IMG/VR virus record: IMGVR_UViG_3300042881_003883
Location: 19,930-83,929 of that record
Source of the DNA: a virus
Strand: one strand, 5' to 3'
Length of the DNA stretch: 64,000 nucleotides
Part shown: positions 1 to 64,000 of the stretch, piece by piece
How positions within the stretch are numbered: position 1 is the first letter of the stretch
Layout of the letters: each line of letters begins with the position of its first letter
Program-made: the position numbers and the translations under genes
The notes under the pieces: generated by a model
Told to the model about the DNA's origin: nothing
Seen by the model: only the letters and a program-made list of their open reading frames with translations
The model's database searches: none

Positions 1-3000
1 CAAAACTTTGTAAGAAACGAACAAACATCATCTATGACGGTGTTGAGTTCATCTTTCGCTCTTACTGCATCTTACGCATTAAATGCTGGTGAAGCTGGTA
101 GTGGTGGAACTGATTTATTCATTTACTATACAAGTTCGTTAGTACAAACTGAAACTGGAAAAATTAACTTTACTGGTTCTGGTGTAAGTGTAATTGATTC
201 TGGTTCTGATGGTATATTAGTAACTATCTTAGGTGGCGGTGGTACTGGTGATGGTGATTTACTATCATCTCAAACCGCATCAATGTATGTGTTCTCATCA
301 TCATTTGCATCAATAGCCGAATACGCATTAAACGCAGTTGGTGGTGGAAGTGGTACTGGTTTCCCATTTGAAGGTTATGCTGCACTAACGGGAAGTTTAA
401 ATGTATCGGGTAGTTTAATTGTAACTGGTAGTACATTCATACAAAATTTACCATTAGGTTCAACAAATTTAGTGGTTACCTATAACCCAACAACTGGAAG
501 ATTAGAACAACAATCAATCGATGCAGCTGTTGGTACGAGTGGAGTAGATGGTACATCTGGAACTGGTGGTACATCTGGAACTGGTGGTACATCTGGAACA
601 AGCGGAACGAGTGGAACGAGTGGAAGTAGTGGAACTTCTGGTACGAGTGGAACATCAGGTACATCTGGAACATCAGGTACATCTGGAACAAATGGTACGT
701 CTGGTTCATCTGGGACAAGTGGAACAAGTGGAACATCTGGAACGTCTGGTACTTCAGCAACATCTGGAACATCTGGAACGTCTGGTACTTCTGGAAGTAG
801 TGGAAGTAGTGGTTCATCTGGAACAAGTGGGACAAGTGGAACATCTGGAACGTCTGGTACTTCAGCAACATCTGGAAGTAGTGGAACATCTGGTTCTTCT
901 GGAAGTAGTGGTTCTTCTGGAACATCTGGTTCAAGTGGTTCTTCTGGAACATCTGGTTCAAGTGGTTCAAGTGGTAGTAGTGGTTCATCTGGAACATCTG
1001 GTTCAAGCGGAAGTAGTGGTTCAAGCGGAAGTAGTGGAAGTAGTGGAACCTCTGGTTCATCAGGTTCGTCTGGTTCATCTGGAACAAGCGGAACGAGTGG
1101 AAGTAGTGGAAGTAGTGGTTCTTCAGGAACATCAGGTTCGTCTGGAACCTCTGGTTCATCAGGTTCATCTGGAACAAGTGGTTCAAGTGGAAGTAGTGGT
1201 ACGAGTGGAACGTCTGGTTCAAGTGGTACTACTGGTACATCTGGTTCTTCGGGAACATCGGGCACTTCTGGTTCTTCTGGAACATCTGGTAGAGAAGGTG
1301 GTAGACTTTTCGAAGTAATTAATGATGGATTCAATTATGCATTTGATGGATATGATGATGCTACATTCCCAACCTTAACATTAGTAAGAGGTGAATTATT
1401 TTACTTTGATGTAAGTGGAGTTTCAGCATCACACCCATTTGCATTAAGATTATCAAGCGGTAATACTTCAGTTGTAGATGGTACAATAAATAATGACCCA
1501 TTAAATGGATTAGCTGGAACAACTGATTTAATAGCATATAGAGTACCTGAAGATGCACCAAACAATATTGTTTATCAATGTGCAGTTCATTCATCAATGA
1601 TTGGAATTATTGAAATTGTTGATAAAAACGGAACTTCTGGTACATCTGGTACTTCTGGTAGTAGTGGAACATCTGGTACGAGTGGAACTTCAGGTTCTTC
1701 TGGGACAAGTGGAACCTCTGGTTCTTCTGGAACAAGTGGAAGTAGTGGTACTTCTGGTACCTCTGGAACGAGTGGTAGTAGTGGAACTTCTGGTTCAAGT
1801 GGTAGTAGTGGTTCAAGTGGAAGTAGTGGAAGTAGTGGAACATCGGGTTCATCAGGAAGTAGTGGAAGTAGTGGGACATCGGGTTCTTCTGGTTCATCTG
1901 GTTCATCTGGTTCGTCTGGAACGAGTGGAACGAGTGGAAGTAGTGGTTCTTCTGGTACGAGTGGTACGAGCGGTGAAAGTGGTTCATCTGGAACTTCTGG
2001 TTCAAGCGGGACAAGTGGAGTTGATGGTACTTCTGGTTCAAGTGGAACAAGCGGATTAGATGGAACATCGGGTACATCTGGTACATCGGGAACTTCTGGC
2101 ACTTCTGGTACATCTGGGACAAGTGGTACATCGGGAACTTCTGGAACTTCTGGAACTAGTGGTGAGAATGGTTCATCTGGAACATCTGGTTCTTCTGGAA
2201 CATCGGGAACGAGTGGAACATCAGGTACATCTGGAACAAGTGCAACATCTGGAACCTCTGGTACAAACGGAACGAGTGGAAGTAGTGGTACTTCTGGTTC
2301 ATCTGGTTCAACCGGTACTGATGGTACATCGGGAAGTAGTGGTTCTTCTGGGACAAGTGGTACGAGTGGTTCAAATGGAACAAGCGGAAGTAGTGGAACA
2401 TCTGGAACAAGTGGTTCAACGGGAACGGATGGGACAAGTGGTTCTTCTGGAACAAGTGGTACGAGTGGTTCGAATGGTACATCAGGAAGTAGTGGTACTT
2501 CTGGTTCTTCTGGTTCAACTGGTAGTAGTGGAACTTCTGGTACTTCTGGTTCTTCTGGGACAAGTGGGACAAGTGGTTCGAATGGAACGAGTGGAAGTAG
2601 TGGAACTTCTGGTTCAAGTGGTTCAACGGGAACGGATGGTACATCTGGTTCATCTGGTTCATCTGGAACAAGTGGAGTTGATGGAACGAGTGGAAGTAGT
2701 GGAACTTCTGGTTCAACTGGAACGGATGGTACATCTGGTTCATATGGTACATCTGGAACAAGTGGTTTATCTGGTTCAAATGGTACATCTGGAACTTCAG
2801 GTTTAAATGGAACTTCAGGTTCGTCTGGTACAAGTGGTTCATCTGGTTCATCTGGTACTAATGGTACGTCTGGTTCATCGGGAATTAGTGGAACTTCTGG
2901 GACAAGTGGAAGTAGTGGAAGTAGTGGTACATCTGGTTCAAGTGGTACATCTGGAACATCTGGAACCGCAGGTACATCTGGTTTAGATGGAACTTTATTT

Positions 3001-5346
3001 GGAAGTAGTGGTACTTCGGGTTCTTCTGGTTCAACTGGAACATCGGGAAGTAGTGGAACTTCTGGAACAAGTGGAGTTGATGGAACATTCTTCGGTTCTT
3101 CTGGTTCATCGGGTACTTCTGGTACAAGTGGAAGTAGTGGAACAAGTGGTTTGAGTGGTTCAAGCGGTACATCTGGAACTTCTGGAACAAGCGGACAAGA
3201 TGGAACATTCTTTGGTTCATCTGGAACCTCTGGAACATCTGGTGTTGGTACTAATGGTACATCCGGTTCAAGTGGTACATCTGGAACTTCTGGAACAAGC
3301 GGACAAGATGGAACATTCTTTGGAAGTAATGGAACTGCTGGTACATCTGGTACATCTGGTTCATCTGGAACAAGCGGAAGTAGTGGAACTGCTGGTACGT
3401 CTGGAACAAGCGGACAAGATGGAACTTTATTTGGAAGTAGTGGTACATCTGGTACATCAGGTCAAAGTGGTTCATCAGGTACTTCTGGTTTAGGTACAAA
3501 CGGAACCTCTGGAACAAGCGGACAAGATGGAACTTTATTTGGAAGTAGTGGAACATCTGGAACAAGTGGTCAAAGTGGTTCATCAGGTACTTCTGGTTTA
3601 GGTACAAACGGAACCTCTGGGACTAGTGGACAAGATGGAACTTTATTTGGAAGTAGTGGAACATCTGGGACAAGTGGTGAAAGTGGTTCATCTGGTACAA
3701 GTGGTATTGGGACAAATGGAACATCAGGTACTTCTGGACAAGATGGAACTTTATTCGGTTCGTCTGGAACATCTGGTACAAGTGGTGAAAGTGGTTCATC
3801 AGGAACATCTGGGTTAGGTACAAATGGTACTTCTGGAACAAGTGGACAGGATGGTACGTTATTCGGTTCATCTGGTACATCTGGAACATCAGGTGAAAGT
3901 GGTTCATCTGGTACTTCTGGGTTAGGTACAAATGGAACATCAGGTACTTCTGGGCAAGATGGAACTTTATTCGGTTCATCTGGAACATCTGGTACATCAG
4001 GTGAAAGTGGTTCGTCTGGAACATCTGGTGTTGGAACTAATGGAACATCGGGTACTTCTGGACAAGATGGAACTTTATTTGGTTCGTCTGGTACAAGCGG
4101 AACATCAGGTGAAAGTGGTTCTTCTGGAACATCTGGAGTTGGTACGAATGGAACATCAGGTACTTCTGGACAAGATGGAACATTATTTGGTTCATCAGGT
4201 ACTTCTGGTACAAGTGGTGAAAGTGGCTCATCTGGTACTTCTGGTATAACGGGCACCGCTGGTACTTCGGGAACATCTGGACAGGATGGAACTTTATTTG
4301 GTTCTTCTGGAACATCGGGAACATCTGGTATTGGTACTGATGGTACATCTGGTATAACGGGTACTGCTGGAACATCTGGGACAAGTGGACAAGATGGAAC
4401 TTTATTTGGAAGTAGTGGTTCTTCTGGAACAAGCGGAGTAAGTGGAAGTAATGGAACATCTGGCATTGGAACAAATGGTTCATCTGGAACAAGTGGACAA
4501 GATGGAACTTTATTCGGAAGTAGTGGTACTTCTGGTACATCTGGATTAGGTACTAATGGTACATCTGGATTAGGTACTAATGGTACTTCTGGAACATCTG
4601 GGCAGGATGGAACTTTATTTGGTTCATCCGGTACATCTGGTACATCGGGTTCATCTGGATTGGGTACAAATGGTTCATCTGGAACCGCAGGTACATCTGG
4701 TTTAGATGGAACTTTATTTGGAAGTAGTGGTTCATCTGGAACATCTGGAATGGCTGGTTCAAGTGGTTCAAGTGGTTTAAGTGGTACATCTGGTATTACT
4801 GGTGATGGTGGTTCATCTGGTACATCTGGTTCATCTGGGATATCGGCTACAATTACTGGAACTACTAATAACGGAGTTCTTACACTAAATGGGTCATCAC
4901 CCAATATTACAGCTGAAAGTGGACTTACTTATGATGGTACTTTATTAGATGTAACGGGTAACGCAACTATATCAGGTAATATAACTGGAAATAATGTAAC
5001 TGCAAATACATCAGTTTATACACCTAACTTTAGAGAATTATTTTCTAATTTAGGTACGGGTGGAAGTGTAACAATTAATTTAACAACTGCAAATAATTTT
5101 AGATATACGGCTAATGCAAATGTTACTTACACATTCTCAAACCCACCATCATCTCCTCAGGGATTTGGATTTACGTTGGTTTATGTGAATGGTGGTAACT
5201 TTACAACAACATGGCCGGCATCAGTAGATTGGGCTGGTGGTATAGCACCTGCGTTAACTGCAAATGGAACTGATATTTTAGTATTCTATACTTATGATGG
5301 TGGAACAACATATTATGGATTCTTATCCGCAGCAAATTTAAGTTAA
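1..5346 (+). CDS. Collagen-like tail fibre protein with cupredoxin-like domain (5' end outside window)
   Basis: The frame is open to base 1, so the gene is cut by the left edge. The Met codon at 34 lies inside a motif (SSSFALTASYALNA) that recurs near 290-335 (SSSFASIAEYALNA), so it is unlikely to be the real start. Most of the protein is Gly-X-Y triplets (GTS, GSS) in two blocks, about 550-1290 and 1630-4850. Between them, at about 1294-1628, is a cupredoxin-like beta domain with SHPF and a YQCAVHSSM segment, giving a His, Cys, His, Met set as in type-1 copper sites. The later block has about 17 DGT(L/F)FG interruptions. The last ~170 residues are a non-repetitive beta-rich tip. Gly-X-Y repeats are common in phage fibres. 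Its place before other adhesion genes supports a host-recognition fibre. The receptor cannot be read from the sequence. Confidence 0.85.
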   Translation, partial: QNFVRNEQTSSMTVLSSSFALTASYALNAGEAGSGGTDLFIYYTSSLVQTETGKINFTGSGVSVIDSGSDGILVTILGGGGTGDGDLLSSQTASMYVFSSSFASIAEYALNAVGGGSGTGFPFEGYAALTGSLNVSGSLIVTGSTFIQNLPLGSTNLVVTYNPTTGRLEQQSIDAAVGTSGVDGTSGTGGTSGTGGTSGTSGTSGTSGSSGTSGTSGTSGTSGTSGTSGTNGTSGSSGTSGTSGTSGTSGTSATSGTSGTSGTSGSSGSSGSSGTSGTSGTSGTSGTSATSGSSGTSGSSGSSGSSGTSGSSGSSGTSGSSGSSGSSGSSGTSGSSGSSGSSGSSGSSGTSGSSGSSGSSGTSGTSGSSGSSGSSGTSGSSGTSGSSGSSGTSGSSGSSGTSGTSGSSGTTGTSGSSGTSGTSGSSGTSGREGGRLFEVINDGFNYAFDGYDDATFPTLTLVRGELFYFDVSGVSASHPFALRLSSGNTSVVDGTINNDPLNGLAGTTDLIAYRVPEDAPNNIVYQCAVHSSMIGIIEIVDKNGTSGTSGTSGSSGTSGTSGTSGSSGTSGTSGSSGTSGSSGTSGTSGTSGSSGTSGSSGSSGSSGSSGSSGTSGSSGSSGSSGTSGSSGSSGSSGSSGTSGTSGSSGSSGTSGTSGESGSSGTSGSSGTSGVDGTSGSSGTSGLDGTSGTSGTSGTSGTSGTSGTSGTSGTSGTSGTSGENGSSGTSGSSGTSGTSGTSGTSGTSATSGTSGTNGTSGSSGTSGSSGSTGTDGTSGSSGSSGTSGTSGSNGTSGSSGTSGTSGSTGTDGTSGSSGTSGTSGSNGTSGSSGTSGSSGSTGSSGTSGTSGSSGTSGTSGSNGTSGSSGTSGSSGSTGTDGTSGSSGSSGTSGVDGTSGSSGTSGSTGTDGTSGSYGTSGTSGLSGSNGTSGTSGLNGTSGSSGTSGSSGSSGTNGTSGSSGISGTSGTSGSSGSSGTSGSSGTSGTSGTAGTSGLDGTLFGSSGTSGSSGSTGTSGSSGTSGTSGVDGTFFGSSGSSGTSGTSGSSGTSGLSGSSGTSGTSGTSGQDGTFFGSSGTSGTSGVGTNGTSGSSGTSGTSGTSGQDGTFFGSNGTAGTSGTSGSSGTSGSSGTAGTSGTSGQDGTLFGSSGTSGTSGQSGSSGTSGLGTNGTSGTSGQDGTLFGSSGTSGTSGQSGSSGTSGLGTNGTSGTSGQDGTLFGSSGTSGTSGESGSSGTSGIGTNGTSGTSGQDGTLFGSSGTSGTSGESGSSGTSGLGTNGTSGTSGQDGTLFGSSGTSGTSGESGSSGTSGLGTNGTSGTSGQDGTLFGSSGTSGTSGESGSSGTSGVGTNGTSGTSGQDGTLFGSSGTSGTSGESGSSGTSGVGTNGTSGTSGQDGTLFGSSGTSGTSGESGSSGTSGITGTAGTSGTSGQDGTLFGSSGTSGTSGIGTDGTSGITGTAGTSGTSGQDGTLFGSSGSSGTSGVSGSNGTSGIGTNGSSGTSGQDGTLFGSSGTSGTSGLGTNGTSGLGTNGTSGTSGQDGTLFGSSGTSGTSGSSGLGTNGSSGTAGTSGLDGTLFGSSGSSGTSGMAGSSGSSGLSGTSGITGDGGSSGTSGSSGISATITGTTNNGVLTLNGSSPNITAESGLTYDGTLLDVTGNATISGNITGNNVTANTSVYTPNFRELFSNLGTGGSVTINLTTANNFRYTANANVTYTFSNPPSSPQGFGFTLVYVNGGNFTTTWPASVDWAGGIAPALTANGTDILVFYTYDGGTTYYGFLSAANLS
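550..1290 (+). repeat. Gly-X-Y coding repeat, block 1 of the first fibre
   Basis: Nine-base units encode Gly-Thr-Ser or Gly-Ser-Ser almost without a break. Serine alternates among AGT, TCT, TCA, TCG and AGC codons and threonine among ACA, ACT, ACG and ACC, so the protein repeat is much more regular than the DNA repeat. Confidence 0.9.
1630..4850 (+). repeat. Gly-X-Y coding repeat, block 2, with DGTLFG interruptions
   Basis: The block continues the GTS/GSS triplets for over 1,000 residues. From about 2975 to 4740 it is broken at intervals by DGTLFG or DGTFFG, of which I count about 17. Each adds one residue to the triplet register (GTLF). Many are followed by ESGSSGTSG and then LGTNG, VGTNG or IGTNG, giving a larger unit of roughly 36 residues. 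Confidence 0.88.
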
Positions 5347-5353
5347 GAAAGTT

Positions 5354-6232
5354 ATGAGTATAGCAAGAAGATTAGTAACAGCAGCCGGTGGTAGTGAGGT
5401 ACTACCATTTCAATTCCAACTAACAGTTGGTGCTGGGCAATTATTTGAATTACCTTTAGTAACTGTTGGTGGTACTCAACCAAAAGTTCAAGTAGGATGG
5501 GGTGATGGTAATTCATCACCTATTATAGAAAGTGTAACTGATATTAATAGATTTCATACATATGCAACCGCTGGTACATATACGGTATCTGTAATTGGTT
5601 CACTACCTGGATTTAGGGTTGATAATAGTACATATAGAGTATTATATACTGCGATACTTGATTGGGGAAATGTTGGATTAAGAAGTATTAACTTTTATGG
5701 ATGTACAAATATAACATCAATACCTGGTGGTGCAATTGGTTTAAGTAGAATAACTCAATTTAACAATACATTTAGGGGTACTGGTATAACATCAATCCCA
5801 TCTGATTTATTTAGTTATTCTCCAATAGTATTGGATTTTATAGATACATTTTCATTTACAAGAATAACATCAGTTCCAAACAATTTATTTGATGAATGTA
5901 CTTTAGTAACATCATTTAACTCAACTTTTAACGCATGTACATCATTAGTGAGTGTACCAAATGAATTATTCAGATATAATACACAAGTAATTAACTTTTC
6001 ATCTACATTTAGAAATAATAGAGCGTTAACAAATATACCAACATTTTCATATAATCCAAATGTTACGGTATTTACGAATATATTTAATATGAGTTCCATA
6101 ACCAATGGTTCAGCTAGTTGGGGAACTGTTGAAGCACTTTGGTCTAGGTCACCTGAACCATTAGGTACAAACGCATTTAACAATTGTACTGGAATTACAA
6201 ATTACGCATCAATACCTGTAAATTGGAAATAA
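5354..6232 (+). CDS. PKD-like plus BspA-type leucine-rich-repeat protein, putative receptor-binding protein
   Basis: The N-terminal ~90 residues contain WGDG and later HTYATAGTYTVSV, the signature of a PKD-like beta-sandwich. From about residue 110 onwards there are repeating units of the type ITSIPxxLF...F.(N/D)TF, which match bacterial BspA-like leucine-rich repeats. Such repeats form extended binding surfaces in Bacteroidota surface proteins. The gene starts 7 bases after the collagen-like fibre and precedes a fibre-assembly chaperone, so I infer a tail-tip adhesin or accessory fibre subunit. No signal peptide is visible, as expected for a virion protein. The binding partner is unknown. 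Confidence 0.65.
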   Translation: MSIARRLVTAAGGSEVLPFQFQLTVGAGQLFELPLVTVGGTQPKVQVGWGDGNSSPIIESVTDINRFHTYATAGTYTVSVIGSLPGFRVDNSTYRVLYTAILDWGNVGLRSINFYGCTNITSIPGGAIGLSRITQFNNTFRGTGITSIPSDLFSYSPIVLDFIDTFSFTRITSVPNNLFDECTLVTSFNSTFNACTSLVSVPNELFRYNTQVINFSSTFRNNRALTNIPTFSYNPNVTVFTNIFNMSSITNGSASWGTVEALWSRSPEPLGTNAFNNCTGITNYASIPVNWK

Positions 6233-6239
6233 TAAAGAT

Positions 6240-6692
6240 ATGTATTTAAAATTAGAAAACGGAAATATAAGATATCCTTACACAATTAGTGAACTTAAAT
6301 TGGAAAATCCAAATACAAGTTTCCCTGCGGTGTTAACTAATGAGGTATTAGAATCATTTGATGTATATTATGTAGAAGCTACTGAATATACTGATGATTA
6401 TACAAAAAACATAGAGGAAGGTACTCCAATCCTATCCGATTCATCATATATTCAAGTTTGGAATATAACCGATGCAACTGAATCAGAAATTTCAGTAAAA
6501 CTTGAAGAAAAATGGGTAGAAATTAGAATTATGAGAGATGCTTTATTAGCACAATCAGATTGGACCCAATTTCAAGACTCACCTATAAGTGGTACTACTT
6601 TAGTTGAGTGGCAAACATATAGACAATCTTTAAGAGATGTAACATCTCAACAAAATCCATATAATTTAAGCTGGCCGGCTAAACCAATGTAG
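6240..6692 (+). CDS. Tail fibre assembly chaperone-like protein
   Basis: The C-terminal ~60 residues carry the pattern VEIRIMRDALLAQSDWTQF, then EWQTYRQSLRDV. This is the core of the phage tail assembly chaperone family (RD.LLA.SDW....YRQ.LRD), usually encoded next to tail fibres and thought to help fold or trimerise them. The N-terminal half (LENGNIRYPYTISELKLENP) also fits that family, whose members often begin with a short beta region. At 150 residues it is a normal length. It lies just after the fibre and LRR genes, which fits a role with one of them. Confidence 0.75.
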   Translation: MYLKLENGNIRYPYTISELKLENPNTSFPAVLTNEVLESFDVYYVEATEYTDDYTKNIEEGTPILSDSSYIQVWNITDATESEISVKLEEKWVEIRIMRDALLAQSDWTQFQDSPISGTTLVEWQTYRQSLRDVTSQQNPYNLSWPAKPM

Positions 6693-6709
6693 TAAAAGAA
6701 ATTTGTTTA

Positions 6710-6717
6710 TATTTATA
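6710..6717 (+). promoter_or_regulatory. Putative late promoter, TATTTATA
   Basis: TATTTATA within TTTATATTTATACC, 26 bases before the start codon at 6744. One of about ten such sites ahead of structural or lysis genes. Confidence 0.5.
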
Positions 6718-6743
6718 CCTATAAAGAATGGAATAAATAGCAA

Positions 6744-7064
6744 ATGAGAATAGATGCACCAAGTTTTTCGGGCTCAATTAACCAAGCACCTTCCGCATAT
6801 GCAACCCTAAGTGGTTCATTTACTGGAAGTTTTACTGGTTCCTTTAAGGGAGATATTGAAGTAACAACTGCTGAATTTACTAACCTAAGTGTAAAAGATA
6901 GTTTACGATTAGGGTATGATAAAGGTAATACTACTCAATATGTATTGGTATCAAGTGGCTCTATTGCGGTTTCTGGTTCGATAGATTTACAAGGCGGTTC
7001 ATTTAATGTGGATGGTGTAAATGTATTGGATTCAGCGATAGCATTTGCGATTGCATTGGGATAA
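6744..7064 (+). CDS. Small fibre-associated structural protein
   Basis: A 106-residue protein with SGSFTGSFTGSFKGD near residues 23-37. This resembles the FSGSFSGSFSGDGSN region near the N-terminus of the giant fibre encoded from 7421, suggesting both use the same joint or attachment module. The rest is predicted beta-rich, with SSGSIAVSGSIDLQGG. It has no signal peptide or membrane segment. It is probably a short fibre subunit or adaptor. I do not recognise a named family. Confidence 0.55.
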   Translation: MRIDAPSFSGSINQAPSAYATLSGSFTGSFTGSFKGDIEVTTAEFTNLSVKDSLRLGYDKGNTTQYVLVSSGSIAVSGSIDLQGGSFNVDGVNVLDSAIAFAIALG

Positions 7065-7075
7065 AAAAATAAAAT

Positions 7076-7408
7076 ATGGCAAATACATTTAAAAATAGTG
7101 TTAAAGGACCAGCCGGAACGGGTGGTTTAAGTGTTTATACGACTCCATCCAATGCTGTTGCAACGGTAATTGGGGTTAGTGTAGCAAATATTGTTGCTCA
7201 AAACATCAACGTTGATGTTCAGATAACTGATAACTCAGCTGGGGTAACAAAATATTTAATTAAAGGAGTATTAATTCCACAAGGTTCATCAACTATTTTA
7301 GTAGGTGGTGACCAAAAAGTAGTATTAGAAGCAAATGACTCTATTACTGTAACATCATCGGTGAACACATCAGCTGATGTTGTAGTATCAGTATTAGAAA
7401 TTACATAA
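7076..7408 (+). CDS. Small virion structural protein, beta-rich
   Basis: A 110-residue protein starting MANTFKNSVKGPAGTGG, then alternating hydrophobic strands (VNVDVQITDN..., VVVSVLEIT at the end). Similar small proteins beginning ANTFKN with a C-terminal LEI strand occur beside tail fibre genes in T4-like marine phages, as I recall; I could not check this. It sits between two fibre genes with short gaps, so a fibre or baseplate accessory role is likely. No catalytic motif is seen. Confidence 0.5.
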   Translation: MANTFKNSVKGPAGTGGLSVYTTPSNAVATVIGVSVANIVAQNINVDVQITDNSAGVTKYLIKGVLIPQGSSTILVGGDQKVVLEANDSITVTSSVNTSADVVVSVLEIT

Positions 7409-7420
7409 ATATAAAGATTA

Positions 7421-10400
7421 ATGAAGTACGCAGGTAAGAATCCAAATGGTATTAATCAGGTCAGTCAAAGTTTACTATCGGTTGATGTAAACGGAGTACA
7501 GCAATTAACGGTATCAACGGCATCGTTAGATATCAACACTAAATTATCAGTTACTAATGGTGTTTTGGCATCATCATATACTGGTTCTGCTTTTAGTGGT
7601 AGTAAATTTGTTGGTTCTCAATTTTCCGGCTCATTCTCTGGTTCATTTAGTGGTGATGGTTCAAATTTAACCAAAATTCCATTTGAAGGATTAACCGCAG
7701 ATGCACAATCTAAAATTCAAAGTGGAGATGGGACAGCTAGAATATCAAATAATAAACTTTCTATAAATGTTAATACTGATATAACCGGTTCTTTATTAAC
7801 TACTGGAACGGTATCGGCATCTTTCTTAGCTGGAGATGGTTCAAACATAACAAATATATCAGCGGCATCGATTGGTGATATTAATCGATTAAAATCAGGT
7901 TCAGCAACCGCAACCATTTCTCCTAATAAAGGATTAGAAGTAAATGTAGGAATCGTAACTGAAAAATATTTAGGAGTTAGTGGTTCTGCTCAAATAGCTG
8001 GTAATTTAAATGTAGATGGTACAACAACTTTAAAAAGTTTAAATGTAGCAGGTACAATTACCGCAACTGAATTAAAAACAACATACATATCTTCATCAAT
8101 AATATTTTCATCTGGTTCCAATAAATTTGGTGACCAATCTTCGGATACGCATGAATTTACTGGTTCGTTAAGAGTTAAAGATACAATACAAATACCATCA
8201 TATACATCAAACCCAGTATCTGGTAAAGTTGGTGAAATATATTATAACACTTCAGATACTAACATATATCGTTGGACTGGATTGATATGGGAACCTGCGG
8301 CTGGTACGGCTGGTACATCAGGTACGAGTGGTACTTCAGGTACTTCAGGTACGTCTGGGACAAGTGGTACTTCTGGGACAAGTGGTAGTAGTGGTTCTTC
8401 TGGAGCTAGTGGTTCAAGTGGAAGTAGTGGTTCAAGTGGAAGTAGTGGAACATCTGGGACAAGTGGAACATCTGGTAGTGGTGGAACATCTGGTAGTGGT
8501 GGTTCATCTGGTACAAGCGGAAGTAGTGGTACGAGAGGAACTAGTGGTTCATCTGGAACTTCTGGGACATCTGGTACAAGCGGAAGTAGTGGAAGTAGTG
8601 GAAGTAGCGGTACATCTGGAACTTCTGGAACAAGTGGAACTTCAGGTTCATCTGGTTCAAGTGGATTCGGTTCAAGCGGAACATCTGGAAGTGGTGGAAC
8701 ATCTGGTACAAGTGGTACACGTGGTACCTCTGGTTCTTCTGGAACCTCTGGTTCATCTGGAACATCGGGTTCTTCTGGAATAAGTGGTTCGTCTGGAACA
8801 TCAGCAACAAGCGGAAGTGGTGGTACATCCGCAACAAGCGGAAGTAGTGGTTCAAGTGGAAGTAGTGGAACATCTGGTTCATCTGGTTCATCGGGAACGA
8901 GTGGTACTTCTGGAACAAGAGGAACTTCGGGAACTTCAGGAACTTCTGGGACTAGTGGGATATCTGGTTCGTCTGGTTCTTCTGGTTCTTCTGGAACATC
9001 TGGAACATCTGGAATATCTGGTTCAAGTGGTAGTAGTGGTTCAAGTGGAAGCTCGGGAACTTCTGGAACAAGTGGTACTCGTGGTACTTCTGGAACGAGT
9101 GGTATAGATGGAGTTGTTGGAGATGGTGGTACATCAGGTTCGTCTGGGAGTAGCGGTAGTAGCGGAACCTCTGGAAGTAGTGGTTCTTCTGGAACCTCTG
9201 GAACTAGCGGTTCATCAGGTACAAATTCAACGGCTGGTACGGGTGGAACGTCTGGTTCATCTGGAAGTAGTGGTTCATCTGGTACAAGTGGAACGAGTGG
9301 AACTTCAGGTTCTTCTGGGACAAGTGGAAGTAGTGGTTCTTCTGGAACATCTGGTTCTTCTGGAAGTAGTGGAACATCTGGAACATCTGGAACGAGTGGA
9401 ATAAATGGATTAATAGGAAGTAGTGGTACAGGTGGAACTGCTGGAACTGGTGGTACATCTGGAAGTAGTGGTTCGTCTGGAACATCTGGCACAAGCGGAA
9501 CTTCTGGAACATCTGGTACAAGCGGAACTTCTGGAACAAGAGGTACTGCTGGTAGTGGTGGTTCAAGTGGTTCTTCTGGAAGTAGTGGAACATCTGGAAC
9601 GAGTGGAACATCTGGTTCTTCTGGAAGTAGTGGAACTTCTGGGACAAGTGGAAGTAGTGGAACTTCTGGGACAAGTGGAAGTAGTGGAACTTCTGGAACA
9701 AGGGGTACTGCTGGTAGTGGTGGTTCATCTGGGACTAGTGGAAGTAGTGGAACATCTGGAAGTAGTGGAACTTCTGGTTCGTCTGGTTCAAGTGGAACTT
9801 CTGGAACGAGTGGAACTTCTGGAACGAGTGGAACATCTGGTAGTAGTGGAACATCTGGTTCATCTGGTGTATTAGCATTAACTGGTACAACTGATAATGG
9901 TGTAATCACATTAAACGGAACTGCACCAAACGCAACCGTTGAAAGTAATTTAAGATTCGATGGTACTACATTAGCAGTAACTGGTAACGCTACAATTAGT
10001 GGTGACCTTACTGTAAGTGGTACAACAACATATATTAATACAACAACTCTTAATGTAGGTGATAATATCATTACATTAAATGCAGATATTGGAGCAGCAA
10101 CTGCACCAACTGAAAATGCTGGTATAGAAGTTAAGAGAGGAAACGCAGCAACAAAACAATTTTATTGGAACGAATCAACTGATAGATGGTACGCTGATTC
10201 TGATTTACAATCTGCTGGTAATTTATATGGTACTCAAATAGATACTGGGCAAGGATTAACTGAAGTTCATTTGATGAACCAAAACGTTCGTACATCTGAT
10301 ACTATAACATTTGCTAGACTAAATCTTACAACAACAGGTAATGATTATTATTTTGCAGCAAATGGATTGACAATGACAAGTATCTCAACTGGTGAAACCA

Positions 10401-13400
10401 TTTGGAGAAACTTATCATCTTTACGTTTTACTGATAATAATGATTGGGATTATAATAGTTGGGCAGGATTAAAATTCATAAACGCATCTAAGAGAATTGT
10501 ATTGGGTGTAGGGGGTAATGTTTTTACAGCAAACTCAGCACAAACTGGTAACTTATTGTTGGATAGAATTGATACAATGTATTTATTCGATACAACTTAT
10601 TATTTAAACACCGGTACTTCAAACTTAAACTCATTAACATTAGCTGGTAATTTAGTAGCAGCTCAAGTTAATACTGGGCAAGGATTAACCGAAGTTCATT
10701 TGATGAACCAAAATGTTAGAACTACTGATAGTGTAACTTTTGCAAATATAACTGGTAATACAATTTATGTAGGTGGTGGCACTACATATTTTATTAATAA
10801 TGATATATCTCGATTAAATTATATAAATGCTAATGCTTTCGCACAAGAGCAAGGTAGTGTATTAAAAATAACATATCCAAATGGAGGTACATTAAATAAT
10901 AGTACATCATCCGTAACTGGAGCAATAAAGATACGACTTCCTCAATCGTGGACAAACACTATGATGGAGTTAAAAGTTCGTATTTACAATTATAGTGGAG
11001 ATACTTATTGGGAATACTCAATGGGTGGATATAATTATTCACCATCAACATCTTGGATTAATACAAATGCAAGTGTTGCTGGGGCAGCTGGGGCACCTGC
11101 ATATACTGTTAGATTTGCACATGATGGTACTTATTGTACAATATTCATCGGTGAATTAGCAACAACTTGGTCATACCCTAAAATAGTTGTTACTGAGTTT
11201 ATTGGTGGACATTCAAACTTCGCTGTATCTCAATGGGATGGTGATTGGGCTCTATCATTTGAAACAACATCATTTGGTACTGTAACATCCACTAAAACTC
11301 CAACATTAAGAACTGGTAATTTTATAGCAGATGGTACAATAAGTGGTACATCGATAGATACTGGACAAGGTTCAACTGAAGTTCATTTAATGAACCAAAA
11401 CATTCGTACAACGGATGATGTTACTTTTTCTACGATAAGAGGTACTAATTTTAGAGCATCAAACGCGTATTACTTAGGTGAAAATAATTTTTATCTTAAT
11501 TTAACAAATGGTGGTTGGTATTCTAATGTAAGGATTGCATCTGAAGTAGATATGAGGGCACCTATATTCTATGATACGGATAATACTGCATATTATACAA
11601 ATCCTGCTGGACTTTCTGTACTTAGCCATATCCAATTAGTAAATAACTGGGCTAACACTACTCCTAATGATGGTGCAATAAATATTAGAGGACAGTATCC
11701 ATCTATGACATTTAGAAATACTATATCCAATAATATGTGGTTAAGACATATGGATGGTAGTGGTGATATACAACATTATTTTGCATCTGGCGTTGATAGT
11801 ACTTCTTGGAGTATAAGACACTCAATGTTTACAAATGGTAGATTCTTCTCAGCTGAAAGCATGAGAACACCAATATTTTATGATTCAGATAATACCGCAT
11901 ACTATTTAGATGCAGCTAGTACTTCAAATATAAATGAAATAGTATCAGTAAGAGGGCAGTTTAGAAAAGCACAAACAAACAACAATTATACTACCGCTGC
12001 TTTATGGACTGAATCATATAGCACTACAACCACTGGTATTGCTTTTCACATTAGTGGTGTTGTTGGTAAGTATTTGGAAATGCGTACTGATGGTATTCTT
12101 TATTGGGAAAATGAAAAAGTTTGGACAGGTAGTACAGATGGTGCTGGTTCTGGATTAGATGCAGATTTATTAGATGGTCAACAAGGGACATATTATGACC
12201 ATAGAATATATACTTCTACTGGAAATATTGCTGGTTCTTTTTTAGGAGGACATTATTCATCTGGGGGAACTGAAAAACCTAACTCAGCTACATTCGGAGC
12301 TGGTAAGTTAAAGGTAGCCATGCTTAGTAACGGAAACCTTGGATTTGGTGGAAGTTGGAATGATGTTCTATGGATGTCAACTTATAATGGTGGTGATGTT
12401 AAACAAAGTTACGCAATTGTTGGAGATAAGTATGGTGATAACCTATGGTTCTCAAGACAAGCATTTGATTCTGCAACTTGGGGTACTGGTAGAAGATTGT
12501 GGCATAGTGGGGATACTACCATATCAACAACAGGTGATATGCGTTCTCCAATTTTCTATGATTCGGATGATACAACATATAGAATTGATGGAAATAGTAC
12601 ATCTGTTCTTAATAACTTAAATATTGCTGGAACTCTTACTGTAAATGGTACAATAAATTTAGGTAATGATTTCCAAATCGGTGATTATAAATATTTTGGA
12701 ATCAATAACTTAGGTGCATCTGCAACTCAAGCTAGAAGATTTGAAGTTGCACGAATTGGTATTGATTTTAATGATTGGAACTCTGTTGGTTTATTTGAAG
12801 TTGAACTTTCGGAAAATTACTACGATAAAGGTTTAAGAAAAAGATATATAGTTTCTTATGGATATGTTTCTGCAGCATCAGTTCAATTAGTTGAAGCAAA
12901 TGGTATAGGTTCAAATCACTTCCAAGTAACTATTGGTTCTGAAGTAGTTGTAAGTGGTGACCATAGATACATTCCTGTATATGTTGATGTTAGATATTAC
13001 TCATCAGTTGATGCTCTTATTAGAACTACACGAAGTATTACTACCAATACAAATAGTGCAATTGGTGCGGTTTATATTAACACATCACCTTCTGCAACTA
13101 ACATTTCCGATTTTACGGCAGATAGTATTGTATATCCAACTTCAGGTCAATTCGGTATTGCTGCACCAACATTCTACGATTCGGATAATACATCATATTA
13201 TATAGACCCATCTAATGGAGCAAATGGAATTTCTGCTAATTTACAGGGTAGAATTCAAGTTGGTACATTTAATAATTCTCAAACTAATACTGGTGAGGCT
13301 TGGATTGGTAGAGCATCTGATAGAGCAGCCGGTGTATTAACTGTACAATTAGGTGGTGGTGCAGGTAGATATTTAGAAGTAGTAGATAATGCTTGGACTA

Positions 13401-16400
13401 CTGTTGAGTTTAGTGTAAATGATAGTGGTGTTGCTACTGCAGCAGCAAGTTTTAGAGCACCTATATTCTATGATTCGAATAATACATCATATTATTTAGA
13501 CCCTACATCAACAACATCGTTAAGAACTGTTGGTAGTTGGAGAAGTGATTCATCTACATGGGATGGTGAATTTAGTGGTAAGATTCAATATCATTCTAAT
13601 AATTGGTATTTCCAAGCTGCTGGAGACTGGATTTGGAGAAATTCAGGTGGTAGTAACGTAATTTATGGTAACCAAAGTGGTGAATTGACTGCAACTGGGA
13701 ACATGCGTTCACCTATATTCTACGATTCTGATAATACTGGGTATTATACAAATCCAGCAGGAACATCTCGTATGAATGGAATTGCATTTGATGCAGCATC
13801 GCCTGTATATAGTGTAACCGCTGGAACATCATATCAACAACATTTTCAAATTAGAGAAGCAGGTGCTAGTGGTGCAAATGGTTCGGCCATTGCATACGCA
13901 CCATCAATTGGTTTCCATTGGAGTGGTGTAGTTGCATCCAATATTACAATGGAAGCAAGTGGTAGAATTTCAATAAGAAATAATCCGGGTACATCATATG
14001 AAAATTTGGTTGCTAACAATATGTACGCATATGCATTCTATGATGAAAATAATACTGGATATTACTTAGACCCTGCATCTACTTCTGTACTAAACGCAAT
14101 TAGATTGGGTACATCTGCAAATAATTCTACATTATCTGGAGCTGGTGATTGGGGTGTTAGATTTACTACAGACGTTGGATACATACAAATAGGACCTGCA
14201 AATAGTTCATATGCTCATATCTATACGGATAGAGGTAATTTCTATATGAACGTAAATGACCTTTATCTAAATGGAAACCTTGTACCCGCATTTGGATATA
14301 ATAGAGGTAGTGGTAACTTATTTGCAGCAATTTATTATGATGCAAATAATACTAATTATTATATAGATGGAGCATCAACATCAAACCTAAATGATTTACA
14401 AACTGCGGGAAGAGTTGTAATTGGTGGTAACTTTAGTAATAACGCATACAATTCAGTAGGTTCTGCTAGATTACATTTTGGAGGAGGTAACTCTGATGCA
14501 AATGATAACTATTACATAGGTACTAATATAGAAGGTTATGGTGGTTCATATACTAAATTAGATTTAAGATGGCATACTGGTATCCGTATGGGTGCACAAC
14601 CTGGATATGGTGGTATTCGTTTTTATGATACTGAAGATTTAGGTACGCTTATATTCTCAATTGGTACTGGTGATGCACATGTTAGGGTAACTAATAATTT
14701 ATATGTAAATGGATACACTTATTTAGGAAATGGTAACGCTGATGAAACTCATATTAATGATACTTTAAGAGTTGGTGCAACCGATAGTGGTGATTCTCAT
14801 TTCTATTTTGGAGAAGATTCATCATCTTGGTATGGTGACCATTGGTATTGGGATTCTGGATATAATGTTTATAGATATAGTAGATTCGCTGGAACTGATT
14901 CCCTAATTCACTACCATGATACGAGAGATACTACTAGAATTACATATGCTAGAAATATTGTATTTGATGATTTCGGAAAAGGTATAGTTGGTAACTATTC
15001 AGCAGAGAGATTACAATTGGTATTTGCTATGGGTGATTCATACAAACCAAATACGGCAGGTACATCAACGGCAAATATGTATGGTATTGGTTGGTCACAT
15101 CCAAACGCAGGTGGATTAGGTGGAGCTAATAATCTTAATGACCACGGTTTATTGATTATCAATAATGGTACATTTAGAGCAGCAATTTCATCTAGAATTG
15201 TGGCATCTGAAGAAGTAAGAGGTACATTATTTAGAGATTACAATGATAGTGGGTATTATTTAGACCCTAATACAACTGGAATTTCTTTAAGAATAGGTGG
15301 AACTGTTCATTCAGGTGGAGCATTTAGTAGTGATGGTTATTCATCATCATCACCAAACGTTGTGACACGAATAACTGCACCACAAGGAGCAGCATTTTCA
15401 TCAGATGGTTCTACTGGAGCTATTAGAATTAAATTACCATTTAGGGGAAATAACCCTATGTGGACTATGAAGGTTCGAATTTATAATTACTCTACTAACC
15501 AAACATCAGAATATCTATTAGGTAATTATGCTTATGACCAAGGTGGTTATAACTCATCTGCTACTTTTATAGGTGGAGCAAGTGCAACTGCACATACTGT
15601 AAGATTTGGTAATCAGGACGGAGTTGATTGTGTTTGGATAGGTGAAACAAATACTGGATGGAGTTATCCGGTAGTTAGTGTTATTGATTTTACATCTGGA
15701 TTTAGAAGTTCAAACGCTGATTCACAATCTAGAAATTGGAATATAGCAGTAGTAACATCATTTGGTACAGTCCAAACTGCAATAACGCCTGAAATTAGAT
15801 TATCTAATACATACGCTCCTACATTTAGAGCTGATACGGATATGAGGGCACCAATTTATTATGATACCAACACTGCGTATTATATAAATGGTGATGGTGC
15901 ATCAAACCTAAATACTCTACAAACTTATTCATATCAAGGTAATGGTAACGTAGGTGGAACTGGAAACGCATCTTGGCATCCATCTGGTATCTATTCAGCT
16001 GGTTATAACTGGTTGTATGGTGGTATCAATATGAATGGTGGCACATTAGATGGAGCAGGTCCAATTTATGGTACTATATATTATGATAGAAATGATTCAG
16101 GATATTATGCAGACCCTGCATCAACATCTAATTTTTATAATTTAAATTTAACTGGAGCTAAACATACCTACCTTACTATAAACCCTGGTAACGGATGGGA
16201 AGCAATGGTTCGTTATATTGGTGGTAGTGGTAGTAGTTGGTATGTTGGTAAACGTACATCAACTCAATTGTTAGGTAGTACTGATGCATTCCATATGTAT
16301 TCTGAAACTGCCGGTAGAACAGTTGGTGGATATGATACTGCTGGTAATCATTACGCATATGGTTCATCAAGAGCTACTATATTCTATGATATAGATGATA

Positions 16401-19204
16401 CTACATATTATATGAACCCCAATAGTAACACTTACTTATATGGTACATTTCAAGTAAATGGTGGACATGGGGATTCTCAAATTGGAGTTAGATTATTGTC
16501 TGGAAACAATGGTGCTGGTGCAGGTGAAATTAATTTAAGAATGTGGGTATCTGAACCTGGTGTAACGTGGAACTGGGGTGGATTTGGATATAACGTAACT
16601 AATAATAATGGTTCACCAAACGGATTTGGTAGAATAAATACCGCACACGGACAGGCATATATGAGATTTAGTGATGGTGGTGATTTGTATTTCTATAATA
16701 CAAATACATCTGGTACTAGAGTTACTAATATGGAAATGTATCCAAATAATACCGTATTATTTAACAACTACGCTACGGGTGGTAACTCATTAAGAGCACC
16801 AATATTTTATGATTCGGATAATACGGGATACTATGGTGATTTTGCATCAACATCTCGTATAAACGCTATTAATTATGATAATTTATATTGGGCGGGAGAT
16901 ACGAGTTATGGTTTCATTGGTAGAAACGTATATGCTGATACTGTAAATGGTAGAGGTAGTGACCCGTTAGAATTAAACTATTATGATGGTGGTGATGTTT
17001 ACATTGGACCTGGTGGTGGTAATAAAAATTTAAGAGCTAATCTTTACTATGATTATGCAAATACTGCATATTATTTAGACCCTAATGGAACTGCTAGATT
17101 ATCATATGTAGTAGCAAATGGTGGTATCCGAATTGATGGAAATGAAAACCTTTACTTAGATAACAACTATGGACAATCAATTGTAGGTGTTTATACATCT
17201 GTTAGATATCAGGGTATATTTGCAATGGGTAATGCATATAAATTAGCAATTGATGGTACTGGTACTGGTAACTTATATGGATTATCTTGGTCACATCCTA
17301 ATGCTGGAGGACAAGCTGGATTCTTAAATGACCACGGTTTATTGGTAATGAACTATGGTACAACTTTTGCGGCAATATCATCACGTGGTTGGTTCAGAAC
17401 TTCAGTTCAGGCACCTATATTCTATGATAATGATGATACTGGATACTATGGTAATTATGCAGGTGATAGAAGCACCAGCGTTAATGGATTTACCGCAAGA
17501 ACAGTAGAAGGAACCAAAGGAACATGGAAATACAATATCCCAAGATTTATTCATACGGGCGACTCTAATTATTGGGTTGGAAGTATGGGTTGGGGTACAA
17601 CTGACTTCAACACTATGATGACATGGGGTAGTGGATTCATTGATTCTTGGTCAAACCCATCAAATCAACCATCTGGTACTTCACATTGGGTAGGTACTCA
17701 AGCATATCACTACACCAATGCATACAATAGTGCATATGGTTGGCAGTTGGTAGGTGGTCCAATTGGAAATTTACGATTCCGTCAATCTTGGCCAAATGCT
17801 GGTACTTGGAGAACTGTACCTATGCTTGATGTGAATGATGGAAATAGTGGAGCAATGTATGCTGGAATTTATTATGATTCGGCTGATAGTGCATATTATG
17901 CAGACCCAGCATCAACATCTCGTTTAAATATAACTAAGACTGCATTAAAAGCTCATAATGATATGAGTGGTTATGGAGAAGGAAACTGGGTTTCAGATTT
18001 CAATCGAACTCCAATAAGTTCATTTACGTTTGGTGAAGATAAATATAATGGTGGTCCATCTGGAACTTGGTGGTTCCAGGTAAATATGAGACATGCAAAC
18101 TCAAGTAACTATTGGGGAACTCAATTGGCATATGGATGGGAAGATAATGCAAATGAAATTTATCAAAGAAATATTACCGGAGGAAGTTTCAGCGGATGGG
18201 TTAGATATCTAAATTCAAACAACTATTCTGGTTATTCAAATTTCGGAACAGGTACAGTTTATGGTGGTATATATTACGATGGTAATAACTCTGGATACTA
18301 TGGTGATTTTGCATCAACATCTCGTTTCAATACAACCATAACTGATACAACATACTTCGGTTCAGATACTAATAAAGGTAGAGCACAGGGATATGGTACT
18401 TGGTCAAATTCATTCCATAAAACGGCATACATGTCATTTGACTGGAACGCGAATTATGACACTTATTCAAATCATGGTATCGCATCTACTGATTTAAATG
18501 GTTCGTTTAGTGATTCGATGAGTATTAACTCATTTAATGATATCAACTTAAGATTAGATTCAAATGATAATAATGCAAACTCATATGTAAGAATACATGA
18601 TAATACTACTGGCCAGTCAGTTTCCGTAGCATATATCGGACGAGAGAGTGGTAACCCTATTGCATATTTCAATAATAGAGTATATGGTAACGTATATTAC
18701 CACAACAGTGATACTGCATATTATTTGGCTCCGAATGGTACTTCCAGATTGAATAGAACAAACTATGATTATGTTTATTCTTATAACTGGGTTTACGCAC
18801 AGGGTGATGTTATTGCATACTACTCTGATGAAAGATTAAAAACTAAAGTTGGTTCTATTGAAAACGCTTTAGATAAAATCTCTAAATTGAATGGATTCTA
18901 TTATGTTGAAAATGATTTAGCAAAATCATTCGGATACAAAAACGAAAAAAGACAATTAGGTTTATCAGCACAAGAAGTACAAGAAGTTTTACCTGAAATT
19001 GTGACATTAGCACCATTTGATACGGAAACTGATAAAAATAATAATATTGTAGGTTCCAAATCTGGAGAAGATTACTTAACTGTAAACTACGCTAAAGTAG
19101 TTCCTCTTTTAGTTGAAGGTATTAAAGAACAAACCGAAATAATCAATTCTCAGCAAAAACAAATTGATGAATTAAAAGAAATGATTAAATCTTTGATAAA
19201 ATAA
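7421..19204 (+). CDS. Giant tail fibre protein with C-terminal S74 intramolecular chaperone
   Basis: 3,927 residues. Order of parts: an N-terminal beta region with SGSFSGDGSNLT-type motifs; a Gly-X-Y block at about 8310-9865; three copies of TGQGxTEVHLMNQNxRT (near 10243, 10675 and 11362); about 18 copies of a (P/x)IFYDSDNTxYYxDPASTS-like motif between 11558 and 18756, separated by varied beta-rich segments; and a C-terminal peptidase S74 domain. The S74 domain starts at SDERLK (Ser3802, codon at 18824) and continues with LGLSAQEVQEVLPEIV and DYLTVNYAKVVPLLVEGIKEQ, ending in a coiled coil. S74 domains trimerise the fibre and then cut themselves off before the Ser of SDxRLK. I infer a long trimeric adhesion fibre whose last ~126 residues are removed. 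This protein alone fills 18% of the window. Confidence 0.9.
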   Translation: MKYAGKNPNGINQVSQSLLSVDVNGVQQLTVSTASLDINTKLSVTNGVLASSYTGSAFSGSKFVGSQFSGSFSGSFSGDGSNLTKIPFEGLTADAQSKIQSGDGTARISNNKLSINVNTDITGSLLTTGTVSASFLAGDGSNITNISAASIGDINRLKSGSATATISPNKGLEVNVGIVTEKYLGVSGSAQIAGNLNVDGTTTLKSLNVAGTITATELKTTYISSSIIFSSGSNKFGDQSSDTHEFTGSLRVKDTIQIPSYTSNPVSGKVGEIYYNTSDTNIYRWTGLIWEPAAGTAGTSGTSGTSGTSGTSGTSGTSGTSGSSGSSGASGSSGSSGSSGSSGTSGTSGTSGSGGTSGSGGSSGTSGSSGTRGTSGSSGTSGTSGTSGSSGSSGSSGTSGTSGTSGTSGSSGSSGFGSSGTSGSGGTSGTSGTRGTSGSSGTSGSSGTSGSSGISGSSGTSATSGSGGTSATSGSSGSSGSSGTSGSSGSSGTSGTSGTRGTSGTSGTSGTSGISGSSGSSGSSGTSGTSGISGSSGSSGSSGSSGTSGTSGTRGTSGTSGIDGVVGDGGTSGSSGSSGSSGTSGSSGSSGTSGTSGSSGTNSTAGTGGTSGSSGSSGSSGTSGTSGTSGSSGTSGSSGSSGTSGSSGSSGTSGTSGTSGINGLIGSSGTGGTAGTGGTSGSSGSSGTSGTSGTSGTSGTSGTSGTRGTAGSGGSSGSSGSSGTSGTSGTSGSSGSSGTSGTSGSSGTSGTSGSSGTSGTRGTAGSGGSSGTSGSSGTSGSSGTSGSSGSSGTSGTSGTSGTSGTSGSSGTSGSSGVLALTGTTDNGVITLNGTAPNATVESNLRFDGTTLAVTGNATISGDLTVSGTTTYINTTTLNVGDNIITLNADIGAATAPTENAGIEVKRGNAATKQFYWNESTDRWYADSDLQSAGNLYGTQIDTGQGLTEVHLMNQNVRTSDTITFARLNLTTTGNDYYFAANGLTMTSISTGETIWRNLSSLRFTDNNDWDYNSWAGLKFINASKRIVLGVGGNVFTANSAQTGNLLLDRIDTMYLFDTTYYLNTGTSNLNSLTLAGNLVAAQVNTGQGLTEVHLMNQNVRTTDSVTFANITGNTIYVGGGTTYFINNDISRLNYINANAFAQEQGSVLKITYPNGGTLNNSTSSVTGAIKIRLPQSWTNTMMELKVRIYNYSGDTYWEYSMGGYNYSPSTSWINTNASVAGAAGAPAYTVRFAHDGTYCTIFIGELATTWSYPKIVVTEFIGGHSNFAVSQWDGDWALSFETTSFGTVTSTKTPTLRTGNFIADGTISGTSIDTGQGSTEVHLMNQNIRTTDDVTFSTIRGTNFRASNAYYLGENNFYLNLTNGGWYSNVRIASEVDMRAPIFYDTDNTAYYTNPAGLSVLSHIQLVNNWANTTPNDGAINIRGQYPSMTFRNTISNNMWLRHMDGSGDIQHYFASGVDSTSWSIRHSMFTNGRFFSAESMRTPIFYDSDNTAYYLDAASTSNINEIVSVRGQFRKAQTNNNYTTAALWTESYSTTTTGIAFHISGVVGKYLEMRTDGILYWENEKVWTGSTDGAGSGLDADLLDGQQGTYYDHRIYTSTGNIAGSFLGGHYSSGGTEKPNSATFGAGKLKVAMLSNGNLGFGGSWNDVLWMSTYNGGDVKQSYAIVGDKYGDNLWFSRQAFDSATWGTGRRLWHSGDTTISTTGDMRSPIFYDSDDTTYRIDGNSTSVLNNLNIAGTLTVNGTINLGNDFQIGDYKYFGINNLGASATQARRFEVARIGIDFNDWNSVGLFEVELSENYYDKGLRKRYIVSYGYVSAASVQLVEANGIGSNHFQVTIGSEVVVSGDHRYIPVYVDVRYYSSVDALIRTTRSITTNTNSAIGAVYINTSPSATNISDFTADSIVYPTSGQFGIAAPTFYDSDNTSYYIDPSNGANGISANLQGRIQVGTFNNSQTNTGEAWIGRASDRAAGVLTVQLGGGAGRYLEVVDNAWTTVEFSVNDSGVATAAASFRAPIFYDSNNTSYYLDPTSTTSLRTVGSWRSDSSTWDGEFSGKIQYHSNNWYFQAAGDWIWRNSGGSNVIYGNQSGELTATGNMRSPIFYDSDNTGYYTNPAGTSRMNGIAFDAASPVYSVTAGTSYQQHFQIREAGASGANGSAIAYAPSIGFHWSGVVASNITMEASGRISIRNNPGTSYENLVANNMYAYAFYDENNTGYYLDPASTSVLNAIRLGTSANNSTLSGAGDWGVRFTTDVGYIQIGPANSSYAHIYTDRGNFYMNVNDLYLNGNLVPAFGYNRGSGNLFAAIYYDANNTNYYIDGASTSNLNDLQTAGRVVIGGNFSNNAYNSVGSARLHFGGGNSDANDNYYIGTNIEGYGGSYTKLDLRWHTGIRMGAQPGYGGIRFYDTEDLGTLIFSIGTGDAHVRVTNNLYVNGYTYLGNGNADETHINDTLRVGATDSGDSHFYFGEDSSSWYGDHWYWDSGYNVYRYSRFAGTDSLIHYHDTRDTTRITYARNIVFDDFGKGIVGNYSAERLQLVFAMGDSYKPNTAGTSTANMYGIGWSHPNAGGLGGANNLNDHGLLIINNGTFRAAISSRIVASEEVRGTLFRDYNDSGYYLDPNTTGISLRIGGTVHSGGAFSSDGYSSSSPNVVTRITAPQGAAFSSDGSTGAIRIKLPFRGNNPMWTMKVRIYNYSTNQTSEYLLGNYAYDQGGYNSSATFIGGASATAHTVRFGNQDGVDCVWIGETNTGWSYPVVSVIDFTSGFRSSNADSQSRNWNIAVVTSFGTVQTAITPEIRLSNTYAPTFRADTDMRAPIYYDTNTAYYINGDGASNLNTLQTYSYQGNGNVGGTGNASWHPSGIYSAGYNWLYGGINMNGGTLDGAGPIYGTIYYDRNDSGYYADPASTSNFYNLNLTGAKHTYLTINPGNGWEAMVRYIGGSGSSWYVGKRTSTQLLGSTDAFHMYSETAGRTVGGYDTAGNHYAYGSSRATIFYDIDDTTYYMNPNSNTYLYGTFQVNGGHGDSQIGVRLLSGNNGAGAGEINLRMWVSEPGVTWNWGGFGYNVTNNNGSPNGFGRINTAHGQAYMRFSDGGDLYFYNTNTSGTRVTNMEMYPNNTVLFNNYATGGNSLRAPIFYDSDNTGYYGDFASTSRINAINYDNLYWAGDTSYGFIGRNVYADTVNGRGSDPLELNYYDGGDVYIGPGGGNKNLRANLYYDYANTAYYLDPNGTARLSYVVANGGIRIDGNENLYLDNNYGQSIVGVYTSVRYQGIFAMGNAYKLAIDGTGTGNLYGLSWSHPNAGGQAGFLNDHGLLVMNYGTTFAAISSRGWFRTSVQAPIFYDNDDTGYYGNYAGDRSTSVNGFTARTVEGTKGTWKYNIPRFIHTGDSNYWVGSMGWGTTDFNTMMTWGSGFIDSWSNPSNQPSGTSHWVGTQAYHYTNAYNSAYGWQLVGGPIGNLRFRQSWPNAGTWRTVPMLDVNDGNSGAMYAGIYYDSADSAYYADPASTSRLNITKTALKAHNDMSGYGEGNWVSDFNRTPISSFTFGEDKYNGGPSGTWWFQVNMRHANSSNYWGTQLAYGWEDNANEIYQRNITGGSFSGWVRYLNSNNYSGYSNFGTGTVYGGIYYDGNNSGYYGDFASTSRFNTTITDTTYFGSDTNKGRAQGYGTWSNSFHKTAYMSFDWNANYDTYSNHGIASTDLNGSFSDSMSINSFNDINLRLDSNDNNANSYVRIHDNTTGQSVSVAYIGRESGNPIAYFNNRVYGNVYYHNSDTAYYLAPNGTSRLNRTNYDYVYSYNWVYAQGDVIAYYSDERLKTKVGSIENALDKISKLNGFYYVENDLAKSFGYKNEKRQLGLSAQEVQEVLPEIVTLAPFDTETDKNNNIVGSKSGEDYLTVNYAKVVPLLVEGIKEQTEIINSQQKQIDELKEMIKSLIK
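8310..9865 (+). repeat. Gly-X-Y coding repeat in the giant fibre
   Basis: Roughly 500 codons of GTS, GSS, GSG and GTR triplets with a few interruptions (GIDGVVGDGG, GINGLIGSSG, GTNSTAGTGG). Composition matches the two blocks in the first fibre, suggesting spread by recombination between the genes. Ser and Thr codons are mixed in the same way. Confidence 0.88.
11558..18756 (+). repeat. Degenerate FYDSDNT-YY-DPASTS repeats in the giant fibre
   Basis: About 18 copies of an approximately 20-residue motif with core (F/Y)YD..(N/D)(T/S).YY.(D/N), often followed by PASTS or PNGTS. Spacing is irregular, roughly 70-200 residues, with unrelated beta-rich segments between. The motif probably marks the joints between shaft and knob domains. 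Confidence 0.8.
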
Positions 19205-19208
19205 TTGA

Positions 19209-19216
19209 TATTTATA
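19209..19216 (+). promoter_or_regulatory. TATTTATA match just after the fibre stop
   Basis: A perfect match to the putative late motif, but the terminator-like hairpin follows at once, so it may be a chance match or a short-transcript start. Confidence 0.2.
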
Positions 19217-19225
19217 TAAAAGAAG

Positions 19226-19273
19226 AAAAACTCCCAATCATACAACCAAAATTTATGTTTTGGGATTTTTCTT
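19226..19273 (+). terminator. Probable terminator after the giant fibre
   Basis: AAAAA-c-TCCCAA pairs with TTGGGATTTTT, with an inner CCAAAA/TTTTGG stem and T-rich 3' flank. It lies between the fibre stop at 19204 and the sheath promoter. Confidence 0.6.
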
Positions 19274-19275
19274 TA

Positions 19276-19283
19276 TATTTATA
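19276..19283 (+). promoter_or_regulatory. Putative late promoter of the sheath-tube unit
   Basis: TATTTATA within TTTATATTTATATG, just after the terminator and 48 bases before the sheath start codon. Confidence 0.55.
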
Positions 19284-19318
19284 TGTGTATTTGATATTAT
19301 AATCAAACTAAACTTATT

Positions 19319-19322
19319 GGAG
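19319..19322 (+). promoter_or_regulatory. Shine-Dalgarno-like GGAG before the sheath gene
   Basis: GGAG with 9 bases to the ATG at 19332. Most other genes in the window have only A/T-rich leaders, so a purine-rich site here stands out and confirms the start. Confidence 0.5.
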
Positions 19323-19331
19323 AAATAAAAT

Positions 19332-21668
19332 ATGGCAGAAAGAATTGTATCACCCGGAGTATTCACAAGAGAAAACGATTTATCGTTCTTGGCTCAGGGT
19401 ATCGGAGAAATTGGAGCAGCGTTTATAGGACCTTTCAAACAAGGACCTGCGTTTGTTCCCACAATCGTAAGAACACAATCAGAATTCGAAAACATTTTCG
19501 GAACACCTGATGGAACATACTACACAGAGTATGCGGTTCAAAACTATTTAAGAGAAGCAGGTACTGTGACTGTTGTAAGGGTAATGGATACCGGAGGATA
19601 TACACAAGCTACACCAATTGGTTTAGTTGCTAGTGGTTCTGCTGGTAAGAAATTAATCTCTACTATTCACTCAACCAACAATGGTGATGCTGAAGTAGGA
19701 TTTGGTCCATTTACTGTAACACCATCATTAACTATATCTGGTTCATTTGTAGTTTCTGGTTCTGGTATTGGTTTTGTATCATCATCTTTAGTTCCATCGG
19801 CAACTAATGATGTAAGTGATGTATTTGGTGAATCACCATTTGGTTCAAAAGATGGATATGTTTATTCATACTTTGAAAATGAAGCATCTGCATTTAATTA
19901 CAATACAAGCAATCCTGCTGGAGCAGTTGTAGCAATTGCATTACCATCTCAAGTATTTGGTGGTACTGATTTAGGATTAGGAGCACCTTCGCAAGCTGGA
20001 GCATCTCCTGCACAAACTCCTTATGTAAAATCACAACTTATTTCTGGTGAGAGATATGAATTATTCCGTTTCCATACATTAGGATATGGTAACAACGAAA
20101 ACACAAGATTTAAAATCGGTATTTCTAATGTGAAAGCAGCTGGTGAAGATGGAGCAACTGATTACTCTACATTCTCTGTATCTGTAAGAGCATACAATGA
20201 TACTGATAAGAGAAAATCAGTATTAGAAACATTTAACAACGTAAACTTAGACCCTGCATCTCCTAACTTTATAGCTAGAGTAATTGGTGATAGATTTATG
20301 ACAATTGATTCAACTGGTAAAATTACTGAATATGGTGATTGGTTGAATAACTCAAAATATATTAGAGTAGAAGTTAAAGAGCAAGGTTCATACCCTGTAT
20401 CAGCAGCACCATTTGGACATGGAGCTTATACTAATCCAATTGAAACAACAACAACAACACAGGCCGAATGGATACCTGCTGTTGTTTTCCAAACTGGTTC
20501 AGTAGATAATACTGCTGGTTCACCAATTTATTTTGCTGGTTTTGATTTCGAAACAATTGGTATTAAATTAGATAACGCTAATTATTTGGCACCATTACCA
20601 ACTACTAAAATTGGAGCAAACGTAGATTTCGGATTTGATTCTCAACTTACTTATGTAATGAGTGGTTCTGATTCAACTGATATGGCTAAGAGACAATTTA
20701 TATTAGGTTTCCAAGGTGGATTTAACGGACAATCTCCGGCAACTCCAATTAACTTAGGAACGGCAATATCAGCAGCTAACTCACAGGGATTTGATTTATC
20801 AACTTCTGTAGCTAGTGGATATGAGGCATACTCTAAAGCAATCAACGCAATTTCAAACGCTGATGAATATGATATCAATATGGTTGTAACTCCGGGTGTT
20901 ATTAGAAGATTACACACTCCGGTTACTACTAAAGTAATTGATATGGTTGAAGCTAGACAAGATTGTTTCTACATCGCTGATTTTAACGCAGCACCTGATA
21001 CAATAGCACAAGCTACTACTCAGGCAGCAGCAGTTGATTCAAACTACGCTGGTACTTACTACCCTTGGGTTAAGATGGTTGATTCAAACACTAACAAATT
21101 AATAAGTGTTCCACCATCAGTATTGTTACCTGCTGTGTACGCATCAAATGACGCTATTGCGGCTGAATGGTTCGCACCTGCTGGTTTGAATAGAGGAGGA
21201 ATCGTAGGAGCTGTTTCAGTTCTTAATAGATTAACACATTCTGAAAGAGATACTTTATATGAAAACAAAGTAAACCCAATCGCTTCTTTCCCTGGGCAAG
21301 GTATTGTAGCATTTGGACAAAAAACGTTGCAAGATAAAGCATCAGCATTGGATAGAATCAACGTAAGAAGATTATTGATTACCGTTAAAAAGTATATCGC
21401 ATCTACTTCTAGATTCTTAGTGTTCGAACAAAATACCGCAGCAACTCGTGGTAGATTTATCAACACTGTACAACCTTACTTAGAAGGAATTCAACAAAGA
21501 CAAGGTTTATACGCATTCAAAGTAGTTATGGATGAATCTAACAACACACCTGATGTAGTAGATAGAAACATTTTAGCAGGACAGATATTCTTACAACCAG
21601 CAAAAACTGCTGAATTTATTGTAATTGATTTCAATATCTTACCTACTGGAGCAAGTTTCTCAGCATAA
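19332..21668 (+). CDS. gp18: Tail sheath protein (T4 gp18-like)
   Basis: The contractile sheath subunit. It begins MAERIVSPGVFTRENDLSFL with a SPGV.T.E.D pattern typical of T4-like sheaths, followed by GAAFIGPFKQGPAFVPT and LREAGTVTVVRVMD. The C-terminal third contains the conserved sheath core: LDRINVRRLLITVKKYI, TRGRFINTVQPYL and FVVMDESNNT-like sequence, ending near FIVIDFNILPTGASF. At 778 residues it is longer than T4 gp18 (659), the extra length falling in the middle outward-facing part. The tube gene follows, the standard order. It has its own putative late promoter, upstream terminator and GGAG site, consistent with high expression. Confidence 0.95.
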   Translation: MAERIVSPGVFTRENDLSFLAQGIGEIGAAFIGPFKQGPAFVPTIVRTQSEFENIFGTPDGTYYTEYAVQNYLREAGTVTVVRVMDTGGYTQATPIGLVASGSAGKKLISTIHSTNNGDAEVGFGPFTVTPSLTISGSFVVSGSGIGFVSSSLVPSATNDVSDVFGESPFGSKDGYVYSYFENEASAFNYNTSNPAGAVVAIALPSQVFGGTDLGLGAPSQAGASPAQTPYVKSQLISGERYELFRFHTLGYGNNENTRFKIGISNVKAAGEDGATDYSTFSVSVRAYNDTDKRKSVLETFNNVNLDPASPNFIARVIGDRFMTIDSTGKITEYGDWLNNSKYIRVEVKEQGSYPVSAAPFGHGAYTNPIETTTTTQAEWIPAVVFQTGSVDNTAGSPIYFAGFDFETIGIKLDNANYLAPLPTTKIGANVDFGFDSQLTYVMSGSDSTDMAKRQFILGFQGGFNGQSPATPINLGTAISAANSQGFDLSTSVASGYEAYSKAINAISNADEYDINMVVTPGVIRRLHTPVTTKVIDMVEARQDCFYIADFNAAPDTIAQATTQAAAVDSNYAGTYYPWVKMVDSNTNKLISVPPSVLLPAVYASNDAIAAEWFAPAGLNRGGIVGAVSVLNRLTHSERDTLYENKVNPIASFPGQGIVAFGQKTLQDKASALDRINVRRLLITVKKYIASTSRFLVFEQNTAATRGRFINTVQPYLEGIQQRQGLYAFKVVMDESNNTPDVVDRNILAGQIFLQPAKTAEFIVIDFNILPTGASFSA

Positions 21669-21692
21669 ATTAACAAATAAAAAAATAACTAA

Positions 21693-21700
21693 TATTTATT
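21693..21700 (+). promoter_or_regulatory. Near-match late motif before the tube gene
   Basis: TATTTATT, one mismatch to TATTTATA, 20 bases before the tube start codon. Confidence 0.35.
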
Positions 21701-21709
21701 AGTATAATA

Positions 21710-21713
21710 GGAG
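21710..21713 (+). promoter_or_regulatory. Shine-Dalgarno-like GGAG before the tube gene
   Basis: GGAG with 7 bases to the ATG at 21721, an unusual feature in this window shared with the sheath gene. Confidence 0.5.
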
Positions 21714-21720
21714 ATAAAAC

Positions 21721-22209
21721 ATGGCAGAAGTATTAGAATTTTCACAAATGATGTTTACCAACTTCGAACCGAAGATGAAGAACCGCTATATTATGGAGAT
21801 TGACGGAATTCAATCTTACTTAATAAAATCAGCGGCTAGACCATCTATCACTTTCGAACCGGTTAAACTAGACCATATCAACACTTATCGCAAATTGCAA
21901 GGTAAGGGAGAATGGCAGGACATTACAATAACATTGTATGACCCAATCGTTCCATCTGGAGCACAACAAGTAATGGAATGGGTTCGTTTAGGATATGAAT
22001 CGTTAACTGGTAGAAAAGGTTACGCCGATTTCTATAAAAAGGACATCGATTTCTATATGCTAGGGCCTGTTGGTGATAAAATCGAACAATGGAAGTTAAA
22101 AGGAGCATTTATTGTATCTGCTAACTTCGGAGATTTATCATTTGATTCAAACGATGCAGCTGATATCGAATTGACATTGGCTTATGATTACGCAATTTTA
22201 GAATTCTAA
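21721..22209 (+). CDS. gp19: Tail tube protein (T4 gp19-like)
   Basis: A 162-residue protein, the usual size for the T4 tube subunit (163). It starts with MMFTNFEPKMKNRYIMEIDG and contains SAARPSITFEPVKLDHINTYRKLQGKGEW, ITLYDPIVPSGAQQVMEWVR and a C-terminal ELTLAYDYAIL, all matching the gp19/gpV-like tube fold in T4-type phages. It forms the inner rigid tube through which DNA passes. Placed directly after the sheath and followed by a strong hairpin terminator, so sheath and tube form a short, highly expressed unit. Confidence 0.95.
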   Translation: MAEVLEFSQMMFTNFEPKMKNRYIMEIDGIQSYLIKSAARPSITFEPVKLDHINTYRKLQGKGEWQDITITLYDPIVPSGAQQVMEWVRLGYESLTGRKGYADFYKKDIDFYMLGPVGDKIEQWKLKGAFIVSANFGDLSFDSNDAADIELTLAYDYAILEF

Positions 22210-22235
22210 AATAAAAATCAATAATTACATTAATT

Positions 22236-22272
22236 AGAGAGGTTCTTTTATTAAGAATCTCTCTTTTTTTTT
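22236..22272 (+). terminator. Terminator after the tail tube gene
   Basis: A 12-bp stem (AGAGAGGTTCTT with AAGAATCTCTCT, one G-T pair), 5-base loop, then a run of T. A classical intrinsic terminator. Confidence 0.85.
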
Positions 22273-22290
22273 AATTTTTCAAAAAGTATA

Positions 22291-22298
22291 TATTTATA
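22291..22298 (+). promoter_or_regulatory. Putative late promoter of the gp26-like gene
   Basis: TATTTATA within TATATATTTATATAC, 22 bases before the ATG at 22321 and just after a terminator. Confidence 0.55.
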
Positions 22299-22320
22299 TA
22301 CAAACAAATAAAGGTTAATT

Positions 22321-23094
22321 ATGAGCAATACTAAATTCGATTTCCCAACGGAAATTATTGATTTACCATCAAAGGGGTTAGTGTATCCCGAAAAACACCC
22401 ATTAAGAAAGGGTAACATTGAAATCAAATACATGACAGCTAGAGAAGAAGATATCCTTGCATCACAAACTTTAATTAAAAAAGGTGTGGTATTGGATAAA
22501 TTATTCGAATCTATTGTTGTTGAAGAAGGTGTTAATATCAACGATGTATTTATTGGAGATAAAAACGCAATTTTAATGGCAACAAGAGTATTAGGTTATG
22601 GGGCTGATTATACTGTTGAAATTACTGACCCATTTACATTGGAAAAACAATCAGTAACAATTGATTTATCTAAGGTGAAAACTAAAGATGTTAATGAATC
22701 TCTATTAAATGGTGAAAATAGATATAAATTCAAATTACCAAAATCAGGTAAAGAGTTGGTATTTAAATTACTAACACACGGTGATGAAACTGAAATTACA
22801 AAAGAAATTCAAGCATTAGAAAGATTATATAAAGGAAAGGGAGAAAAAACATTTGATGTTACTACTCGTTTGAAATATATGATACAATCTGTTGATGGAA
22901 ATGAAGATAAAGGGTTTGTTACAAGCTGGATTCAAAATGGATTCCTTGCATTGGATACTAAGGCATTTAGAAAATATGTTAAGGAGTTAAGTCCGGATAT
23001 GGATTTAAAATTTGATTTCACATCAGATGTAACAGGCGAAACGGAGGCGCTAGATATCCCATTTGGGATAAACTTTTTTTACCCTACCGAGTGA
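22321..23094 (+). CDS. gp26-like baseplate hub / tape-measure chaperone-like protein
   Basis: 257 residues. The N-terminus IIDLPSKGLVYPEKHPLRKG, then IEIKYMTAREEDILASQTLIKKG and DKNAILMATRVLGYG, match the T4 base plate protein family (gp26-like) seen in T4-type phages. In T4, gp26 is counted as a baseplate hub component. The gene lies between tail tube and tape measure, where other tailed phages keep the tape-measure chaperones. It ends in FGINFFYPTE at a T7 run. A +1 (or -2) shift there joins it to a 72-codon open frame downstream, so a longer minor product is likely. Its own terminator and late promoter are upstream. Confidence 0.8.
   Translation: MSNTKFDFPTEIIDLPSKGLVYPEKHPLRKGNIEIKYMTAREEDILASQTLIKKGVVLDKLFESIVVEEGVNINDVFIGDKNAILMATRVLGYGADYTVEITDPFTLEKQSVTIDLSKVKTKDVNESLLNGENRYKFKLPKSGKELVFKLLTHGDETEITKEIQALERLYKGKGEKTFDVTTRLKYMIQSVDGNEDKGFVTSWIQNGFLALDTKAFRKYVKELSPDMDLKFDFTSDVTGETEALDIPFGINFFYPTE
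23071..23082 (+). other. Candidate programmed frameshift site
   Basis: Zero-frame codons are AAC TTT TTT TAC. Skipping one base (or slipping back two) in the run of seven T moves the ribosome into the long downstream frame. No other route joins them, since the downstream frame has a stop at 23069-23071. Confidence 0.5.
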
Positions 23095-23287
23095 TTATAG
23101 TATTCAACTCCATACTCAAATTTGGGAGTTGGTTAATTATGGTAATGGATTCAGCTGGAATGATGTGTATTTCATGCCATCACAATGGAGAAAATTCTAT
23201 TTTAACAAATTAATTGAGTTAAAAAAGAAAGAATCCGAAGAACATAAAAAAGCACAACAACAATCGAAAGTGAGGATTAAAAGATAA
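23072..23287 (+). CDS. Frameshift extension of the gp26-like protein (no start codon of its own)
   Basis: The frame offset +1 from the gp26-like gene is open from 23072 to the stop at 23285-23287. It encodes LPSDYSIQLHTQIWELVNYG, then GFSWNDVYFMPSQWRKFYFN and a charged Lys/Glu/Gln tail. It overlaps the end of the upstream gene by 23 bases and has no ATG before the internal Met at about residue 35. Only a TTG or GTG would serve earlier. The Trp-rich body looks like a conserved domain, not noise. By position it resembles the G/GT extension of tape-measure chaperones. Translation by slippage on the T run at 23074-23080 is my inference. Independent initiation at TTG or coupling cannot be excluded. 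Confidence 0.6.
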   Translation, partial: TFFTLPSDYSIQLHTQIWELVNYGNGFSWNDVYFMPSQWRKFYFNKLIELKKKESEEHKKAQQQSKVRIKR

Positions 23288-23302
23288 TCCTCACTTTTTT
23301 TT
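23269..23302 (+). terminator. Terminator overlapping the extension stop codon
   Basis: A perfect 11-bp stem (AGTGAGGATTA with TAATCCTCACT), AAAGA loop, followed by a T run. The stop codon of the extension frame lies in the 3' arm. Confidence 0.88.
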
Positions 23303-23309
23303 ATCTTTA

Positions 23310-23317
23310 TATTTATA
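23310..23317 (+). promoter_or_regulatory. Putative late promoter of the tape-measure unit
   Basis: TATTTATA within TTATATTTATAGG, 24 bases before the ATG at 23342 and just after a strong terminator. Confidence 0.55.
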
Positions 23318-23341
23318 GGAGTACGAATAACATAAATTATT

Positions 23342-23536
23342 ATGGGAAAGAAAAATTTAAACGAAGGTTCAATTGTTGGATTCATAAATCGTTTTTTAGA
23401 TGACCTTCAAAAGGGTACTCAAGACAGGTTTATACAACAAGCCAAAAAGAAAGGAGTTCCTACTCACGTTACTGCCAGATTAACAACCATTGAAAAAGAA
23501 ATCAAAGAGTTAGAGAAAATTCTTAAGGATTTATAA
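23342..23536 (+). CDS. Small protein upstream of the tape measure
   Basis: 64 residues: MGKKNLNEGSIVGFINRFLDDLQKG..., ending in a short coiled coil (IEKEIKELEKILKDL). No family recognised. It is the first gene of the unit that continues with the tape measure 6 bases later, so a role in tail assembly is likely. The amphipathic helices and basic middle (QQAKKKGVP) would fit a small scaffold or chaperone, but this is only a guess. Confidence 0.6.
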   Translation: MGKKNLNEGSIVGFINRFLDDLQKGTQDRFIQQAKKKGVPTHVTARLTTIEKEIKELEKILKDL

Positions 23537-23542
23537 TAAATT

Positions 23543-26500
23543 ATGGCAGATAGCAACAGTCTACTTAAAGAAAGAGTTGAGATACTAAAACAAATTAAGC
23601 AAATTCAGCTTGAGCAGGGAAAAGATGCCGCTAAGTTGGATGAAACTTATATTAAATTAAAAAGTAGATTAGAGGGAATAGTAGGTACTTTAAAGACATT
23701 TGTTGATAATCAAAATAAAACAGTACAGGGTGCTGTTACATTAGAGCAAGAAGCTAAATCGTTGGGTACAATATACTCAGCTGTTTCTAATGAAATGCGA
23801 ACTCAAGCGATATTACAAAGAGATATAGCAACTAGTGTATCAGACCAATTAGCAAGAGGTAGTGAAATTTCTGAAAGAAATAAAACATCATCTGATATTG
23901 TAACTGATATATTATCACAATATAACGAACAATCATCGATAGCAAAAGAGTTAGCTCAACTAACCGCTGATGATATTGTTCAAAAAGCTGAATTAGAAGA
24001 TAAATTAAATTCAATTAGTGACCAAATTCAAGAGCAAGTTAATGCATTGGATAAGAGAACTAATGTAGCTAAACAATTTCTAAGTATTCAAGGGCAAATA
24101 GAAGCATCCATTGAATCTCAGGTTGTAGCTGCAAGGGATATGGCATCTCTAACACAAGAACAAAAAGATATATTAGAAGAACAGGCAACTGCGTTTGATG
24201 CTATAAAGAAAAAAATAGGAGCATTAGGTTCAACCTTAACAACATTTTTACTAAGACCTCAAGCAGCTATTGGAGCATTAGTAATTGCAACTGGTGCGTT
24301 CGCCAATAAATTTGGTGATATGAATAAAGAGTTGGGGCAATCATTCTCACAAGGATTGAACTCTTCAACTACATCCGCAACTGCATTAGGATTTATATTT
24401 GAAGATACTGCTAGTACTGTAAAATCATTAGCATCTGAATTCGGAGATGTATCTGCTGCAACATTCCAAACACAAGCTAATGTTGGGTTAATAGCTGCTA
24501 ATATGGGTATAACAAATACCGAAGCAGTTGGATTAATGGGTTCATTTGCAAGGTTGAATGGTGGTTCAACCGAAATAGCAGCAAATATGATTAAAACCAC
24601 TCAGGAGTTTGCAAACCAAAATGGAATTATACCTGCCGATTTAATGGCAGATTTAGCTGGTTCAGCTGAAGAGTTTGCATTATTTGGAAAAGATGGTGGT
24701 AAAAATATATTACAAGCAGCAGGATACGCTAAGAAATTAGGTGTAAATATGAGTACCATTAGTGGTGTTGCTGATAACCTATTGGATTTCGAATCATCTA
24801 TTACTAAGGAATTAGAATTAGGTGCAATGCTTGGTAAAGATATCAACTTAGATAGAGCTAGAGCATTAGCATATGAAGGTGATATGCAAGGTGCAATGAA
24901 TGAAACCTTAAGTGCATTAGGTGGTATTGAAGCATTCAACAAAATGGATTACTTCCAAAAGAAAGCATCCGCTGATTTATTAGGAGTTTCGGTTGCAGAA
25001 TTGGAAAAAATGGCTACAAACCAAGAGAATGCCAATACAATGGGTGCTGCTGTAAATGAAACGTTTAGTGCTATGGGGGAAACCCTTAACATGGGATTAA
25101 ATAAATATTTAGGTACTGGATTAGAGGGGCTTGGTGGGATGATTACAATGAGTGGTCAACTTGGCCAAGGGTTTAAATCATTGGGCATCGATATGGGTGG
25201 TATAGTTACTAAATCAGCTGATTTCTTAAAGAACTTAGTTAAGATGGGTGCACAAAAAGTAGCTGGTTTATTTGGTGGGGGTGCTACTGATGCTGTTGCT
25301 GGTGGAGCTAAAGATAAACTTTTAGCTGGTGTTGGTGATAAAGCAAAAAGTATAAAAACACCGGATACCGATGCTGGGGATAAGATGGGTAAAATGGGTA
25401 AGGGTATTAAGGCAAATGATTTAATTAAAGGAGCCGCAGCTATGTTAATTATGGCAGCCGCATTATATGTAGCAGCTAAAGCATTCCAAGAATTTGCAAC
25501 TGTTAAGTGGGAAGATGTTGGAAAGGGTTTAGTTGGGGTAGCTGGTTTGGCCGCAATTGCTTATGTATTAGGAAAAGCACAAGGTGATATGATAAAAGGA
25601 GCATTGGCAGTAGCAATATTAGGATTAGCATTAGTACCATTTGCATACGCAATGAGTTTAATAAGTGGATTGGACATTGGTTCAGTAATAGCAGCTGGAG
25701 CTGGTTTAGTAATATTTGGAGCAGCTGCATTCGCATTAGGTTCATTAATGATGACTGGTGCAGGAGCATTTATATTTGGAGCTGGTTTATTAGCATTAGC
25801 TGGATTAGGAATTGCAATGATGACATTGGGTGCTGGTTTATTAGTTGCCGCAGCTGGATTTAACGCAATTGGTGGTTCTATGGGAAGTGTAATATCATCA
25901 ATATCACAAATCGGAGATGTATTGGCTGGTATATTCGCATTTGTAGGACCAATGGCTATGTTATCACTTTCATTGGGGGTACTATCATTCGCATTGATAG
26001 GATTTGGTATGGCTGGTTTAATAGCCGCACCTGGTTTACTTCTTGTGGGAGCTGGTATAATGATGGTTGGTGCTGGATTAACACTAATATCAACTGCACT
26101 TACTACATTAAGTGGTGGATTAGGAAGTGTGTTAGGAATACTTCCACAAATAGGAAGTGTATTGAGTGGAATGTTTGAATATGCTGGACCGATTGCTATG
26201 TTATCACTTTCATTAGGTACATTATCGTTAGCATTGATGGGATTCGGATTAGCCGGTTTAATTGCCGCACCTGGTTTACTTCTTGTGGGAGCTGGTATAA
26301 TGTTGGTTGGTACTGGATTAAGTTTAATAACTACTTCACTAGCTACATTAGGTGGTGGATTGACAAGTGTTATAACGGCAATGTCAACGGTTGGTAGTGT
26401 TATTGGAGAAATGTTCCAATACATTGCACCAATAGCCGCTCTATCTCTTGCGTTAGTAGGATTAGCTGGAGCATTGACTTTAGTAGGTGTAGCTGGTATA

Positions 26501-26752
26501 GCTGCATTGCCTGGTTTAATGGCTGTAGCTGCTGTTGGAGCAATAGCAGTTGGTGTTGGTTCAATGTTAGGAATGGGTGGTGGAGAAGGAGCCGGTGCTG
26601 AAGGTGGTGATACCGCATTATTAGATGAAATTAAAGGTTTAAGAGCTGACCTTAGTTCTGGTAAGGTTGGTGTTTATATGGATGGAACAAAAGTATCAGC
26701 CGCAATTGGTAGAGTGGTAAATAAGGTAGGAAGTAATTCATACGCAATATAA
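23543..26752 (+). CDS. Tape measure protein
   Basis: 1,069 residues. Residues ~1-220 are charged and coiled-coil-like. Next comes a region with NKFGDMNKELGQSFSQGLN and repeated Ala/Gly-rich amphipathic helices. The C-terminal third is strongly hydrophobic, with APGLLLVGAGIM-type segments, then a soluble tail ending MDGTKVSAAIGRVVNKVGS, typical of phage tape measures (T4-like versions end in a similar DGxKVxxxIGR motif). Tape measures set tail length and later help DNA pass into the cell. It lies between the tube/chaperone genes and baseplate genes as expected. It contains three ~80-residue tandem repeats. Confidence 0.85.
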   Translation: MADSNSLLKERVEILKQIKQIQLEQGKDAAKLDETYIKLKSRLEGIVGTLKTFVDNQNKTVQGAVTLEQEAKSLGTIYSAVSNEMRTQAILQRDIATSVSDQLARGSEISERNKTSSDIVTDILSQYNEQSSIAKELAQLTADDIVQKAELEDKLNSISDQIQEQVNALDKRTNVAKQFLSIQGQIEASIESQVVAARDMASLTQEQKDILEEQATAFDAIKKKIGALGSTLTTFLLRPQAAIGALVIATGAFANKFGDMNKELGQSFSQGLNSSTTSATALGFIFEDTASTVKSLASEFGDVSAATFQTQANVGLIAANMGITNTEAVGLMGSFARLNGGSTEIAANMIKTTQEFANQNGIIPADLMADLAGSAEEFALFGKDGGKNILQAAGYAKKLGVNMSTISGVADNLLDFESSITKELELGAMLGKDINLDRARALAYEGDMQGAMNETLSALGGIEAFNKMDYFQKKASADLLGVSVAELEKMATNQENANTMGAAVNETFSAMGETLNMGLNKYLGTGLEGLGGMITMSGQLGQGFKSLGIDMGGIVTKSADFLKNLVKMGAQKVAGLFGGGATDAVAGGAKDKLLAGVGDKAKSIKTPDTDAGDKMGKMGKGIKANDLIKGAAAMLIMAAALYVAAKAFQEFATVKWEDVGKGLVGVAGLAAIAYVLGKAQGDMIKGALAVAILGLALVPFAYAMSLISGLDIGSVIAAGAGLVIFGAAAFALGSLMMTGAGAFIFGAGLLALAGLGIAMMTLGAGLLVAAAGFNAIGGSMGSVISSISQIGDVLAGIFAFVGPMAMLSLSLGVLSFALIGFGMAGLIAAPGLLLVGAGIMMVGAGLTLISTALTTLSGGLGSVLGILPQIGSVLSGMFEYAGPIAMLSLSLGTLSLALMGFGLAGLIAAPGLLLVGAGIMLVGTGLSLITTSLATLGGGLTSVITAMSTVGSVIGEMFQYIAPIAALSLALVGLAGALTLVGVAGIAALPGLMAVAAVGAIAVGVGSMLGMGGGEGAGAEGGDTALLDEIKGLRADLSSGKVGVYMDGTKVSAAIGRVVNKVGSNSYAI
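25870..26590 (+). repeat. Tandem 240-bp repeats in the tape measure gene
   Basis: Three head-to-tail units with exact 240-base spacing. Units one and two share a 39-base identical stretch (26024-26062 and 26264-26302), and the third is diverged. The unit encodes a hydrophobic GFG.AGLIAAPGLLLVGAG segment followed by an S/T-rich turn. Confidence 0.8.
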
Positions 26753-26753
26753 T

Positions 26754-28328
26754 ATGGCACAAACATTAGAAGAATTATTTAAAAGTAAACAATTAGCATC
26801 TCAGGATGGTAAAACTGCTGCCGTTGCTTATGATGTACGAAATAGTAAAGATATTAGGATATCTACTACTGATTTATTAGTAAATAATACTGGATTTGCA
26901 GCTGCAAGATTATTAAGAAAAGTAATTGGTGTAAGAAGAAGTGAAACTTTATTAGAAGAAGAGTTGACAGGAGTTCGTATAATCAGAGGATTATCAACAC
27001 CTGTAATATATGGTAATGAACTAACGAGAATTACACTAAGAACTACACCAATGTTGGATGCTATGAAATCAGCTACATCGGGTGAATTGAGTGATAGCGG
27101 TAAGATTGGTGGAAAGGTTTCAAAATTAAGAGATAGTGTAAATTCTAAATTAGGTATTCCAATAGGAGCAACTCCAACTTATGTAGTTGGTAAATTGATG
27201 GCAGGTGGAACGCTTGGTACTGAAAAAATAAATTTAGGATTGGTTCAAGATAGAATGAATGATTTAGCTGCAATTAAAAAATCAGCCGAAGGTTCATTAT
27301 TAGGTAAGTTACTAAAAGGTTTAGGTGGTGGTAATTTAAAAACTATTGGTAAACAAGCATTAGGAGCCGCTATAAAACTTGGTAAAGATGCGCTTAGAAA
27401 TAAACTATTTGGAGGTTCGGAACGTACTGGATTAAAAACAGAAGGAACTGTAATTGTAAAGGGTAGTGTTACTGGATTTACTAAAACCAGTACTGATTTT
27501 TTTGGAGTTGTTTCAACTAATTATGGATTTGATAAAGATGCAACTCCATCAACTAAACCTGAAAATGGACAGCTTGATGCAAAAGGTGCATCTTATACTA
27601 AAACAATATTTCCAGAAGGAGATACACCTAAAGATAGAAATGATTTATCATATAAGCAGGAATTAGAATTCAAACCAATTATATTCTCAAAAGAACCTGA
27701 TAAAATAAAAAAATTCTCAGAATCTAAAAAACAATCTAAGTGGGATAAGACTACATTTTTAGAAACTGATAAGCGTGGTATGTACACCAATAGGGATATA
27801 ATAAATGAATTGGATGTAAATGCAAAAAATGAAGATGCTGATTTTGTTGCTTTAAGATTTCAATCAGTAGCTGATAAAAAGCTTGTTCAATTTAGAGGTA
27901 CAATTACCGCATTAACTGAAACAATGTCACCAAGTTGGGATTCTAATAAATTTATAGGTTCACCATTTAATTATTATACATATACTGGAATTGAACGTAG
28001 TGTTAGTTTTAATTTTAAAGTATTTTCTTTAAATGAAGCTGAACATACAATTGCTTGGAAAAAATTAGATGCGTTGACTGGTATGACTTATCCAACTGCA
28101 TATTCTGGGTTATCTGTTACACCACCTTTAATGTATTTTACAGTGGGTAACTTATATAAAGGTAAAGAGGCATTTATAGATTCATTATCATATACAATTG
28201 ATGATAATTATCCTTGGGAAATTAAAAAAGGTATGGTATTGCCAATGATAGTTGATGTTGCTATTAGTATGACACTAATTGAAAGTAAATCAACAACTTA
28301 TAACAAATCAAAATATGCATATAAATAA
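26754..28328 (+). CDS. Baseplate / tail-tube-initiator-like structural protein
   Basis: 524 residues. The C-terminal ~150 residues contain VQFRGTITALTETMSPSWDS, IGSPFNYYTYTGIERSVSFNFKVFS, WKKLDALTGMTYP and LMYFTVGNLYKG...SLSYTIDDNYPWEI. This arrangement is seen in conserved virion proteins of T4-like and other large myophages, which sit at the tube-baseplate junction. The middle has a Gly/Lys/Leu-rich stretch (LLKGLGGGNLKTIGKQALG) that may be flexible. It begins one base after the tape measure stop and precedes gp53-like and hub genes. I suggest a gp48/gp54-type function, but homology to those named proteins is not certain. Confidence 0.6.
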   Translation: MAQTLEELFKSKQLASQDGKTAAVAYDVRNSKDIRISTTDLLVNNTGFAAARLLRKVIGVRRSETLLEEELTGVRIIRGLSTPVIYGNELTRITLRTTPMLDAMKSATSGELSDSGKIGGKVSKLRDSVNSKLGIPIGATPTYVVGKLMAGGTLGTEKINLGLVQDRMNDLAAIKKSAEGSLLGKLLKGLGGGNLKTIGKQALGAAIKLGKDALRNKLFGGSERTGLKTEGTVIVKGSVTGFTKTSTDFFGVVSTNYGFDKDATPSTKPENGQLDAKGASYTKTIFPEGDTPKDRNDLSYKQELEFKPIIFSKEPDKIKKFSESKKQSKWDKTTFLETDKRGMYTNRDIINELDVNAKNEDADFVALRFQSVADKKLVQFRGTITALTETMSPSWDSNKFIGSPFNYYTYTGIERSVSFNFKVFSLNEAEHTIAWKKLDALTGMTYPTAYSGLSVTPPLMYFTVGNLYKGKEAFIDSLSYTIDDNYPWEIKKGMVLPMIVDVAISMTLIESKSTTYNKSKYAYK

Positions 28329-28339
28329 AATAAAAGTAT

Positions 28340-28630
28340 ATGGCAAGTAGATACGAAAATACAGAAATCAGAAATACTAATGATGGTAGACGAGTATATC
28401 GTTCAAAGATATACCCTGATATTCCATTAAGTGATACTGATATCTATGTAGTTACTGAATCAGATGATAGATTTGATACTCTAGCATATCAATACTATGA
28501 AGATGCATCACTTTGGTGGATAATTGCATCTGCTAATAATATACATGATGCACCATTTGGAATTCAAGATGGAACTGTATTAAGAATACCTACAAATTAT
28601 ATAGAGATAAGCAACAATTTTAATCAATAA
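28340..28630 (+). CDS. gp53: gp53-like baseplate wedge protein with LysM-type fold
   Basis: 96 residues. The body DRFDTLAYQYYEDASLWWIIASAN followed by PFGIQDGTVLRIP is the signature of the LysM-like part of T4 gp53 and phage tail protein X. The N-terminal SRYENTEIRNTNDGRRVYRSKIYPDIP is a common leader in the T4-like versions. In T4, gp53 staples wedges around the hub. The LysM-like fold could also bind peptidoglycan. It is shorter than T4 gp53 (196 residues) and matches the core domain only. Confidence 0.75.
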   Translation: MASRYENTEIRNTNDGRRVYRSKIYPDIPLSDTDIYVVTESDDRFDTLAYQYYEDASLWWIIASANNIHDAPFGIQDGTVLRIPTNYIEISNNFNQ

Positions 28631-28633
28631 GTT

Positions 28634-30829
28634 ATGTCAACATTTCCAAATTTCTCTCAAATAAAAAGTGGAATTACATCCAAGTTAGATGGTAGAAAGG
28701 GTAATTCATTTAAAGTATCAGGTTTAAACGCGTGGGTTAGATTAACATCTGGAGCAAGTCCGGGTTTAACAATGTATTCAAATCCAAATGTAAAACTATT
28801 TGATGCTGCTGGTATTTATGGTAGCTCTAATTCATCTGGTATTATTGGAACTCGTTGGGATGGTAAATCTGCTGTTGGTGGTGGTAGTAGTGGACCTCAA
28901 AGACCTGCTGCTATTGTAACTTCATTAGAAATTGATGAAGGTGCAGGAAATCTTTCTAGAAAAGCAACATTTTCAATTACTTGTTTTAGTAAATCGCAAA
29001 TGGAGGAATTATCTAAATATTTCTTAGAACCGGGTTATTCCATATTCATTGAATGGGGTTGGAACACTGCTGCTGGAGTTGGTGGATTGGTTGGATTAAA
29101 TGCGGCAACTGTATCATCATTTCAATCATTTCAAAAAACTGATGCACAAAGAAAAACGGGAGGTTATGAATACGATAACTACTTAGGATTTAATACTGGT
29201 GGAAGTATTAGTATAGATGGTGATAAATGGATTATTAGTGGCAAATGTACGGGATATACAGAGTTACCATCGTATTTAGTTACATCTGAAACTGGTGTTC
29301 AAAAGGATGGTGATGAAGGTACATTAGCAAGCGAACCTATTTATGGTGAAAATGATATAGAAACTGCTGGTGAAGCTGCTCTTGGTAAACAAAGATGGAT
29401 GAAGTGTTATAATTCACTTCCTGGTACAAGACAAACAGCTCATGTAAAAGCTTTGCAAGATTCTTTATCTGATGTAAATAATTTTATAGGATTTGATGAA
29501 GAGGTATCTGGGATGGTTAATGATTCAACTGATGGTAAAAGTTTATTTGGTATTACATTTGCTGAAAGTAAACTACTTGTTGGTGGTGAAAAAGTTTCAT
29601 TTCCAAAAGGAACTAAAATTGTATCTGAGCAAAAATTTATAAGATTTAGTGCATTAATGGAAATATTTAATGCAATTGGTGTAGAGGGATATACTTTAAA
29701 TGGTGAAGATTCTAAAATAATTTCGTTTATATTAAATACAAAAGATACTGCATGTTCTGCATTTAAACATATGTATAGTATTGATTCTACTAAATTATTT
29801 ATACCAAATAAAAGTACACCAGCTATGAAATTAGCAGGAATTTCAGATGTATTACCTAATATAAATGCATTAATCAGCGCTGCAACTGTTACTGATAATA
29901 GGGTTGGTGGAGTAGTAGAATTTCCAAACTCAGGTCCATTAAATCAAAAACAAACAAATGGTGCAGATACTATTACTAAAAACCCAGAAGAGTGGGGATA
30001 TTTGCATGATTTGTATATAAATTTTGATTTTGCAAAAGGTGTAATGGATACTAAAAACTTTTTTATTAAAGATGCACTTTATCAAATTTTAAATGGAATA
30101 TCATCTGCTGTAAATGGTATGTGGGATTTCCAATTAGTAGAGCATGCTGTAAATGAAACAACTACAGAATTAAGAGTATTTGAAACTAATTGTATAACAA
30201 ATAGTACACCATCTACCCCATATACATTTCAATTAACTGGTCCTGATTCTATTTTTATGGAAGCTAGTCTTGATTTGGATATTAGTGGAGCAAAAATGAA
30301 CCAAATTATAGGAAGTAGACTAGGTCAGAGTTTAAATGGGGATACTAAACATATACCAAAAGCTTTATTTAGTAGTAAAACGGATATGATAAAGGTTAAA
30401 ATGAAAAAGAAAGACCCACCTCCTAAAATTCCAACAATGGATACGGAAGATGCTAAAGAAGCTAATTTAAATTTAATATTAGGTAAATTATCATTTTATC
30501 CTAAAGTTGAACATACTGAGCAAAGTACATTAGATGGATTGGATTTATATGATATATGTTATTTAGGTGCATTTAATGACTCATCCATATTTTCAGCATT
30601 TAAAACTGGAAAAAATACCGAAGAAAAGGGAACAGCTCCATTAATGCCGATTAATTTTTCATTTTCAATACATGGTATAAGTGGTATTAAGAGGGGTGAT
30701 AAATTTAAAGTAAATGGAATTCCATCTGCATATAATAGTGGATTTTTCCAAGTGTTATCTGTAAAGCATACAATCGAAGGTATGGTATGGACAACTGAAG
30801 TTACTGGTGGATATAGACCAAAGCGATAA
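28634..30829 (+). CDS. Baseplate hub-like protein
   Basis: 731 residues. It contains FSITCFSKSQMEELSKYFLEPGYSIFIEWGW near residues 115-150, a pattern I associate with large baseplate proteins of T4-like marine phages. The C-terminus SIHGISGIKRGDKFKVNGIP, then FFQVLSVKHTIEGMVWTTEVTGGYRP, is like the last domain of gp27/gp44-type hub proteins. It is much longer than T4 gp27 (391). It follows the gp53-like gene by 3 bases and is presumably part of the central hub. No lysozyme domain is visible, so wall digestion must come from another protein. Confidence 0.65.
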   Translation: MSTFPNFSQIKSGITSKLDGRKGNSFKVSGLNAWVRLTSGASPGLTMYSNPNVKLFDAAGIYGSSNSSGIIGTRWDGKSAVGGGSSGPQRPAAIVTSLEIDEGAGNLSRKATFSITCFSKSQMEELSKYFLEPGYSIFIEWGWNTAAGVGGLVGLNAATVSSFQSFQKTDAQRKTGGYEYDNYLGFNTGGSISIDGDKWIISGKCTGYTELPSYLVTSETGVQKDGDEGTLASEPIYGENDIETAGEAALGKQRWMKCYNSLPGTRQTAHVKALQDSLSDVNNFIGFDEEVSGMVNDSTDGKSLFGITFAESKLLVGGEKVSFPKGTKIVSEQKFIRFSALMEIFNAIGVEGYTLNGEDSKIISFILNTKDTACSAFKHMYSIDSTKLFIPNKSTPAMKLAGISDVLPNINALISAATVTDNRVGGVVEFPNSGPLNQKQTNGADTITKNPEEWGYLHDLYINFDFAKGVMDTKNFFIKDALYQILNGISSAVNGMWDFQLVEHAVNETTTELRVFETNCITNSTPSTPYTFQLTGPDSIFMEASLDLDISGAKMNQIIGSRLGQSLNGDTKHIPKALFSSKTDMIKVKMKKKDPPPKIPTMDTEDAKEANLNLILGKLSFYPKVEHTEQSTLDGLDLYDICYLGAFNDSSIFSAFKTGKNTEEKGTAPLMPINFSFSIHGISGIKRGDKFKVNGIPSAYNSGFFQVLSVKHTIEGMVWTTEVTGGYRPKR

Positions 30830-30832
30830 AAT

Positions 30833-31204
30833 ATGAATTTGGATAGATATAAAAATATAATTAAATTACCATTAGAGTATAGGCCGGTAAGGGTAGTTAC
30901 GCATTTACCGGAACCAAGTGATTTTGATTATAAAAAAGGGTATATAACCAGATACTTTTTACAAAAGGCAAATGATTTTGATTCACCTATATATGAAGTT
31001 AAACAAAGTGCTATGATGAAATACGCTTCTAATAGTTTTTATACTGTTGCTTCATTAGATTGGAGATTAACAGGAACTAAAGAAGAGATTAAAGCTTCAA
31101 ATTCATCATCACTTAAATTAACATCACTTAAATTACCAAAGATAGCACTATATTTACCAAATCTTATACAATTTATTAAATATAATTTGGATAATTCAAA
31201 ATAA
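30833..31204 (+). CDS. Conserved small baseplate-region protein
   Basis: 123 residues with KGYITRYFLQKANDFDSPIYEV and SFYTVASLDWRLTG, then IALYLPNLIQFIKYN at the end. It starts 3 bases after the hub gene, and comparable proteins sit near baseplate genes in T4-like marine phages as far as I recall. No catalytic residues, signal peptide or membrane segment. Probably virion-associated. The family name is not known to me. The next gene has its own host-type promoter, so this ends the tail operon. Confidence 0.55.
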   Translation: MNLDRYKNIIKLPLEYRPVRVVTHLPEPSDFDYKKGYITRYFLQKANDFDSPIYEVKQSAMMKYASNSFYTVASLDWRLTGTKEEIKASNSSSLKLTSLKLPKIALYLPNLIQFIKYNLDNSK

Positions 31205-31217
31205 TTTCATATATTTG
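31186..31217 (+). promoter_or_regulatory. Host-type promoter before the GT2 gene
   Basis: TTTG, 20 bp, TATATTTG (31210-31217), matching the Bacteroidota -33/-7 consensus. The -33 box lies in the end of the upstream gene. The start codon is 20 bases downstream. Confidence 0.75.
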
Positions 31218-31236
31218 TATATAAAATTGTGCAATA

Positions 31237-32214
31237 GTGAAAATAAGTGTTATAGTTCGTACATACAACCGACCTGATTTATTAAAAGAAGCATTGGCAT
31301 CTGTCCAACTTCAATCTCATACGAATTGGGAGGTTATTATTTTTGATGATTCAGCATCTGATGTTAATTTTAACATTTATAAAGATTTTAAATCACAAAA
31401 TCCTAAAAATGATGTTTTATACCACACATCAAATACTCCATACGATTTATTTAAGAATTCTTGGAAAATTGGAGTAAAACTTGCTAATGGTGAATTGATT
31501 GTACGATTGGATGATGATGATTTATTGGCAGAAGATACATTAGAGTACTTATCAAACACATATACACAACATACTGAGTTAGATTTCTCATATGGTTCAG
31601 CTGTATTCTTTGAGAATACTACATTACAACAAATAAATCAAACTCAAACTCCATTAGAGGCCCCAAAGACAAGAGATTTATGGACAGCATATACAATTCC
31701 TAATAATCACCCTTGGACTCATCCTTGGAGTTGGACAACTAACTATTATGATGAACCAAAGCATTTTACATCTATAATTCATTGTAGTAAAGCAAATATT
31801 ATGTGCATTTATCACACATATGTAATGAGAACCTCATCTTTACTAAAAGTAATCGATAAATTTGATGTAACTTCTAATTTCGTTGATGATTTGGAAGTTA
31901 TGGGTAGTTTAGATTATTTAGGATTAGCACACACTTCAATAAAACGAATTTTGACTTATGCTAGAGTACATAATGAAGGTAGGGTAACTGATACTGGTTT
32001 AAAAGTAAATGGAACTGATTTGTGGAACGATATATTCCATATCAGAGATAAAGTTGACTATTTAAGAACTGAAGGATTTCAATCCAACATATATCTACCT
32101 AAATTAGATGGAAATTTTAATGAAGGTAGTATAACATCAGCACATCAGCACTATTTTTCAAATTATATCTTTAAAATAAAACAAATATCTAATAAATTTG
32201 GTAAATTCAAATAA
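31237..32214 (+). CDS. Family 2 glycosyltransferase
   Basis: 325 residues from a GTG start. The N-terminus MKISVIVRTYNRPDLLKEAL is the GT2 nucleotide-sugar binding strand-loop, followed by WEVIIFDDSASD and GELIVRLDDDDLLAEDTL, whose Asp-rich motif binds metal and the sugar nucleotide. The catalytic-side region (TSNFVDDLEVMGSLDYLG) is also present. It probably moves a sugar onto a protein, surface polysaccharide or DNA base. The target is unknown. It has a private host-type promoter, suggesting early expression, unlike the neighbouring virion genes. The Ser/Thr-rich collagen-like fibres would be one possible substrate (inference). Confidence 0.85.
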   Translation: MKISVIVRTYNRPDLLKEALASVQLQSHTNWEVIIFDDSASDVNFNIYKDFKSQNPKNDVLYHTSNTPYDLFKNSWKIGVKLANGELIVRLDDDDLLAEDTLEYLSNTYTQHTELDFSYGSAVFFENTTLQQINQTQTPLEAPKTRDLWTAYTIPNNHPWTHPWSWTTNYYDEPKHFTSIIHCSKANIMCIYHTYVMRTSSLLKVIDKFDVTSNFVDDLEVMGSLDYLGLAHTSIKRILTYARVHNEGRVTDTGLKVNGTDLWNDIFHIRDKVDYLRTEGFQSNIYLPKLDGNFNEGSITSAHQHYFSNYIFKIKQISNKFGKFK

Positions 32215-32228
32215 TTTTCGTATATTTG
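32197..32228 (+). promoter_or_regulatory. Host-type promoter before the PolA-like gene
   Basis: TTTG, 20 bp, TATATTTG (32221-32228). The ATG at 32233 is only four bases after the -7 box, so the transcript would be leaderless or nearly so. Confidence 0.75.
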
Positions 32229-32232
32229 TAGG

Positions 32233-33498
32233 ATGGTTATAGTAGAGTCACAAACTGAAGTAACGGAGTTTTTAAATTTATGGAATACTAAGACATCCAT
32301 AATCATTCCAATATGGTCTGATTTGGAAAAGCATCCTATACATAACAAATTATCATTTCTATATGTTAGATTTGATGATAAGGACTTTATTGTACCATTT
32401 AACCATATTGATTGTAAGACTCCTACGATTGATTTGACTACTTCTAAGGAAGCAAAATGGGTAATCAACAAAAAGGGATTACTTCAATGTAATTTGGGTT
32501 TACAAAACCTAAATGATTTACAATCTGATGCATTTTTTCAACACAATAAATTATATCCGATAGGTTTTGAGGACCAACCATTTATAACTCACTATACCCG
32601 AAGAGGTATACGAGATAATTTGGGCAAGATAGCACCTATTATGAAATGGGGTGAGTATCTTAGAGTGATATCTTCTACTTTTACTATTGGTATAGAGAAT
32701 GATTGGGTTGGAGATTCGATGATTCCCCTTCTTTCAGATATAGAACATTTTGGTGTTCGGGTCGATAGGGAAAAATTTCTTGATAGATGGCCTCAAGCTT
32801 CTAAACATTTACACAACGATATCGTTTACACCCAATACAACCCATACACCATTACATCCCGTCCATCCAACCGATTTGGTGGAATCAACTTCTCTGCCCT
32901 AAACAAATCCGATGGTACGAGAGAGGTGTTTATCCCAAAACCAAACCACATATTCCTACAAATGGATTATGATGCGTATCATCCACGTATTATTGGTAAG
33001 TTGATTGGTTACGAATTACCCAAAACATCCGTACACCAATGGTTAGCTGACCAATATGGTTGTGAGTATGGTGAGGGTAAAGGAATTACGTTCCAATTAC
33101 TATATGGTGGTATACCTGAGGAGTTTGAGCAAATACCTTATTATAAGGGTGTTAAGGAGTTCATTGAGAAGTTGTGGGATAAGAGTACCAAAGCTGGATA
33201 TCTTCAAACACAACATAGGAGAATCCCCTTAGATTGGATTGAAGGAAACAATCCGCAAAAATTGTTCAACTACCTACTTCAAGCGACCGAAACCGAATTA
33301 AATATGGAAAGGGTAGCTAAAATATTGGAATTTATCAAAGATACCGATATAGAACTTTCCCTATACACATACGATTCATTCTTATTTTCATATCCTGCTA
33401 ATTCCGATGTATCTCAAGCTAAAAAGTTAAAAGAGATAGCTGAAGGTGGTGGATTCCCCATTAATGCTAGCTGGGGAACTGATTACTCGAAACTTTAA
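32233..33498 (+). CDS. Compact family-A (PolA-like) DNA polymerase
   Basis: 421 residues. The C-terminal half carries family-A landmarks: IEHFGVRVDREKF; a TSRPSNRFGGINFSAL segment in place of TGRLSS...NLQNIP; motif A MDYDAYHPRIIG (Asp245); O-helix motif K-x7-Y-G (Lys283, Tyr291); and motif C YDSF (Asp381). Both metal-binding aspartates are kept. Motif C has Ser where Pol I has Glu, and the O-helix Arg is missing. The N-terminal ~120 residues resemble the 3'-5' exonuclease domain in order of strands (SFLYVRFDDKDFIVPFNHID), but I do not see its DxE site, so proofreading is probably lost. It is half the length of a normal Pol I. It has its own host-type promoter. The phage also encodes a replicative PolB at 60207, so this enzyme likely does repair, gap filling or a modification-linked role. 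Confidence 0.75.
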   Translation: MVIVESQTEVTEFLNLWNTKTSIIIPIWSDLEKHPIHNKLSFLYVRFDDKDFIVPFNHIDCKTPTIDLTTSKEAKWVINKKGLLQCNLGLQNLNDLQSDAFFQHNKLYPIGFEDQPFITHYTRRGIRDNLGKIAPIMKWGEYLRVISSTFTIGIENDWVGDSMIPLLSDIEHFGVRVDREKFLDRWPQASKHLHNDIVYTQYNPYTITSRPSNRFGGINFSALNKSDGTREVFIPKPNHIFLQMDYDAYHPRIIGKLIGYELPKTSVHQWLADQYGCEYGEGKGITFQLLYGGIPEEFEQIPYYKGVKEFIEKLWDKSTKAGYLQTQHRRIPLDWIEGNNPQKLFNYLLQATETELNMERVAKILEFIKDTDIELSLYTYDSFLFSYPANSDVSQAKKLKEIAEGGGFPINASWGTDYSKL

Positions 33499-33506
33499 TA
33501 TTTATA
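33499..33506 (+). promoter_or_regulatory. Putative late promoter
   Basis: TATTTATA within TTAATATTTATATAA, 29 bases before the ATG at 33536. It supports that start over an in-frame Met at 33446 inside the polymerase gene. Confidence 0.55.
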
Positions 33507-33535
33507 TAAAATATTGTTTCAGAGAATCAGAAATT

Positions 33536-35545
33536 ATGGAGAAAAACGACTTCCTTTTAGACTTATTGCATGAGTTAGCCTATCGTTCCGATGAAGGTTA
33601 TCCTATATTGAGTAAACAATCACACATTTATCTTATATCTGAGATATTAGATGAGTGGGGATATACTCATATAAAAAATGAACTTATTCAAAATCTTACT
33701 GAAGCTAGTGAAGAGAAACACTATTCATCACCCGCACTTAATAAGACCGTTAAATACAAAGATAGAGATGGTAAGGATAAAGAAGGTTTAGTTGGTTCAT
33801 TACTTAGATTAGCTAAAGACCAACCTGGTAGAGAAGCGGCTGAAAGAGCATTACCTGCTGATGGAACACCTGAAAGAGAAAAAATAAATAATGAATTAGG
33901 TGGTGAAGGACAACCTAATAGAAATATAGAAAAAGAAAAGGAAGATAAAGCTGATGTTGAAGCTGGAAAGGCTGGCGAAGCACCTGCTGAAGCGGAACCA
34001 CCACAACCTGCTGTATTTGCTGGACAGGGTGGTGATTCATATAGAGCTGGGTTATCACCTAATGACCCTGCGTATCAACCAACTAAGGATACTGCTGAAA
34101 AAGAAATGGCATCTCCTAAGAGAGAAATAGCTGGTAAAGATAAAACACTTACTAAAATAAATTCAATTGAAAGTGAGGAGTTTAATAAAAGTATTCAACC
34201 AAGCGATGAGGAATTTGATATTAAAAATAAAAAAATAGCAAATCCGATTCCACCTCAACCATATAAGTTACCAGCATCATTAATTGAAAATCCTAAATTT
34301 CCTAAAAAGTATTTAACTGCATTGGAAAGAATGATGAATACAAAACCAACTGGAGATGGTACAAAATGGACACATTATAGTGATTTACCTGGAGGACAAG
34401 GCCAAATATCTGCACAGGCCGGTGAGTTAATGACGATGATGGGTACATCTATGAATGCTGATGAATTTAATGAATTTACTGATTCATTATCAACGCATGA
34501 GGCTGAGTTAATAAAAAACAATCCAAAATTAAAAACTGAAGGAAGTCGTATTATAACAAAGAGTTGGATTCAATCCGCTAGAAATAATAGACAGGCTATT
34601 TTAAATAGAATTACAAAAGAATACCCAAACTCAAAAATAGTTGCAACTGCTTGGGATACTAAAGATGATGTTGAATCATTGGGATTATCAGATTATGGTA
34701 AAAACAAAGGATTCTCAACTGATATGTATATTAAGATAAAAACTGAAAATGGTGATGAGATATTAGATGAGGTTTCTTTGAAAAAATCAACTGAAGTAAA
34801 CTTTTTAAATTCTGGTGCTGGTAAATTTATGGAATGGGATTCTGATTTACCAGATAACATAAACCAAAATGTTTATAAAGAAAATCAAAGAGCTAGATTA
34901 AGTGAAACTGGTACAAACCTAAAATCAGAAATTGAAAAATTATTAGCTAGTGGTTCAGATGAGTCTGTAAAGTTAAAAACTATATTTGATGAAAAGGGAA
35001 CTACATTTGCAGATGCATTAAATGACCTTATTAAAGGTAAAGGAAGTAGAGCTAAATCTAAAGTGATATTAGCAAGTATTAAAACATTAGCAGATGGTGG
35101 AAATGATATAGCTAAACAATATATTATGGAAAATGATAAAATCCATAAAGAATTCCAATCAAATGCAATAAAGGCAATTACGGAAAATCCAAAAATGAAA
35201 GAAGGTATGTTAAATGAGATTCGTTCTGAATTTCCACTCAAAGCTGTTTCTGATGGTGAAGAATCTATGGCAATTGGTTCAAATTCATTAGATAAAGCTA
35301 TTATGAAAAACATATTTGGAACATCTGATTACGATATGATAAAAGAAAAGTTGAGTGCTGAAACAGGTCCTCCTCCATTTTTAGGATATCAAGCTGAAGT
35401 GGGTGGAAAGATAATTCCATTGGCTGAAATTAAAGTTAGAGAAGATGGTGTTGGGTATGGTGGACAGATTAAATTTGAAATGACATTGGATAAACGATTT
35501 GCTAAAGTATTGAAAACAGCAAATGATGAAGTTTACAAATCATAA
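33536..35545 (+). CDS. Large putative virion protein, possibly with a degenerate nuclease-like fold
   Basis: 669 residues from the ATG at 33536. The N-terminal ~60 residues (NDFLLDLLHELAYRSDEGYPILSK, ISEILDEWGY) form a helical module. Residues ~80-260 are Pro/Glu/Lys-rich and low in order. A mid-region has STDMYIKIKTENGDEILDEV followed by SLKKSTEVNFLNSGAG. That arrangement resembles nuclease-like folds in which a SLKK motif replaces (D/E)xK, so activity is uncertain. The C-terminal part ends with LAEIKVREDGVGYGGQIKFEM. Its late promoter suggests a virion component or ejected protein. No named family is recognised. Confidence 0.5.
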   Translation: MEKNDFLLDLLHELAYRSDEGYPILSKQSHIYLISEILDEWGYTHIKNELIQNLTEASEEKHYSSPALNKTVKYKDRDGKDKEGLVGSLLRLAKDQPGREAAERALPADGTPEREKINNELGGEGQPNRNIEKEKEDKADVEAGKAGEAPAEAEPPQPAVFAGQGGDSYRAGLSPNDPAYQPTKDTAEKEMASPKREIAGKDKTLTKINSIESEEFNKSIQPSDEEFDIKNKKIANPIPPQPYKLPASLIENPKFPKKYLTALERMMNTKPTGDGTKWTHYSDLPGGQGQISAQAGELMTMMGTSMNADEFNEFTDSLSTHEAELIKNNPKLKTEGSRIITKSWIQSARNNRQAILNRITKEYPNSKIVATAWDTKDDVESLGLSDYGKNKGFSTDMYIKIKTENGDEILDEVSLKKSTEVNFLNSGAGKFMEWDSDLPDNINQNVYKENQRARLSETGTNLKSEIEKLLASGSDESVKLKTIFDEKGTTFADALNDLIKGKGSRAKSKVILASIKTLADGGNDIAKQYIMENDKIHKEFQSNAIKAITENPKMKEGMLNEIRSEFPLKAVSDGEESMAIGSNSLDKAIMKNIFGTSDYDMIKEKLSAETGPPPFLGYQAEVGGKIIPLAEIKVREDGVGYGGQIKFEMTLDKRFAKVLKTANDEVYKS

Positions 35546-35569
35546 AATAACCTTTGAAATTTAATTTTA

Positions 35570-35577
35570 TATTTATA
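35570..35577 (+). promoter_or_regulatory. Putative late promoter
   Basis: TATTTATA within TTATATTTATATGG, 37 bases before the ATG at 35615. It probably drives the 35615, 36037 and endolysin genes together. Confidence 0.5.
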
Positions 35578-35614
35578 TGGGATTAATAACCCCCTTTATA
35601 ATAAAAACTAATAT

Positions 35615-36010
35615 ATGAAAACACAATTATTGTGTACATTTACAACGAAAGATGGATTACAACAAACTCTACAAAATATAAGAGAGACATACGTTATTGT
35701 CTATAATTATATTTATATTTTACAGAACAAAACTGATTTATCCGAATTGTACATAACGTACAATATCAATACCGAATATAAACCAACATATCCATTAGAG
35801 GATACAATTCTTATTCATAGAAAAAAAGAATCAAATACCTTATACACAATTAATGCTTTAAACCAATTGGTGAAAGAAGAAAATAATGGAGTATTGGATA
35901 ACAAATTTATGTTGGATTGGGCCAAATTTAAGAACTCAATAATACTTACCAATACAGATGGTACAAAACGAATACAAACTAGAGTATTTGAGGTTATAGA
36001 ATTTAAATAA
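35615..36010 (+). CDS. Conserved T4-like phage protein of unknown function
   Basis: 131 residues: KTQLLCTFTTKDGLQQTLQNI at the start, then YIYILQNKTDLSELYITYNI, ILIHRKKESNTLYTINALN and a C-terminal segment on thread-like strands. I recall similar proteins in marine T4-like phages, where the string IHRKK..NTLYTINALN is well conserved, but have no function for it. No signal peptide or metal site. It sits under a late promoter ahead of the SpeD-like and lysin genes. Confidence 0.55.
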   Translation: MKTQLLCTFTTKDGLQQTLQNIRETYVIVYNYIYILQNKTDLSELYITYNINTEYKPTYPLEDTILIHRKKESNTLYTINALNQLVKEENNGVLDNKFMLDWAKFKNSIILTNTDGTKRIQTRVFEVIEFK

Positions 36011-36036
36011 CAAAAAAACAATAAGGAATATCTAAA

Positions 36037-36432
36037 ATGTTTATACCAAATCATTTACATTTACTTGTAAAGGGAAGCATTAAAACTCCACCTCAAACGG
36101 AAAAAATACTAAACGTTTGGTTTAGTGAATTAGTTAATAAAGTAGGAATGAAAGTAGTTGCCGGTCCTACATCGGTTTATGTTAACGAACCGGGCAACGA
36201 AGGAATAACGGGAACAGTAACATTAGCAACATCGCATGCTAGTATTCACGTTTGGGATAATGATAATCCACCAATGTTCCAATTTGATTTATATAGTTGT
36301 TCAGATTTTACTGCAACTCAAGTATTAAATCATATAGATGAATGGTTTGGGTTGATAGAAGCTCACTACCAAATGATAGATAGAAATGGAAATGACTTTA
36401 AAATTATAGATTCCGGTCATTTTAAAAAATAA
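36037..36432 (+). CDS. S-adenosylmethionine decarboxylase (SpeD)-like protein
   Basis: 131 residues, the usual size of the prokaryotic proenzyme. The segment ATSHASIHVW matches the self-cleavage site ESHISIHTW, with Ser66 in the position that becomes the pyruvoyl group and His71 five residues later. Cys88 lies in LYSCSDF, where the family has a catalytic Cys (FTCG). The residue before Ser is Thr instead of Glu. SpeD makes decarboxylated SAM for spermidine synthesis, and related genes occur in T4-like cyanophages. Polyamines neutralise packaged DNA, so late expression would fit. The altered cleavage site means activity is not assured. Confidence 0.68.
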   Translation: MFIPNHLHLLVKGSIKTPPQTEKILNVWFSELVNKVGMKVVAGPTSVYVNEPGNEGITGTVTLATSHASIHVWDNDNPPMFQFDLYSCSDFTATQVLNHIDEWFGLIEAHYQMIDRNGNDFKIIDSGHFKK

Positions 36433-36454
36433 CAATTAAATAAAATAATATACT

Positions 36455-37276
36455 ATGTTAGTTAAAAAAGGTGATAATAACGAAAATGTAAAAAAATTAC
36501 AAGCAAAATTAGGTTTAACCGCTGATGGAGTTTTTGGTGCTGGTACTGAATCAGCTGTAAAAGCTTGGCAAACAAAAAATGGATTAACTGCTGATGGTAT
36601 CGTTGGTGATGCTACTTGGGAAAAGATGGGATTGGGTGCAAGTACTCCAACTCCTTCTGTTGCTGTACCAGCATCTTCATTTAAATTGGCAGCTCTTAAA
36701 GGACACGTTCCTGATTCTGTAATTGCTCAAATTCCAGACACTGCTTCTAAATTCAATATTACAACTCCTCTAAGATTAGCTCATTTCTTAGCACAATGTG
36801 GACACGAAAGTGGTGGATTCAAAGCCGTTACTGAGAATGTTAACTATTCAGCAGATGGATTAGTAAAAATCTTCGGAAAATACTTTAATTCAACAACTGC
36901 AGCTGCATATGCTAGAAACCCTGAAAAGATTGCATCTAAAGTTTACGCATCAAGAATGGGTAATGGTGATGAAGCATCTAAAGACGGATTTAAATTTCGT
37001 GGACGTGGTTATATTCAATTAACTGGTAAATCTAACTATACTAACTTCGCTAAATTCATTGGTGAAGATACTGTTGCAAATCCTGATTTGGTAGCAACTA
37101 AATATCCATTAGCTTCTGCTGCATTTTTCTTTGATTCAAATAAACTTTGGTCTATTTGTGATAAAGGTTTTGATGATGCTACTGTAACATCGGTAACTAA
37201 AAGAGTAAATGGTGGTACTATTGGATTAGCTGATAGAATCAAACACTTCAAAGAATACTATAACTTATTAAAGTAA
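36455..37276 (+). CDS. Endolysin: peptidoglycan-binding domain plus GH19 muramidase/chitinase-like domain
   Basis: 273 residues. Residues ~1-58 are a PG_binding_1 domain (VKKLQAKLGLTADGVFGAGTE, TADGIVGDATW). After a Pro/Ser linker, residues ~75-270 form a GH19-type catalytic domain: LAHFLAQCGHESGGF contains the catalytic Glu; YASRMGNGDEAS and FRGRGYIQLTGKSNY follow; AAFFFDSNKLW and VTKRVNGGTIGL are near the end. GH19 phage endolysins cut the glycan backbone of peptidoglycan. No signal peptide is seen, so a holin or other release system is needed. A small two-helix membrane protein lies 3.6 kb downstream. Confidence 0.9.
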   Translation: MLVKKGDNNENVKKLQAKLGLTADGVFGAGTESAVKAWQTKNGLTADGIVGDATWEKMGLGASTPTPSVAVPASSFKLAALKGHVPDSVIAQIPDTASKFNITTPLRLAHFLAQCGHESGGFKAVTENVNYSADGLVKIFGKYFNSTTAAAYARNPEKIASKVYASRMGNGDEASKDGFKFRGRGYIQLTGKSNYTNFAKFIGEDTVANPDLVATKYPLASAAFFFDSNKLWSICDKGFDDATVTSVTKRVNGGTIGLADRIKHFKEYYNLLK

Positions 37277-37285
37277 TATGGGGGT

Positions 37286-37305
37286 TGGTTTATTTAACTA
37301 AACCA
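37286..37305. terminator. Weak bidirectional hairpin between convergent genes
   Basis: TGGTTTA and TAAACCA with a 6-base loop, overlapping the stop codon of the minus-strand gene. It lies where endolysin and metallopeptidase-like transcripts meet. No long T run. Confidence 0.4.
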
Positions 37306-37745
37306 TAATATTCTATATTCTTAAGTGCGTTGTTAACCAACCAAGGTTCTACATTAGGTATTTTTGATAGGAATTCCAATTCATAATGATATGCTAATAT
37401 TTCCTCATAATTCGGAGGTAATTTTATGTTATGCTTTAAATAAAATAAATGTTTAGATTCATGCACTAATATAGCTGCTATGTTATTTATTGAATTAAAC
37501 CTCATATCTTTTTGGGATATCATTATGGTAACTGAATCTTCTGTTGTTGAAAAATCACCATCCCAATAGGTGATATGTTTACATACATCATTAATTAATT
37601 CATATTTATTAGGGTCAACTTGTTTTATTAGTGATAATGAAGTAGCTACCTTTGCTTTCCAATTATCACCAACATCATCGATTTTAATTTGTGAGTAACA
37701 ATCAAACACAAATAAAAAATTAATTAAAAGTAGAATCAGTTTCAT
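37290..37745 (-). CDS. Secreted HExxH putative metallopeptidase (only minus-strand gene)
   Basis: 151 residues. The N-terminus LILLLINFLFVFDCYSQ is a signal peptide with a Bacteroidota-type YSQ end. A lipoprotein reading at the Cys is less likely. The motif ILVHESKHLFYLKH contains HESKH, a zinc-binding HExxH. EEILAYHYELEFL, about 25 residues later, could supply a third ligand Glu. Its length suits a minimal zincin. The gene faces opposite to all its neighbours, so it may be a recent acquisition or expressed at a different time. An envelope or host-surface substrate is plausible. No homologous named family is recognised. Confidence 0.6.
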   Translation of the reverse strand: MKLILLLINFLFVFDCYSQIKIDDVGDNWKAKVATSLSLIKQVDPNKYELINDVCKHITYWDGDFSTTEDSVTIMISQKDMRFNSINNIAAILVHESKHLFYLKHNIKLPPNYEEILAYHYELEFLSKIPNVEPWLVNNALKNIEYYGLVK

Positions 37746-37795
37746 ATTTTATCAATAAATATTTAAAAAAGTTAGATAAAATTGTAATCGCTACA

Positions 37796-37803
37796 TATTT
37801 ATA
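37796..37803 (+). promoter_or_regulatory. Putative late promoter of the export island
   Basis: TATTTATA within ACATATTTATAGG, 20 bases before the ATG at 37824. It also lies upstream of the divergent minus-strand gene; on that strand the motif reads TATAAATA. Confidence 0.55.
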
Positions 37804-37823
37804 GGAAACATTATATAAAACGG

Positions 37824-39728
37824 ATGAAAAAACTATTATTTTTACTGCTGGTATCATTAGTACCAATCTTTGGGTATTCACAAACTTGCCCAACGCCAAC
37901 AACTTCTGGTGTTTTTATAACACTTGATTCAAATTATTTAGCTGGTACGGTAGCTGAAGGTTATACTAATGTAGGACTATGTTTTTACAACAATACAACA
38001 ACTGATATAACAGCATTTCAGTTTAGAGTTTATTATGATACACAAGCTTTCACTGGGGTAGACACACTTACTACATTGAATACAACATTTTCTCAGAACC
38101 TAAAATATGTTGATAATCCGGCTGCTGGTTATGTAACTGTCACAATGACTTATACTGGTAGTTCATCTACTTTTGAAATTCCAAATGGACCAATTGTTCA
38201 GTTGAAATTAACTCACGTAGCTGGATTTGCATCATTATCAACTATTGCTGATATGTCATTTGGAGCGGTAACTTATCCAGCAATTGCATCAAAGCAAAAT
38301 GGTATGGATAACGCACTTACATTACAAAACTTTGGTGGTAATATTATACCTCAAACAATGTCTTATCATGGTAAATTTAAGAACGTAACTGGAACAGCTG
38401 CTAAGAATTTAACTGTAGCTTTAGAAAAGAAACTTAGACCAAGTGGAGCTTGGACTCAGGTTACAACTGATATGACTGATATAAATGGTGACTTTGCATT
38501 TAATGCAATTGCAATTGATACAACTGGTTATGATGTTAGATTAAAAATACAGGGAGATACGTTATCAGTTGGTAATGTAATATCTACGGCAGATGCACAA
38601 AGAGTACAAGATTATGTATTAGGTACACAAGCACCAACTGGATTTGATTTTTACGCATCGGATGTTAATGGTGATAATGGTTTAAGTATATCGGATGCAT
38701 ATGGTATATTTGGTAGAATTTCTGGTAGATTCACCGCATGGCCTAATAGTGTTCAAAATGTAAAATTCTTTACACAATCTGAATATACTACTATTAATGG
38801 CTCAACAACCAATTATACATCAACAATTCCTGGTGTAACTAACTTTACGTTTAATATTGTTGCTGGACAACCTGATTCGGTTACATTCTATGTATTAGTA
38901 CCGGGTGATGCAAATGGAACGGGATATCGTATGGCACGTATTACTCCAATTGAGGTTTTAGTAGGACCACAACCTGGCGTTCCATCTCAAATTTACAATG
39001 TAATTGATGCTAGGGTAGAATATGATTTTCCAACAACTTCAATTGAAGTAAATGTTCCAACATTATCAGTTCAGGAAGGTAATTTAGTTAATATACCTGT
39101 AAAGGTATTAACAAATGGTACTGAGGTTGGTTCATTACAATTTGGATTAAAATACAACGATACTCTATTGGAATTTAAAGGAATTGAATCGAAATCAGCT
39201 ACTTCAAGTTGGTTAACATATTTGAATACTAATAATAATGAAATTTCTTGGGGTGGATATGATATTAGTGGTACACATATAAAACCATTAAGAGATGGTG
39301 ATGATGTTGTAACTTTAAAATTTATTGCAAAAAGACCTCAAGACCAATGGAGTACAAGTCCTCTTTGGACTACTAACAAATACGCTGGTAACAATCAATG
39401 TGTTGATTTAAGTATCACACCTACAAATGGTATTATACAGGTATTTAGAATGGCAAATGTTACTATTGATGAAATAGAGGGTATGCAAATATTCCCTAAC
39501 CCAACTGATGATTATGTTAACGTAAAATTTGAAGTTAAAGAATTTGGACCGGTTAGGTTATCAGTATATGGTCTTAATGGTATTGAATATAGGGTAGTAG
39601 TAAATGATAATATGCCTGAAGGTAATTACCAATACCAAGTTAGTTTAGGTAACTTAATTCCAGGTGTTTATGTTGCAGTTCTTAGAAAAACTACCAATAA
39701 CCTATCGAAAAAAATTATATTAAGATAA
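37824..39728 (+). CDS. Exported cohesin/dockerin-like protein with type IX secretion C-terminal sorting domain
   Basis: 634 residues. Order: signal peptide KKLLFLLLVSLVPIFGYSQ; a cohesin-like beta domain (~20-170); a carboxypeptidase-regulatory/Cna-B-like domain (~185-250) with DINGDFAFNAI; a dockerin-like region with ISTADAQRVQDYVLG and DVNGDNGLSISDAYGIF (Asp280 on); a segment starting FFTQSEYTTINGSTTN; a second cohesin-like domain (~405-545, LSVQEGNLVNIPVKVL...FGLKYNDTLLEF); and a C-terminal ~80-residue domain MQIFPNPTDDYVNVKF...GVYVAVLR...KKIILR (554-634). The last matches the Por/T9SS type A sorting signal, by which Bacteroidota carry proteins across the outer membrane and anchor them. 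The protein is therefore expected on the host surface, not in the virion. It lies under a late-type promoter. Confidence 0.8.
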   Translation: MKKLLFLLLVSLVPIFGYSQTCPTPTTSGVFITLDSNYLAGTVAEGYTNVGLCFYNNTTTDITAFQFRVYYDTQAFTGVDTLTTLNTTFSQNLKYVDNPAAGYVTVTMTYTGSSSTFEIPNGPIVQLKLTHVAGFASLSTIADMSFGAVTYPAIASKQNGMDNALTLQNFGGNIIPQTMSYHGKFKNVTGTAAKNLTVALEKKLRPSGAWTQVTTDMTDINGDFAFNAIAIDTTGYDVRLKIQGDTLSVGNVISTADAQRVQDYVLGTQAPTGFDFYASDVNGDNGLSISDAYGIFGRISGRFTAWPNSVQNVKFFTQSEYTTINGSTTNYTSTIPGVTNFTFNIVAGQPDSVTFYVLVPGDANGTGYRMARITPIEVLVGPQPGVPSQIYNVIDARVEYDFPTTSIEVNVPTLSVQEGNLVNIPVKVLTNGTEVGSLQFGLKYNDTLLEFKGIESKSATSSWLTYLNTNNNEISWGGYDISGTHIKPLRDGDDVVTLKFIAKRPQDQWSTSPLWTTNKYAGNNQCVDLSITPTNGIIQVFRMANVTIDEIEGMQIFPNPTDDYVNVKFEVKEFGPVRLSVYGLNGIEYRVVVNDNMPEGNYQYQVSLGNLIPGVYVAVLRKTTNNLSKKIILR

Positions 39729-39732
39729 TAAT

Positions 39733-39756
39733 ATGAGGTTACAAATGTGACCTCAT
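39733..39756 (+). terminator. Hairpin after the T9SS-type gene
   Basis: A 10-bp stem (ATGAGGTTAC with GTGACCTCAT, one G-T pair) and 4-base loop, but only a weak T-rich tail. It may cause partial termination before the membrane-protein genes. Confidence 0.45.
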
Positions 39757-39802
39757 AATTGTTATAATCAACTCAAAACAAATTAAACAAAAAAACAATA
39801 CT

Positions 39803-40126
39803 ATGTCAGAAGAAACAAACGCACCCGAATCAGAAGGAACTTGGTCAGGTTTAAAGAAAACAATTATTGGAACTCTATCAACTGCTGTATTAGCAGGTGG
39901 AACTTGGGTTACAACAACTCTATTTAATGGTGGAGATGATAAAGAAGAAACTAAAACAGAACAAGCTGCTCCAGCTGCACCTGTAATTATCAATCTACAA
40001 AATAATAACACTAATCAACAAAAACAATCGGGTGGTACAAATACAATTATTAAAGAAAAAACAATTGTAGAAAAACCTGCACCAGCTGCAGCACCTGCTA
40101 AACCAAAAGAAGAGGATTCTTGGTAA
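39803..40126 (+). CDS. Small single-span membrane protein
   Basis: 107 residues: an acidic N-terminus, one hydrophobic span (TIIGTLSTAVLAGGTWVTTTLF), then an Asn/Gln- and Pro/Ala-rich tail with a basic central stretch and acidic end. The topology (one span, long soluble tail) would fit an inner-membrane spanin-like or holin-accessory protein, given the endolysin upstream. No Cys or coiled coil needed for a typical spanin is evident, so the role stays open. The next gene starts 1 base after its stop. Confidence 0.5.
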   Translation: MSEETNAPESEGTWSGLKKTIIGTLSTAVLAGGTWVTTTLFNGGDDKEETKTEQAAPAAPVIINLQNNNTNQQKQSGGTNTIIKEKTIVEKPAPAAAPAKPKEEDSW

Positions 40127-40127
40127 T

Positions 40128-40847
40128 ATGAAAAAATTAATATTAATAATTTCTTCAATTTTATTATTTTCTATTGTTAGTAATGCACAAACAATTGGAA
40201 CTATTAAAACCGAAGAATATAAAGCTGATTTTGAAAAAAAACAATCTATTGCAGTTGTAGGTGACTATGATGGTGATATCGTTTTACCAATTCAAGTTTT
40301 AAAAATTGGTATTAACGAAGAACTTTACGAAATGTATCCTGAGTTAAAGGATAAGAGAGTTGGGCTTGGTGTTGCTAATATTGTTTTAGAATTCTTAGAG
40401 TCAACAGATAGATTTAAGTTTACTGAGGACCGTGAGGAGATTAAACAAAAAATGATTGCACAGGATAAGGCATCTGATAAGGGTATATCAAGTAATAAGA
40501 TAGAAGTGAAGGGTAATGTTATTTTAGCAAAATACTTCGTTTATATTGAGGTATATGACTTTTCAGTATCCGAAGATGAACAAATCAAAATGACTGATGG
40601 TTCAAAAACAACTCAAACAACTCGTTTGGGTTTACAGGTTAGATTCGTTGATGCTGAAACTGGTGAAATTATTACCGGTAGTGGTTTGGGTGAAGCAAGT
40701 ACAGTTAAAACTGCATCATTATTAGATGGTGTTGATGACATTAAATTTAACCAATCAACTATTGGTATATCAACTAAGAAAGCTCTTGAAACTGGAGCAT
40801 CTAGAGTTGTTTCAAAAATGATTAAAAAGGGAATATTTAAAAGTTAA
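40128..40847 (+). CDS. CsgG-like secretion-pore protein
   Basis: 239 residues with signal peptide KKLILIISSILLFSIVSNAQ. The mature part follows the CsgG/penicillin-binding-activator (LpoB-like) order: KQSIAVVGDYDG; GLGVANIVLEFLESTDRFKFTEDREEI; KVKGNVILAKYFVYIEVYDF; RLGLQVRFVDAETGEIITGSG; ISTKKALETGASRVVSKMI. CsgG forms the outer-membrane pore for curli. Here no Cys follows the signal peptide, so lipidation is unlikely. Phage CsgG-like genes are, I recall, found in some marine myophages, but no function is established. The gene is followed by three exported proteins, which could be clients or partners. Confidence 0.68.
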   Translation: MKKLILIISSILLFSIVSNAQTIGTIKTEEYKADFEKKQSIAVVGDYDGDIVLPIQVLKIGINEELYEMYPELKDKRVGLGVANIVLEFLESTDRFKFTEDREEIKQKMIAQDKASDKGISSNKIEVKGNVILAKYFVYIEVYDFSVSEDEQIKMTDGSKTTQTTRLGLQVRFVDAETGEIITGSGLGEASTVKTASLLDGVDDIKFNQSTIGISTKKALETGASRVVSKMIKKGIFKS

Positions 40848-40852
40848 ATATA

Positions 40853-41215
40853 ATGGGCAAAATAAGTGAATTTTTCGGTGGTAAATCTGATTATGTTAAA
40901 GTAGATGATAAAAATCGTTTCTATTTTATGTTGCAACAAATGCAAAATAATCGTTGGAGAATTACCGCAATTATATTAGGGTTATTTACCTTAATTATTG
41001 TTGGAATCAACTCTGGTGTATTTTTTGGTGTAGAAATTGGACAAGACTGGAAAGAAATGTTATTAATTTTATTAGGTGCCTTTGTTGGTAACTTAAATAA
41101 AGTTATAGATTATTGGTTCAACTCTGAAGATAGAGACAAAATGTTAATCCAAAAGGTAGATGAAGAGGATGGCGTATCTTTATCTAATACATTGGATTCG
41201 CAAGATGAAAATTAA
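40853..41215 (+). CDS. Two-span membrane protein, holin-like
   Basis: 120 residues. It has a cytosolic N-terminus with YVKVDDKNRFYFMLQQMQNNRW, a first span ITAIILGLFTLIIVGINSGV, a short loop FGVEIGQDWKE and a second span LLILLGAFVGNLNKVIDYW, then an acidic tail. Size and topology fit a class II holin or a related phage membrane protein. It lies in the lysis/export island. No known holin motif is clear. Its 3' end overlaps the next gene by 11 bases, implying coupled translation. Confidence 0.55.
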   Translation: MGKISEFFGGKSDYVKVDDKNRFYFMLQQMQNNRWRITAIILGLFTLIIVGINSGVFFGVEIGQDWKEMLLILLGAFVGNLNKVIDYWFNSEDRDKMLIQKVDEEDGVSLSNTLDSQDEN

Positions 41216-42422
41216 AAAACTTTTAATAACAATAAGTTTTTTGTTCTCTACTATGGTGGTGTTAGGACAAGGGTTCTCATATACATTTACAGACCCATGT
41301 ACCTTAAAATCCAAAGATATTTTTATTAATAGCCCAAATGGTAGCGTATCATTAATATATTCTGGGCAAATTCAAAGTTTTACTCAAACACAATTACAAT
41401 CCGGTGCATTAGAAAGTTGGATTAATCAAGTTAATGCGAGTAATCCGCAAGGTTCCGGCCCTTGTGGTGGTGTTGGTATAGCACAAAGTACCAATTTAAA
41501 TGTAACGGTTGCAGCTAATAATATAGCAGTGTTAACAAGCGTTATGTCAACCATGTCATCACTTTCATCTATAAGTGGAGCAGCTGGTTCAGCAATACAA
41601 GGTACAGTTCAGAGTAATGAAAAAGTCGCATCTAACGGCAATAAATCAGATGATAAAAATGGTACATCTGGTAGTTCATCGCAATCAACTAAATCAAAAG
41701 GAGAATCGGAAGAAAAAACAGGTGAAGAAAAAGCTGAAGAGGCTGTATCATCTTCATCATCTAATTCATCTCAGGTTAAAGCTAAAGTAGCAGCTGTTAA
41801 ACGTGGTAATATTATGATGACTGGTGATATTGTTACTATATCAAGTGCTTCTGGTAATGAACCACAACAACTTAAAATTAATATGAGTTTTATCACATCA
41901 AATACTGAGAATACATTTGCTAAAGGGGCTTTGGTAAATTATACTACTGCAATTGATAATTCTTGTATAACACTATTTGCAGCTTGGAGACGTAAAAACT
42001 TAACATCAATAGTTGCAAATTCATCTATGTTGAATTTTGAAAAGGATTATTTTAATACAACATCGATAATGGAATCGTATAAAATAAAAAAAATAACAGC
42101 AACGTTGGGAGTAAATTATACTACTGGTAATATTGGTGAATCCAAATTCCAAAGTTTATCAACTTTAGGCGGAGTTGTTGGTAATTTCGATGTAGGAAAA
42201 AAAATGAGTACTACATTGATGTTTGTTACAGTATATTCACCATTTGTATATTATTATGAAGGCATGTGGTATCAATCGGGACTATTAGCAGTTCCATTTG
42301 TTGCAATTGATTACAAGCTAACTCAGAAATTTAAAATGAACATCAGTTTTAGTGGTGTTCAACAATTTAAGAGTGATGCTATAAACTACCAAGTATTACT
42401 TGGTGCTAAAGCACTTTTATAA
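41205..42422 (+). CDS. Exported protein with putative C-terminal beta-barrel
   Basis: 405 residues from the ATG at 41205; an upstream in-frame Met would add a non-signal extension. It has a signal peptide KIKKLLITISFLFSTMVVLGQ, a Cys-containing N-terminal domain (TDPCTLKSKDIF, SGPCGGVG), a Ser/Lys/Glu low-complexity linker (~145-190), and a C-terminal ~200 residues of alternating amphipathic strands ending YQVLLGAKALL, as in outer-membrane barrels. Its place after the CsgG-like gene suggests a partner or client of that pore (inference). It may form a surface or outer-membrane structure in the infected cell. No family is recognised. Confidence 0.55.
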   Translation: MKIKKLLITISFLFSTMVVLGQGFSYTFTDPCTLKSKDIFINSPNGSVSLIYSGQIQSFTQTQLQSGALESWINQVNASNPQGSGPCGGVGIAQSTNLNVTVAANNIAVLTSVMSTMSSLSSISGAAGSAIQGTVQSNEKVASNGNKSDDKNGTSGSSSQSTKSKGESEEKTGEEKAEEAVSSSSSNSSQVKAKVAAVKRGNIMMTGDIVTISSASGNEPQQLKINMSFITSNTENTFAKGALVNYTTAIDNSCITLFAAWRRKNLTSIVANSSMLNFEKDYFNTTSIMESYKIKKITATLGVNYTTGNIGESKFQSLSTLGGVVGNFDVGKKMSTTLMFVTVYSPFVYYYEGMWYQSGLLAVPFVAIDYKLTQKFKMNISFSGVQQFKSDAINYQVLLGAKALL

Positions 42423-42423
42423 A

Positions 42424-42873
42424 ATGAAAAAATTATTATTACTATCTTTGATGTTAATCACATCATTAACTTATGGACAAAAATGCTACACTGTTAAAAA
42501 TGTAGAGAGTCTTGCTAAAATTGAAAATATAAATCCTAAAAGATTTACATTAGGTGTTAAACAAATAACTGAAGAAATTCTATCTGAAAAATATAGTATA
42601 TGTGAAGATGGTGAATCAGTAATGGTTGTTGTTAAGAGTATTGAGGCACCTACAACAAGTATTTCAATTGGACCATTTGAAAAGAAAAGAAAAGTTACTA
42701 TTGTGACTGTTGATTTAATTATTAATGGTAAAGTATATACTGGAATTGGTGAAAGTAAGACTGATGTAAAATCTACATTTATTGAATTGCAAGATGAAAA
42801 TATTCCATTTGAAAAATCAGCGTTTTCAGCTGCATTAAAAAAATCATTAATAAGTGCTATTAACCAAATGTAA
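42424..42873 (+). CDS. Small secreted protein next to the CsgG-like cluster
   Basis: 149 residues from the ATG at 42424. A signal peptide KKLLLLSLMLITSLTYGQ is followed by KCYTVKNVESLAKIENINPKRF and alternating strands with VMVVVKSIEAPTTSISIGPF and VTIVTVDLIINGKVYTGIGES. It ends with a helix FSAALKKSLISAINQM. A Cys is the second mature residue. The shape (beta sheet and terminal helix) recalls the small partner domains of LpoB/CsgG-type proteins, but this is only structural impression. It starts 1 base after the preceding stop, so it is co-translated with the cluster. Confidence 0.5.
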   Translation: MKKLLLLSLMLITSLTYGQKCYTVKNVESLAKIENINPKRFTLGVKQITEEILSEKYSICEDGESVMVVVKSIEAPTTSISIGPFEKKRKVTIVTVDLIINGKVYTGIGESKTDVKSTFIELQDENIPFEKSAFSAALKKSLISAINQM

Positions 42874-42874
42874 T

Positions 42875-44548
42875 ATGAGAAGATATCTCACCCTGTTATT
42901 ATTAATAATATCCAATATTGTATTTGCTCAAACATTTACATATTCGGGTTATATGTATAATGCGGGTGGATTACCAGCTCAAAATGTTGCTGTAAAATTA
43001 TATAAACGTACTACACCAACTCTTACTGGGTTTACATCACAAACCAATTATAACGGACACTCTTACTATCGTTCTACTGGTTCAATGACTTGGACTAATG
43101 CAAAGGTTGCTTGTGAAAATATGGGAGGTCACTTAGCTACCGTATCTAATTCAGCTGAGAACAATTTCTTATTTAATACATGGCCATCTGGTTGGATTGG
43201 ATATTATCAAGATAGAGTTTCTGGATATACTTATTCGGAAGCAGCTGGTGGATTTCGTTGGACAGAAACTAAAGTAACTGATGGATTGGTTGCTGATTAT
43301 GATGTTTCTTCTTATACATCAGGAACCACACTAACTGATATTGTATCTGGTATTAATTCTACATTATACAATACACCATCATACTCAAGTACTGGTGGGA
43401 AATATTTAACATTCAATGGAACTAATCAATACGCAATAACAAATAATTTAGCATCCAAATTTTCGAATAATAAAATAACTATAATGGCTTGGATATATCC
43501 AACCGGAAATGGAGTTATATCATCGGAATTAGGTGTTGGTAGTCCTACATCAGGTTGGCATGAATCAATAATGGAAATCACTGGAAGTAATACCCTTAGA
43601 GTTGGATTTTGGAATGGTAGTGGAATTACTCAATTAAGTACATCTATTACATTAAACGCTTGGCATTTGGTTTCTATTACTTATGATGGGGCATCAATGA
43701 AAGGATATTTAAATAATGTAAATTTTGGAAGTACTAATTTTACTAGAGATGTTCCGTATGTGTATTCGGGAAACGGACAATATTTCGCATTTGGATTAAG
43801 TGATGTTACTAATATGGGTTCTGGAGCTTATGGTAATTTTAGATTAGGTGATTATCAAATATTCAATAGAGCTATAACAGCCGATGAAATTGATAGAACA
43901 TATAACTTATATGCATATCGATATAAATTAAATCAATACACAAATTGGAATTCCGGAGAACCTAATAACTCACCCAGTGAAGATTATACACAATTTGTTA
44001 CAGGTGGTAAATGGAATGATTTAGGAAATACATCTTTACCTTATGTTATAGAATTTGATTATATTAACGATTTTACTCCATGGGTTTTACATCAAACAGT
44101 TTATACTAACTCTTCTGGATATTATTCATTTTCTCAATCAACCAATCCAGCAACCGAATGGTATATTCAATATGATATTCCAACACCTACAACACAACTA
44201 AGTACCAGTGATATTAATTCTATAATGTACAAAGTTATTAGTAATTCATTTAATGGATTAGATTATTATAAGTACGATGTAAATAATGATGGTGAAGTAA
44301 CTGTATCTGATGTTTATTATATTCATATGAAAAAAGTTGGGATGAAATCTATATGGGAAAATTCTTTACCAAATGTTAGATTATTTACCCAATCACAATA
44401 TAATATAATAAATTCATCAACTACTGATTTACGCCCTACCTATATAGGAACATCCTCAATTATAATAAATAATCCAACAAGTGGTGGAAGTTCAAATTAC
44501 TACTTAATTAATACCGGTTATTCTAATAGTACAACAATTTCGTACTAA
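42875..44548 (+). CDS. Secreted lectin with nested C-type lectin and LamG-like domains and a dockerin-like module
   Basis: 557 residues from the ATG at 42875, with signal peptide RRYLTLLLLIISNIVFAQ. Residues ~21-48 (YSGYMYNAGGLPAQNVAVKLYKR) look like the first half of a Cna-B-like domain. Residues ~60-130 (GHSYYRSTG..TWTNAKVACENMGGHLATV) are the first half of a C-type lectin domain. Residues ~137-345 form a LamG/concanavalin-like domain (ITIMAWIYPTGNG, WHLVSITYDG). At ~355-395 the lectin resumes with NWNSGEPNNSPSEDYTQF and KWNDL...YVIE. The Cna-B-like part then resumes (PWVLHQTVYTNSSGYYSF), followed by DVNNDGEVTVSDVY (Asp468, dockerin-like) and RLFTQSQYNIINSSTTD. The last part matches the protein encoded at 37824. 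No T9SS sorting domain is visible at the C-terminus. Confidence 0.75.
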   Translation: MRRYLTLLLLIISNIVFAQTFTYSGYMYNAGGLPAQNVAVKLYKRTTPTLTGFTSQTNYNGHSYYRSTGSMTWTNAKVACENMGGHLATVSNSAENNFLFNTWPSGWIGYYQDRVSGYTYSEAAGGFRWTETKVTDGLVADYDVSSYTSGTTLTDIVSGINSTLYNTPSYSSTGGKYLTFNGTNQYAITNNLASKFSNNKITIMAWIYPTGNGVISSELGVGSPTSGWHESIMEITGSNTLRVGFWNGSGITQLSTSITLNAWHLVSITYDGASMKGYLNNVNFGSTNFTRDVPYVYSGNGQYFAFGLSDVTNMGSGAYGNFRLGDYQIFNRAITADEIDRTYNLYAYRYKLNQYTNWNSGEPNNSPSEDYTQFVTGGKWNDLGNTSLPYVIEFDYINDFTPWVLHQTVYTNSSGYYSFSQSTNPATEWYIQYDIPTPTTQLSTSDINSIMYKVISNSFNGLDYYKYDVNNDGEVTVSDVYYIHMKKVGMKSIWENSLPNVRLFTQSQYNIINSSTTDLRPTYIGTSSIIINNPTSGGSSNYYLINTGYSNSTTISY

Positions 44549-44553
44549 TGTTA

Positions 44554-44561
44554 TATTTATA
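44554..44561 (+). promoter_or_regulatory. Putative late promoter of the transpeptidase-like gene
   Basis: TATTTATA within TTATATTTATAAAA, 19 bases before the ATG at 44581. Confidence 0.5.
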
Positions 44562-44580
44562 AAAACAGAATAAAAAAATT

Positions 44581-45180
44581 ATGGCAAAGTACACAAAAGA
44601 ACAAATTGAAAAAGCAGTTAAATCAAAAGGATACGTTTGGTTTGAAGATGCTTCTAACAAAGGATTTGATTTAAACATCGTAGGTATCAGAAATTCATCA
44701 ACCGGTACAAAGGTTACTAACGTATTTGATGATGCAATTTCAGTATCATATAAAGATGGTGGTAATTGGATTTACAAAGAATGGGTAAACACAACCGACC
44801 CTGGTACAAAGGGAGTTAAAGAATATCATAATGCAGCTGGAGTTGCTCGTTTAGTTCCGGGTCAATATAGAGGTTCACATACATTGGGATTACATCAAGG
44901 TAAATACGAAGCACTTAAACAACAAAAGCCGGTTAAGGTTTATAGAGATGCTAATAGAGATATGAACTATGATGAAACCAAAATCCAAGAAGGTATCTTT
45001 GGTATCAACATCCACAAAGCTGGAGCAGATTCAACTTATGTTGAAAATTGGTCTGAAGGATGTCAAGTATTCAAAAAAGCAGCTGATTTTGAAGAATTTA
45101 TGGTTATTACGAGAAAATCAGGTGCAATACATGGTAAATCGTTTACATATACATTAATAGAATCGAAAGATATTGTTTAA
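44581..45180 (+). CDS. L,D-transpeptidase-like peptidoglycan-acting protein
   Basis: 199 residues. The central part RGSHTLGLHQGKYEAL, then GIFGINIHKAG and VENWSEGCQVFKKA, has the His...(S/T)xGC order of YkuD-like L,D-transpeptidases and related phage wall hydrolases, with Cys in EGCQVF as the likely nucleophile. YkuD enzymes act on peptidoglycan crosslinks. In phages such domains probably cut or edit the wall. It has its own late-type promoter and terminator, so it forms a single-gene unit at the end of the lysis region. Lack of a signal peptide suggests the same release route as the endolysin. Confidence 0.6.
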   Translation: MAKYTKEQIEKAVKSKGYVWFEDASNKGFDLNIVGIRNSSTGTKVTNVFDDAISVSYKDGGNWIYKEWVNTTDPGTKGVKEYHNAAGVARLVPGQYRGSHTLGLHQGKYEALKQQKPVKVYRDANRDMNYDETKIQEGIFGINIHKAGADSTYVENWSEGCQVFKKAADFEEFMVITRKSGAIHGKSFTYTLIESKDIV

Positions 45181-45204
45181 TAACACATTGAATATCAATA
45201 ATTT

Positions 45205-45235
45205 AAAGGGAAAGCGAAAGTTTTCCCTTTTTTAT
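45205..45235 (+). terminator. Terminator at the end of the late region
   Basis: A 9-bp stem (AAAGGGAAA with TTTCCCTTT), 8-base loop, then a T run. It separates the lysis/export island from the replication region. Confidence 0.8.
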
Positions 45236-45266
45236 TTGGAATTATCAAATATTTGTTGTATATTTG
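45235..45266 (+). promoter_or_regulatory. Host-type promoter before 45293
   Basis: TTTG, 20 bp, TATATTTG (45259-45266), 26 bases before the ATG at 45293. First in the replication region, directly after the terminator. Confidence 0.78.
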
Positions 45267-45292
45267 AGTTATAACTTAAAACCCTAAAAGAT

Positions 45293-45697
45293 ATGATAAA
45301 TTTTGATAGAGTACCCGCTGGACAGATTTTTGATGTAACGGTTTCACAAGGAACCGCAACTAAAACAAAAAGATTAAAGTTATGTAAACTTAAAGCTCGT
45401 TCTATACTTTTTATAGAAGTGGATAAAACACTTAGAGTAAATACCTTTTACAAATTCCCAATTAAAGAGGTAACCCAATTATTGGAAGATTTAGATACAC
45501 CAGTTATAGAATTTAAAAATGGTGTAATGCCTGAGAAATGGGAATCTGCTTGGGATTCAATGGGTGGACCTTCTAAATCAGTTCAATCATATGGTAGATT
45601 CGCACAAGCAGCCAAACCATTTAGTAATCATTCCAAAGGATGGAGTTCAAATGCACCACAATATAACTATGGTGGGGGAGCTCACTTTAGAACTTAA
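45293..45697 (+). CDS. Unknown early-type protein
   Basis: 134 residues. The N-terminal ~85 residues form a beta-rich, basic domain (GTATKTKRLKLCKLKARSILFIEVDKT). The C-terminal ~45 are Gly/Ser/Asn/Tyr-rich and low in order (HSKGWSSNAPQYNYGGGAHF). That layout resembles a small nucleic-acid-binding protein with a flexible tail, but there is no decisive motif. It has its own host-type promoter, so it is probably expressed early. Confidence 0.5.
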   Translation: MINFDRVPAGQIFDVTVSQGTATKTKRLKLCKLKARSILFIEVDKTLRVNTFYKFPIKEVTQLLEDLDTPVIEFKNGVMPEKWESAWDSMGGPSKSVQSYGRFAQAAKPFSNHSKGWSSNAPQYNYGGGAHFRT

Positions 45698-45716
45698 TAA
45701 AGTATTTGAGAAAACA

Positions 45717-45748
45717 TTTGGTATTCTCAGATAAATTTCGTATATTTG
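45717..45748 (+). promoter_or_regulatory. Host-type promoter before 45771
   Basis: TTTG, 20 bp, TATATTTG (45741-45748), 22 bases before the ATG at 45771. Confidence 0.8.
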
Positions 45749-45770
45749 TATAAATAATAAAACTAACGTT

Positions 45771-46160
45771 ATGTTTGGAAGAAATAAATCAAATAATACC
45801 AAAGCTCAGGAATTGAGAGATTTGGAAATTGAAAAGAATATAATCAATAGAGAAATTGAATTGTATCGTAGAGAAAAATTTAATCAAGTAGATAATGATA
45901 TTGAAACTCATAAAATCAAAAGATTAAAAGAAGTTGCAGAATTGGAAATTCAATGTCATAGACAATTGGGAGAATATGAACATGAATTTCATTCAACTAA
46001 AGAAATAAGAGGTATTGAGTTGGCAAGAGTGGAAGCAAAGATAGAAGCACTCAATTCAATTGAACCTACATTGATGGATATCATCAGTAATAAAGATAAA
46101 GAAATTGAACGATTGGTTAATATAATCAACGCATTGACAAACCATCGTACTAAAAAATAA
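45771..46160 (+). CDS. Coiled-coil early-type protein of unknown function
   Basis: 129 residues, almost entirely helical and charged with heptad-like leucine/isoleucine spacing (LEIEKNIINREIELYRREK, IEALNSIEPTLMDIISNKDKEIERLV). It has no membrane segment or catalytic site. It is a single-gene unit with its own host-type promoter, followed by the SSB promoter. A structural or regulatory partner protein is possible. No family recognised. Confidence 0.5.
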   Translation: MFGRNKSNNTKAQELRDLEIEKNIINREIELYRREKFNQVDNDIETHKIKRLKEVAELEIQCHRQLGEYEHEFHSTKEIRGIELARVEAKIEALNSIEPTLMDIISNKDKEIERLVNIINALTNHRTKK

Positions 46161-46174
46161 TATTACGGATAAAA

Positions 46175-46206
46175 TTTGGAAGTATCAGATTTTATTCGTA
46201 TATTTG
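46175..46206 (+). promoter_or_regulatory. Host-type promoter upstream of the SSB gene
   Basis: TTTG, 20 bp, TATATTTG (46199-46206), about 120 bases before the ATG at 46326. Confidence 0.78.
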
Positions 46207-46249
46207 TATAAATAAATGGATAAGACCATCTTAAAACTTGGTTTTTTGA

Positions 46250-46257
46250 TATTTATA
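46250..46257 (+). promoter_or_regulatory. Late-type motif upstream of the SSB gene
   Basis: TATTTATA within TGATATTTATATAAGG, 68 bases before the ATG at 46326. With the host-type promoter 44 bases upstream it forms a tandem pair. Confidence 0.5.
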
Positions 46258-46325
46258 TAAGGTGTAGGAAAGACACCATAATAAAACCATTAAAACTTAA
46301 TTATAAACTTTTAAAACAAAAAACA

Positions 46326-47159
46326 ATGGCTATTAATTTAGATGCAATTAGAGGTAGACTAAACAAACTACAAAACACTGGAAGTACAAAAAACAATCTT
46401 TGGAAACCAGCAAATGGTAAGACTCAAGTGAGAATCGTACCTTACAAGTTCAACAAAGAAAATCCTTTTATCGAACTTTATTTCCACTACAACATTAACA
46501 ACAAATCTTATCTATCTCCGATGTCTTTCGGAAGACCTGACCCAATTGTTGAGTTTGCTGACAAACTTAAACGAATGGGTGATAAGGAAGATTGGAAAGC
46601 TGCTAAGAAAATGGAACCGAAGTTGAGAACATTCGTACCTGTTATTGTAAGAGGTGAAGAAAACGAAGGAGTTAAATTTTGGGGATTTGGTAAGACGGTT
46701 TATCAGGAAATCTTAGGTTACATCGCTGACCCAGATTATGGAGATATTACCGACCCAACAACTGGTAGAGATATCACTATTGATTATGTATCAGCTGAAG
46801 ATGCAGGAACTTCTTATCCTGTAACTACAATTAGAGTTAAACCAACTCAAACTCCTATTTTGGAAGATTCTGAAAAATTGAAAGCAGCAATGGAAGGTCA
46901 AACTAACATTACTGATATCTATCAGGAACTTTCTTACGCTGAATTAAAAGGTGTATTAGAAGGGTGGTTGAATCCAACTGGTGATGAAGGTTCTGAATCA
47001 ACTTCACAATCAACATTATCAACACCGGCTCCGGCTCCACAATCGGCACCAGCAGCAGCTCCAATTAAAAATGAAGCATTCGCCGCTACACCAGCAGTTG
47101 AGGAACGTAAGAAAATGGATGATGTAGCATCAGCATTTGATGACTTATTCAACAACTAA
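46326..47159 (+). CDS. gp32: Single-stranded DNA-binding protein (T4 gp32-like)
   Basis: 277 residues. It has a basic N-terminus (INLDAIRGRLNKLQNTGSTKNNLWKP), then an OB-type core with GKTQVRIVPYKFNKENPFIELYFHYNI and FVPVIVRGEENEGVKFWGFGKTVYQEIL, and an acidic tail ending MDDVASAFDDLFNN. This is the gp32 layout, with the tail used to contact other replication proteins. It is a little shorter than T4 gp32 (301). I do not see the Cys-His zinc knuckle of T4 gp32. It lies 15 bases before uvsX, its known functional partner. Two promoter types upstream suggest expression through the whole infection. Confidence 0.88.
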   Translation: MAINLDAIRGRLNKLQNTGSTKNNLWKPANGKTQVRIVPYKFNKENPFIELYFHYNINNKSYLSPMSFGRPDPIVEFADKLKRMGDKEDWKAAKKMEPKLRTFVPVIVRGEENEGVKFWGFGKTVYQEILGYIADPDYGDITDPTTGRDITIDYVSAEDAGTSYPVTTIRVKPTQTPILEDSEKLKAAMEGQTNITDIYQELSYAELKGVLEGWLNPTGDEGSESTSQSTLSTPAPAPQSAPAAAPIKNEAFAATPAVEERKKMDDVASAFDDLFNN

Positions 47160-47174
47160 AAACTAAAAAGTTAT

Positions 47175-48296
47175 ATGGCAAAAACATCGAAAGAGGTGGA
47201 TTTAGCAAGTGTTCTTGCTGATTCCCTAAACAAACAATCCAAAGACCAAAGAGTAGCATTCTTTTTGGATGCCGGAGATTCCCCAACCGACGTGAGTGGG
47301 TGGGTATCAACTGGAGCATCAATGCTAGATGTTGCCATTTCTAATCGACCTTATGGTGGATTACCTATTGGTAGAATCACCGAAATTACTGGACTTGAAC
47401 AATCTGGAAAATCATTAGTATCTGCTCACCTCCTTGCTGAAACACAAAAGCAAGGTGGTGTTGCGGTTCTAATAGATACCGAAAATGCGGTCAGTAGAGA
47501 GTTCTTACAGGCAATTGGAGTAGATGTATCTAAATTACTATATGTAGCGGCTGAGACAGTAGAACAATGTTTCGAATACACCGAAATCATTATTGAGAAA
47601 GTGCGAGTAGCATCGAAAGATAAACTCGTAACAATCGTAGTGGATTCAGTAGCAGCAGCATCAACTGAAAAGGAGATGGAAGCAGATTATGGTAAAGATG
47701 GATACGCAACCGATAAAGCAATTATTATCTCAAAGGCAATGCGTAAAATCACAAACTTAATTGGTAGACAGAAAATCACATTGGTTTTCACAAATCAATT
47801 AAGACAGAAGATGAACGCTATGCCATTCTCTGACCCTTGGACAACTTCTGGTGGTAAAGCAATCGCTTTCCACGCATCGGTTCGTTTAAGATTAAAGAGT
47901 ATGGGAACCATTAAGGCAAAGGAAAATGGTAACGATAGAATCGTAGGTATCAAAGTACGTTGTCAGGTTGTTAAAAATCGTATGGGTCCACCATTACGTT
48001 CCGCTGATTTCGATATCTTCTTTGATAGAGGAATCGATAACTATGGAGCATGGTTGGCGCAAATGAAAGAGCATGGTTTGGTAAAACAAACTGGTGCTTG
48101 GTATGAGTACACCGATATTGATACTGGTGAAATTATCAAATATCAATCTAAAGATTTCCCAAAATTATTACAAGATAATGACTCTATTAGAGAACAAATT
48201 TACAAAGGAATTTGTGAAGCAACAATCTTACAATATAAAAAGGATTCAATGGATACCGATAATTTGGTAGTAGATTCTGAGGTAATCGGGGATTAA
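47175..48296 (+). CDS. uvsX: UvsX recombinase (RecA-like)
   Basis: 373 residues, near T4 UvsX (391). Walker A is GLEQSGKS, Walker B is VTIVVDSVAAAS, and the DNA-loop region includes ISKAMRKITNLIGRQKITLVFTNQLRQKM. TSGGKAIAFHASVRLRLKS is a RecA-core segment. UvsX pairs single-stranded DNA with homologous duplex for recombination-dependent replication and repair, on gp32-coated DNA. It follows the gp32-like gene directly and leads into the small protein, the FEN nuclease and, further on, the helicase, the same set of functions as in T4. Confidence 0.93.
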   Translation: MAKTSKEVDLASVLADSLNKQSKDQRVAFFLDAGDSPTDVSGWVSTGASMLDVAISNRPYGGLPIGRITEITGLEQSGKSLVSAHLLAETQKQGGVAVLIDTENAVSREFLQAIGVDVSKLLYVAAETVEQCFEYTEIIIEKVRVASKDKLVTIVVDSVAAASTEKEMEADYGKDGYATDKAIIISKAMRKITNLIGRQKITLVFTNQLRQKMNAMPFSDPWTTSGGKAIAFHASVRLRLKSMGTIKAKENGNDRIVGIKVRCQVVKNRMGPPLRSADFDIFFDRGIDNYGAWLAQMKEHGLVKQTGAWYEYTDIDTGEIIKYQSKDFPKLLQDNDSIREQIYKGICEATILQYKKDSMDTDNLVVDSEVIGD

Positions 48297-48313
48297 ATTA
48301 TAAAAAATATGTT

Positions 48314-48532
48314 ATGAGTAGATTGAAAGAAATGTTAAAAACAAGTGCACAAGCCGATAGAGCAAAAGCACTACTTACATTAGAATTATTAGAAAAGAAT
48401 CCAGCTGGAATTGGTGACCATTCTACAAATGATTTCTATAACAACGCTGAAGAAGCTCTTCAAATGTTGGTAGATGCAGATGATAGATTGAAAGCAATAG
48501 AAACTTATTTTAACTCTGATAAAACTAACTAA
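48314..48532 (+). CDS. Small helical protein between uvsX and the FEN nuclease
   Basis: 72 residues, helical (SRLKEMLKTSAQADRAKALLTLELLEKNP, NNAEEALQMLVDADDRLKAIETYF). Its stop codon overlaps the ATG of the next gene by one base (TAATG), suggesting coupled translation. Position between uvsX and the nuclease suggests a recombination accessory protein. No match to a named T4 protein is evident. Confidence 0.6.
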   Translation: MSRLKEMLKTSAQADRAKALLTLELLEKNPAGIGDHSTNDFYNNAEEALQMLVDADDRLKAIETYFNSDKTN

Positions 48533-49578
48533 TGAAAGAACTCTATAAAGATATCCTCAATAAAGTGAGTGAGGAACACAAAACAAACCACCTAAGAGAG
48601 AGAAACAGTAGAGTTCTTATCATTGATGGACTTAATACCTTCATCCGTAGCTGGACAACTAATCCTACAATGAATGAGGATGGTGACCATACGGGTGGAG
48701 TTATTGGTTCATTAAAATCAATTGGATATCAAATCAGAGAATTCAACCCAACGAGAGTTATTGTAACTTTTGATGGTAAGAATGGTTCTGAATCCAGAAA
48801 GAAAATCCACGAAGGATATAAAGCTGGTAGAGAGAAGAATAGATTTAGAGTTAATCGCACCTATGGTGAGATGATGAGTGAAGAGGATGAACGATTATCA
48901 ATGAGGCAACAATTTGTATGGCTGAATGATATGTTGGATTATCTACCAGTTCAAACAATGATTTACGATGGAATTGAAGCAGATGATACTATTGCATATT
49001 TAACCCAATATACTCAAAATGAGTATGATGGTGAAGTTGTAATTGTTTCAACTGATAAAGATTTCCTACAATTAGTTTCTGATAAAGTTAGTGTATTTTC
49101 ACCAACTAAAAAGAAACTATATAATAGACAAGTTGTATTTGATGAATTTGAAATTTGGCCTGAAAATCTCCTATTATATCGTACATTAGATGGGGATAAG
49201 TCCGATAACATTCCGGGTATTAAAGGATGTGGTATCAAAACACTTCTTAAACGATTTCCTGAACTATCTGAAGATAGACTTATTACGCATGATGAATTGT
49301 TTCAAATGTGTGAAGGTAAATTGGGTAAAATCAAACTTTATAATGATATTTTAGAAGCAAGGGAACAACTCCTTATGAATAAGCGATTAATGGAGTTGAA
49401 AGAACCACATATACCAACAAATCAAAAGCTTAAGATAATTGATAGATTCAGAGAAGATGATGTTGCATTCAATAAATTAGAATTCCTTAAAGTTGGTAAC
49501 AAATATAAGGTTTTACAAAATTGGAGAGACATTAATGATTGGTTACAATCGACATTCCACAACATTATTATAAAATAA
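48532..49578 (+). CDS. 5'-3' exonuclease / RNase H (FEN-like)
   Basis: 348 residues. It has the PIN/FEN set of acidic motifs: VLIIDGLNTFIRS, TRVIVTFDGKNGSESR, IEADDTIAYL, VIVSTDKDFLQLV and LDGDKSDNIPGIKGCGIKTLLKRF, the last a helix-hairpin-helix. In T4 the equivalent RNase H removes lagging-strand primers with gp32's help. The N-terminal ~20 residues are a charged leader. It is placed with the SSB, uvsX and the helicase. Confidence 0.88.
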   Translation: MKELYKDILNKVSEEHKTNHLRERNSRVLIIDGLNTFIRSWTTNPTMNEDGDHTGGVIGSLKSIGYQIREFNPTRVIVTFDGKNGSESRKKIHEGYKAGREKNRFRVNRTYGEMMSEEDERLSMRQQFVWLNDMLDYLPVQTMIYDGIEADDTIAYLTQYTQNEYDGEVVIVSTDKDFLQLVSDKVSVFSPTKKKLYNRQVVFDEFEIWPENLLLYRTLDGDKSDNIPGIKGCGIKTLLKRFPELSEDRLITHDELFQMCEGKLGKIKLYNDILEAREQLLMNKRLMELKEPHIPTNQKLKIIDRFREDDVAFNKLEFLKVGNKYKVLQNWRDINDWLQSTFHNIIIK

Positions 49579-49579
49579 A

Positions 49580-49611
49580 TTAGGTTTTATCACAAATTTT
49601 TTATATCTTTG
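49580..49611 (+). promoter_or_regulatory. Host-type promoter before the helicase gene
   Basis: TTAG, 20 bp, TATCTTTG (49604-49611), 22 bases before the ATG at 49634. Confidence 0.65.
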
Positions 49612-49633
49612 TGGAAACAAATAGGTTATATAC

Positions 49634-50992
49634 ATGCAAAATACAGACACACTATCTAAATACGGACAATCATTTCAAACAAAAGTTTTATCTTGTTTGA
49701 TTGCTGATGTTCGTTTATTAGATACGCTCAGAGAGGTTATACATCCTAAGTTTTTTGAATCCGAAGCAAACAAATGGATTGTTGAGGAGATAATGGAATA
49801 TTATGATGATTTCAAACGTACACCATCATTAGATGTGTTTAAAGTTGAAATTTCAAAAATGGAAGATTCTGGAATGCAGAAACGAATTGTTGAACAACTT
49901 AAATTGGCATTTACCCAATTAGGTGATAATGACTTGGATTATGTAAAAAAAGAATTTTCTAACTTTTGCATCAATCAGAATCTTAAAGAAGCAATTGTAC
50001 AATCCGTTGATTTATTAAAAGCTGGTTCTTATGATAGAATTAAAGATTTAGTAGATAAAGCAATGAAAGTTGGAGTTGATACTGATTTGGGTTTAGATTA
50101 CGTTTTAGATTTTGAAGAACGTAGTGAAGATTTAAATAGAACAACTGTACCAACTTCTTGGGATTGTATTAATGGGTTAATGGATGGTGGATTAGGACCC
50201 GGTGAATTGGGAGTAATAGTTGCACCATCAGGAGTTGGTAAAACTTGGGTACTATGTGCACTTGGAGCGGCTGCTGTGAAAGCTGGAATGAATGTAGTAC
50301 ATTATTCATTAGAATTATCCGAACATTATGTAGGACAGCGATATGATACTGTATTCACACAAATCCCATCTGGGGATTTAAAAAATAGAAAAGAGGATGT
50401 ACTTCAAAAGATTAAAAAACTAAAAGGTAGATTACTCATTAAGTATTTTCCACCAAAGGGTATATCAGCTAGAAACATCGAATCTCACATTGAAAAGATG
50501 ACTGCTGCGGGTAATAAACCGGATTTAGTTATTATTGATTACGCTGATTTACTACTCTCTACTACAAACAAATCAGAATCAACTTATGGTGAGCAAGGTG
50601 GTGTTTATATTGAACTAAGAGGAATGGGTGGTATGTTAGGAATACCCGTTTGGACAGCATCTCAAACCAATCGTTCGGCAATTGATAGTGAAGTTATTGA
50701 AGCTGATAAAGTGGCTGATTCATACGCTAAAGTTATGAACGCAGATTTCATTATGAGTATCAGTAGAAAATCTAAAGATAAATTAAACAACACCGCTAGA
50801 TTTCACGTGATGAAGAATAGATTCGGACCGGATGGATTAACATTCCCATCTAAAATGGATACTAATATTGGTTCAATTGAAGTATTTGAAGCATCATCAT
50901 CTGATGGAATTATTACATCAAAAGAAAGTAATGATGGGGCGATTATGGAGAAGAAATTATTACATAAAAAATATGTAGATAACTTTGGATAA
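49634..50992 (+). CDS. gp41: Replicative DNA helicase (T4 gp41 / DnaB-like)
   Basis: 452 residues, close to T4 gp41 (475). An N-terminal helical domain (SFQTKVLSCLIADVRLLDTLRE) precedes a RecA-type motor: Walker A APSGVGKTWVL, Walker B PDLVIIDYADLLL, a sensor region GIPVWTASQTNRSA, and an arginine-finger region with FIMSISRKSKDKLNNTARFHVMKNRFGP. It unwinds the parental duplex as a hexamer ahead of PolB. No primase domain is fused, and none is seen in the window. It has its own host-type promoter. Confidence 0.92.
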   Translation: MQNTDTLSKYGQSFQTKVLSCLIADVRLLDTLREVIHPKFFESEANKWIVEEIMEYYDDFKRTPSLDVFKVEISKMEDSGMQKRIVEQLKLAFTQLGDNDLDYVKKEFSNFCINQNLKEAIVQSVDLLKAGSYDRIKDLVDKAMKVGVDTDLGLDYVLDFEERSEDLNRTTVPTSWDCINGLMDGGLGPGELGVIVAPSGVGKTWVLCALGAAAVKAGMNVVHYSLELSEHYVGQRYDTVFTQIPSGDLKNRKEDVLQKIKKLKGRLLIKYFPPKGISARNIESHIEKMTAAGNKPDLVIIDYADLLLSTTNKSESTYGEQGGVYIELRGMGGMLGIPVWTASQTNRSAIDSEVIEADKVADSYAKVMNADFIMSISRKSKDKLNNTARFHVMKNRFGPDGLTFPSKMDTNIGSIEVFEASSSDGIITSKESNDGAIMEKKLLHKKYVDNFG

Positions 50993-51147
50993 TACTCAAT
51001 CAATCAATATGTGGTATGTAAAAATACCAAACAAAAAAATAAAAAAATTAACTTTGTAAATTGAATTCTTTTTCAATATATACAATAGTTATAATCACCC
51101 AACTGAAAAAATGGTTGGACTTAACAATTAAAAACAAAATAAAGATT

Positions 51148-51318
51148 ATGGCAAATTCGCAAGAAATTTTCGAACAAATTAAAGAGTTATACACTCAATT
51201 TGAAAAAGAGCACAATGGTACAACCAAAGCTGCTAAATCAAGAGCTAGAAAAGCTATTGGTGAGATTAAAAAATTGGTAACTGATTATAGAAAAGTATCC
51301 ATAGAGGAAACTAAATAA
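51148..51318 (+). CDS. Hc1 / histone H1-like small DNA-binding protein
   Basis: 56 residues from the ATG at 51148 (an in-frame Met at 51061 would add a hydrophobic leader unlike the family). The form SQEIFEQIKELYTQFEKEHNGTTKAAKSRARKAIGEIKKLVTDYRKVSIEETK matches the short Bacteroidota Hc1/histone H1-like proteins: a helix, a basic KAAxxRARKA turn, and a helix ending DYRKVS. These proteins bind DNA in host nucleoids. A phage copy may compact or protect phage DNA or alter host transcription. It precedes nrdB by 13 bases. Confidence 0.6.
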   Translation: MANSQEIFEQIKELYTQFEKEHNGTTKAAKSRARKAIGEIKKLVTDYRKVSIEETK

Positions 51319-51331
51319 TAGAGTTAAAACT

Positions 51332-52327
51332 ATGAGCAAATTATTTACTGAAAGAATACCCTACAAACCATTTGAATTTCCAGTGTATTATGAAGAAGGC
51401 TGGTTAAAACAAGCTCAGGCATTTTGGTTACATACTGAAATCTCAATGCAGGGTGATGTTAAAGATTGGAATGAAAATCTTACATCTGATGAAAAACATT
51501 TGGTTGGTAACATTCTATTGGGTTTTGCTCAAACTGAATGTGCTGTATCTGATTATTGGACTACGATGGTAACCAAATGGTTTCCAAAGCATGAAATTAA
51601 GCAGATGGCTATGATGTTTGGTTCACAAGAAACAATTCATGCAACCGCATATTCATATCTAAATGAAACATTAGGGTTAGATGATTTCTCAGCATTTTTG
51701 CACGAACCTGCAGTTGCTGAGAAATTCCAACTCTTAACTTCTACTACAGCTGATTGGACACATAACGATTTGGAAACAAATCCGATAGCAAGACAGGAAG
51801 TAGCAAGAAGTTTGGCAATCTTTTCAGCATTCGCTGAAGGAGTATCGCTCTATTCATCATTTGCGGTTCTATATTCGTTCCAAATGAGAAATCTATTGAA
51901 AGGTATAGGACAACAAATGAAATGGTCTGTAAGGGATGAATCCTTACATTCTAAGATGGGTTGTCAATTGTTCAATCATATGTGTGAAGAGTTTCCTGAA
52001 TTAAAGGAAGCTAGTAAAGAATCAATCGAAGAAGCAGCTAAACTAATCGTAGAATTAGAATCTCATTTTATTGATAAGATGTTTGAAAATGGTGATTTAG
52101 AAAATCTAAAATCATCAGATTTGAAAGAATTTATTAAAGCGAGAACAAATACCAAACTTAGAGAATTAGGTTATGATGGTATTTTCGAATTCAACTCTAA
52201 GAAAGCTGATAATTTAGAATGGTTCTATCACTTAACTGGTGGTACTACACATACTGATTTCTTCGCTATTAGACCTACTGATTATTCAAAGGCTAATGAA
52301 GGGGAAGATTGGGGAGATTTATTTTAA
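51332..52327 (+). CDS. nrdB: Ribonucleotide reductase small subunit
   Basis: 331 residues. It contains the ferritin-like metal site: Glu69 in FAQTECAVSDYW (where most class Ia proteins have Asp), Glu100 and His103 in SQETIHATAY, Tyr107 in the radical position (spacing as in E. coli E115, H118, Y122), EG in FAEGVSLYSSF, and RDESLH near residue 210. It supplies the radical used by NrdA to make deoxyribonucleotides. The two nrd genes are separated by the SET and mazG-like genes. A Glu in the first metal position recalls class Ic enzymes, but the Tyr is kept here. Confidence 0.9.
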   Translation: MSKLFTERIPYKPFEFPVYYEEGWLKQAQAFWLHTEISMQGDVKDWNENLTSDEKHLVGNILLGFAQTECAVSDYWTTMVTKWFPKHEIKQMAMMFGSQETIHATAYSYLNETLGLDDFSAFLHEPAVAEKFQLLTSTTADWTHNDLETNPIARQEVARSLAIFSAFAEGVSLYSSFAVLYSFQMRNLLKGIGQQMKWSVRDESLHSKMGCQLFNHMCEEFPELKEASKESIEEAAKLIVELESHFIDKMFENGDLENLKSSDLKEFIKARTNTKLRELGYDGIFEFNSKKADNLEWFYHLTGGTTHTDFFAIRPTDYSKANEGEDWGDLF

Positions 52328-52333
52328 TAAACA

Positions 52334-52365
52334 TTAGGTTTAATCAAATAAATTTCGTATATTTG
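52334..52365 (+). promoter_or_regulatory. Host-type promoter before the SET gene
   Basis: TTAG, 20 bp, TATATTTG (52358-52365). The ATG at 52370 is four bases after the -7 box, implying a leaderless transcript or use of a later start. Confidence 0.7.
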
Positions 52366-52369
52366 TAGT

Positions 52370-52783
52370 ATGAGTACATTCACATATTTAAATAATTGCA
52401 TCAAAACTGATATTGCACCAAGCCCAATACATGGAATTGGTACATTTGCTCTTAGAGATATCAAAGCCGGTGAATCATTATTTGAAAGATGGGATGGGGA
52501 AACTGGAACATATACAATAACCCATTTAGAATTTGAACAACTACCAATATATGTTAAACGCATAATACTTAAATCATACGAAAATAAAAGGGGTGAATAC
52601 CCCTTTGTATGGTTTAAATTATATAATGATGGATATTTTAATTTAGTAAATCCATTGGCATATACAAACACATTAGGTGTTGAAAGGGCTAACTTCAACA
52701 CTCAAAATAAAATAGCAATTACACACATTAAAGCAGGTGAAGAATTATTCGGAACCTACGATTTAGATAGCACAATATTATGA
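52370..52783 (+). CDS. SET-domain protein, putative lysine methyltransferase
   Basis: 137 residues. It has the SET order: SPIHGIGTFALRDIKAGESLF, then a central insert, YTNTLGVERANFNTQNKIAITHIKAGEELFGTYD. The GIGTFA start, NT..V..AN segment and GEEL..TYD end correspond to the SAM-binding and catalytic strands of small SET proteins. A pre-SET or post-SET Cys cluster is absent, as in other small prokaryotic and phage SET proteins. The substrate is unknown; a host or phage protein lysine is likely. Its stop overlaps the mazG-like start (ATGA). Confidence 0.7.
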   Translation: MSTFTYLNNCIKTDIAPSPIHGIGTFALRDIKAGESLFERWDGETGTYTITHLEFEQLPIYVKRIILKSYENKRGEYPFVWFKLYNDGYFNLVNPLAYTNTLGVERANFNTQNKIAITHIKAGEELFGTYDLDSTIL

Positions 52784-53088
52784 ATTTTGATGAATTAATA
52801 CAAAACGTAAAAGGATGGGCTGATGCTAAGGATATCCTAAAAGCAGAAAACGCACCCAAACAATTGATGAAAGTGATGGAAGAGTTGGGTGAAACCGCTG
52901 GAGCAATCGCAAAGAACAAAAAAACAGAAGAAATCCAAGATGGGATTGGTGATACATTTGTAACATTAATCATATTAGCATATCAGTTGGGATTAGAACC
53001 AGCTGAATGTTTAGAGCATGCTTGGAATGAAATTAAGAATAGAAAAGGAAATACTGTTAATGGTGTTTTCATAAAAGAAGAGAATTAA
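52780..53088 (+). CDS. mazG: MazG-like nucleotide pyrophosphohydrolase
   Basis: 102 residues. The motif KVMEELGETAGAI and then EIQDGIGDTFVTLIILAYQLG is the MazG ExxE...ExxD-type metal site. It would hydrolyse nucleoside triphosphates or alarmone-type nucleotides to monophosphates. In phages it is commonly next to nrd genes. It sits between nrdB and nrdA here, overlapping the SET gene and one base before nrdA, consistent with a nucleotide-pool operon. Confidence 0.85.
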   Translation: MNFDELIQNVKGWADAKDILKAENAPKQLMKVMEELGETAGAIAKNKKTEEIQDGIGDTFVTLIILAYQLGLEPAECLEHAWNEIKNRKGNTVNGVFIKEEN

Positions 53089-53089
53089 A

Positions 53090-54871
53090 ATGGCTAAAAA
53101 TTACGGAGAAGATTTAGGTTGGGAATTGGGAGTAGATTTTCCAGAATGGGGAAATACCGAAATCTATGTAAAAACTATTAGTAAAGGGTATTTGCTAGCT
53201 GGAGAGAAACCAAAAGATGCATATTGGAGAGTTTCTACTAAAGTAGCACAACGATTAAACAAACCACAATTGGCATCAAAGTTTTTTGATTACATTTGGA
53301 AAGGTTGGTTAAACTTGGCTACACCTGTTTTATCAAACACTGGAACTGATAGGGGTTTACCTATATCTTGTTTCGGAATTGATGTAGCTGATTCAATATT
53401 TGATATTGGTACTAAGAATTTAGAACTAATGTTATTAGCAAAACATGGTGGTGGGGTTGGAATTGGTATTAATCAAATTAGACCAGCTGGAGCACAAATT
53501 ACTGGAAATGGAACATCTGATGGTGTAATTCCATTTACAAAAATCTATGATTCAACCATACTTGCCACAAATCAGGGTTCAGTTCGTAGGGGAGCAGCAT
53601 CTGTTAACCTAAACATTGACCATAAAGATTTTGAAGATTGGTTAGAGATTAGAGAACCAAAAGGTGATGTAAATCGCCAATCACTTAACCTACACCAATG
53701 TGCAGTAGTAGGTGATAAGTTTATGAGAAAGTTGGAAAACGGAGATGAAGAAGCTCGTAGAAAATGGGGTAAATTACTTCAGAAACGTAAAGCAACTGGA
53801 GAACCTTATATTATGTTTAAGGGTAATGTTAATAAACAAAACCCAGAGATGTACAAAGTTAATGGATTGAAAGTTCATATGACAAACATATGTTCTGAAA
53901 TCGCTCTTCATACTGATGAATCACATTCATTTGTATGTTGTTTATCATCTTTAAACTTAGCTAAGTACGATGAGTGGAAAGATACTGATTTAGTATATAC
54001 CGCAACTTGGTTTTTAGATGGAGTTCTTTCAGAATTTATCCAAAAAGCTAAAAACTTAAAAGGATTTGAAAACTCAGTTCGTTCTGCTGAAAAAGGTAGA
54101 GCATTGGGATTAGGTGTATTAGGATGGCACACTTATTTACAACAAAGGGGTATTCCATTTGAAGGAATGATTGCACAATTTGAAACTCGTAAGATTTTCT
54201 CTCAATTAAAGATTGAATCTGAAAGAGCAAGTAGAGATATGGCAGTTGAATTGGGTGAACCTTTATGGTGTAGAGATAGTGGGTTTAGAAATACACACTT
54301 AAGAGCAATTGCACCAACGGTATCAAACTCTAAATTGAGTGGTGATGTATCTGCTGGTATTGAACCTTGGGCAGCTAACGTATTTACGGAACAAACTGCT
54401 AAAGGAACTTTTATTCGTAAGAATGGTGAATTGGAAAGGGTTTTTAAAAAAATAGGAATCAATACAAAAGAAATTTGGGATAAAATTATGGCAGATGGAG
54501 GTTCAATTCAGGATATTAATGAATTGAATGAATGGAGATTCTTAAATGGTAAAGTATTAAAGAAAGAAGATATATCTGAATTAGATTACGAAAAATCATT
54601 TAATATTAAGGATGTATTTAAAACATTCAAAGAAATAAATCAATTAGAATTGGTTAGACAAGCTGGAATTAGACAGCAGTATATTGACCAAGCGGTTTCA
54701 TTAAATTTGGCATTCCCATCTACCGCAACACCAAAATGGATACATACTGTAAGTATGGAAGCATGGAAGCAAGGTGTTAAAACACTTTATTATATGAGAA
54801 CTGAATCAGTACTCAGAGGTGATATTGCTGATAGAGCAATGGATATTGATTGCTTGAGTTGTGATGGATAG
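53090..54871 (+). CDS. nrdA: Ribonucleotide reductase large subunit, class I, without ATP-cone
   Basis: 593 residues, shorter than E. coli NrdA (761). It starts straight in the catalytic barrel, without the N-terminal ATP-cone, so overall dATP feedback inhibition is probably lost. Catalytic features: ISCF (redox Cys), NICSEI (Cys radical and Glu), CCLSSLNL (partner Cys), and LYYMRT (radical-transfer Tyr pair). The C-terminus DCLSCDG is a CxxC pair for reduction by thioredoxin, and a thioredoxin gene follows. RRGAASVNLNIDH and GLGVLGWHTYLQ are family segments. Confidence 0.92.
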   Translation: MAKNYGEDLGWELGVDFPEWGNTEIYVKTISKGYLLAGEKPKDAYWRVSTKVAQRLNKPQLASKFFDYIWKGWLNLATPVLSNTGTDRGLPISCFGIDVADSIFDIGTKNLELMLLAKHGGGVGIGINQIRPAGAQITGNGTSDGVIPFTKIYDSTILATNQGSVRRGAASVNLNIDHKDFEDWLEIREPKGDVNRQSLNLHQCAVVGDKFMRKLENGDEEARRKWGKLLQKRKATGEPYIMFKGNVNKQNPEMYKVNGLKVHMTNICSEIALHTDESHSFVCCLSSLNLAKYDEWKDTDLVYTATWFLDGVLSEFIQKAKNLKGFENSVRSAEKGRALGLGVLGWHTYLQQRGIPFEGMIAQFETRKIFSQLKIESERASRDMAVELGEPLWCRDSGFRNTHLRAIAPTVSNSKLSGDVSAGIEPWAANVFTEQTAKGTFIRKNGELERVFKKIGINTKEIWDKIMADGGSIQDINELNEWRFLNGKVLKKEDISELDYEKSFNIKDVFKTFKEINQLELVRQAGIRQQYIDQAVSLNLAFPSTATPKWIHTVSMEAWKQGVKTLYYMRTESVLRGDIADRAMDIDCLSCDG

Positions 54872-54896
54872 AATAAACAATTAAAACAAAAAGAAG

Positions 54897-55160
54897 ATGT
54901 TAGAAGTAAAGAAATTTTATGGAACTTGGTGTGGACCGTGTAAAATGTTAACACCAACGATTGAACGATTAAAAGAACAACATAGTGATGTTACTTTTAG
55001 AGATATTGATGTTGATAAAGATTTTGAGGCAGCATCTCAATACTCAGTTCGTAGTATTCCATTAGTGGTTATTGAAAAAAACGGAAAAGAAGTACAACGA
55101 TTTTCTGGAGTTCAATCTGAAATGGCATATACAAACGCAATTAATGAATGGAAAAATTAA
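54897..55160 (+). CDS. Thioredoxin
   Basis: 87 residues. FYGTWCGPCKMLTP carries the WCGPC active site, and SIPLVVIEKNG the cis-proline. FRDIDVDKDFEAASQYSVRS is the normal intervening segment. It most likely reduces the C-terminal CxxC of the NrdA encoded immediately before it. The end of the operon follows. Confidence 0.92.
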   Translation: MLEVKKFYGTWCGPCKMLTPTIERLKEQHSDVTFRDIDVDKDFEAASQYSVRSIPLVVIEKNGKEVQRFSGVQSEMAYTNAINEWKN

Positions 55161-55169
55161 TATAAAAAA

Positions 55170-55373
55170 ATGCCAATACTAAGAGGTCAGTCTCACCCGT
55201 CATCAAAATTGACAGATGAGCAGGTTATACAAATAAGAAGGTTATGGAAAATGGGACACCGAAATGTTAGAGTAATTGCTCAAAACAACAAATGTTCCTC
55301 AGCCAATATTCTAAGAATTGTGAGAAATGAGACATGGACACACTTAAATGAATTTTGGACTGGTAGTTTATGA
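55170..55373 (+). CDS. Small helix-turn-helix protein (NUMOD-like)
   Basis: 67 residues. The body SKLTDEQVIQIRRLWKMGHR..VIAQNNKCSSANILRIVRNETWTHL is the helix-turn-helix found at the C-terminus of many phage homing (HNH) endonucleases, here without an HNH domain. It may be a free-standing DNA-binding protein or a remnant. Its stop overlaps the start of the Mom-like gene by 4 bases (ATGA), implying coupled expression. Confidence 0.6.
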   Translation: MPILRGQSHPSSKLTDEQVIQIRRLWKMGHRNVRVIAQNNKCSSANILRIVRNETWTHLNEFWTGSL

Positions 55374-56137
55374 AAGAAAACAAACAATATTGCGATACTT
55401 CAAAGCTATCAATTAGATTAATAACCAAATCGGTAGCAAAGGATATTATAGTAAACAATCATTATAGTGGTTTGTGGACTAAAGTATCCTATGCTATTGG
55501 TTTATTTACCTCTGAAGTAGAAGAGCATACATTCTTTAGTAATGTAGAAGATAAATTAATTGGAGTTGCTTGTTATGGTGACCCAATAGGTAGAAGTGCT
55601 GGGCAATCAATTACACCCCTATTAGAACGGGATGAGGTATTAGAATTAACTCGATTATTTGTATTTGATGGTTATGGTTCTAATATTGAAAGTTGGTTCC
55701 TATCTCAAACATTTGATTGGTTAAGAGAAAATGTACCAAACATTAAAGCACTAATATCATATTCAGACCCGAAAGAAGGACATTGTGGTACTATATATCA
55801 AGCCACAAATTGGTTGTATCAGGGTAACAAACTAAGATTTAACGATAGTTGGGATTTTCGATGGGAAGAAGATGGTGATTGGCACCACCAACGAACATCT
55901 TATGTCAAATTTGGAACTAACAATCCAACTGAAATCCAAAAGATAGCATCATCTACGTTTTGGATACGAAAGAACCCAAGAAAACATAGATATGTGTATA
56001 TTCTCTCAAAAGGTGGCGAACGTAGGAAACTTATGAAAACCATAAAGCACCCATTATTCCCATATCCAAAGGAAAATGAGGAATTTATAGAACAAATTAC
56101 AAAAATGGAACCGATTAATTTGGAAATATCAAATTAA
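55370..56137 (+). CDS. Mom-like DNA modification protein, copy 1
   Basis: 255 residues. It matches the Mom-type acyltransferase-fold pattern: AKDIIVNNHYSGLW near the start, LIGVACYGDPIGRSAG, VLELTRLFVFDGYGSNIES, and LISYSDPKEGHCGTIYQATNW. In phage Mu, Mom adds a carbamoylmethyl group to adenine N6, blocking many restriction enzymes. The C-terminal WIRKNPRKHRYVYILSK is shared with copy 2. The two copies are clearly paralogous. Which base is modified here is unknown. Confidence 0.72.
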   Translation: MKENKQYCDTSKLSIRLITKSVAKDIIVNNHYSGLWTKVSYAIGLFTSEVEEHTFFSNVEDKLIGVACYGDPIGRSAGQSITPLLERDEVLELTRLFVFDGYGSNIESWFLSQTFDWLRENVPNIKALISYSDPKEGHCGTIYQATNWLYQGNKLRFNDSWDFRWEEDGDWHHQRTSYVKFGTNNPTEIQKIASSTFWIRKNPRKHRYVYILSKGGERRKLMKTIKHPLFPYPKENEEFIEQITKMEPINLEISN

Positions 56138-56150
56138 TTTCGTATATTTG
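56119..56150 (+). promoter_or_regulatory. Host-type promoter before 56168
   Basis: TTTG, 20 bp, TATATTTG (56143-56150), 17 bases before the ATG at 56168. It overlaps the end of the first Mom-like gene. Confidence 0.75.
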
Positions 56151-56167
56151 TTTTATAAATTAAATAT

Positions 56168-56371
56168 ATGGCTAGGAAACCTATAAAGTTTTTTCCACTA
56201 ACAAATGAGTTAAGGGAACTTTTGAAACTTATAAAGACTATTGGTGGAGATTATCCACATCAACAATTAGTTGATTTCACATTACGTTCAGGTCATTACC
56301 ACCCAAAAGATAAGGTGTGGTTAAACAAAGTAAGAGAGCATTATATTAATACAACAATCAAATTAAATTAG
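56168..56371 (+). CDS. Small basic protein
   Basis: 67 residues: MARKPIKFFPLTNELRELLKLIKTIGGDYPHQQLVDFTLRSGHYHPKD..., basic and mixed helix. First gene under its own host-type promoter, followed by another tiny gene and the second Mom-like gene. No family recognised. Confidence 0.5.
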   Translation: MARKPIKFFPLTNELRELLKLIKTIGGDYPHQQLVDFTLRSGHYHPKDKVWLNKVREHYINTTIKLN

Positions 56372-56373
56372 TT

Positions 56374-56526
56374 ATGACAGCAGAGGAGCAAATTGAAGAA
56401 ATCTTAATGGAGGCATCCGCATTTGGTTTACGTTTTGAAGTAATAGAAACTGCAAAACAATATCAATCTGAAGGAGTGGATAAGGTAACCGCATTTGAAA
56501 ACGCATTTAATGAGTGGGTAAAGTAA
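56374..56526 (+). CDS. Tiny acidic helical protein
   Basis: 50 residues from the ATG at 56374 to TAA at 56524-56526: EEQIEEILMEASAFGLRFEVIETAKQYQSEG, then VTAFENAFNEWVK. It fits tightly between its neighbours (2 bases before, 1 base after), and its composition and codons match real genes here. Function unknown. Confidence 0.6.
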   Translation: MTAEEQIEEILMEASAFGLRFEVIETAKQYQSEGVDKVTAFENAFNEWVK

Positions 56527-56527
56527 A

Positions 56528-57331
56528 ATGAAAGAAGAAGGTAAACATTATGTTGATGCCAGTAGAGTAAGTGTAGCTCCTATTGCTAAATCTATCGCTA
56601 AAGATATGATTGTTAAAAAACACTACACTCATGCTTGGACAGCATGTAGATACGCATTGGGTATCTATTATAGAGAAGATGAAACATCAGTTGGGTTTTC
56701 AGATAACAAATTAGTTGGAGTAGCAGTTTATGGGTTCCCTGTTGGAGCCAAAGCACCAACATCGGTATGTGATGGGTTAACAAAAGATAACATCTTAGAA
56801 CTTACCCGTTTGTATGTTGATGATGGATATGGTTCAAATATTGAAAGTTGTGCATTAGGTAAAACATTCCAATGGATTAGAGAAAATGATACTAATATTA
56901 AAGTATTACTATCATACGCTAATAATGGACAAGGACACGTTGGTGGGATATACAAAGCTACCAATTGGATTTATCAGGGATTAAATACTGATATTGCATT
57001 GATGCCAAATTGGGGAATTTCATTAATTAATGACCCATTCGATTGGATTCATAGTAGGACAGTTTATAATAACTGGGGAAGTGGTAATTTGGAGCATCTT
57101 AGAAAGGAAATTGGAAAGGATGGATATAAGGAGTTTTGGAGAAGAGAAGAACCACCAAAACATAGGTATATTCAAATATTACCCCAAAATAAGAAGGAGA
57201 GAAAGGACTTGATGGGTAGATTAAAACATCCAATACAGCCATATCCAAAGGATTTAAACGATTATAATACCGAAGTAGTACATCACACTACATACGCACC
57301 AGAAGAGAGTAATGACATCAATTTTTGGTAA
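56528..57331 (+). CDS. Mom-like DNA modification protein, copy 2
   Basis: 267 residues, paralogous to the protein at 55370. Shared features: AKDMIVKKHYTHAW, LVGVAVYGFPVGAKAP, ILELTRLYVDDGYGSNIES and LLSYANNGQGHVGGIYKATNW, with a C-terminal HRYIQILPQ. The differing middle (around residues 145-190) suggests different substrate or cofactor choice. Either each copy acts on a different site or they act as a pair. It is followed by the long leader of the DUF262-HNH gene. Confidence 0.72.
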   Translation: MKEEGKHYVDASRVSVAPIAKSIAKDMIVKKHYTHAWTACRYALGIYYREDETSVGFSDNKLVGVAVYGFPVGAKAPTSVCDGLTKDNILELTRLYVDDGYGSNIESCALGKTFQWIRENDTNIKVLLSYANNGQGHVGGIYKATNWIYQGLNTDIALMPNWGISLINDPFDWIHSRTVYNNWGSGNLEHLRKEIGKDGYKEFWRREEPPKHRYIQILPQNKKERKDLMGRLKHPIQPYPKDLNDYNTEVVHHTTYAPEESNDINFW

Positions 57332-57337
57332 AATACT

Positions 57338-57360
57338 AACTTATTGATAATCAATTAGTT
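57338..57360. promoter_or_regulatory. Imperfect 23-bp palindrome, possible operator
   Basis: ATTGAT and ATCAAT arms around a central A, flanked by AACT/AGTT, with three mismatched symmetry positions. It lies 21 bases upstream of the -33 box of the DUF262-HNH promoter. Confidence 0.4.
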
Positions 57361-57380
57361 ATAAAATAATTAAAAAACAT

Positions 57381-57411
57381 TTTGCTATATGAATTATAAT
57401 TCGTATCTTAG
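57381..57411 (+). promoter_or_regulatory. Host-type promoter of the DUF262-HNH gene
   Basis: TTTG, 19 bp, TATCTTAG (57404-57411). One base off the TAnnTTTG consensus, so probably weaker. The leader is about 95-100 bases. Confidence 0.55.
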
Positions 57412-57424
57412 TGTTATAAAGATA

Positions 57425-57495
57425 GGGTAAGAACTCACCCTTATATGAGTTCAAAATAAACAATGTGGTAAAGGTATCACCACAACAACGATACC
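57425..57495 (+). promoter_or_regulatory. Structured leader with mutually exclusive hairpins
   Basis: GGGT (57425-57428) can pair with ACCC (57437-57440), and AACTCA (57432-57437) with TGAGTT (57446-57451). The two share base 57437, and each occupies the other's stem or loop, so they compete. A third hairpin, GGTATC with GATACC, lies at 57473-57495 next to the start codon. Confidence 0.4.
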
Positions 57496-57513
57496 AAAAA
57501 AAATTAAATTATT

Positions 57514-59037
57514 ATGGCTATTAAAAAATCAATTAGCGCAAAAGTTCTTTCTGGTGGAACTCTAAACAAACTAAGAGAAATGTCCCCTTATATTTATGTG
57601 GATAAGCATCAATTACAAAGATTGCTTGATAAGTGGGAGGATACAACATCAGCAAAACATATGAAAGCGTGTTTAATTGGACACTCAAATATCTACACAA
57701 TTGTATTAGTAAGTATTGATGGATGTTTAGACTATTGTGAATCATTGATATCTCAATATTCTGAAGGAGATGACAGATATGAATCTGTTAAAGAAACAAT
57801 TGATTACTTACAAAACCTAACAAAGTTAGGATATCGTTATCTAAATATAGATGGTCAACATAGAGTGGAATGTTATTCTGACTATTTAAATTCCAAATTT
57901 ACAATTACAGAATCAGTAATTGATTTAATCGAAAGTAAAGATGGTAATACAATACCATTTGAAATGAAAGGTATATATTTCAAAGATATGCCGGAACTTA
58001 CTCAAAAGCAAGTATTGGATTTACCAATTACAATTGTATTAGTTGAAAAAGCAACTTTGCAGGATATGGTTGATATTACAATCTATACCAATATCGGAGA
58101 ACCTTGGAATGATAATGAACGAAGAATTATCATACCATCTCAATTCAATAGATTCCTACATTCATTTATGAATAATAACCCATTATTAACAGCAATGTTT
58201 AATAATACAAAGAATCTATCAAGCGATTACTCTCTTTTGAAAAAGGGTGATGCACTTATAATAGCTGAATGGTTTGCATATTATTACAACGTATTGGAGG
58301 GTAACATATATAGTTGGCCAAAGAATTCTATGTTAGATACTATGGCTTCAATTGAAGGATTACCAAAACATAGTAAAAAGAGAATGAATGATACTAAATC
58401 ATTAATCAGTAAATCGATAGAATTAGCAAATTCAGCCGGAGATGTTAAATTTGAAAGAACATTCTTAGATAACTTATTTATATTAATGACGGTATTGAAT
58501 ACTCCATCTCACCCAATGAATAATAAAGATAAGGAGATAAAAATTAATAGTTATAAAAAGTTTATCGATTGGTTTGCAAAAACTGAAGCAACTTTGAGAA
58601 AGGAAGATGAATTCCTTATAGACCCGGCAACTGGAAAAGATTATGTACATCCTATTACTGGTAAGAAATCAACAAACGCCGAATCATTTAAAAGAAAATG
58701 TGGAGCTAAGAAAACGGATGATATACAAATTCGTTCTACTATGATTATGGAAAAGTTTTATAAAAGTTATGATAAACTTTTCGCTAGTGGTGTTATTACT
58801 TTAATTGATACTACAAACTATACTAAAAAACAAAAATTAAACGCAGCAATTCAAAATGATTGGATTGATGCTGATGGGAATGAGTTCACATTTGAGCAAC
58901 TAATGGGTACTAATTCAATTATGGAAGGTGACCATATTGATGCTAGAGCAAGTGGTAATGAAACTACTATACAAAATTTAGTAATCAGAAATAAAACATC
59001 AAATATCAGAAAATCAAATAAAGCAATTTTAAAATAA
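57514..59037 (+). CDS. DUF262-like plus HNH nuclease-like protein (GmrSD-related)
   Basis: 507 residues. YLNIDGQHRVE (Asp113) is the ParB/DUF262-type IDGQ(Q/H)R motif that binds or hydrolyses nucleotide in GmrS-type proteins. The C-terminal end has EGDHIDARASGNETTIQNL (Asp473, His474), with the spacing of an HNH nuclease but few Cys residues. A DUF262 plus HNH layout is that of the GmrSD type IV restriction system, which cuts modified DNA. Here it lies between Mom-like and glycosyltransferase genes. It may act on competitors' or host DNA, or need cofactors, and activity is not certain. Confidence 0.68.
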   Translation: MAIKKSISAKVLSGGTLNKLREMSPYIYVDKHQLQRLLDKWEDTTSAKHMKACLIGHSNIYTIVLVSIDGCLDYCESLISQYSEGDDRYESVKETIDYLQNLTKLGYRYLNIDGQHRVECYSDYLNSKFTITESVIDLIESKDGNTIPFEMKGIYFKDMPELTQKQVLDLPITIVLVEKATLQDMVDITIYTNIGEPWNDNERRIIIPSQFNRFLHSFMNNNPLLTAMFNNTKNLSSDYSLLKKGDALIIAEWFAYYYNVLEGNIYSWPKNSMLDTMASIEGLPKHSKKRMNDTKSLISKSIELANSAGDVKFERTFLDNLFILMTVLNTPSHPMNNKDKEIKINSYKKFIDWFAKTEATLRKEDEFLIDPATGKDYVHPITGKKSTNAESFKRKCGAKKTDDIQIRSTMIMEKFYKSYDKLFASGVITLIDTTNYTKKQKLNAAIQNDWIDADGNEFTFEQLMGTNSIMEGDHIDARASGNETTIQNLVIRNKTSNIRKSNKAILK

Positions 59038-59042
59038 AATGG

Positions 59043-60164
59043 ATGAGAGTATTAGTAATACCTAATTACACAAATTTTGGTATGGCAAAAGACATCAATA
59101 GGGATTCGTTCCTATTGGTGTTTAAGTCATTTTTAGACAACACCGAAATAGGAAAAGAATGGGAATGGATTCTCCCATACCCAGATTTAAATAACCACCC
59201 TGGTATAATCAATCAATTTGAATATCCCAATGTTAAGTTGGTTAAAATGGATGGATTGGATTGTTTTCCACCAAAAATGAGAGTAGATTATCCCAATAAT
59301 TTCTTCAACCGAATTATTGAAAAATATAATGGTGAATTTAATCTAATTTGGTCACATTTACCTGAATGGACTAATGAGTTTAAAATTACTCGTATTTACA
59401 ATAAAACACAACCTATTATTGGTTATTGTCATTGGTGGGAAATTAAAGATAATGGTGCTAGAGATGATAATTCATTTTGGAGAAATGTGAAAGGCATGTT
59501 ACAAATGAAGGTTTGTGGTGTAAACTCACAATGGGTTAAAGATTTGGTTATTAAAAGAGCAAAAGAAACATTTAAATCGCATATTACTGATAAGTTAGAA
59601 GAGATTATTCAACCTTGGTATTTAGGATGCGATTCAGCAACACCAACTCAAACATATAAACCAAAAACTATTGTGTTTAATCATAGAGAAGGTGTATATA
59701 CAGGTTCAGATTGGTTTTTTGAAACTATGGATAACCTATGGAAAGAAAGACAAGATTTTGAAGTTTGGACTTCCTTAAACAATATGAATAAACCATATAC
59801 CAAATATATTGGACATGCTGATAGGAATGTTTATATGAATCAATTAGCAGAAGCTCATTTTGGTGTAGGAACGTTTCAAGGTTATTCAGCATGGAGTATG
59901 AGTGCAACTGATGGGTTAAGTAGAGGTGTACCTTATTTACTACCTAATGATTTTTGTTACCCTGAAATGGTTGGTAACGAATACCCACTTCTTTACAATG
60001 GAAAAAAAGAATTTAAAGAAATGGTTGTTAAATTATTAGATGGTGAAATTGAAAGACCTGATATAACTCACATTGCTCAATCACTATTATGGGAATCTCA
60101 ACTTAAAAGTTGGAAAATCGAAGAAAACTTCGTAAATAATGCGAGAAATACTTTTGATAAGTAA
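59043..60164 (+). CDS. GT-B type glycosyltransferase-like protein
   Basis: 373 residues. Two Rossmann-like halves: the first with RVLVIPNYTNFGMAKDINR and IWSHLPEWTNEF, the second with KTIVFNHREGVYTG, DFEVWTSLNN, VYMNQLAEAHFGVGTFQGYSAWSMSATDGLSRGVPYLLPND. That final segment is where GT4-type enzymes bind the sugar nucleotide. The target is unknown. Position beside DNA-modification genes makes a DNA-base sugar possible; a cell-surface target is equally possible. Confidence 0.65.
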   Translation: MRVLVIPNYTNFGMAKDINRDSFLLVFKSFLDNTEIGKEWEWILPYPDLNNHPGIINQFEYPNVKLVKMDGLDCFPPKMRVDYPNNFFNRIIEKYNGEFNLIWSHLPEWTNEFKITRIYNKTQPIIGYCHWWEIKDNGARDDNSFWRNVKGMLQMKVCGVNSQWVKDLVIKRAKETFKSHITDKLEEIIQPWYLGCDSATPTQTYKPKTIVFNHREGVYTGSDWFFETMDNLWKERQDFEVWTSLNNMNKPYTKYIGHADRNVYMNQLAEAHFGVGTFQGYSAWSMSATDGLSRGVPYLLPNDFCYPEMVGNEYPLLYNGKKEFKEMVVKLLDGEIERPDITHIAQSLLWESQLKSWKIEENFVNNARNTFDK

Positions 60165-60183
60165 AAAAATTATCGTATATTTG
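60153..60183 (+). promoter_or_regulatory. Host-type promoter of the PolB gene
   Basis: TTTG, 19 bp, TATATTTG (60176-60183), 23 bases before the TTG start at 60207. Confidence 0.75.
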
Positions 60184-60206
60184 TAGAACAATTAAATAAA
60201 AGAAAT

Positions 60207-62723
60207 TTGTATTCAAACATATATTATCAAAGAGAAAAGAACTTAGTCCATTTGTGGGATGATACTCAAGGGTATAGGAGTTTTCCATATACCCGATATG
60301 CTTATGAAAAAGCAGTAAATGGTGAGTACACCACTCTATATGGAGATAAGGTGACTAAGATTTATAAATTCAAAGGAGATGACCCTACACTATTTGAATC
60401 AGATGTACCTGAAACTACGAGAGTTTTAGTAGATATGTACACCAATTCGGATATTCCATCTGAAGGACACGTTACACTTACATATGATATTGAGTGTGAG
60501 ATGGAGAGTGGATTACCTGACCCAGAAAAAGCAGAGAATGAATTAACATCAATTGCACTGCATGATTCTGCTACTAACCAATATTGGGTATTAGTAATGG
60601 ATAAAAAAGGTCAAATGGTAGAGCGTAAAACTGATAAAGCTATCGTTATTCCGTTTACACATGAAGAAGATATGTTAATGAAATATTTGGAATTGTATGA
60701 GTATATAAATCCATCTATTGTAACTGGTTGGAATATTGATTATTTCGATACACCAATGTTATATAATCGTATCAAACGTTTATTGGGTGAAAGACATGCA
60801 AATAGATTATCACCAATTGGACAGTGTTTTTGGTCACCATATCGTAAAAGGTATTTTATGGCAGGTGTATCTTATTTGGATTACCTTTCACTTTATAAAA
60901 ACTTCACATATTCAGAATTAGATTCATATAGATTAGATACCATTGCTCAAAGAGAATTGGGTAGGGGTAAGATTGAATATGAAGGAAACTTAGATATCTT
61001 ATTCAGAGATGATATTGAAAAGTTTATTGAGTATAACTTAGTCGATGTTGAGTTAGTTGTTGATTTTGATAAGAAACTACAATTCATAGATACCGCTAGA
61101 GGTATCTGCCACGCAGGACACGTTCCATATGAAGATTTCGTATATTCATCAAAGTATTTGGAAGGAGCATTATTATGTTATCTTAAAAGAAAGAACATTG
61201 TAGCACCTAACAAACCTGCTGATAGAAGAGAGAGAATGGAAGCTCTTAAGGAAAATAATGAAGAGAAATTCATTGGAGCATATGTTAAAGCACCTATTGT
61301 TGGAAAATATGATTGGATTTATGATTTGGATTTAACTTCCCTATATCCATCAATCATTATGAGTATCAATATCTCACCAGAAACCAAAGTTGGTAAGTTG
61401 GAAGATTGGGATGCACAAAAATACTTAAAAGGTGAAGTTAATGAGTATAAAGTTGGTGATAATTACATAACAAAAGAAAATCTAAAAATTCTATTAGAGA
61501 AAAGTAAATATTCCGTAGCATCAAATGGTGTTATGTATAGAACGGATACACCGGGTTGTATTCCTGATATATTGGACTTATGGTTCTCTCAAAGGGTTGA
61601 ATTTAGAAAATTAGAAAAAAAATATGGTGATGAGGGAGATAAAGAAAAGTACGCATTCTATAAAAAACGCCAGCTGGTTCAGAAAATTTTACTTAACTCT
61701 TTATATGGGGTGCTTGGTCTTCCTGCCTTTAGGTTCTATGATGTTGATAATGCTACCGCTGTTACCACTACGGGACAGACAGTTATTAAAAGCACAGCTG
61801 ATATGGCTAACATCAAATACAATAAGGAGCTTGGCACTCCTGATGCTGACAGTAATATATATATTGATACTGATTCGGTATTTTTCTCCGCAGTTCCTCT
61901 TTTAGACCATCGAATTCCAAATTGGAAAAATGATGAGCAGGATGTAATTGCTGGTTATGTAAATGATATAGCTGGTGAGATGCAGAATTACCTAAATGAC
62001 TTCTATGATATCTTAGGTAAAAGGGTATTCAACATTGATAAGCATAGATTTGAAATTAAAAAGGAATTCGTATCAAAAGCTGGTATTTGGATTGCTAAAA
62101 AGAGATACGCACAATGGATTATTTCCGATAATGGTGTACCTTGTGATAGATTGGATGTAAAGGGATTAGATGTGGTTAGGTCATCATACCCAGCGGCTTT
62201 CCGTAAGTTTATGGGAGAAATATTAATTGAAATTCTTAGAGGTGATACGGAAACCCAAATAACTGATAAAGTTTATAATTTCAAAAAAGAATTGGTTAAT
62301 ATGGATGTTGTTAAGATTGCTAAAGCCGGAGCAGTTAAAAACTTAACAAAGTACATGCCAAAGAAGAAACAACAAACGGCAATGTTTCAATTCCCATCAG
62401 GTTGCCCAGCACACGTTAAAGCATCTATTGCATATAATCAACTATTAATTCATTTTGGTTTAGAAAATCAATTTGCACCATTAAAAGATGGTGATAAAAT
62501 TAAATGGGTATATCTTAAACAAAACCCATTTGGATTAGATGCAGTTGGATTAAATGGTTATAGTGACCCAAAAGAAATTATGGACTTAGTAACTACCTAC
62601 ATTGATTATGATAAAATCTTTGAAAGGGAACTCCTTAAGAAATTGGAAGATTTCTATGGAGCATTAAATTGGGGAGAGGTTTTATCCTCAACCAAAACAG
62701 CAGAAAAGTTTTTTGCATTTTAA
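60207..62723 (+). CDS. gp43: Replicative DNA polymerase, family B (T4 gp43-like)
   Basis: 838 residues, near T4 gp43 (898). An exonuclease site DIECE (Asp/Glu) is in the N-terminal half, with later GWNIDYFDTPML and YNLVDVELV. Polymerase motifs are DLTSLYPSII (motif A), KILLNSLYG (motif B) and YIDTDS (motif C). Proofreading and polymerase sites are both intact. The start is TTG: no ATG lies in frame near the promoter, and YSNIYYQREKNLVHLWD is the expected N-terminus. It works with the clamp at 62788. A clamp loader is not in the window. Confidence 0.93.
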   Translation: MYSNIYYQREKNLVHLWDDTQGYRSFPYTRYAYEKAVNGEYTTLYGDKVTKIYKFKGDDPTLFESDVPETTRVLVDMYTNSDIPSEGHVTLTYDIECEMESGLPDPEKAENELTSIALHDSATNQYWVLVMDKKGQMVERKTDKAIVIPFTHEEDMLMKYLELYEYINPSIVTGWNIDYFDTPMLYNRIKRLLGERHANRLSPIGQCFWSPYRKRYFMAGVSYLDYLSLYKNFTYSELDSYRLDTIAQRELGRGKIEYEGNLDILFRDDIEKFIEYNLVDVELVVDFDKKLQFIDTARGICHAGHVPYEDFVYSSKYLEGALLCYLKRKNIVAPNKPADRRERMEALKENNEEKFIGAYVKAPIVGKYDWIYDLDLTSLYPSIIMSINISPETKVGKLEDWDAQKYLKGEVNEYKVGDNYITKENLKILLEKSKYSVASNGVMYRTDTPGCIPDILDLWFSQRVEFRKLEKKYGDEGDKEKYAFYKKRQLVQKILLNSLYGVLGLPAFRFYDVDNATAVTTTGQTVIKSTADMANIKYNKELGTPDADSNIYIDTDSVFFSAVPLLDHRIPNWKNDEQDVIAGYVNDIAGEMQNYLNDFYDILGKRVFNIDKHRFEIKKEFVSKAGIWIAKKRYAQWIISDNGVPCDRLDVKGLDVVRSSYPAAFRKFMGEILIEILRGDTETQITDKVYNFKKELVNMDVVKIAKAGAVKNLTKYMPKKKQQTAMFQFPSGCPAHVKASIAYNQLLIHFGLENQFAPLKDGDKIKWVYLKQNPFGLDAVGLNGYSDPKEIMDLVTTYIDYDKIFERELLKKLEDFYGALNWGEVLSSTKTAEKFFAF

Positions 62724-62755
62724 TTTGGAAATGTGGAAAATAATTCGTATATTTG
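62724..62755 (+). promoter_or_regulatory. Host-type promoter of the clamp gene
   Basis: TTTG, 20 bp, TATATTTG (62748-62755), 32 bases before the ATG at 62788. Confidence 0.78.
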
Positions 62756-62787
62756 TATAACAAAAAAGTAAAACTTAAAATTAAATT

Positions 62788-63483
62788 ATGGAAAAATTAA
62801 AATTAGATGGCTTCATCAATCGTTACAACCTTGGTGGTGAAGTAGAATCAGTAATGTTAAAATCAGATGATACAAGCGTATCAGTTAGAATGATTTCAGA
62901 TGACAAAACCTTATTAGGTGATGTAAGTGTAGTAGAATCGGAATTCCCAAATGGTGAGTTCGGTATTTACACCACATCTCAATTAAGAGGTTTGTTAAGT
63001 GTATTAGATAATGGTATCACTGTTGAGGAAGTTACTGGGGCATTGAAGTTCTCTGATAAAGGAACAAAAGTTCAGTATATGTTGGCAGCACCATCAGTTA
63101 TCCCATCGGTACCTGACTTGAAAGCACTTCCACCATTCAATGTAAATATTACATTAGATAATGAGTTTATTAATAAATTCATCAAATCTAAAGGAGCATT
63201 AGCTGACGCTGATACATTTACATTCACTTGTAAAGATGGTAAAGGTGAAATTATCTTAGGATACTCATCAATAAACTCTAACCGAATCTCAATTGGTGTA
63301 GATTGTAAATGTGAAGGTAATGTGGATGCAATTGCATTCTCAGCAAAATACCTAAAAGCTATCTTAATGGCTAATAGAGGTTCAACAACCTCATCATTAC
63401 AAATCTCATCACAGGGATTGGCAACGTTATCATTTACCGATGGTGACTATGTATCAAATTATTACTTAGTAGAGATTAAATAA
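62788..63483 (+). CDS. gp45: Sliding clamp (T4 gp45-like)
   Basis: 231 residues, close to T4 gp45 (228). It follows the two-domain clamp pattern: FPNGEFGIYTTSQLRGLLSVLD, KVQYMLAAPSVIPSVPDLKALPP, then FNVNITLDNEFINKFIKSKGAL and ISSQGLATLSFTDGDYVSNYYLVEIK. It forms the ring that holds PolB on DNA. In T4 gp45 also activates late transcription through gp33 and gp55, so it may serve the TATTTATA promoters here (inference). It has its own host-type promoter. Confidence 0.9.
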   Translation: MEKLKLDGFINRYNLGGEVESVMLKSDDTSVSVRMISDDKTLLGDVSVVESEFPNGEFGIYTTSQLRGLLSVLDNGITVEEVTGALKFSDKGTKVQYMLAAPSVIPSVPDLKALPPFNVNITLDNEFINKFIKSKGALADADTFTFTCKDGKGEIILGYSSINSNRISIGVDCKCEGNVDAIAFSAKYLKAILMANRGSTTSSLQISSQGLATLSFTDGDYVSNYYLVEIK

Positions 63484-63503
63484 TAACAACTAAAAAGTAG
63501 CAT

Positions 63504-64000
63504 ATGAGCTTTTGGGATACCGAACCGCAAAAACCAATATTTGTATTTGAAGATGAGAAACAAAAACTCATCGAAAATATGAACTACCTTATGACAATGA
63601 GTGTAGAAGAACAAACCTTATACAAAAAATGGGTAGAGTTGCAGGAGGAATCTATGTTTAGGGATAAATCCCAAATGGCATCTCTATATGATACTCAATG
63701 GAAACCAACTGATATCAATAATAAGGAACTAACTATTAGAGAAATCGAAGAGTTAGACCCTTATGTTGAGATTGTTGAAGATGATGCAGTACAATCTACC
63801 AAATGGACTTATGTTCGTAAAATGATTCACACAATGAGTTGGACAGCAAATCCTGGTCGAAATGTGAAGATATTTATAAAAGATAGGAATAGTGGTAAAT
63901 TGTTAGGATTAGTTTCATTAGCATCCGATGTAACCGCAATGGGTGTTAGAGATAACTACATTGGTTGGACTAAGGAAGATAAATTTGCTAAAGGTAAACT
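63504..64000 (+). CDS. DUF4338 (DruA-like) protein, 3' end outside window
   Basis: At least 165 residues from the ATG at 63504, not ended at base 64000. A helical N-terminus (SVEEQTLYKKWVELQEESMFRD) precedes RKMIHTMSWTANPGRNVKIFI and KLLGLVSLASDVTAMGVRDNYIGWTKEDKF. The latter (L(L)G..S......RD..IGW) matches the start of the DUF4338 core found in Druantia DruA and in some T4-like phage proteins. The rest of the domain lies beyond the window. Whether it takes part in DNA transactions or defence cannot be told. Confidence 0.55.
   Translation, partial: MSFWDTEPQKPIFVFEDEKQKLIENMNYLMTMSVEEQTLYKKWVELQEESMFRDKSQMASLYDTQWKPTDINNKELTIREIEELDPYVEIVEDDAVQSTKWTYVRKMIHTMSWTANPGRNVKIFIKDRNSGKLLGLVSLASDVTAMGVRDNYIGWTKEDKFAKGK

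Follow-up and report, generated by a model that had tools for sequence, protein, structure and literature searches.

A recurring phage gene module for predicted exported proteins, often found beside an endolysin gene

Gene content and predicted export

Why would a phage keep a run of genes for surface-type exported proteins next to its endolysin gene? The question is raised by a stretch of 64,000 nucleotides (the window) from a 148-kb phage record, in which an earlier note had described a cluster of six exported-protein genes; all six are present, between positions 37290 and 44548 of the window. Bacteroidota form a major phylum in seas, lakes and guts, and to our knowledge little has been established on how their phages leave through the outer membrane. 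We tentatively explain the locus as a late, lysis-linked and phage-specific module for envelope remodelling at egress, with superinfection exclusion or receptor masking as the main rival. The range under study has the endolysin (LYS) at one end and LDT at the other, both without a signal peptide, and the module proteins are predicted to be placed in the inner membrane, the periplasm, the outer membrane and at the surface.

Signal peptides were called by a home-made rule, in a strict version on the window and a slightly looser version on related loci. The strict rule passes COH, G, F, E and LEC, five of the six proteins for which export had been claimed. It misses MP, the minus-strand gene at 37290, which has an Asp before the cleavage site and whose signal peptide fits by eye. 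Among the 52 window genes there is one false pass, the holin-like gene, and 36 of 2080 shuffled proteins pass as well. The claim that almost nothing else in this phage is exported agrees with a crude screen of the rest of the record, which returned two further convincing cases (one CpeT-like and one endonuclease-G-like) and four other, weak passes.

In 35 dereplicated related loci the looser rule passes G in 35/35, F and E each in 34/35, COH-type proteins in 39/39, LEC in 22/23 and MP in 11/11 cases, as compared with 14 of 304 genes lying more than 10 genes away from the module. Since it also passes HOL (14/15), c8 (2/14) and TM1 (2/33), this rule cannot separate signal peptides from membrane anchors.

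Conserved core in related loci

To judge from sequence comparison, the locus is not merely an island; it is a conserved unit that recurs in related contigs and is shared by phages of Flavobacterium-like bacteria. The contig scans covered the best 80 of 193 and the best 80 of 147 relatives, so that all counts describe samples. They yielded 161 loci, of which 108 have long flanks and 35 remain under 90% identity in G; locus L002 was dropped as a duplicate of L046. The core was seen in the surroundings of 161 copies of G, with some contigs counted twice (L150/L014, L151/L016 and L156/L040), and these repeats are not among the 35. The core has five genes, COH, TM1, G, F and E. Four of them occur in 35/35 loci and TM1 in 33/35, its two absences perhaps reflecting a simple gene caller that sometimes chooses an overlapping reverse frame. 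The alignments took in 23 of 26 representatives for G, 43 of 44 for F, 33 of 41 for TM1, and 24 of 25 long representatives plus the L083 copy for COH. Gene order and extra genes differ between loci, and the core persists in divergent loci while its neighbours change.

A tblastn search with G (E up to 0.01) against 50,697 phage records matched Immutovirus only. Among 299 bacterial genomes, scanned with two peptide patterns, one clear match was found, on a phage-like contig. On these searches G looks phage-specific. The cultured Flavobacterium phage immuto (Immutovirus, whose host is Flavobacterium) resembles the window in that LEC, a split COH, TM1, G, F and E form a single run; its annotation lists G and F as hypothetical proteins. 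It differs in lacking a LYS-family gene within seven genes, and genes for ribonucleotide reductase and nucleases are near its module.

Promoter motif and transcript features

A putative late-promoter motif, ATATTTATA, lies at 37795..37803 on the plus strand, 29 bases before the start of COH, and also precedes the tail-sheath gene and others. The window holds 13 copies where 4.45 are expected, a count attained in 1 of 100 shuffles, and 9 of the 13 precede a plus-strand gene by at most 130 bases. The tail-sheath and baseplate-hub genes share the motif, and one copy precedes the gene of an ssDNA-binding protein. In the related loci, TATTTAT occurs upstream of the module in 18/35 cases and upstream of 18/96 other genes, a modest enrichment. 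The module is probably expressed late.

The genes from TM1 through LEC are separated by 1, 5, -11, 1 and 1 bases, in line with the proposed tight spacing under one promoter. This does not extend to COH, which is followed by a 74-base gap before TM1 with a strong predicted RNA hairpin (39725..39765, core 39733-39756, plus strand; -19 kcal/mol, z -7.2). Hairpins with paired changes, as seen by eye, occupy the corresponding place in loci L016, L017, L021, L031 and L034. No RNA family reached its gathering threshold in the window, and no tRNA gene was found there.

Endolysin linkage and lysis-type neighbours

LYS (36455..37276, plus strand) is an endolysin with a peptidoglycan-binding and a GH19 domain (PF01471 2e-14, PF00182 2.2e-9, phrog_181 1.1e-70). 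The suggestion that the module helps in lysis gains support from its relatives: a LYS-family gene is found at most seven genes from G in 24 of the 35 loci, occupying any of four places with respect to the module, and none occurs among the 304 genes more than 10 away. On the G tree, LYS requires at least 12 changes among five states (the four positions and absence), fewer than the 19.1 obtained for shuffled labels, and its position is therefore partly inherited; some of the changes may be losses. In the remaining 11 loci, including that of the cultured Immutovirus, the seven-gene neighbourhood of G is without a LYS-family gene.

At the other end, LDT (44581..45180, plus strand) has its own late motif and is a probable peptidoglycan enzyme, matching phrog_3000 (1.5e-36) and, in part, the endolysin family phrog_33083 (lysis; 3.9e-12); it is near the module in 4/35 loci. 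HOL (40853..41215, plus strand), a short membrane protein near the module in 15/35 loci, resembles a holin in hydrophobic pattern and place only; it has no holin family match and no tblastn match in the phage collection. Neither does c8 match a holin family. HOL or c8, holin-like by topology only, is found in 26/35 loci, and LYS, HOL, c8 or c32 in 32/35. In some loci, spanin-like genes (an N-terminal span and a coiled coil, by eye) are inserted either in the TM1-G or in the G-F interval. Another pair of small membrane proteins, one holin-like and one spanin-like, is encoded about 40 kb away in the record, and lysis may be served there. Because the module is so often beside an endolysin, it may help the virus to alter or open the outer surface of the cell at the end of infection.

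Surface proteins and the masking alternative

COH (37824..39728, plus strand) is a predicted exported protein of 634 aa with a cohesin domain (5.7e-11), a dockerin-like segment and a C-terminal T9SS sorting domain. The tail scores 38.1 bits with PF18962 (cut-off 27) and 26.6 with TIGR04183 (cut-off 23), which bears out its description as a T9SS-type protein; with a signal peptide by the home-made rule and a sorting domain over cut-off, it has both marks of type A cargo. It is the one T9SS tail found in the 148-kb record.

LEC (42875..44548, plus strand) is a predicted exported C-type lectin with a dockerin-like C-terminal part. As had been proposed, the lectin is nested: the window copy aligns with that of L017 over 1-117 and 355-557, with the LamG domain between. 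At E up to 0.1, Lectin_C is found in 33 of 41 LEC proteins, LamG in 12, GEVED in 4, PA14 in 2 and a dockerin in 9. The dockerin matches of the window proteins are below cut-off (COH 0.0014, LEC 0.11), with one calcium loop degenerate by eye. We do not claim hypervariability of LEC, as its identity to the window copy (31-76%) is close to that of F (21-75%) and E (35-74%). No reverse transcriptase able to diversify LEC was found in the record.

MP (37290..37745, minus strand), a predicted exported protein of 151 aa, carries an HExxH motif (HESKH) and is a possible zinc protease. HES-x-H is present in 21/21 representatives, and the Pfam families DUF2268 and WLM match only at E 0.13 and E 0.28; MP is near the module in 11/35 loci. 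A repetitive protein of some relatives (c33) was considered as a fibre and set aside; it has no signal peptide and is near the module in 7/108 loci.

These proteins suggest a different role, which we regard as possible and rather doubtful: COH could display LEC on the infected cell, perhaps through cohesin-dockerin contact, and cover receptor glycans, while an exported nuclease in some phages would destroy incoming DNA; late timing would also stop progeny from sticking to debris. The T9SS tail present in 25/25 sampled COH relatives, the differing recognition domains of LEC proteins, the dockerin-like part common to COH and LEC, and an exported NUC1-type nuclease at most seven genes from G in 4/35 loci (L017 copy, PF01223 2.3e-17) are all consistent with masking or exclusion. 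Expression looks late, however, the dockerin matches are weak and there is no known receptor. Masking leaves the endolysin linkage, TM1 and G unexplained.

CsgG-fold and barrel proteins

G (40128..40847, plus strand), a predicted exported protein, is the most conserved of the members aligned, with a mean column identity of 77%. Its description as CsgG-like holds for the modelled fold and not for the sequence: window G has no PF03783 match, 3 of 23 relatives match at E up to 1 (best 1.9e-4), and PDB sequence searches with G alone and with a G profile gave nothing. With the G model, Foldseek fills its first 19 rows with CsgG or curli-complex entries (best E 1.9e-8). Structural comparison gave Z 12.8 to VIA (rmsd 3.9, 162 aligned) and 11.1-12.6 for the other CsgG rows, with Cj1090c among them at 11.5. 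The G and F models are of low to middling confidence (pLDDT 56.6 for G). In a viral structure library the best match of G is a phage protein annotated CsgG (2e-7), and many lower-scoring matches are recombination proteins or unnamed. The G model has long strands. At the places of the two membrane hairpins from which CsgG builds its 36-strand barrel, with segments chosen by eye, G is the more charged at the first (8/28 residues against 3/21 in CsgG) and not at the second (6/31 against 6/25). A lipobox-like Cys near the start occurs in 7/35 G representatives, window G not being one of them.

E (42424..42873, plus strand), a predicted exported protein of 149 aa, is a probable divergent relative of G. 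Without signal peptides, hhalign scored the pair 35.5 (probability 69; reverse direction 29), and 40 column shuffles gave no more than 18.1; with signal peptides, the probability is 96. Matches of E to ribosomal protein S1 and two marginal rows in the PDB, and scattered Pfam matches of 35 E relatives, were judged to be chance.

F (41205..42422, plus strand) is predicted to be exported and to comprise a small N-terminal domain with two invariant Cys, a long helix, a disordered linker and a 12-strand outer-membrane barrel, so that the proposal of a barrel is upheld by the model. The model scores Z 20.6 with the NalP autotransporter, 16.8 with the KdgM porin and 16.1 with FapF. Like FapF, the Pseudomonas functional-amyloid exporter, and autotransporter translocators, F is predicted to place a helix before a 12-strand barrel; unlike them, it has a long disordered stretch between the two. 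It has no sequence family match, and no Fap genes were recognised.

TM1 (39803..40126, plus strand) is a single-span membrane protein by pattern, with a Pro/Ala/Gln-rich tail predicted to be periplasmic and a terminal Trp (33/33 aligned and 143/143 labelled copies). It matches phrog_2658, 'hol-like', only at 0.0027, and a lipoprotein-like gene precedes it in many loci of the second contig set. One span and a Pro-rich, predicted periplasmic tail liken it to spanins and class III holins; the terminal Trp, the lack of a family match and of a coiled coil clear to the eye set it apart. An open-access literature search on spanins and Flavobacterium found nothing on point.

The folds invite the reading that G and/or F export subunits of a curli-like or Fap-like surface adhesin or fibre that clumps cells ('sibling capture'). 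CsgG structures are the first matches of G, FapF is among the matches of F, and pelagiphage gene sets with CsgG, CsgF and CsgA/B are in print. No CsgA/B-type fibre gene or domain was recognised among the island proteins, however, and F is closer to the NalP barrel than to FapF. Single-sequence comparisons of F with E. coli CsgF and of E with E. coli CsgE scored 8.8-14.8, within the shuffle range, and neither window F and E nor the 35 E relatives have a CsgF- or CsgE-type Pfam match. We find such secretion quite unlikely.

Bacteroidota surface proteins often contain cohesin, lectin or T9SS-tail domains, and the genes might be hitch-hiking, host-like passengers without a joint function, as the variable order and extra genes would allow; the core kept in divergent loci despite changing neighbours, the conservation of G and its near-absence from host genomes make this very improbable. 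Least probable of all is that the lectin and cohesin proteins are adhesins on the virion, in spite of tblastn matches of LEC, over the LamG part, to a baseplate/virion protein of a Synechococcus phage (3e-5) and to a hypothetical protein (1e-8), and of long fibre-like genes (by eye) adjoining the module in some loci, for consistent signal peptides and a T9SS tail are ill-suited to virion assembly in the cytoplasm.

A proposed role at egress

The egress module that we tentatively favour is based on gene content, conservation, predicted export, the T9SS tail, the modelled CsgG and barrel folds, the putative late motif and the endolysin linkage; we infer its assembly, contacts and action. COH, G, F, E and LEC would be made late by the phage and exported through the host Sec system, after which the host T9SS would carry COH to the cell surface and anchor it there. 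F would insert into the outer membrane as a 12-strand barrel, and G and E would form a CsgG-type ring at or in that membrane. TM1 would sit in the inner membrane, its Pro-rich tail crossing the wall and docking by the terminal tryptophan. After the endolysin has breached the wall, this set of proteins spanning the envelope could open or weaken the outer membrane, and COH and LEC at the surface could change what released virions or competitors bind. The late surface-remodelling system of the earlier note survives in part, as a probably late, surface-directed module that is a conserved unit in related loci.

Several observations count against a role at egress. Lysis by itself needs neither a T9SS-anchored cohesin nor a lectin; LYS-family genes are lacking from the seven-gene neighbourhood of G in 11/35 loci, and the LYS position is partly inherited; the record has its other holin-like and spanin-like pair; HOL and c8 lack holin family matches; a pore formed by G is only putative, the protein being more charged than CsgG at the first membrane hairpin, though not at the second; the G and F models are of low to middling confidence; and the motif enrichment is modest, with one copy before the ssDNA-binding protein gene.

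A bolder version appears unlikely to us. It would join a TM1 strut, a G/E ring of CsgG fold and the F barrel into a single structure across the envelope, which would take the place of spanins or assist them and be coupled to a host-T9SS-exported COH scaffold carrying LEC by cohesin-dockerin docking. A single late programme would then both open the cell and mask its receptors, through a novel type of phage apparatus that breaches the Bacteroidota outer membrane.

Comparison with known systems

CsgG genes of phages have been published, and so has T9SS cargo of phages; a module combining the two was not found in the open-access literature searched. Phage-encoded curli (type VIII secretion) genes are described for Melnitz (PMC9004378), pelagimyophages (PMC7029224) and pelagiphage podoviruses (PMC9599517), with lysis control, superinfection defence or sibling capture as proposed roles. 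The module resembles these sets in pairing a CsgG-type protein with partner genes in a phage. It differs in having no detectable sequence match (the tblastn search with G, E up to 0.01, reached only Immutovirus among 50,697 phage records) and in its partners, which are a 12-strand barrel, the G-like E, TM1 and a T9SS-tailed cohesin protein, with an endolysin beside them in 24/35 loci. The T9SS cargo reported for cryophages consists of an endoglucanase, a glycoside hydrolase and a PA14 protein, all three variable (PMC7468147). Both cases involve phage genes with a T9SS sorting domain, presumed to be exported by the host system; here, unlike in the cryophages, the cargo is a single cohesin protein, which is conserved and part of a module that recurs.

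The puzzle of phage-borne CsgG thereby gains a second case, without a detectable sequence tie to the first and with its gene often beside an endolysin. The module points to phage use of the host's own surface-export route, and it offers a testable core of five genes that is present in one cultured phage group too.

A conserved five-gene core and its association with the endolysin

The module is real and conserved, and it is built on a core of five genes: COH (a T9SS-tailed cohesin protein), TM1 (a single-span membrane protein), G (a CsgG-fold protein), F (a predicted 12-strand barrel) and E (a probable divergent relative of G). Viral contigs were scanned with the window G and with the G of locus L084, yielding the best 80 of 193 and the best 80 of 147 relatives, respectively. 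Using profiles built from the first relative set, we labelled the genes around 161 G copies, of which 108 had long flanks and 35 remained after dereplication at 90%. Within seven genes of G, E, F and a COH-type gene were each found in all 35 dereplicated loci, TM1 in 33, a LEC-type gene (exported C-type lectin) in 22, MP (exported protein with an HExxH motif) in 11 and an exported nuclease in four.

The endolysin gene, LYS, lies within the same distance in 24 of the 35 loci (72/108 long-flank loci). The holin-like gene HOL or the family c8 is present in 26, and LYS, HOL, c8 or the spanin-like family c32 in 32, where holin-like and spanin-like denote hydrophobic pattern and place; family searches gave no holin match for HOL or c8, and c32 has a weak one (0.0014). 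In a local control of 304 genes, all from the fetched flanks and at a distance of over ten genes, LYS does not occur, and c8 and the nuclease family occur three times each.

The core stays together and LYS shifts around it: 9 loci have LYS upstream on the same strand, 4 upstream on the opposite strand, 10 downstream and 1 inside the module. When these positions, with absence as a fifth state, are mapped on a quickly built tree of G, at least 12 changes, losses included, are required, and presence or absence alone requires 8; shuffled labels gave 19.1 changes on average, so that LYS position is partly inherited. Gene order inside the core also varies between loci, a frequent order in the second clade being LYS-E-COH-lipoprotein-like gene-TM1-G-F. 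In addition, the record that holds the window has, in L086 (18433-18666 and 19328-19645), another small membrane protein of a c8-like type and, next but one, a coiled-coil protein with an N-terminal span matching phrog_2658 'hol-like' (5e-7); the two are perhaps another lysis pair.

Source phage and origin of the module

The window covers bases 19930-83929 of a 147,929-base IMG/VR virus record. The virus is a phage with a contractile tail, as shown by a match of the gene at 19332 to tail-sheath families (phrog_23, 1.8e-72) and of that at 21721 to a tail tube. The sole named-phage matches of G are strains of Flavobacterium phage immuto (Immutovirus; 78% identity), which is cultured on Flavobacterium sp. 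LMO8. In several loci, that of immuto among them, COH is split into two separate genes.

Bacterial genomes scanned by sequence pattern returned two records with G, both metagenome-assembled; the module is complete in L083 and for the most part present in L084, beside the endolysin. In the family to which the Flavobacterium bin belongs, 299 genomes gave a single clear G match, again that bin's contig, and one additional marginal, short match (0.005, 38 positions). Given this near-absence, G looks like a phage family, and the module is apparently phage-specific.

Export signals

The six signal-peptide genes claimed in the earlier note are present, between 37290 and 44548, and comparison across the 35 dereplicated relatives, which is the stronger evidence, agrees. 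The calls come from a crude rule of our own, which on 52 window genes passed five of the six and gave one false pass. In the relatives it passed G in 35/35, F in 34/35, E in 34/35, COH-type proteins in 39/39, LEC in 22/23 and MP in 11/11, against 14 of the 304 genes more than ten genes distant from G, related sequences being non-independent observations in these counts. Since the membrane protein HOL also passes (14/15), the rule cannot separate signal peptides from membrane anchors.

The companion claim, that almost nothing else in the phage carries a signal peptide, holds within the window; the rest of the record adds two convincing cases. One is a CpeT/CpcT-family protein (L087:13343-14029, record 117143-117829; PF06206, 9.4e-22). 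The other, an endonuclease-G-like protein (L088:5219-5818, record 128819-129418), is distant from the island; in other phages, proteins like it lie within or beside the module, namely in L017, L065, L075, L079, L081, L082, L046, L047 and L063.

Predicted folds of G, E and F

G is the most conserved among the aligned members. A Foldseek search with its model (pLDDT 56.6) ranks 19 entries for CsgG or the curli complex ahead of all others (best E 1.9e-8), and VIA places CsgG at Z 12.8 over 162 residues. Cj1090c (11.5) falls amid the CsgG rows, followed by LptE and PelC (about 10), and these close scores make the fold family surer than the exact function. The sequence tie is loose: with E values no higher than 1 (1.9e-4 at best), the CsgG profile PF03783 matched 3 of 23 relatives, and it did not match the window G. 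A short alignment with E. coli CsgG scored 19.4, barely above 18.9 in 40 shuffles. The proposed CsgG likeness is thus upheld by the modelled fold and not by the sequence of the window protein. Compared with CsgG, G is more charged at the expected place of the first membrane hairpin and not at that of the second, so that G may form either a pore or a ring in the periplasm.

With signal peptides removed, the E sequence appears to resemble that of G (score 35.5, probability 69; 29 in the opposite direction), the maximum in 40 column shuffles being 18.1. E has an invariant cysteine close to its mature start, and F has two in its N-terminal part. In the F model (pLDDT 63.4), a long helix follows the N-terminal domain, and a disordered stretch then leads to 12 long strands (202-404), in line with the outer-membrane barrel suggested earlier. 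Autotransporter barrels head its VIA matches (NalP, Z 20.6), followed by porins and FapF (Z 16.1), so that F is the surer predicted outer-membrane protein.

Other module proteins

Domain and family matches assign LYS to GH19 endolysins, and MP keeps its HExxH motif in all 21 representatives. COH combines a cohesin domain, a dockerin-like segment and a T9SS sorting tail that scores above cut-offs in two libraries, as expected of the T9SS-type protein noted before; the tail is retained in 25/25 long relatives sampled and is the one such tail found in the whole record. The nested lectin was likewise recovered: LEC is a C-type lectin interrupted by an inserted LamG domain, and its alignment with the L017 copy covers 1-117 and 355-557. 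A region including the dockerin-like segment is common to LEC and COH (hhalign probability 99.6).

TM1 is short, with one span, two lysines ahead of it, acidic residues behind it and a tail rich in Pro, Ala, Gln and Asn that ends in Trp in 143/143 labelled copies. A C-terminal Trp is also found in a 50-residue single-span protein ending KQPW (L084:9492-9644, also L090 and L091). A repetitive protein of about 310 residues, rich in Ala, Gly, Val and Glu (L049:8956-9912 and relatives), lacks a signal peptide, ends NPKNWF or NPRNWF and adjoins a spanin-like gene between TM1 and G.

Promoter motifs and an RNA hairpin

Two classes of promoter-like upstream motif are distinguishable within the window. 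ATATTTATA has 13 matches against 4.45 expected (e.g. 19275, 37795 and 44553) and precedes the tail-sheath, baseplate-hub and COH genes, the neighbour gene LDT (44581..45180) and some genes of unknown role. Another match lies ahead of the ssDNA-binding protein gene (46326), so the class extends beyond structural genes. The copy ahead of COH is the putative late-type promoter of the island, and the module is probably late. The TATnTTTG type (e.g. 32233, 45771 and 60207), which resembles host promoters, lies ahead of the DNA polymerase gene (60207) and several others. TATTTAT occurs upstream of the module in 18/35 loci versus 18/96 other genes.

The 74-base COH-TM1 gap contains a strong hairpin (39725-39790; -19 kcal/mol, z -7.2) present in five close relatives (L016, L017, L021, L031 and L034), with compensatory changes as judged by eye. 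It might serve for processing or for partial termination.

Possible function and relation to known systems

Linkage to lysis genes and the predicted geometry of the proteins tentatively suggest that the module serves egress, remodelling the envelope late, in connection with lysis. Surface masking or superinfection exclusion seems less likely as the function, and is compatible with egress; pointing to it are the lectin, the surface anchoring by T9SS and the nuclease present in some loci. Curli-like secretion, for which the predicted fold is the one argument, is improbable. The results of greatest use are the core of five genes, its endolysin linkage and a cultured phage in which the module can be tested.

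In searches of an open-access library, we recognised no report of this module from titles and the beginnings of abstracts. The parts consulted of a study of phages of Baltic Flavobacterium strains, LMO8 included (PMC7077304), mention neither T9SS, lectin nor mass spectrometry. As far as the consulted parts of the following reports go, T9SS cargo in a phage is known from Cryophage (PMC7468147), phage CsgG/CsgF from pelagimyophages (PMC7029224), and CsgG/CsgF together with CsgA/B from podoviruses (PMC9599517). The OM43 phage Melnitz also carries CsgG/CsgF, for which its authors suggested a role in lysis control (PMC9004378).
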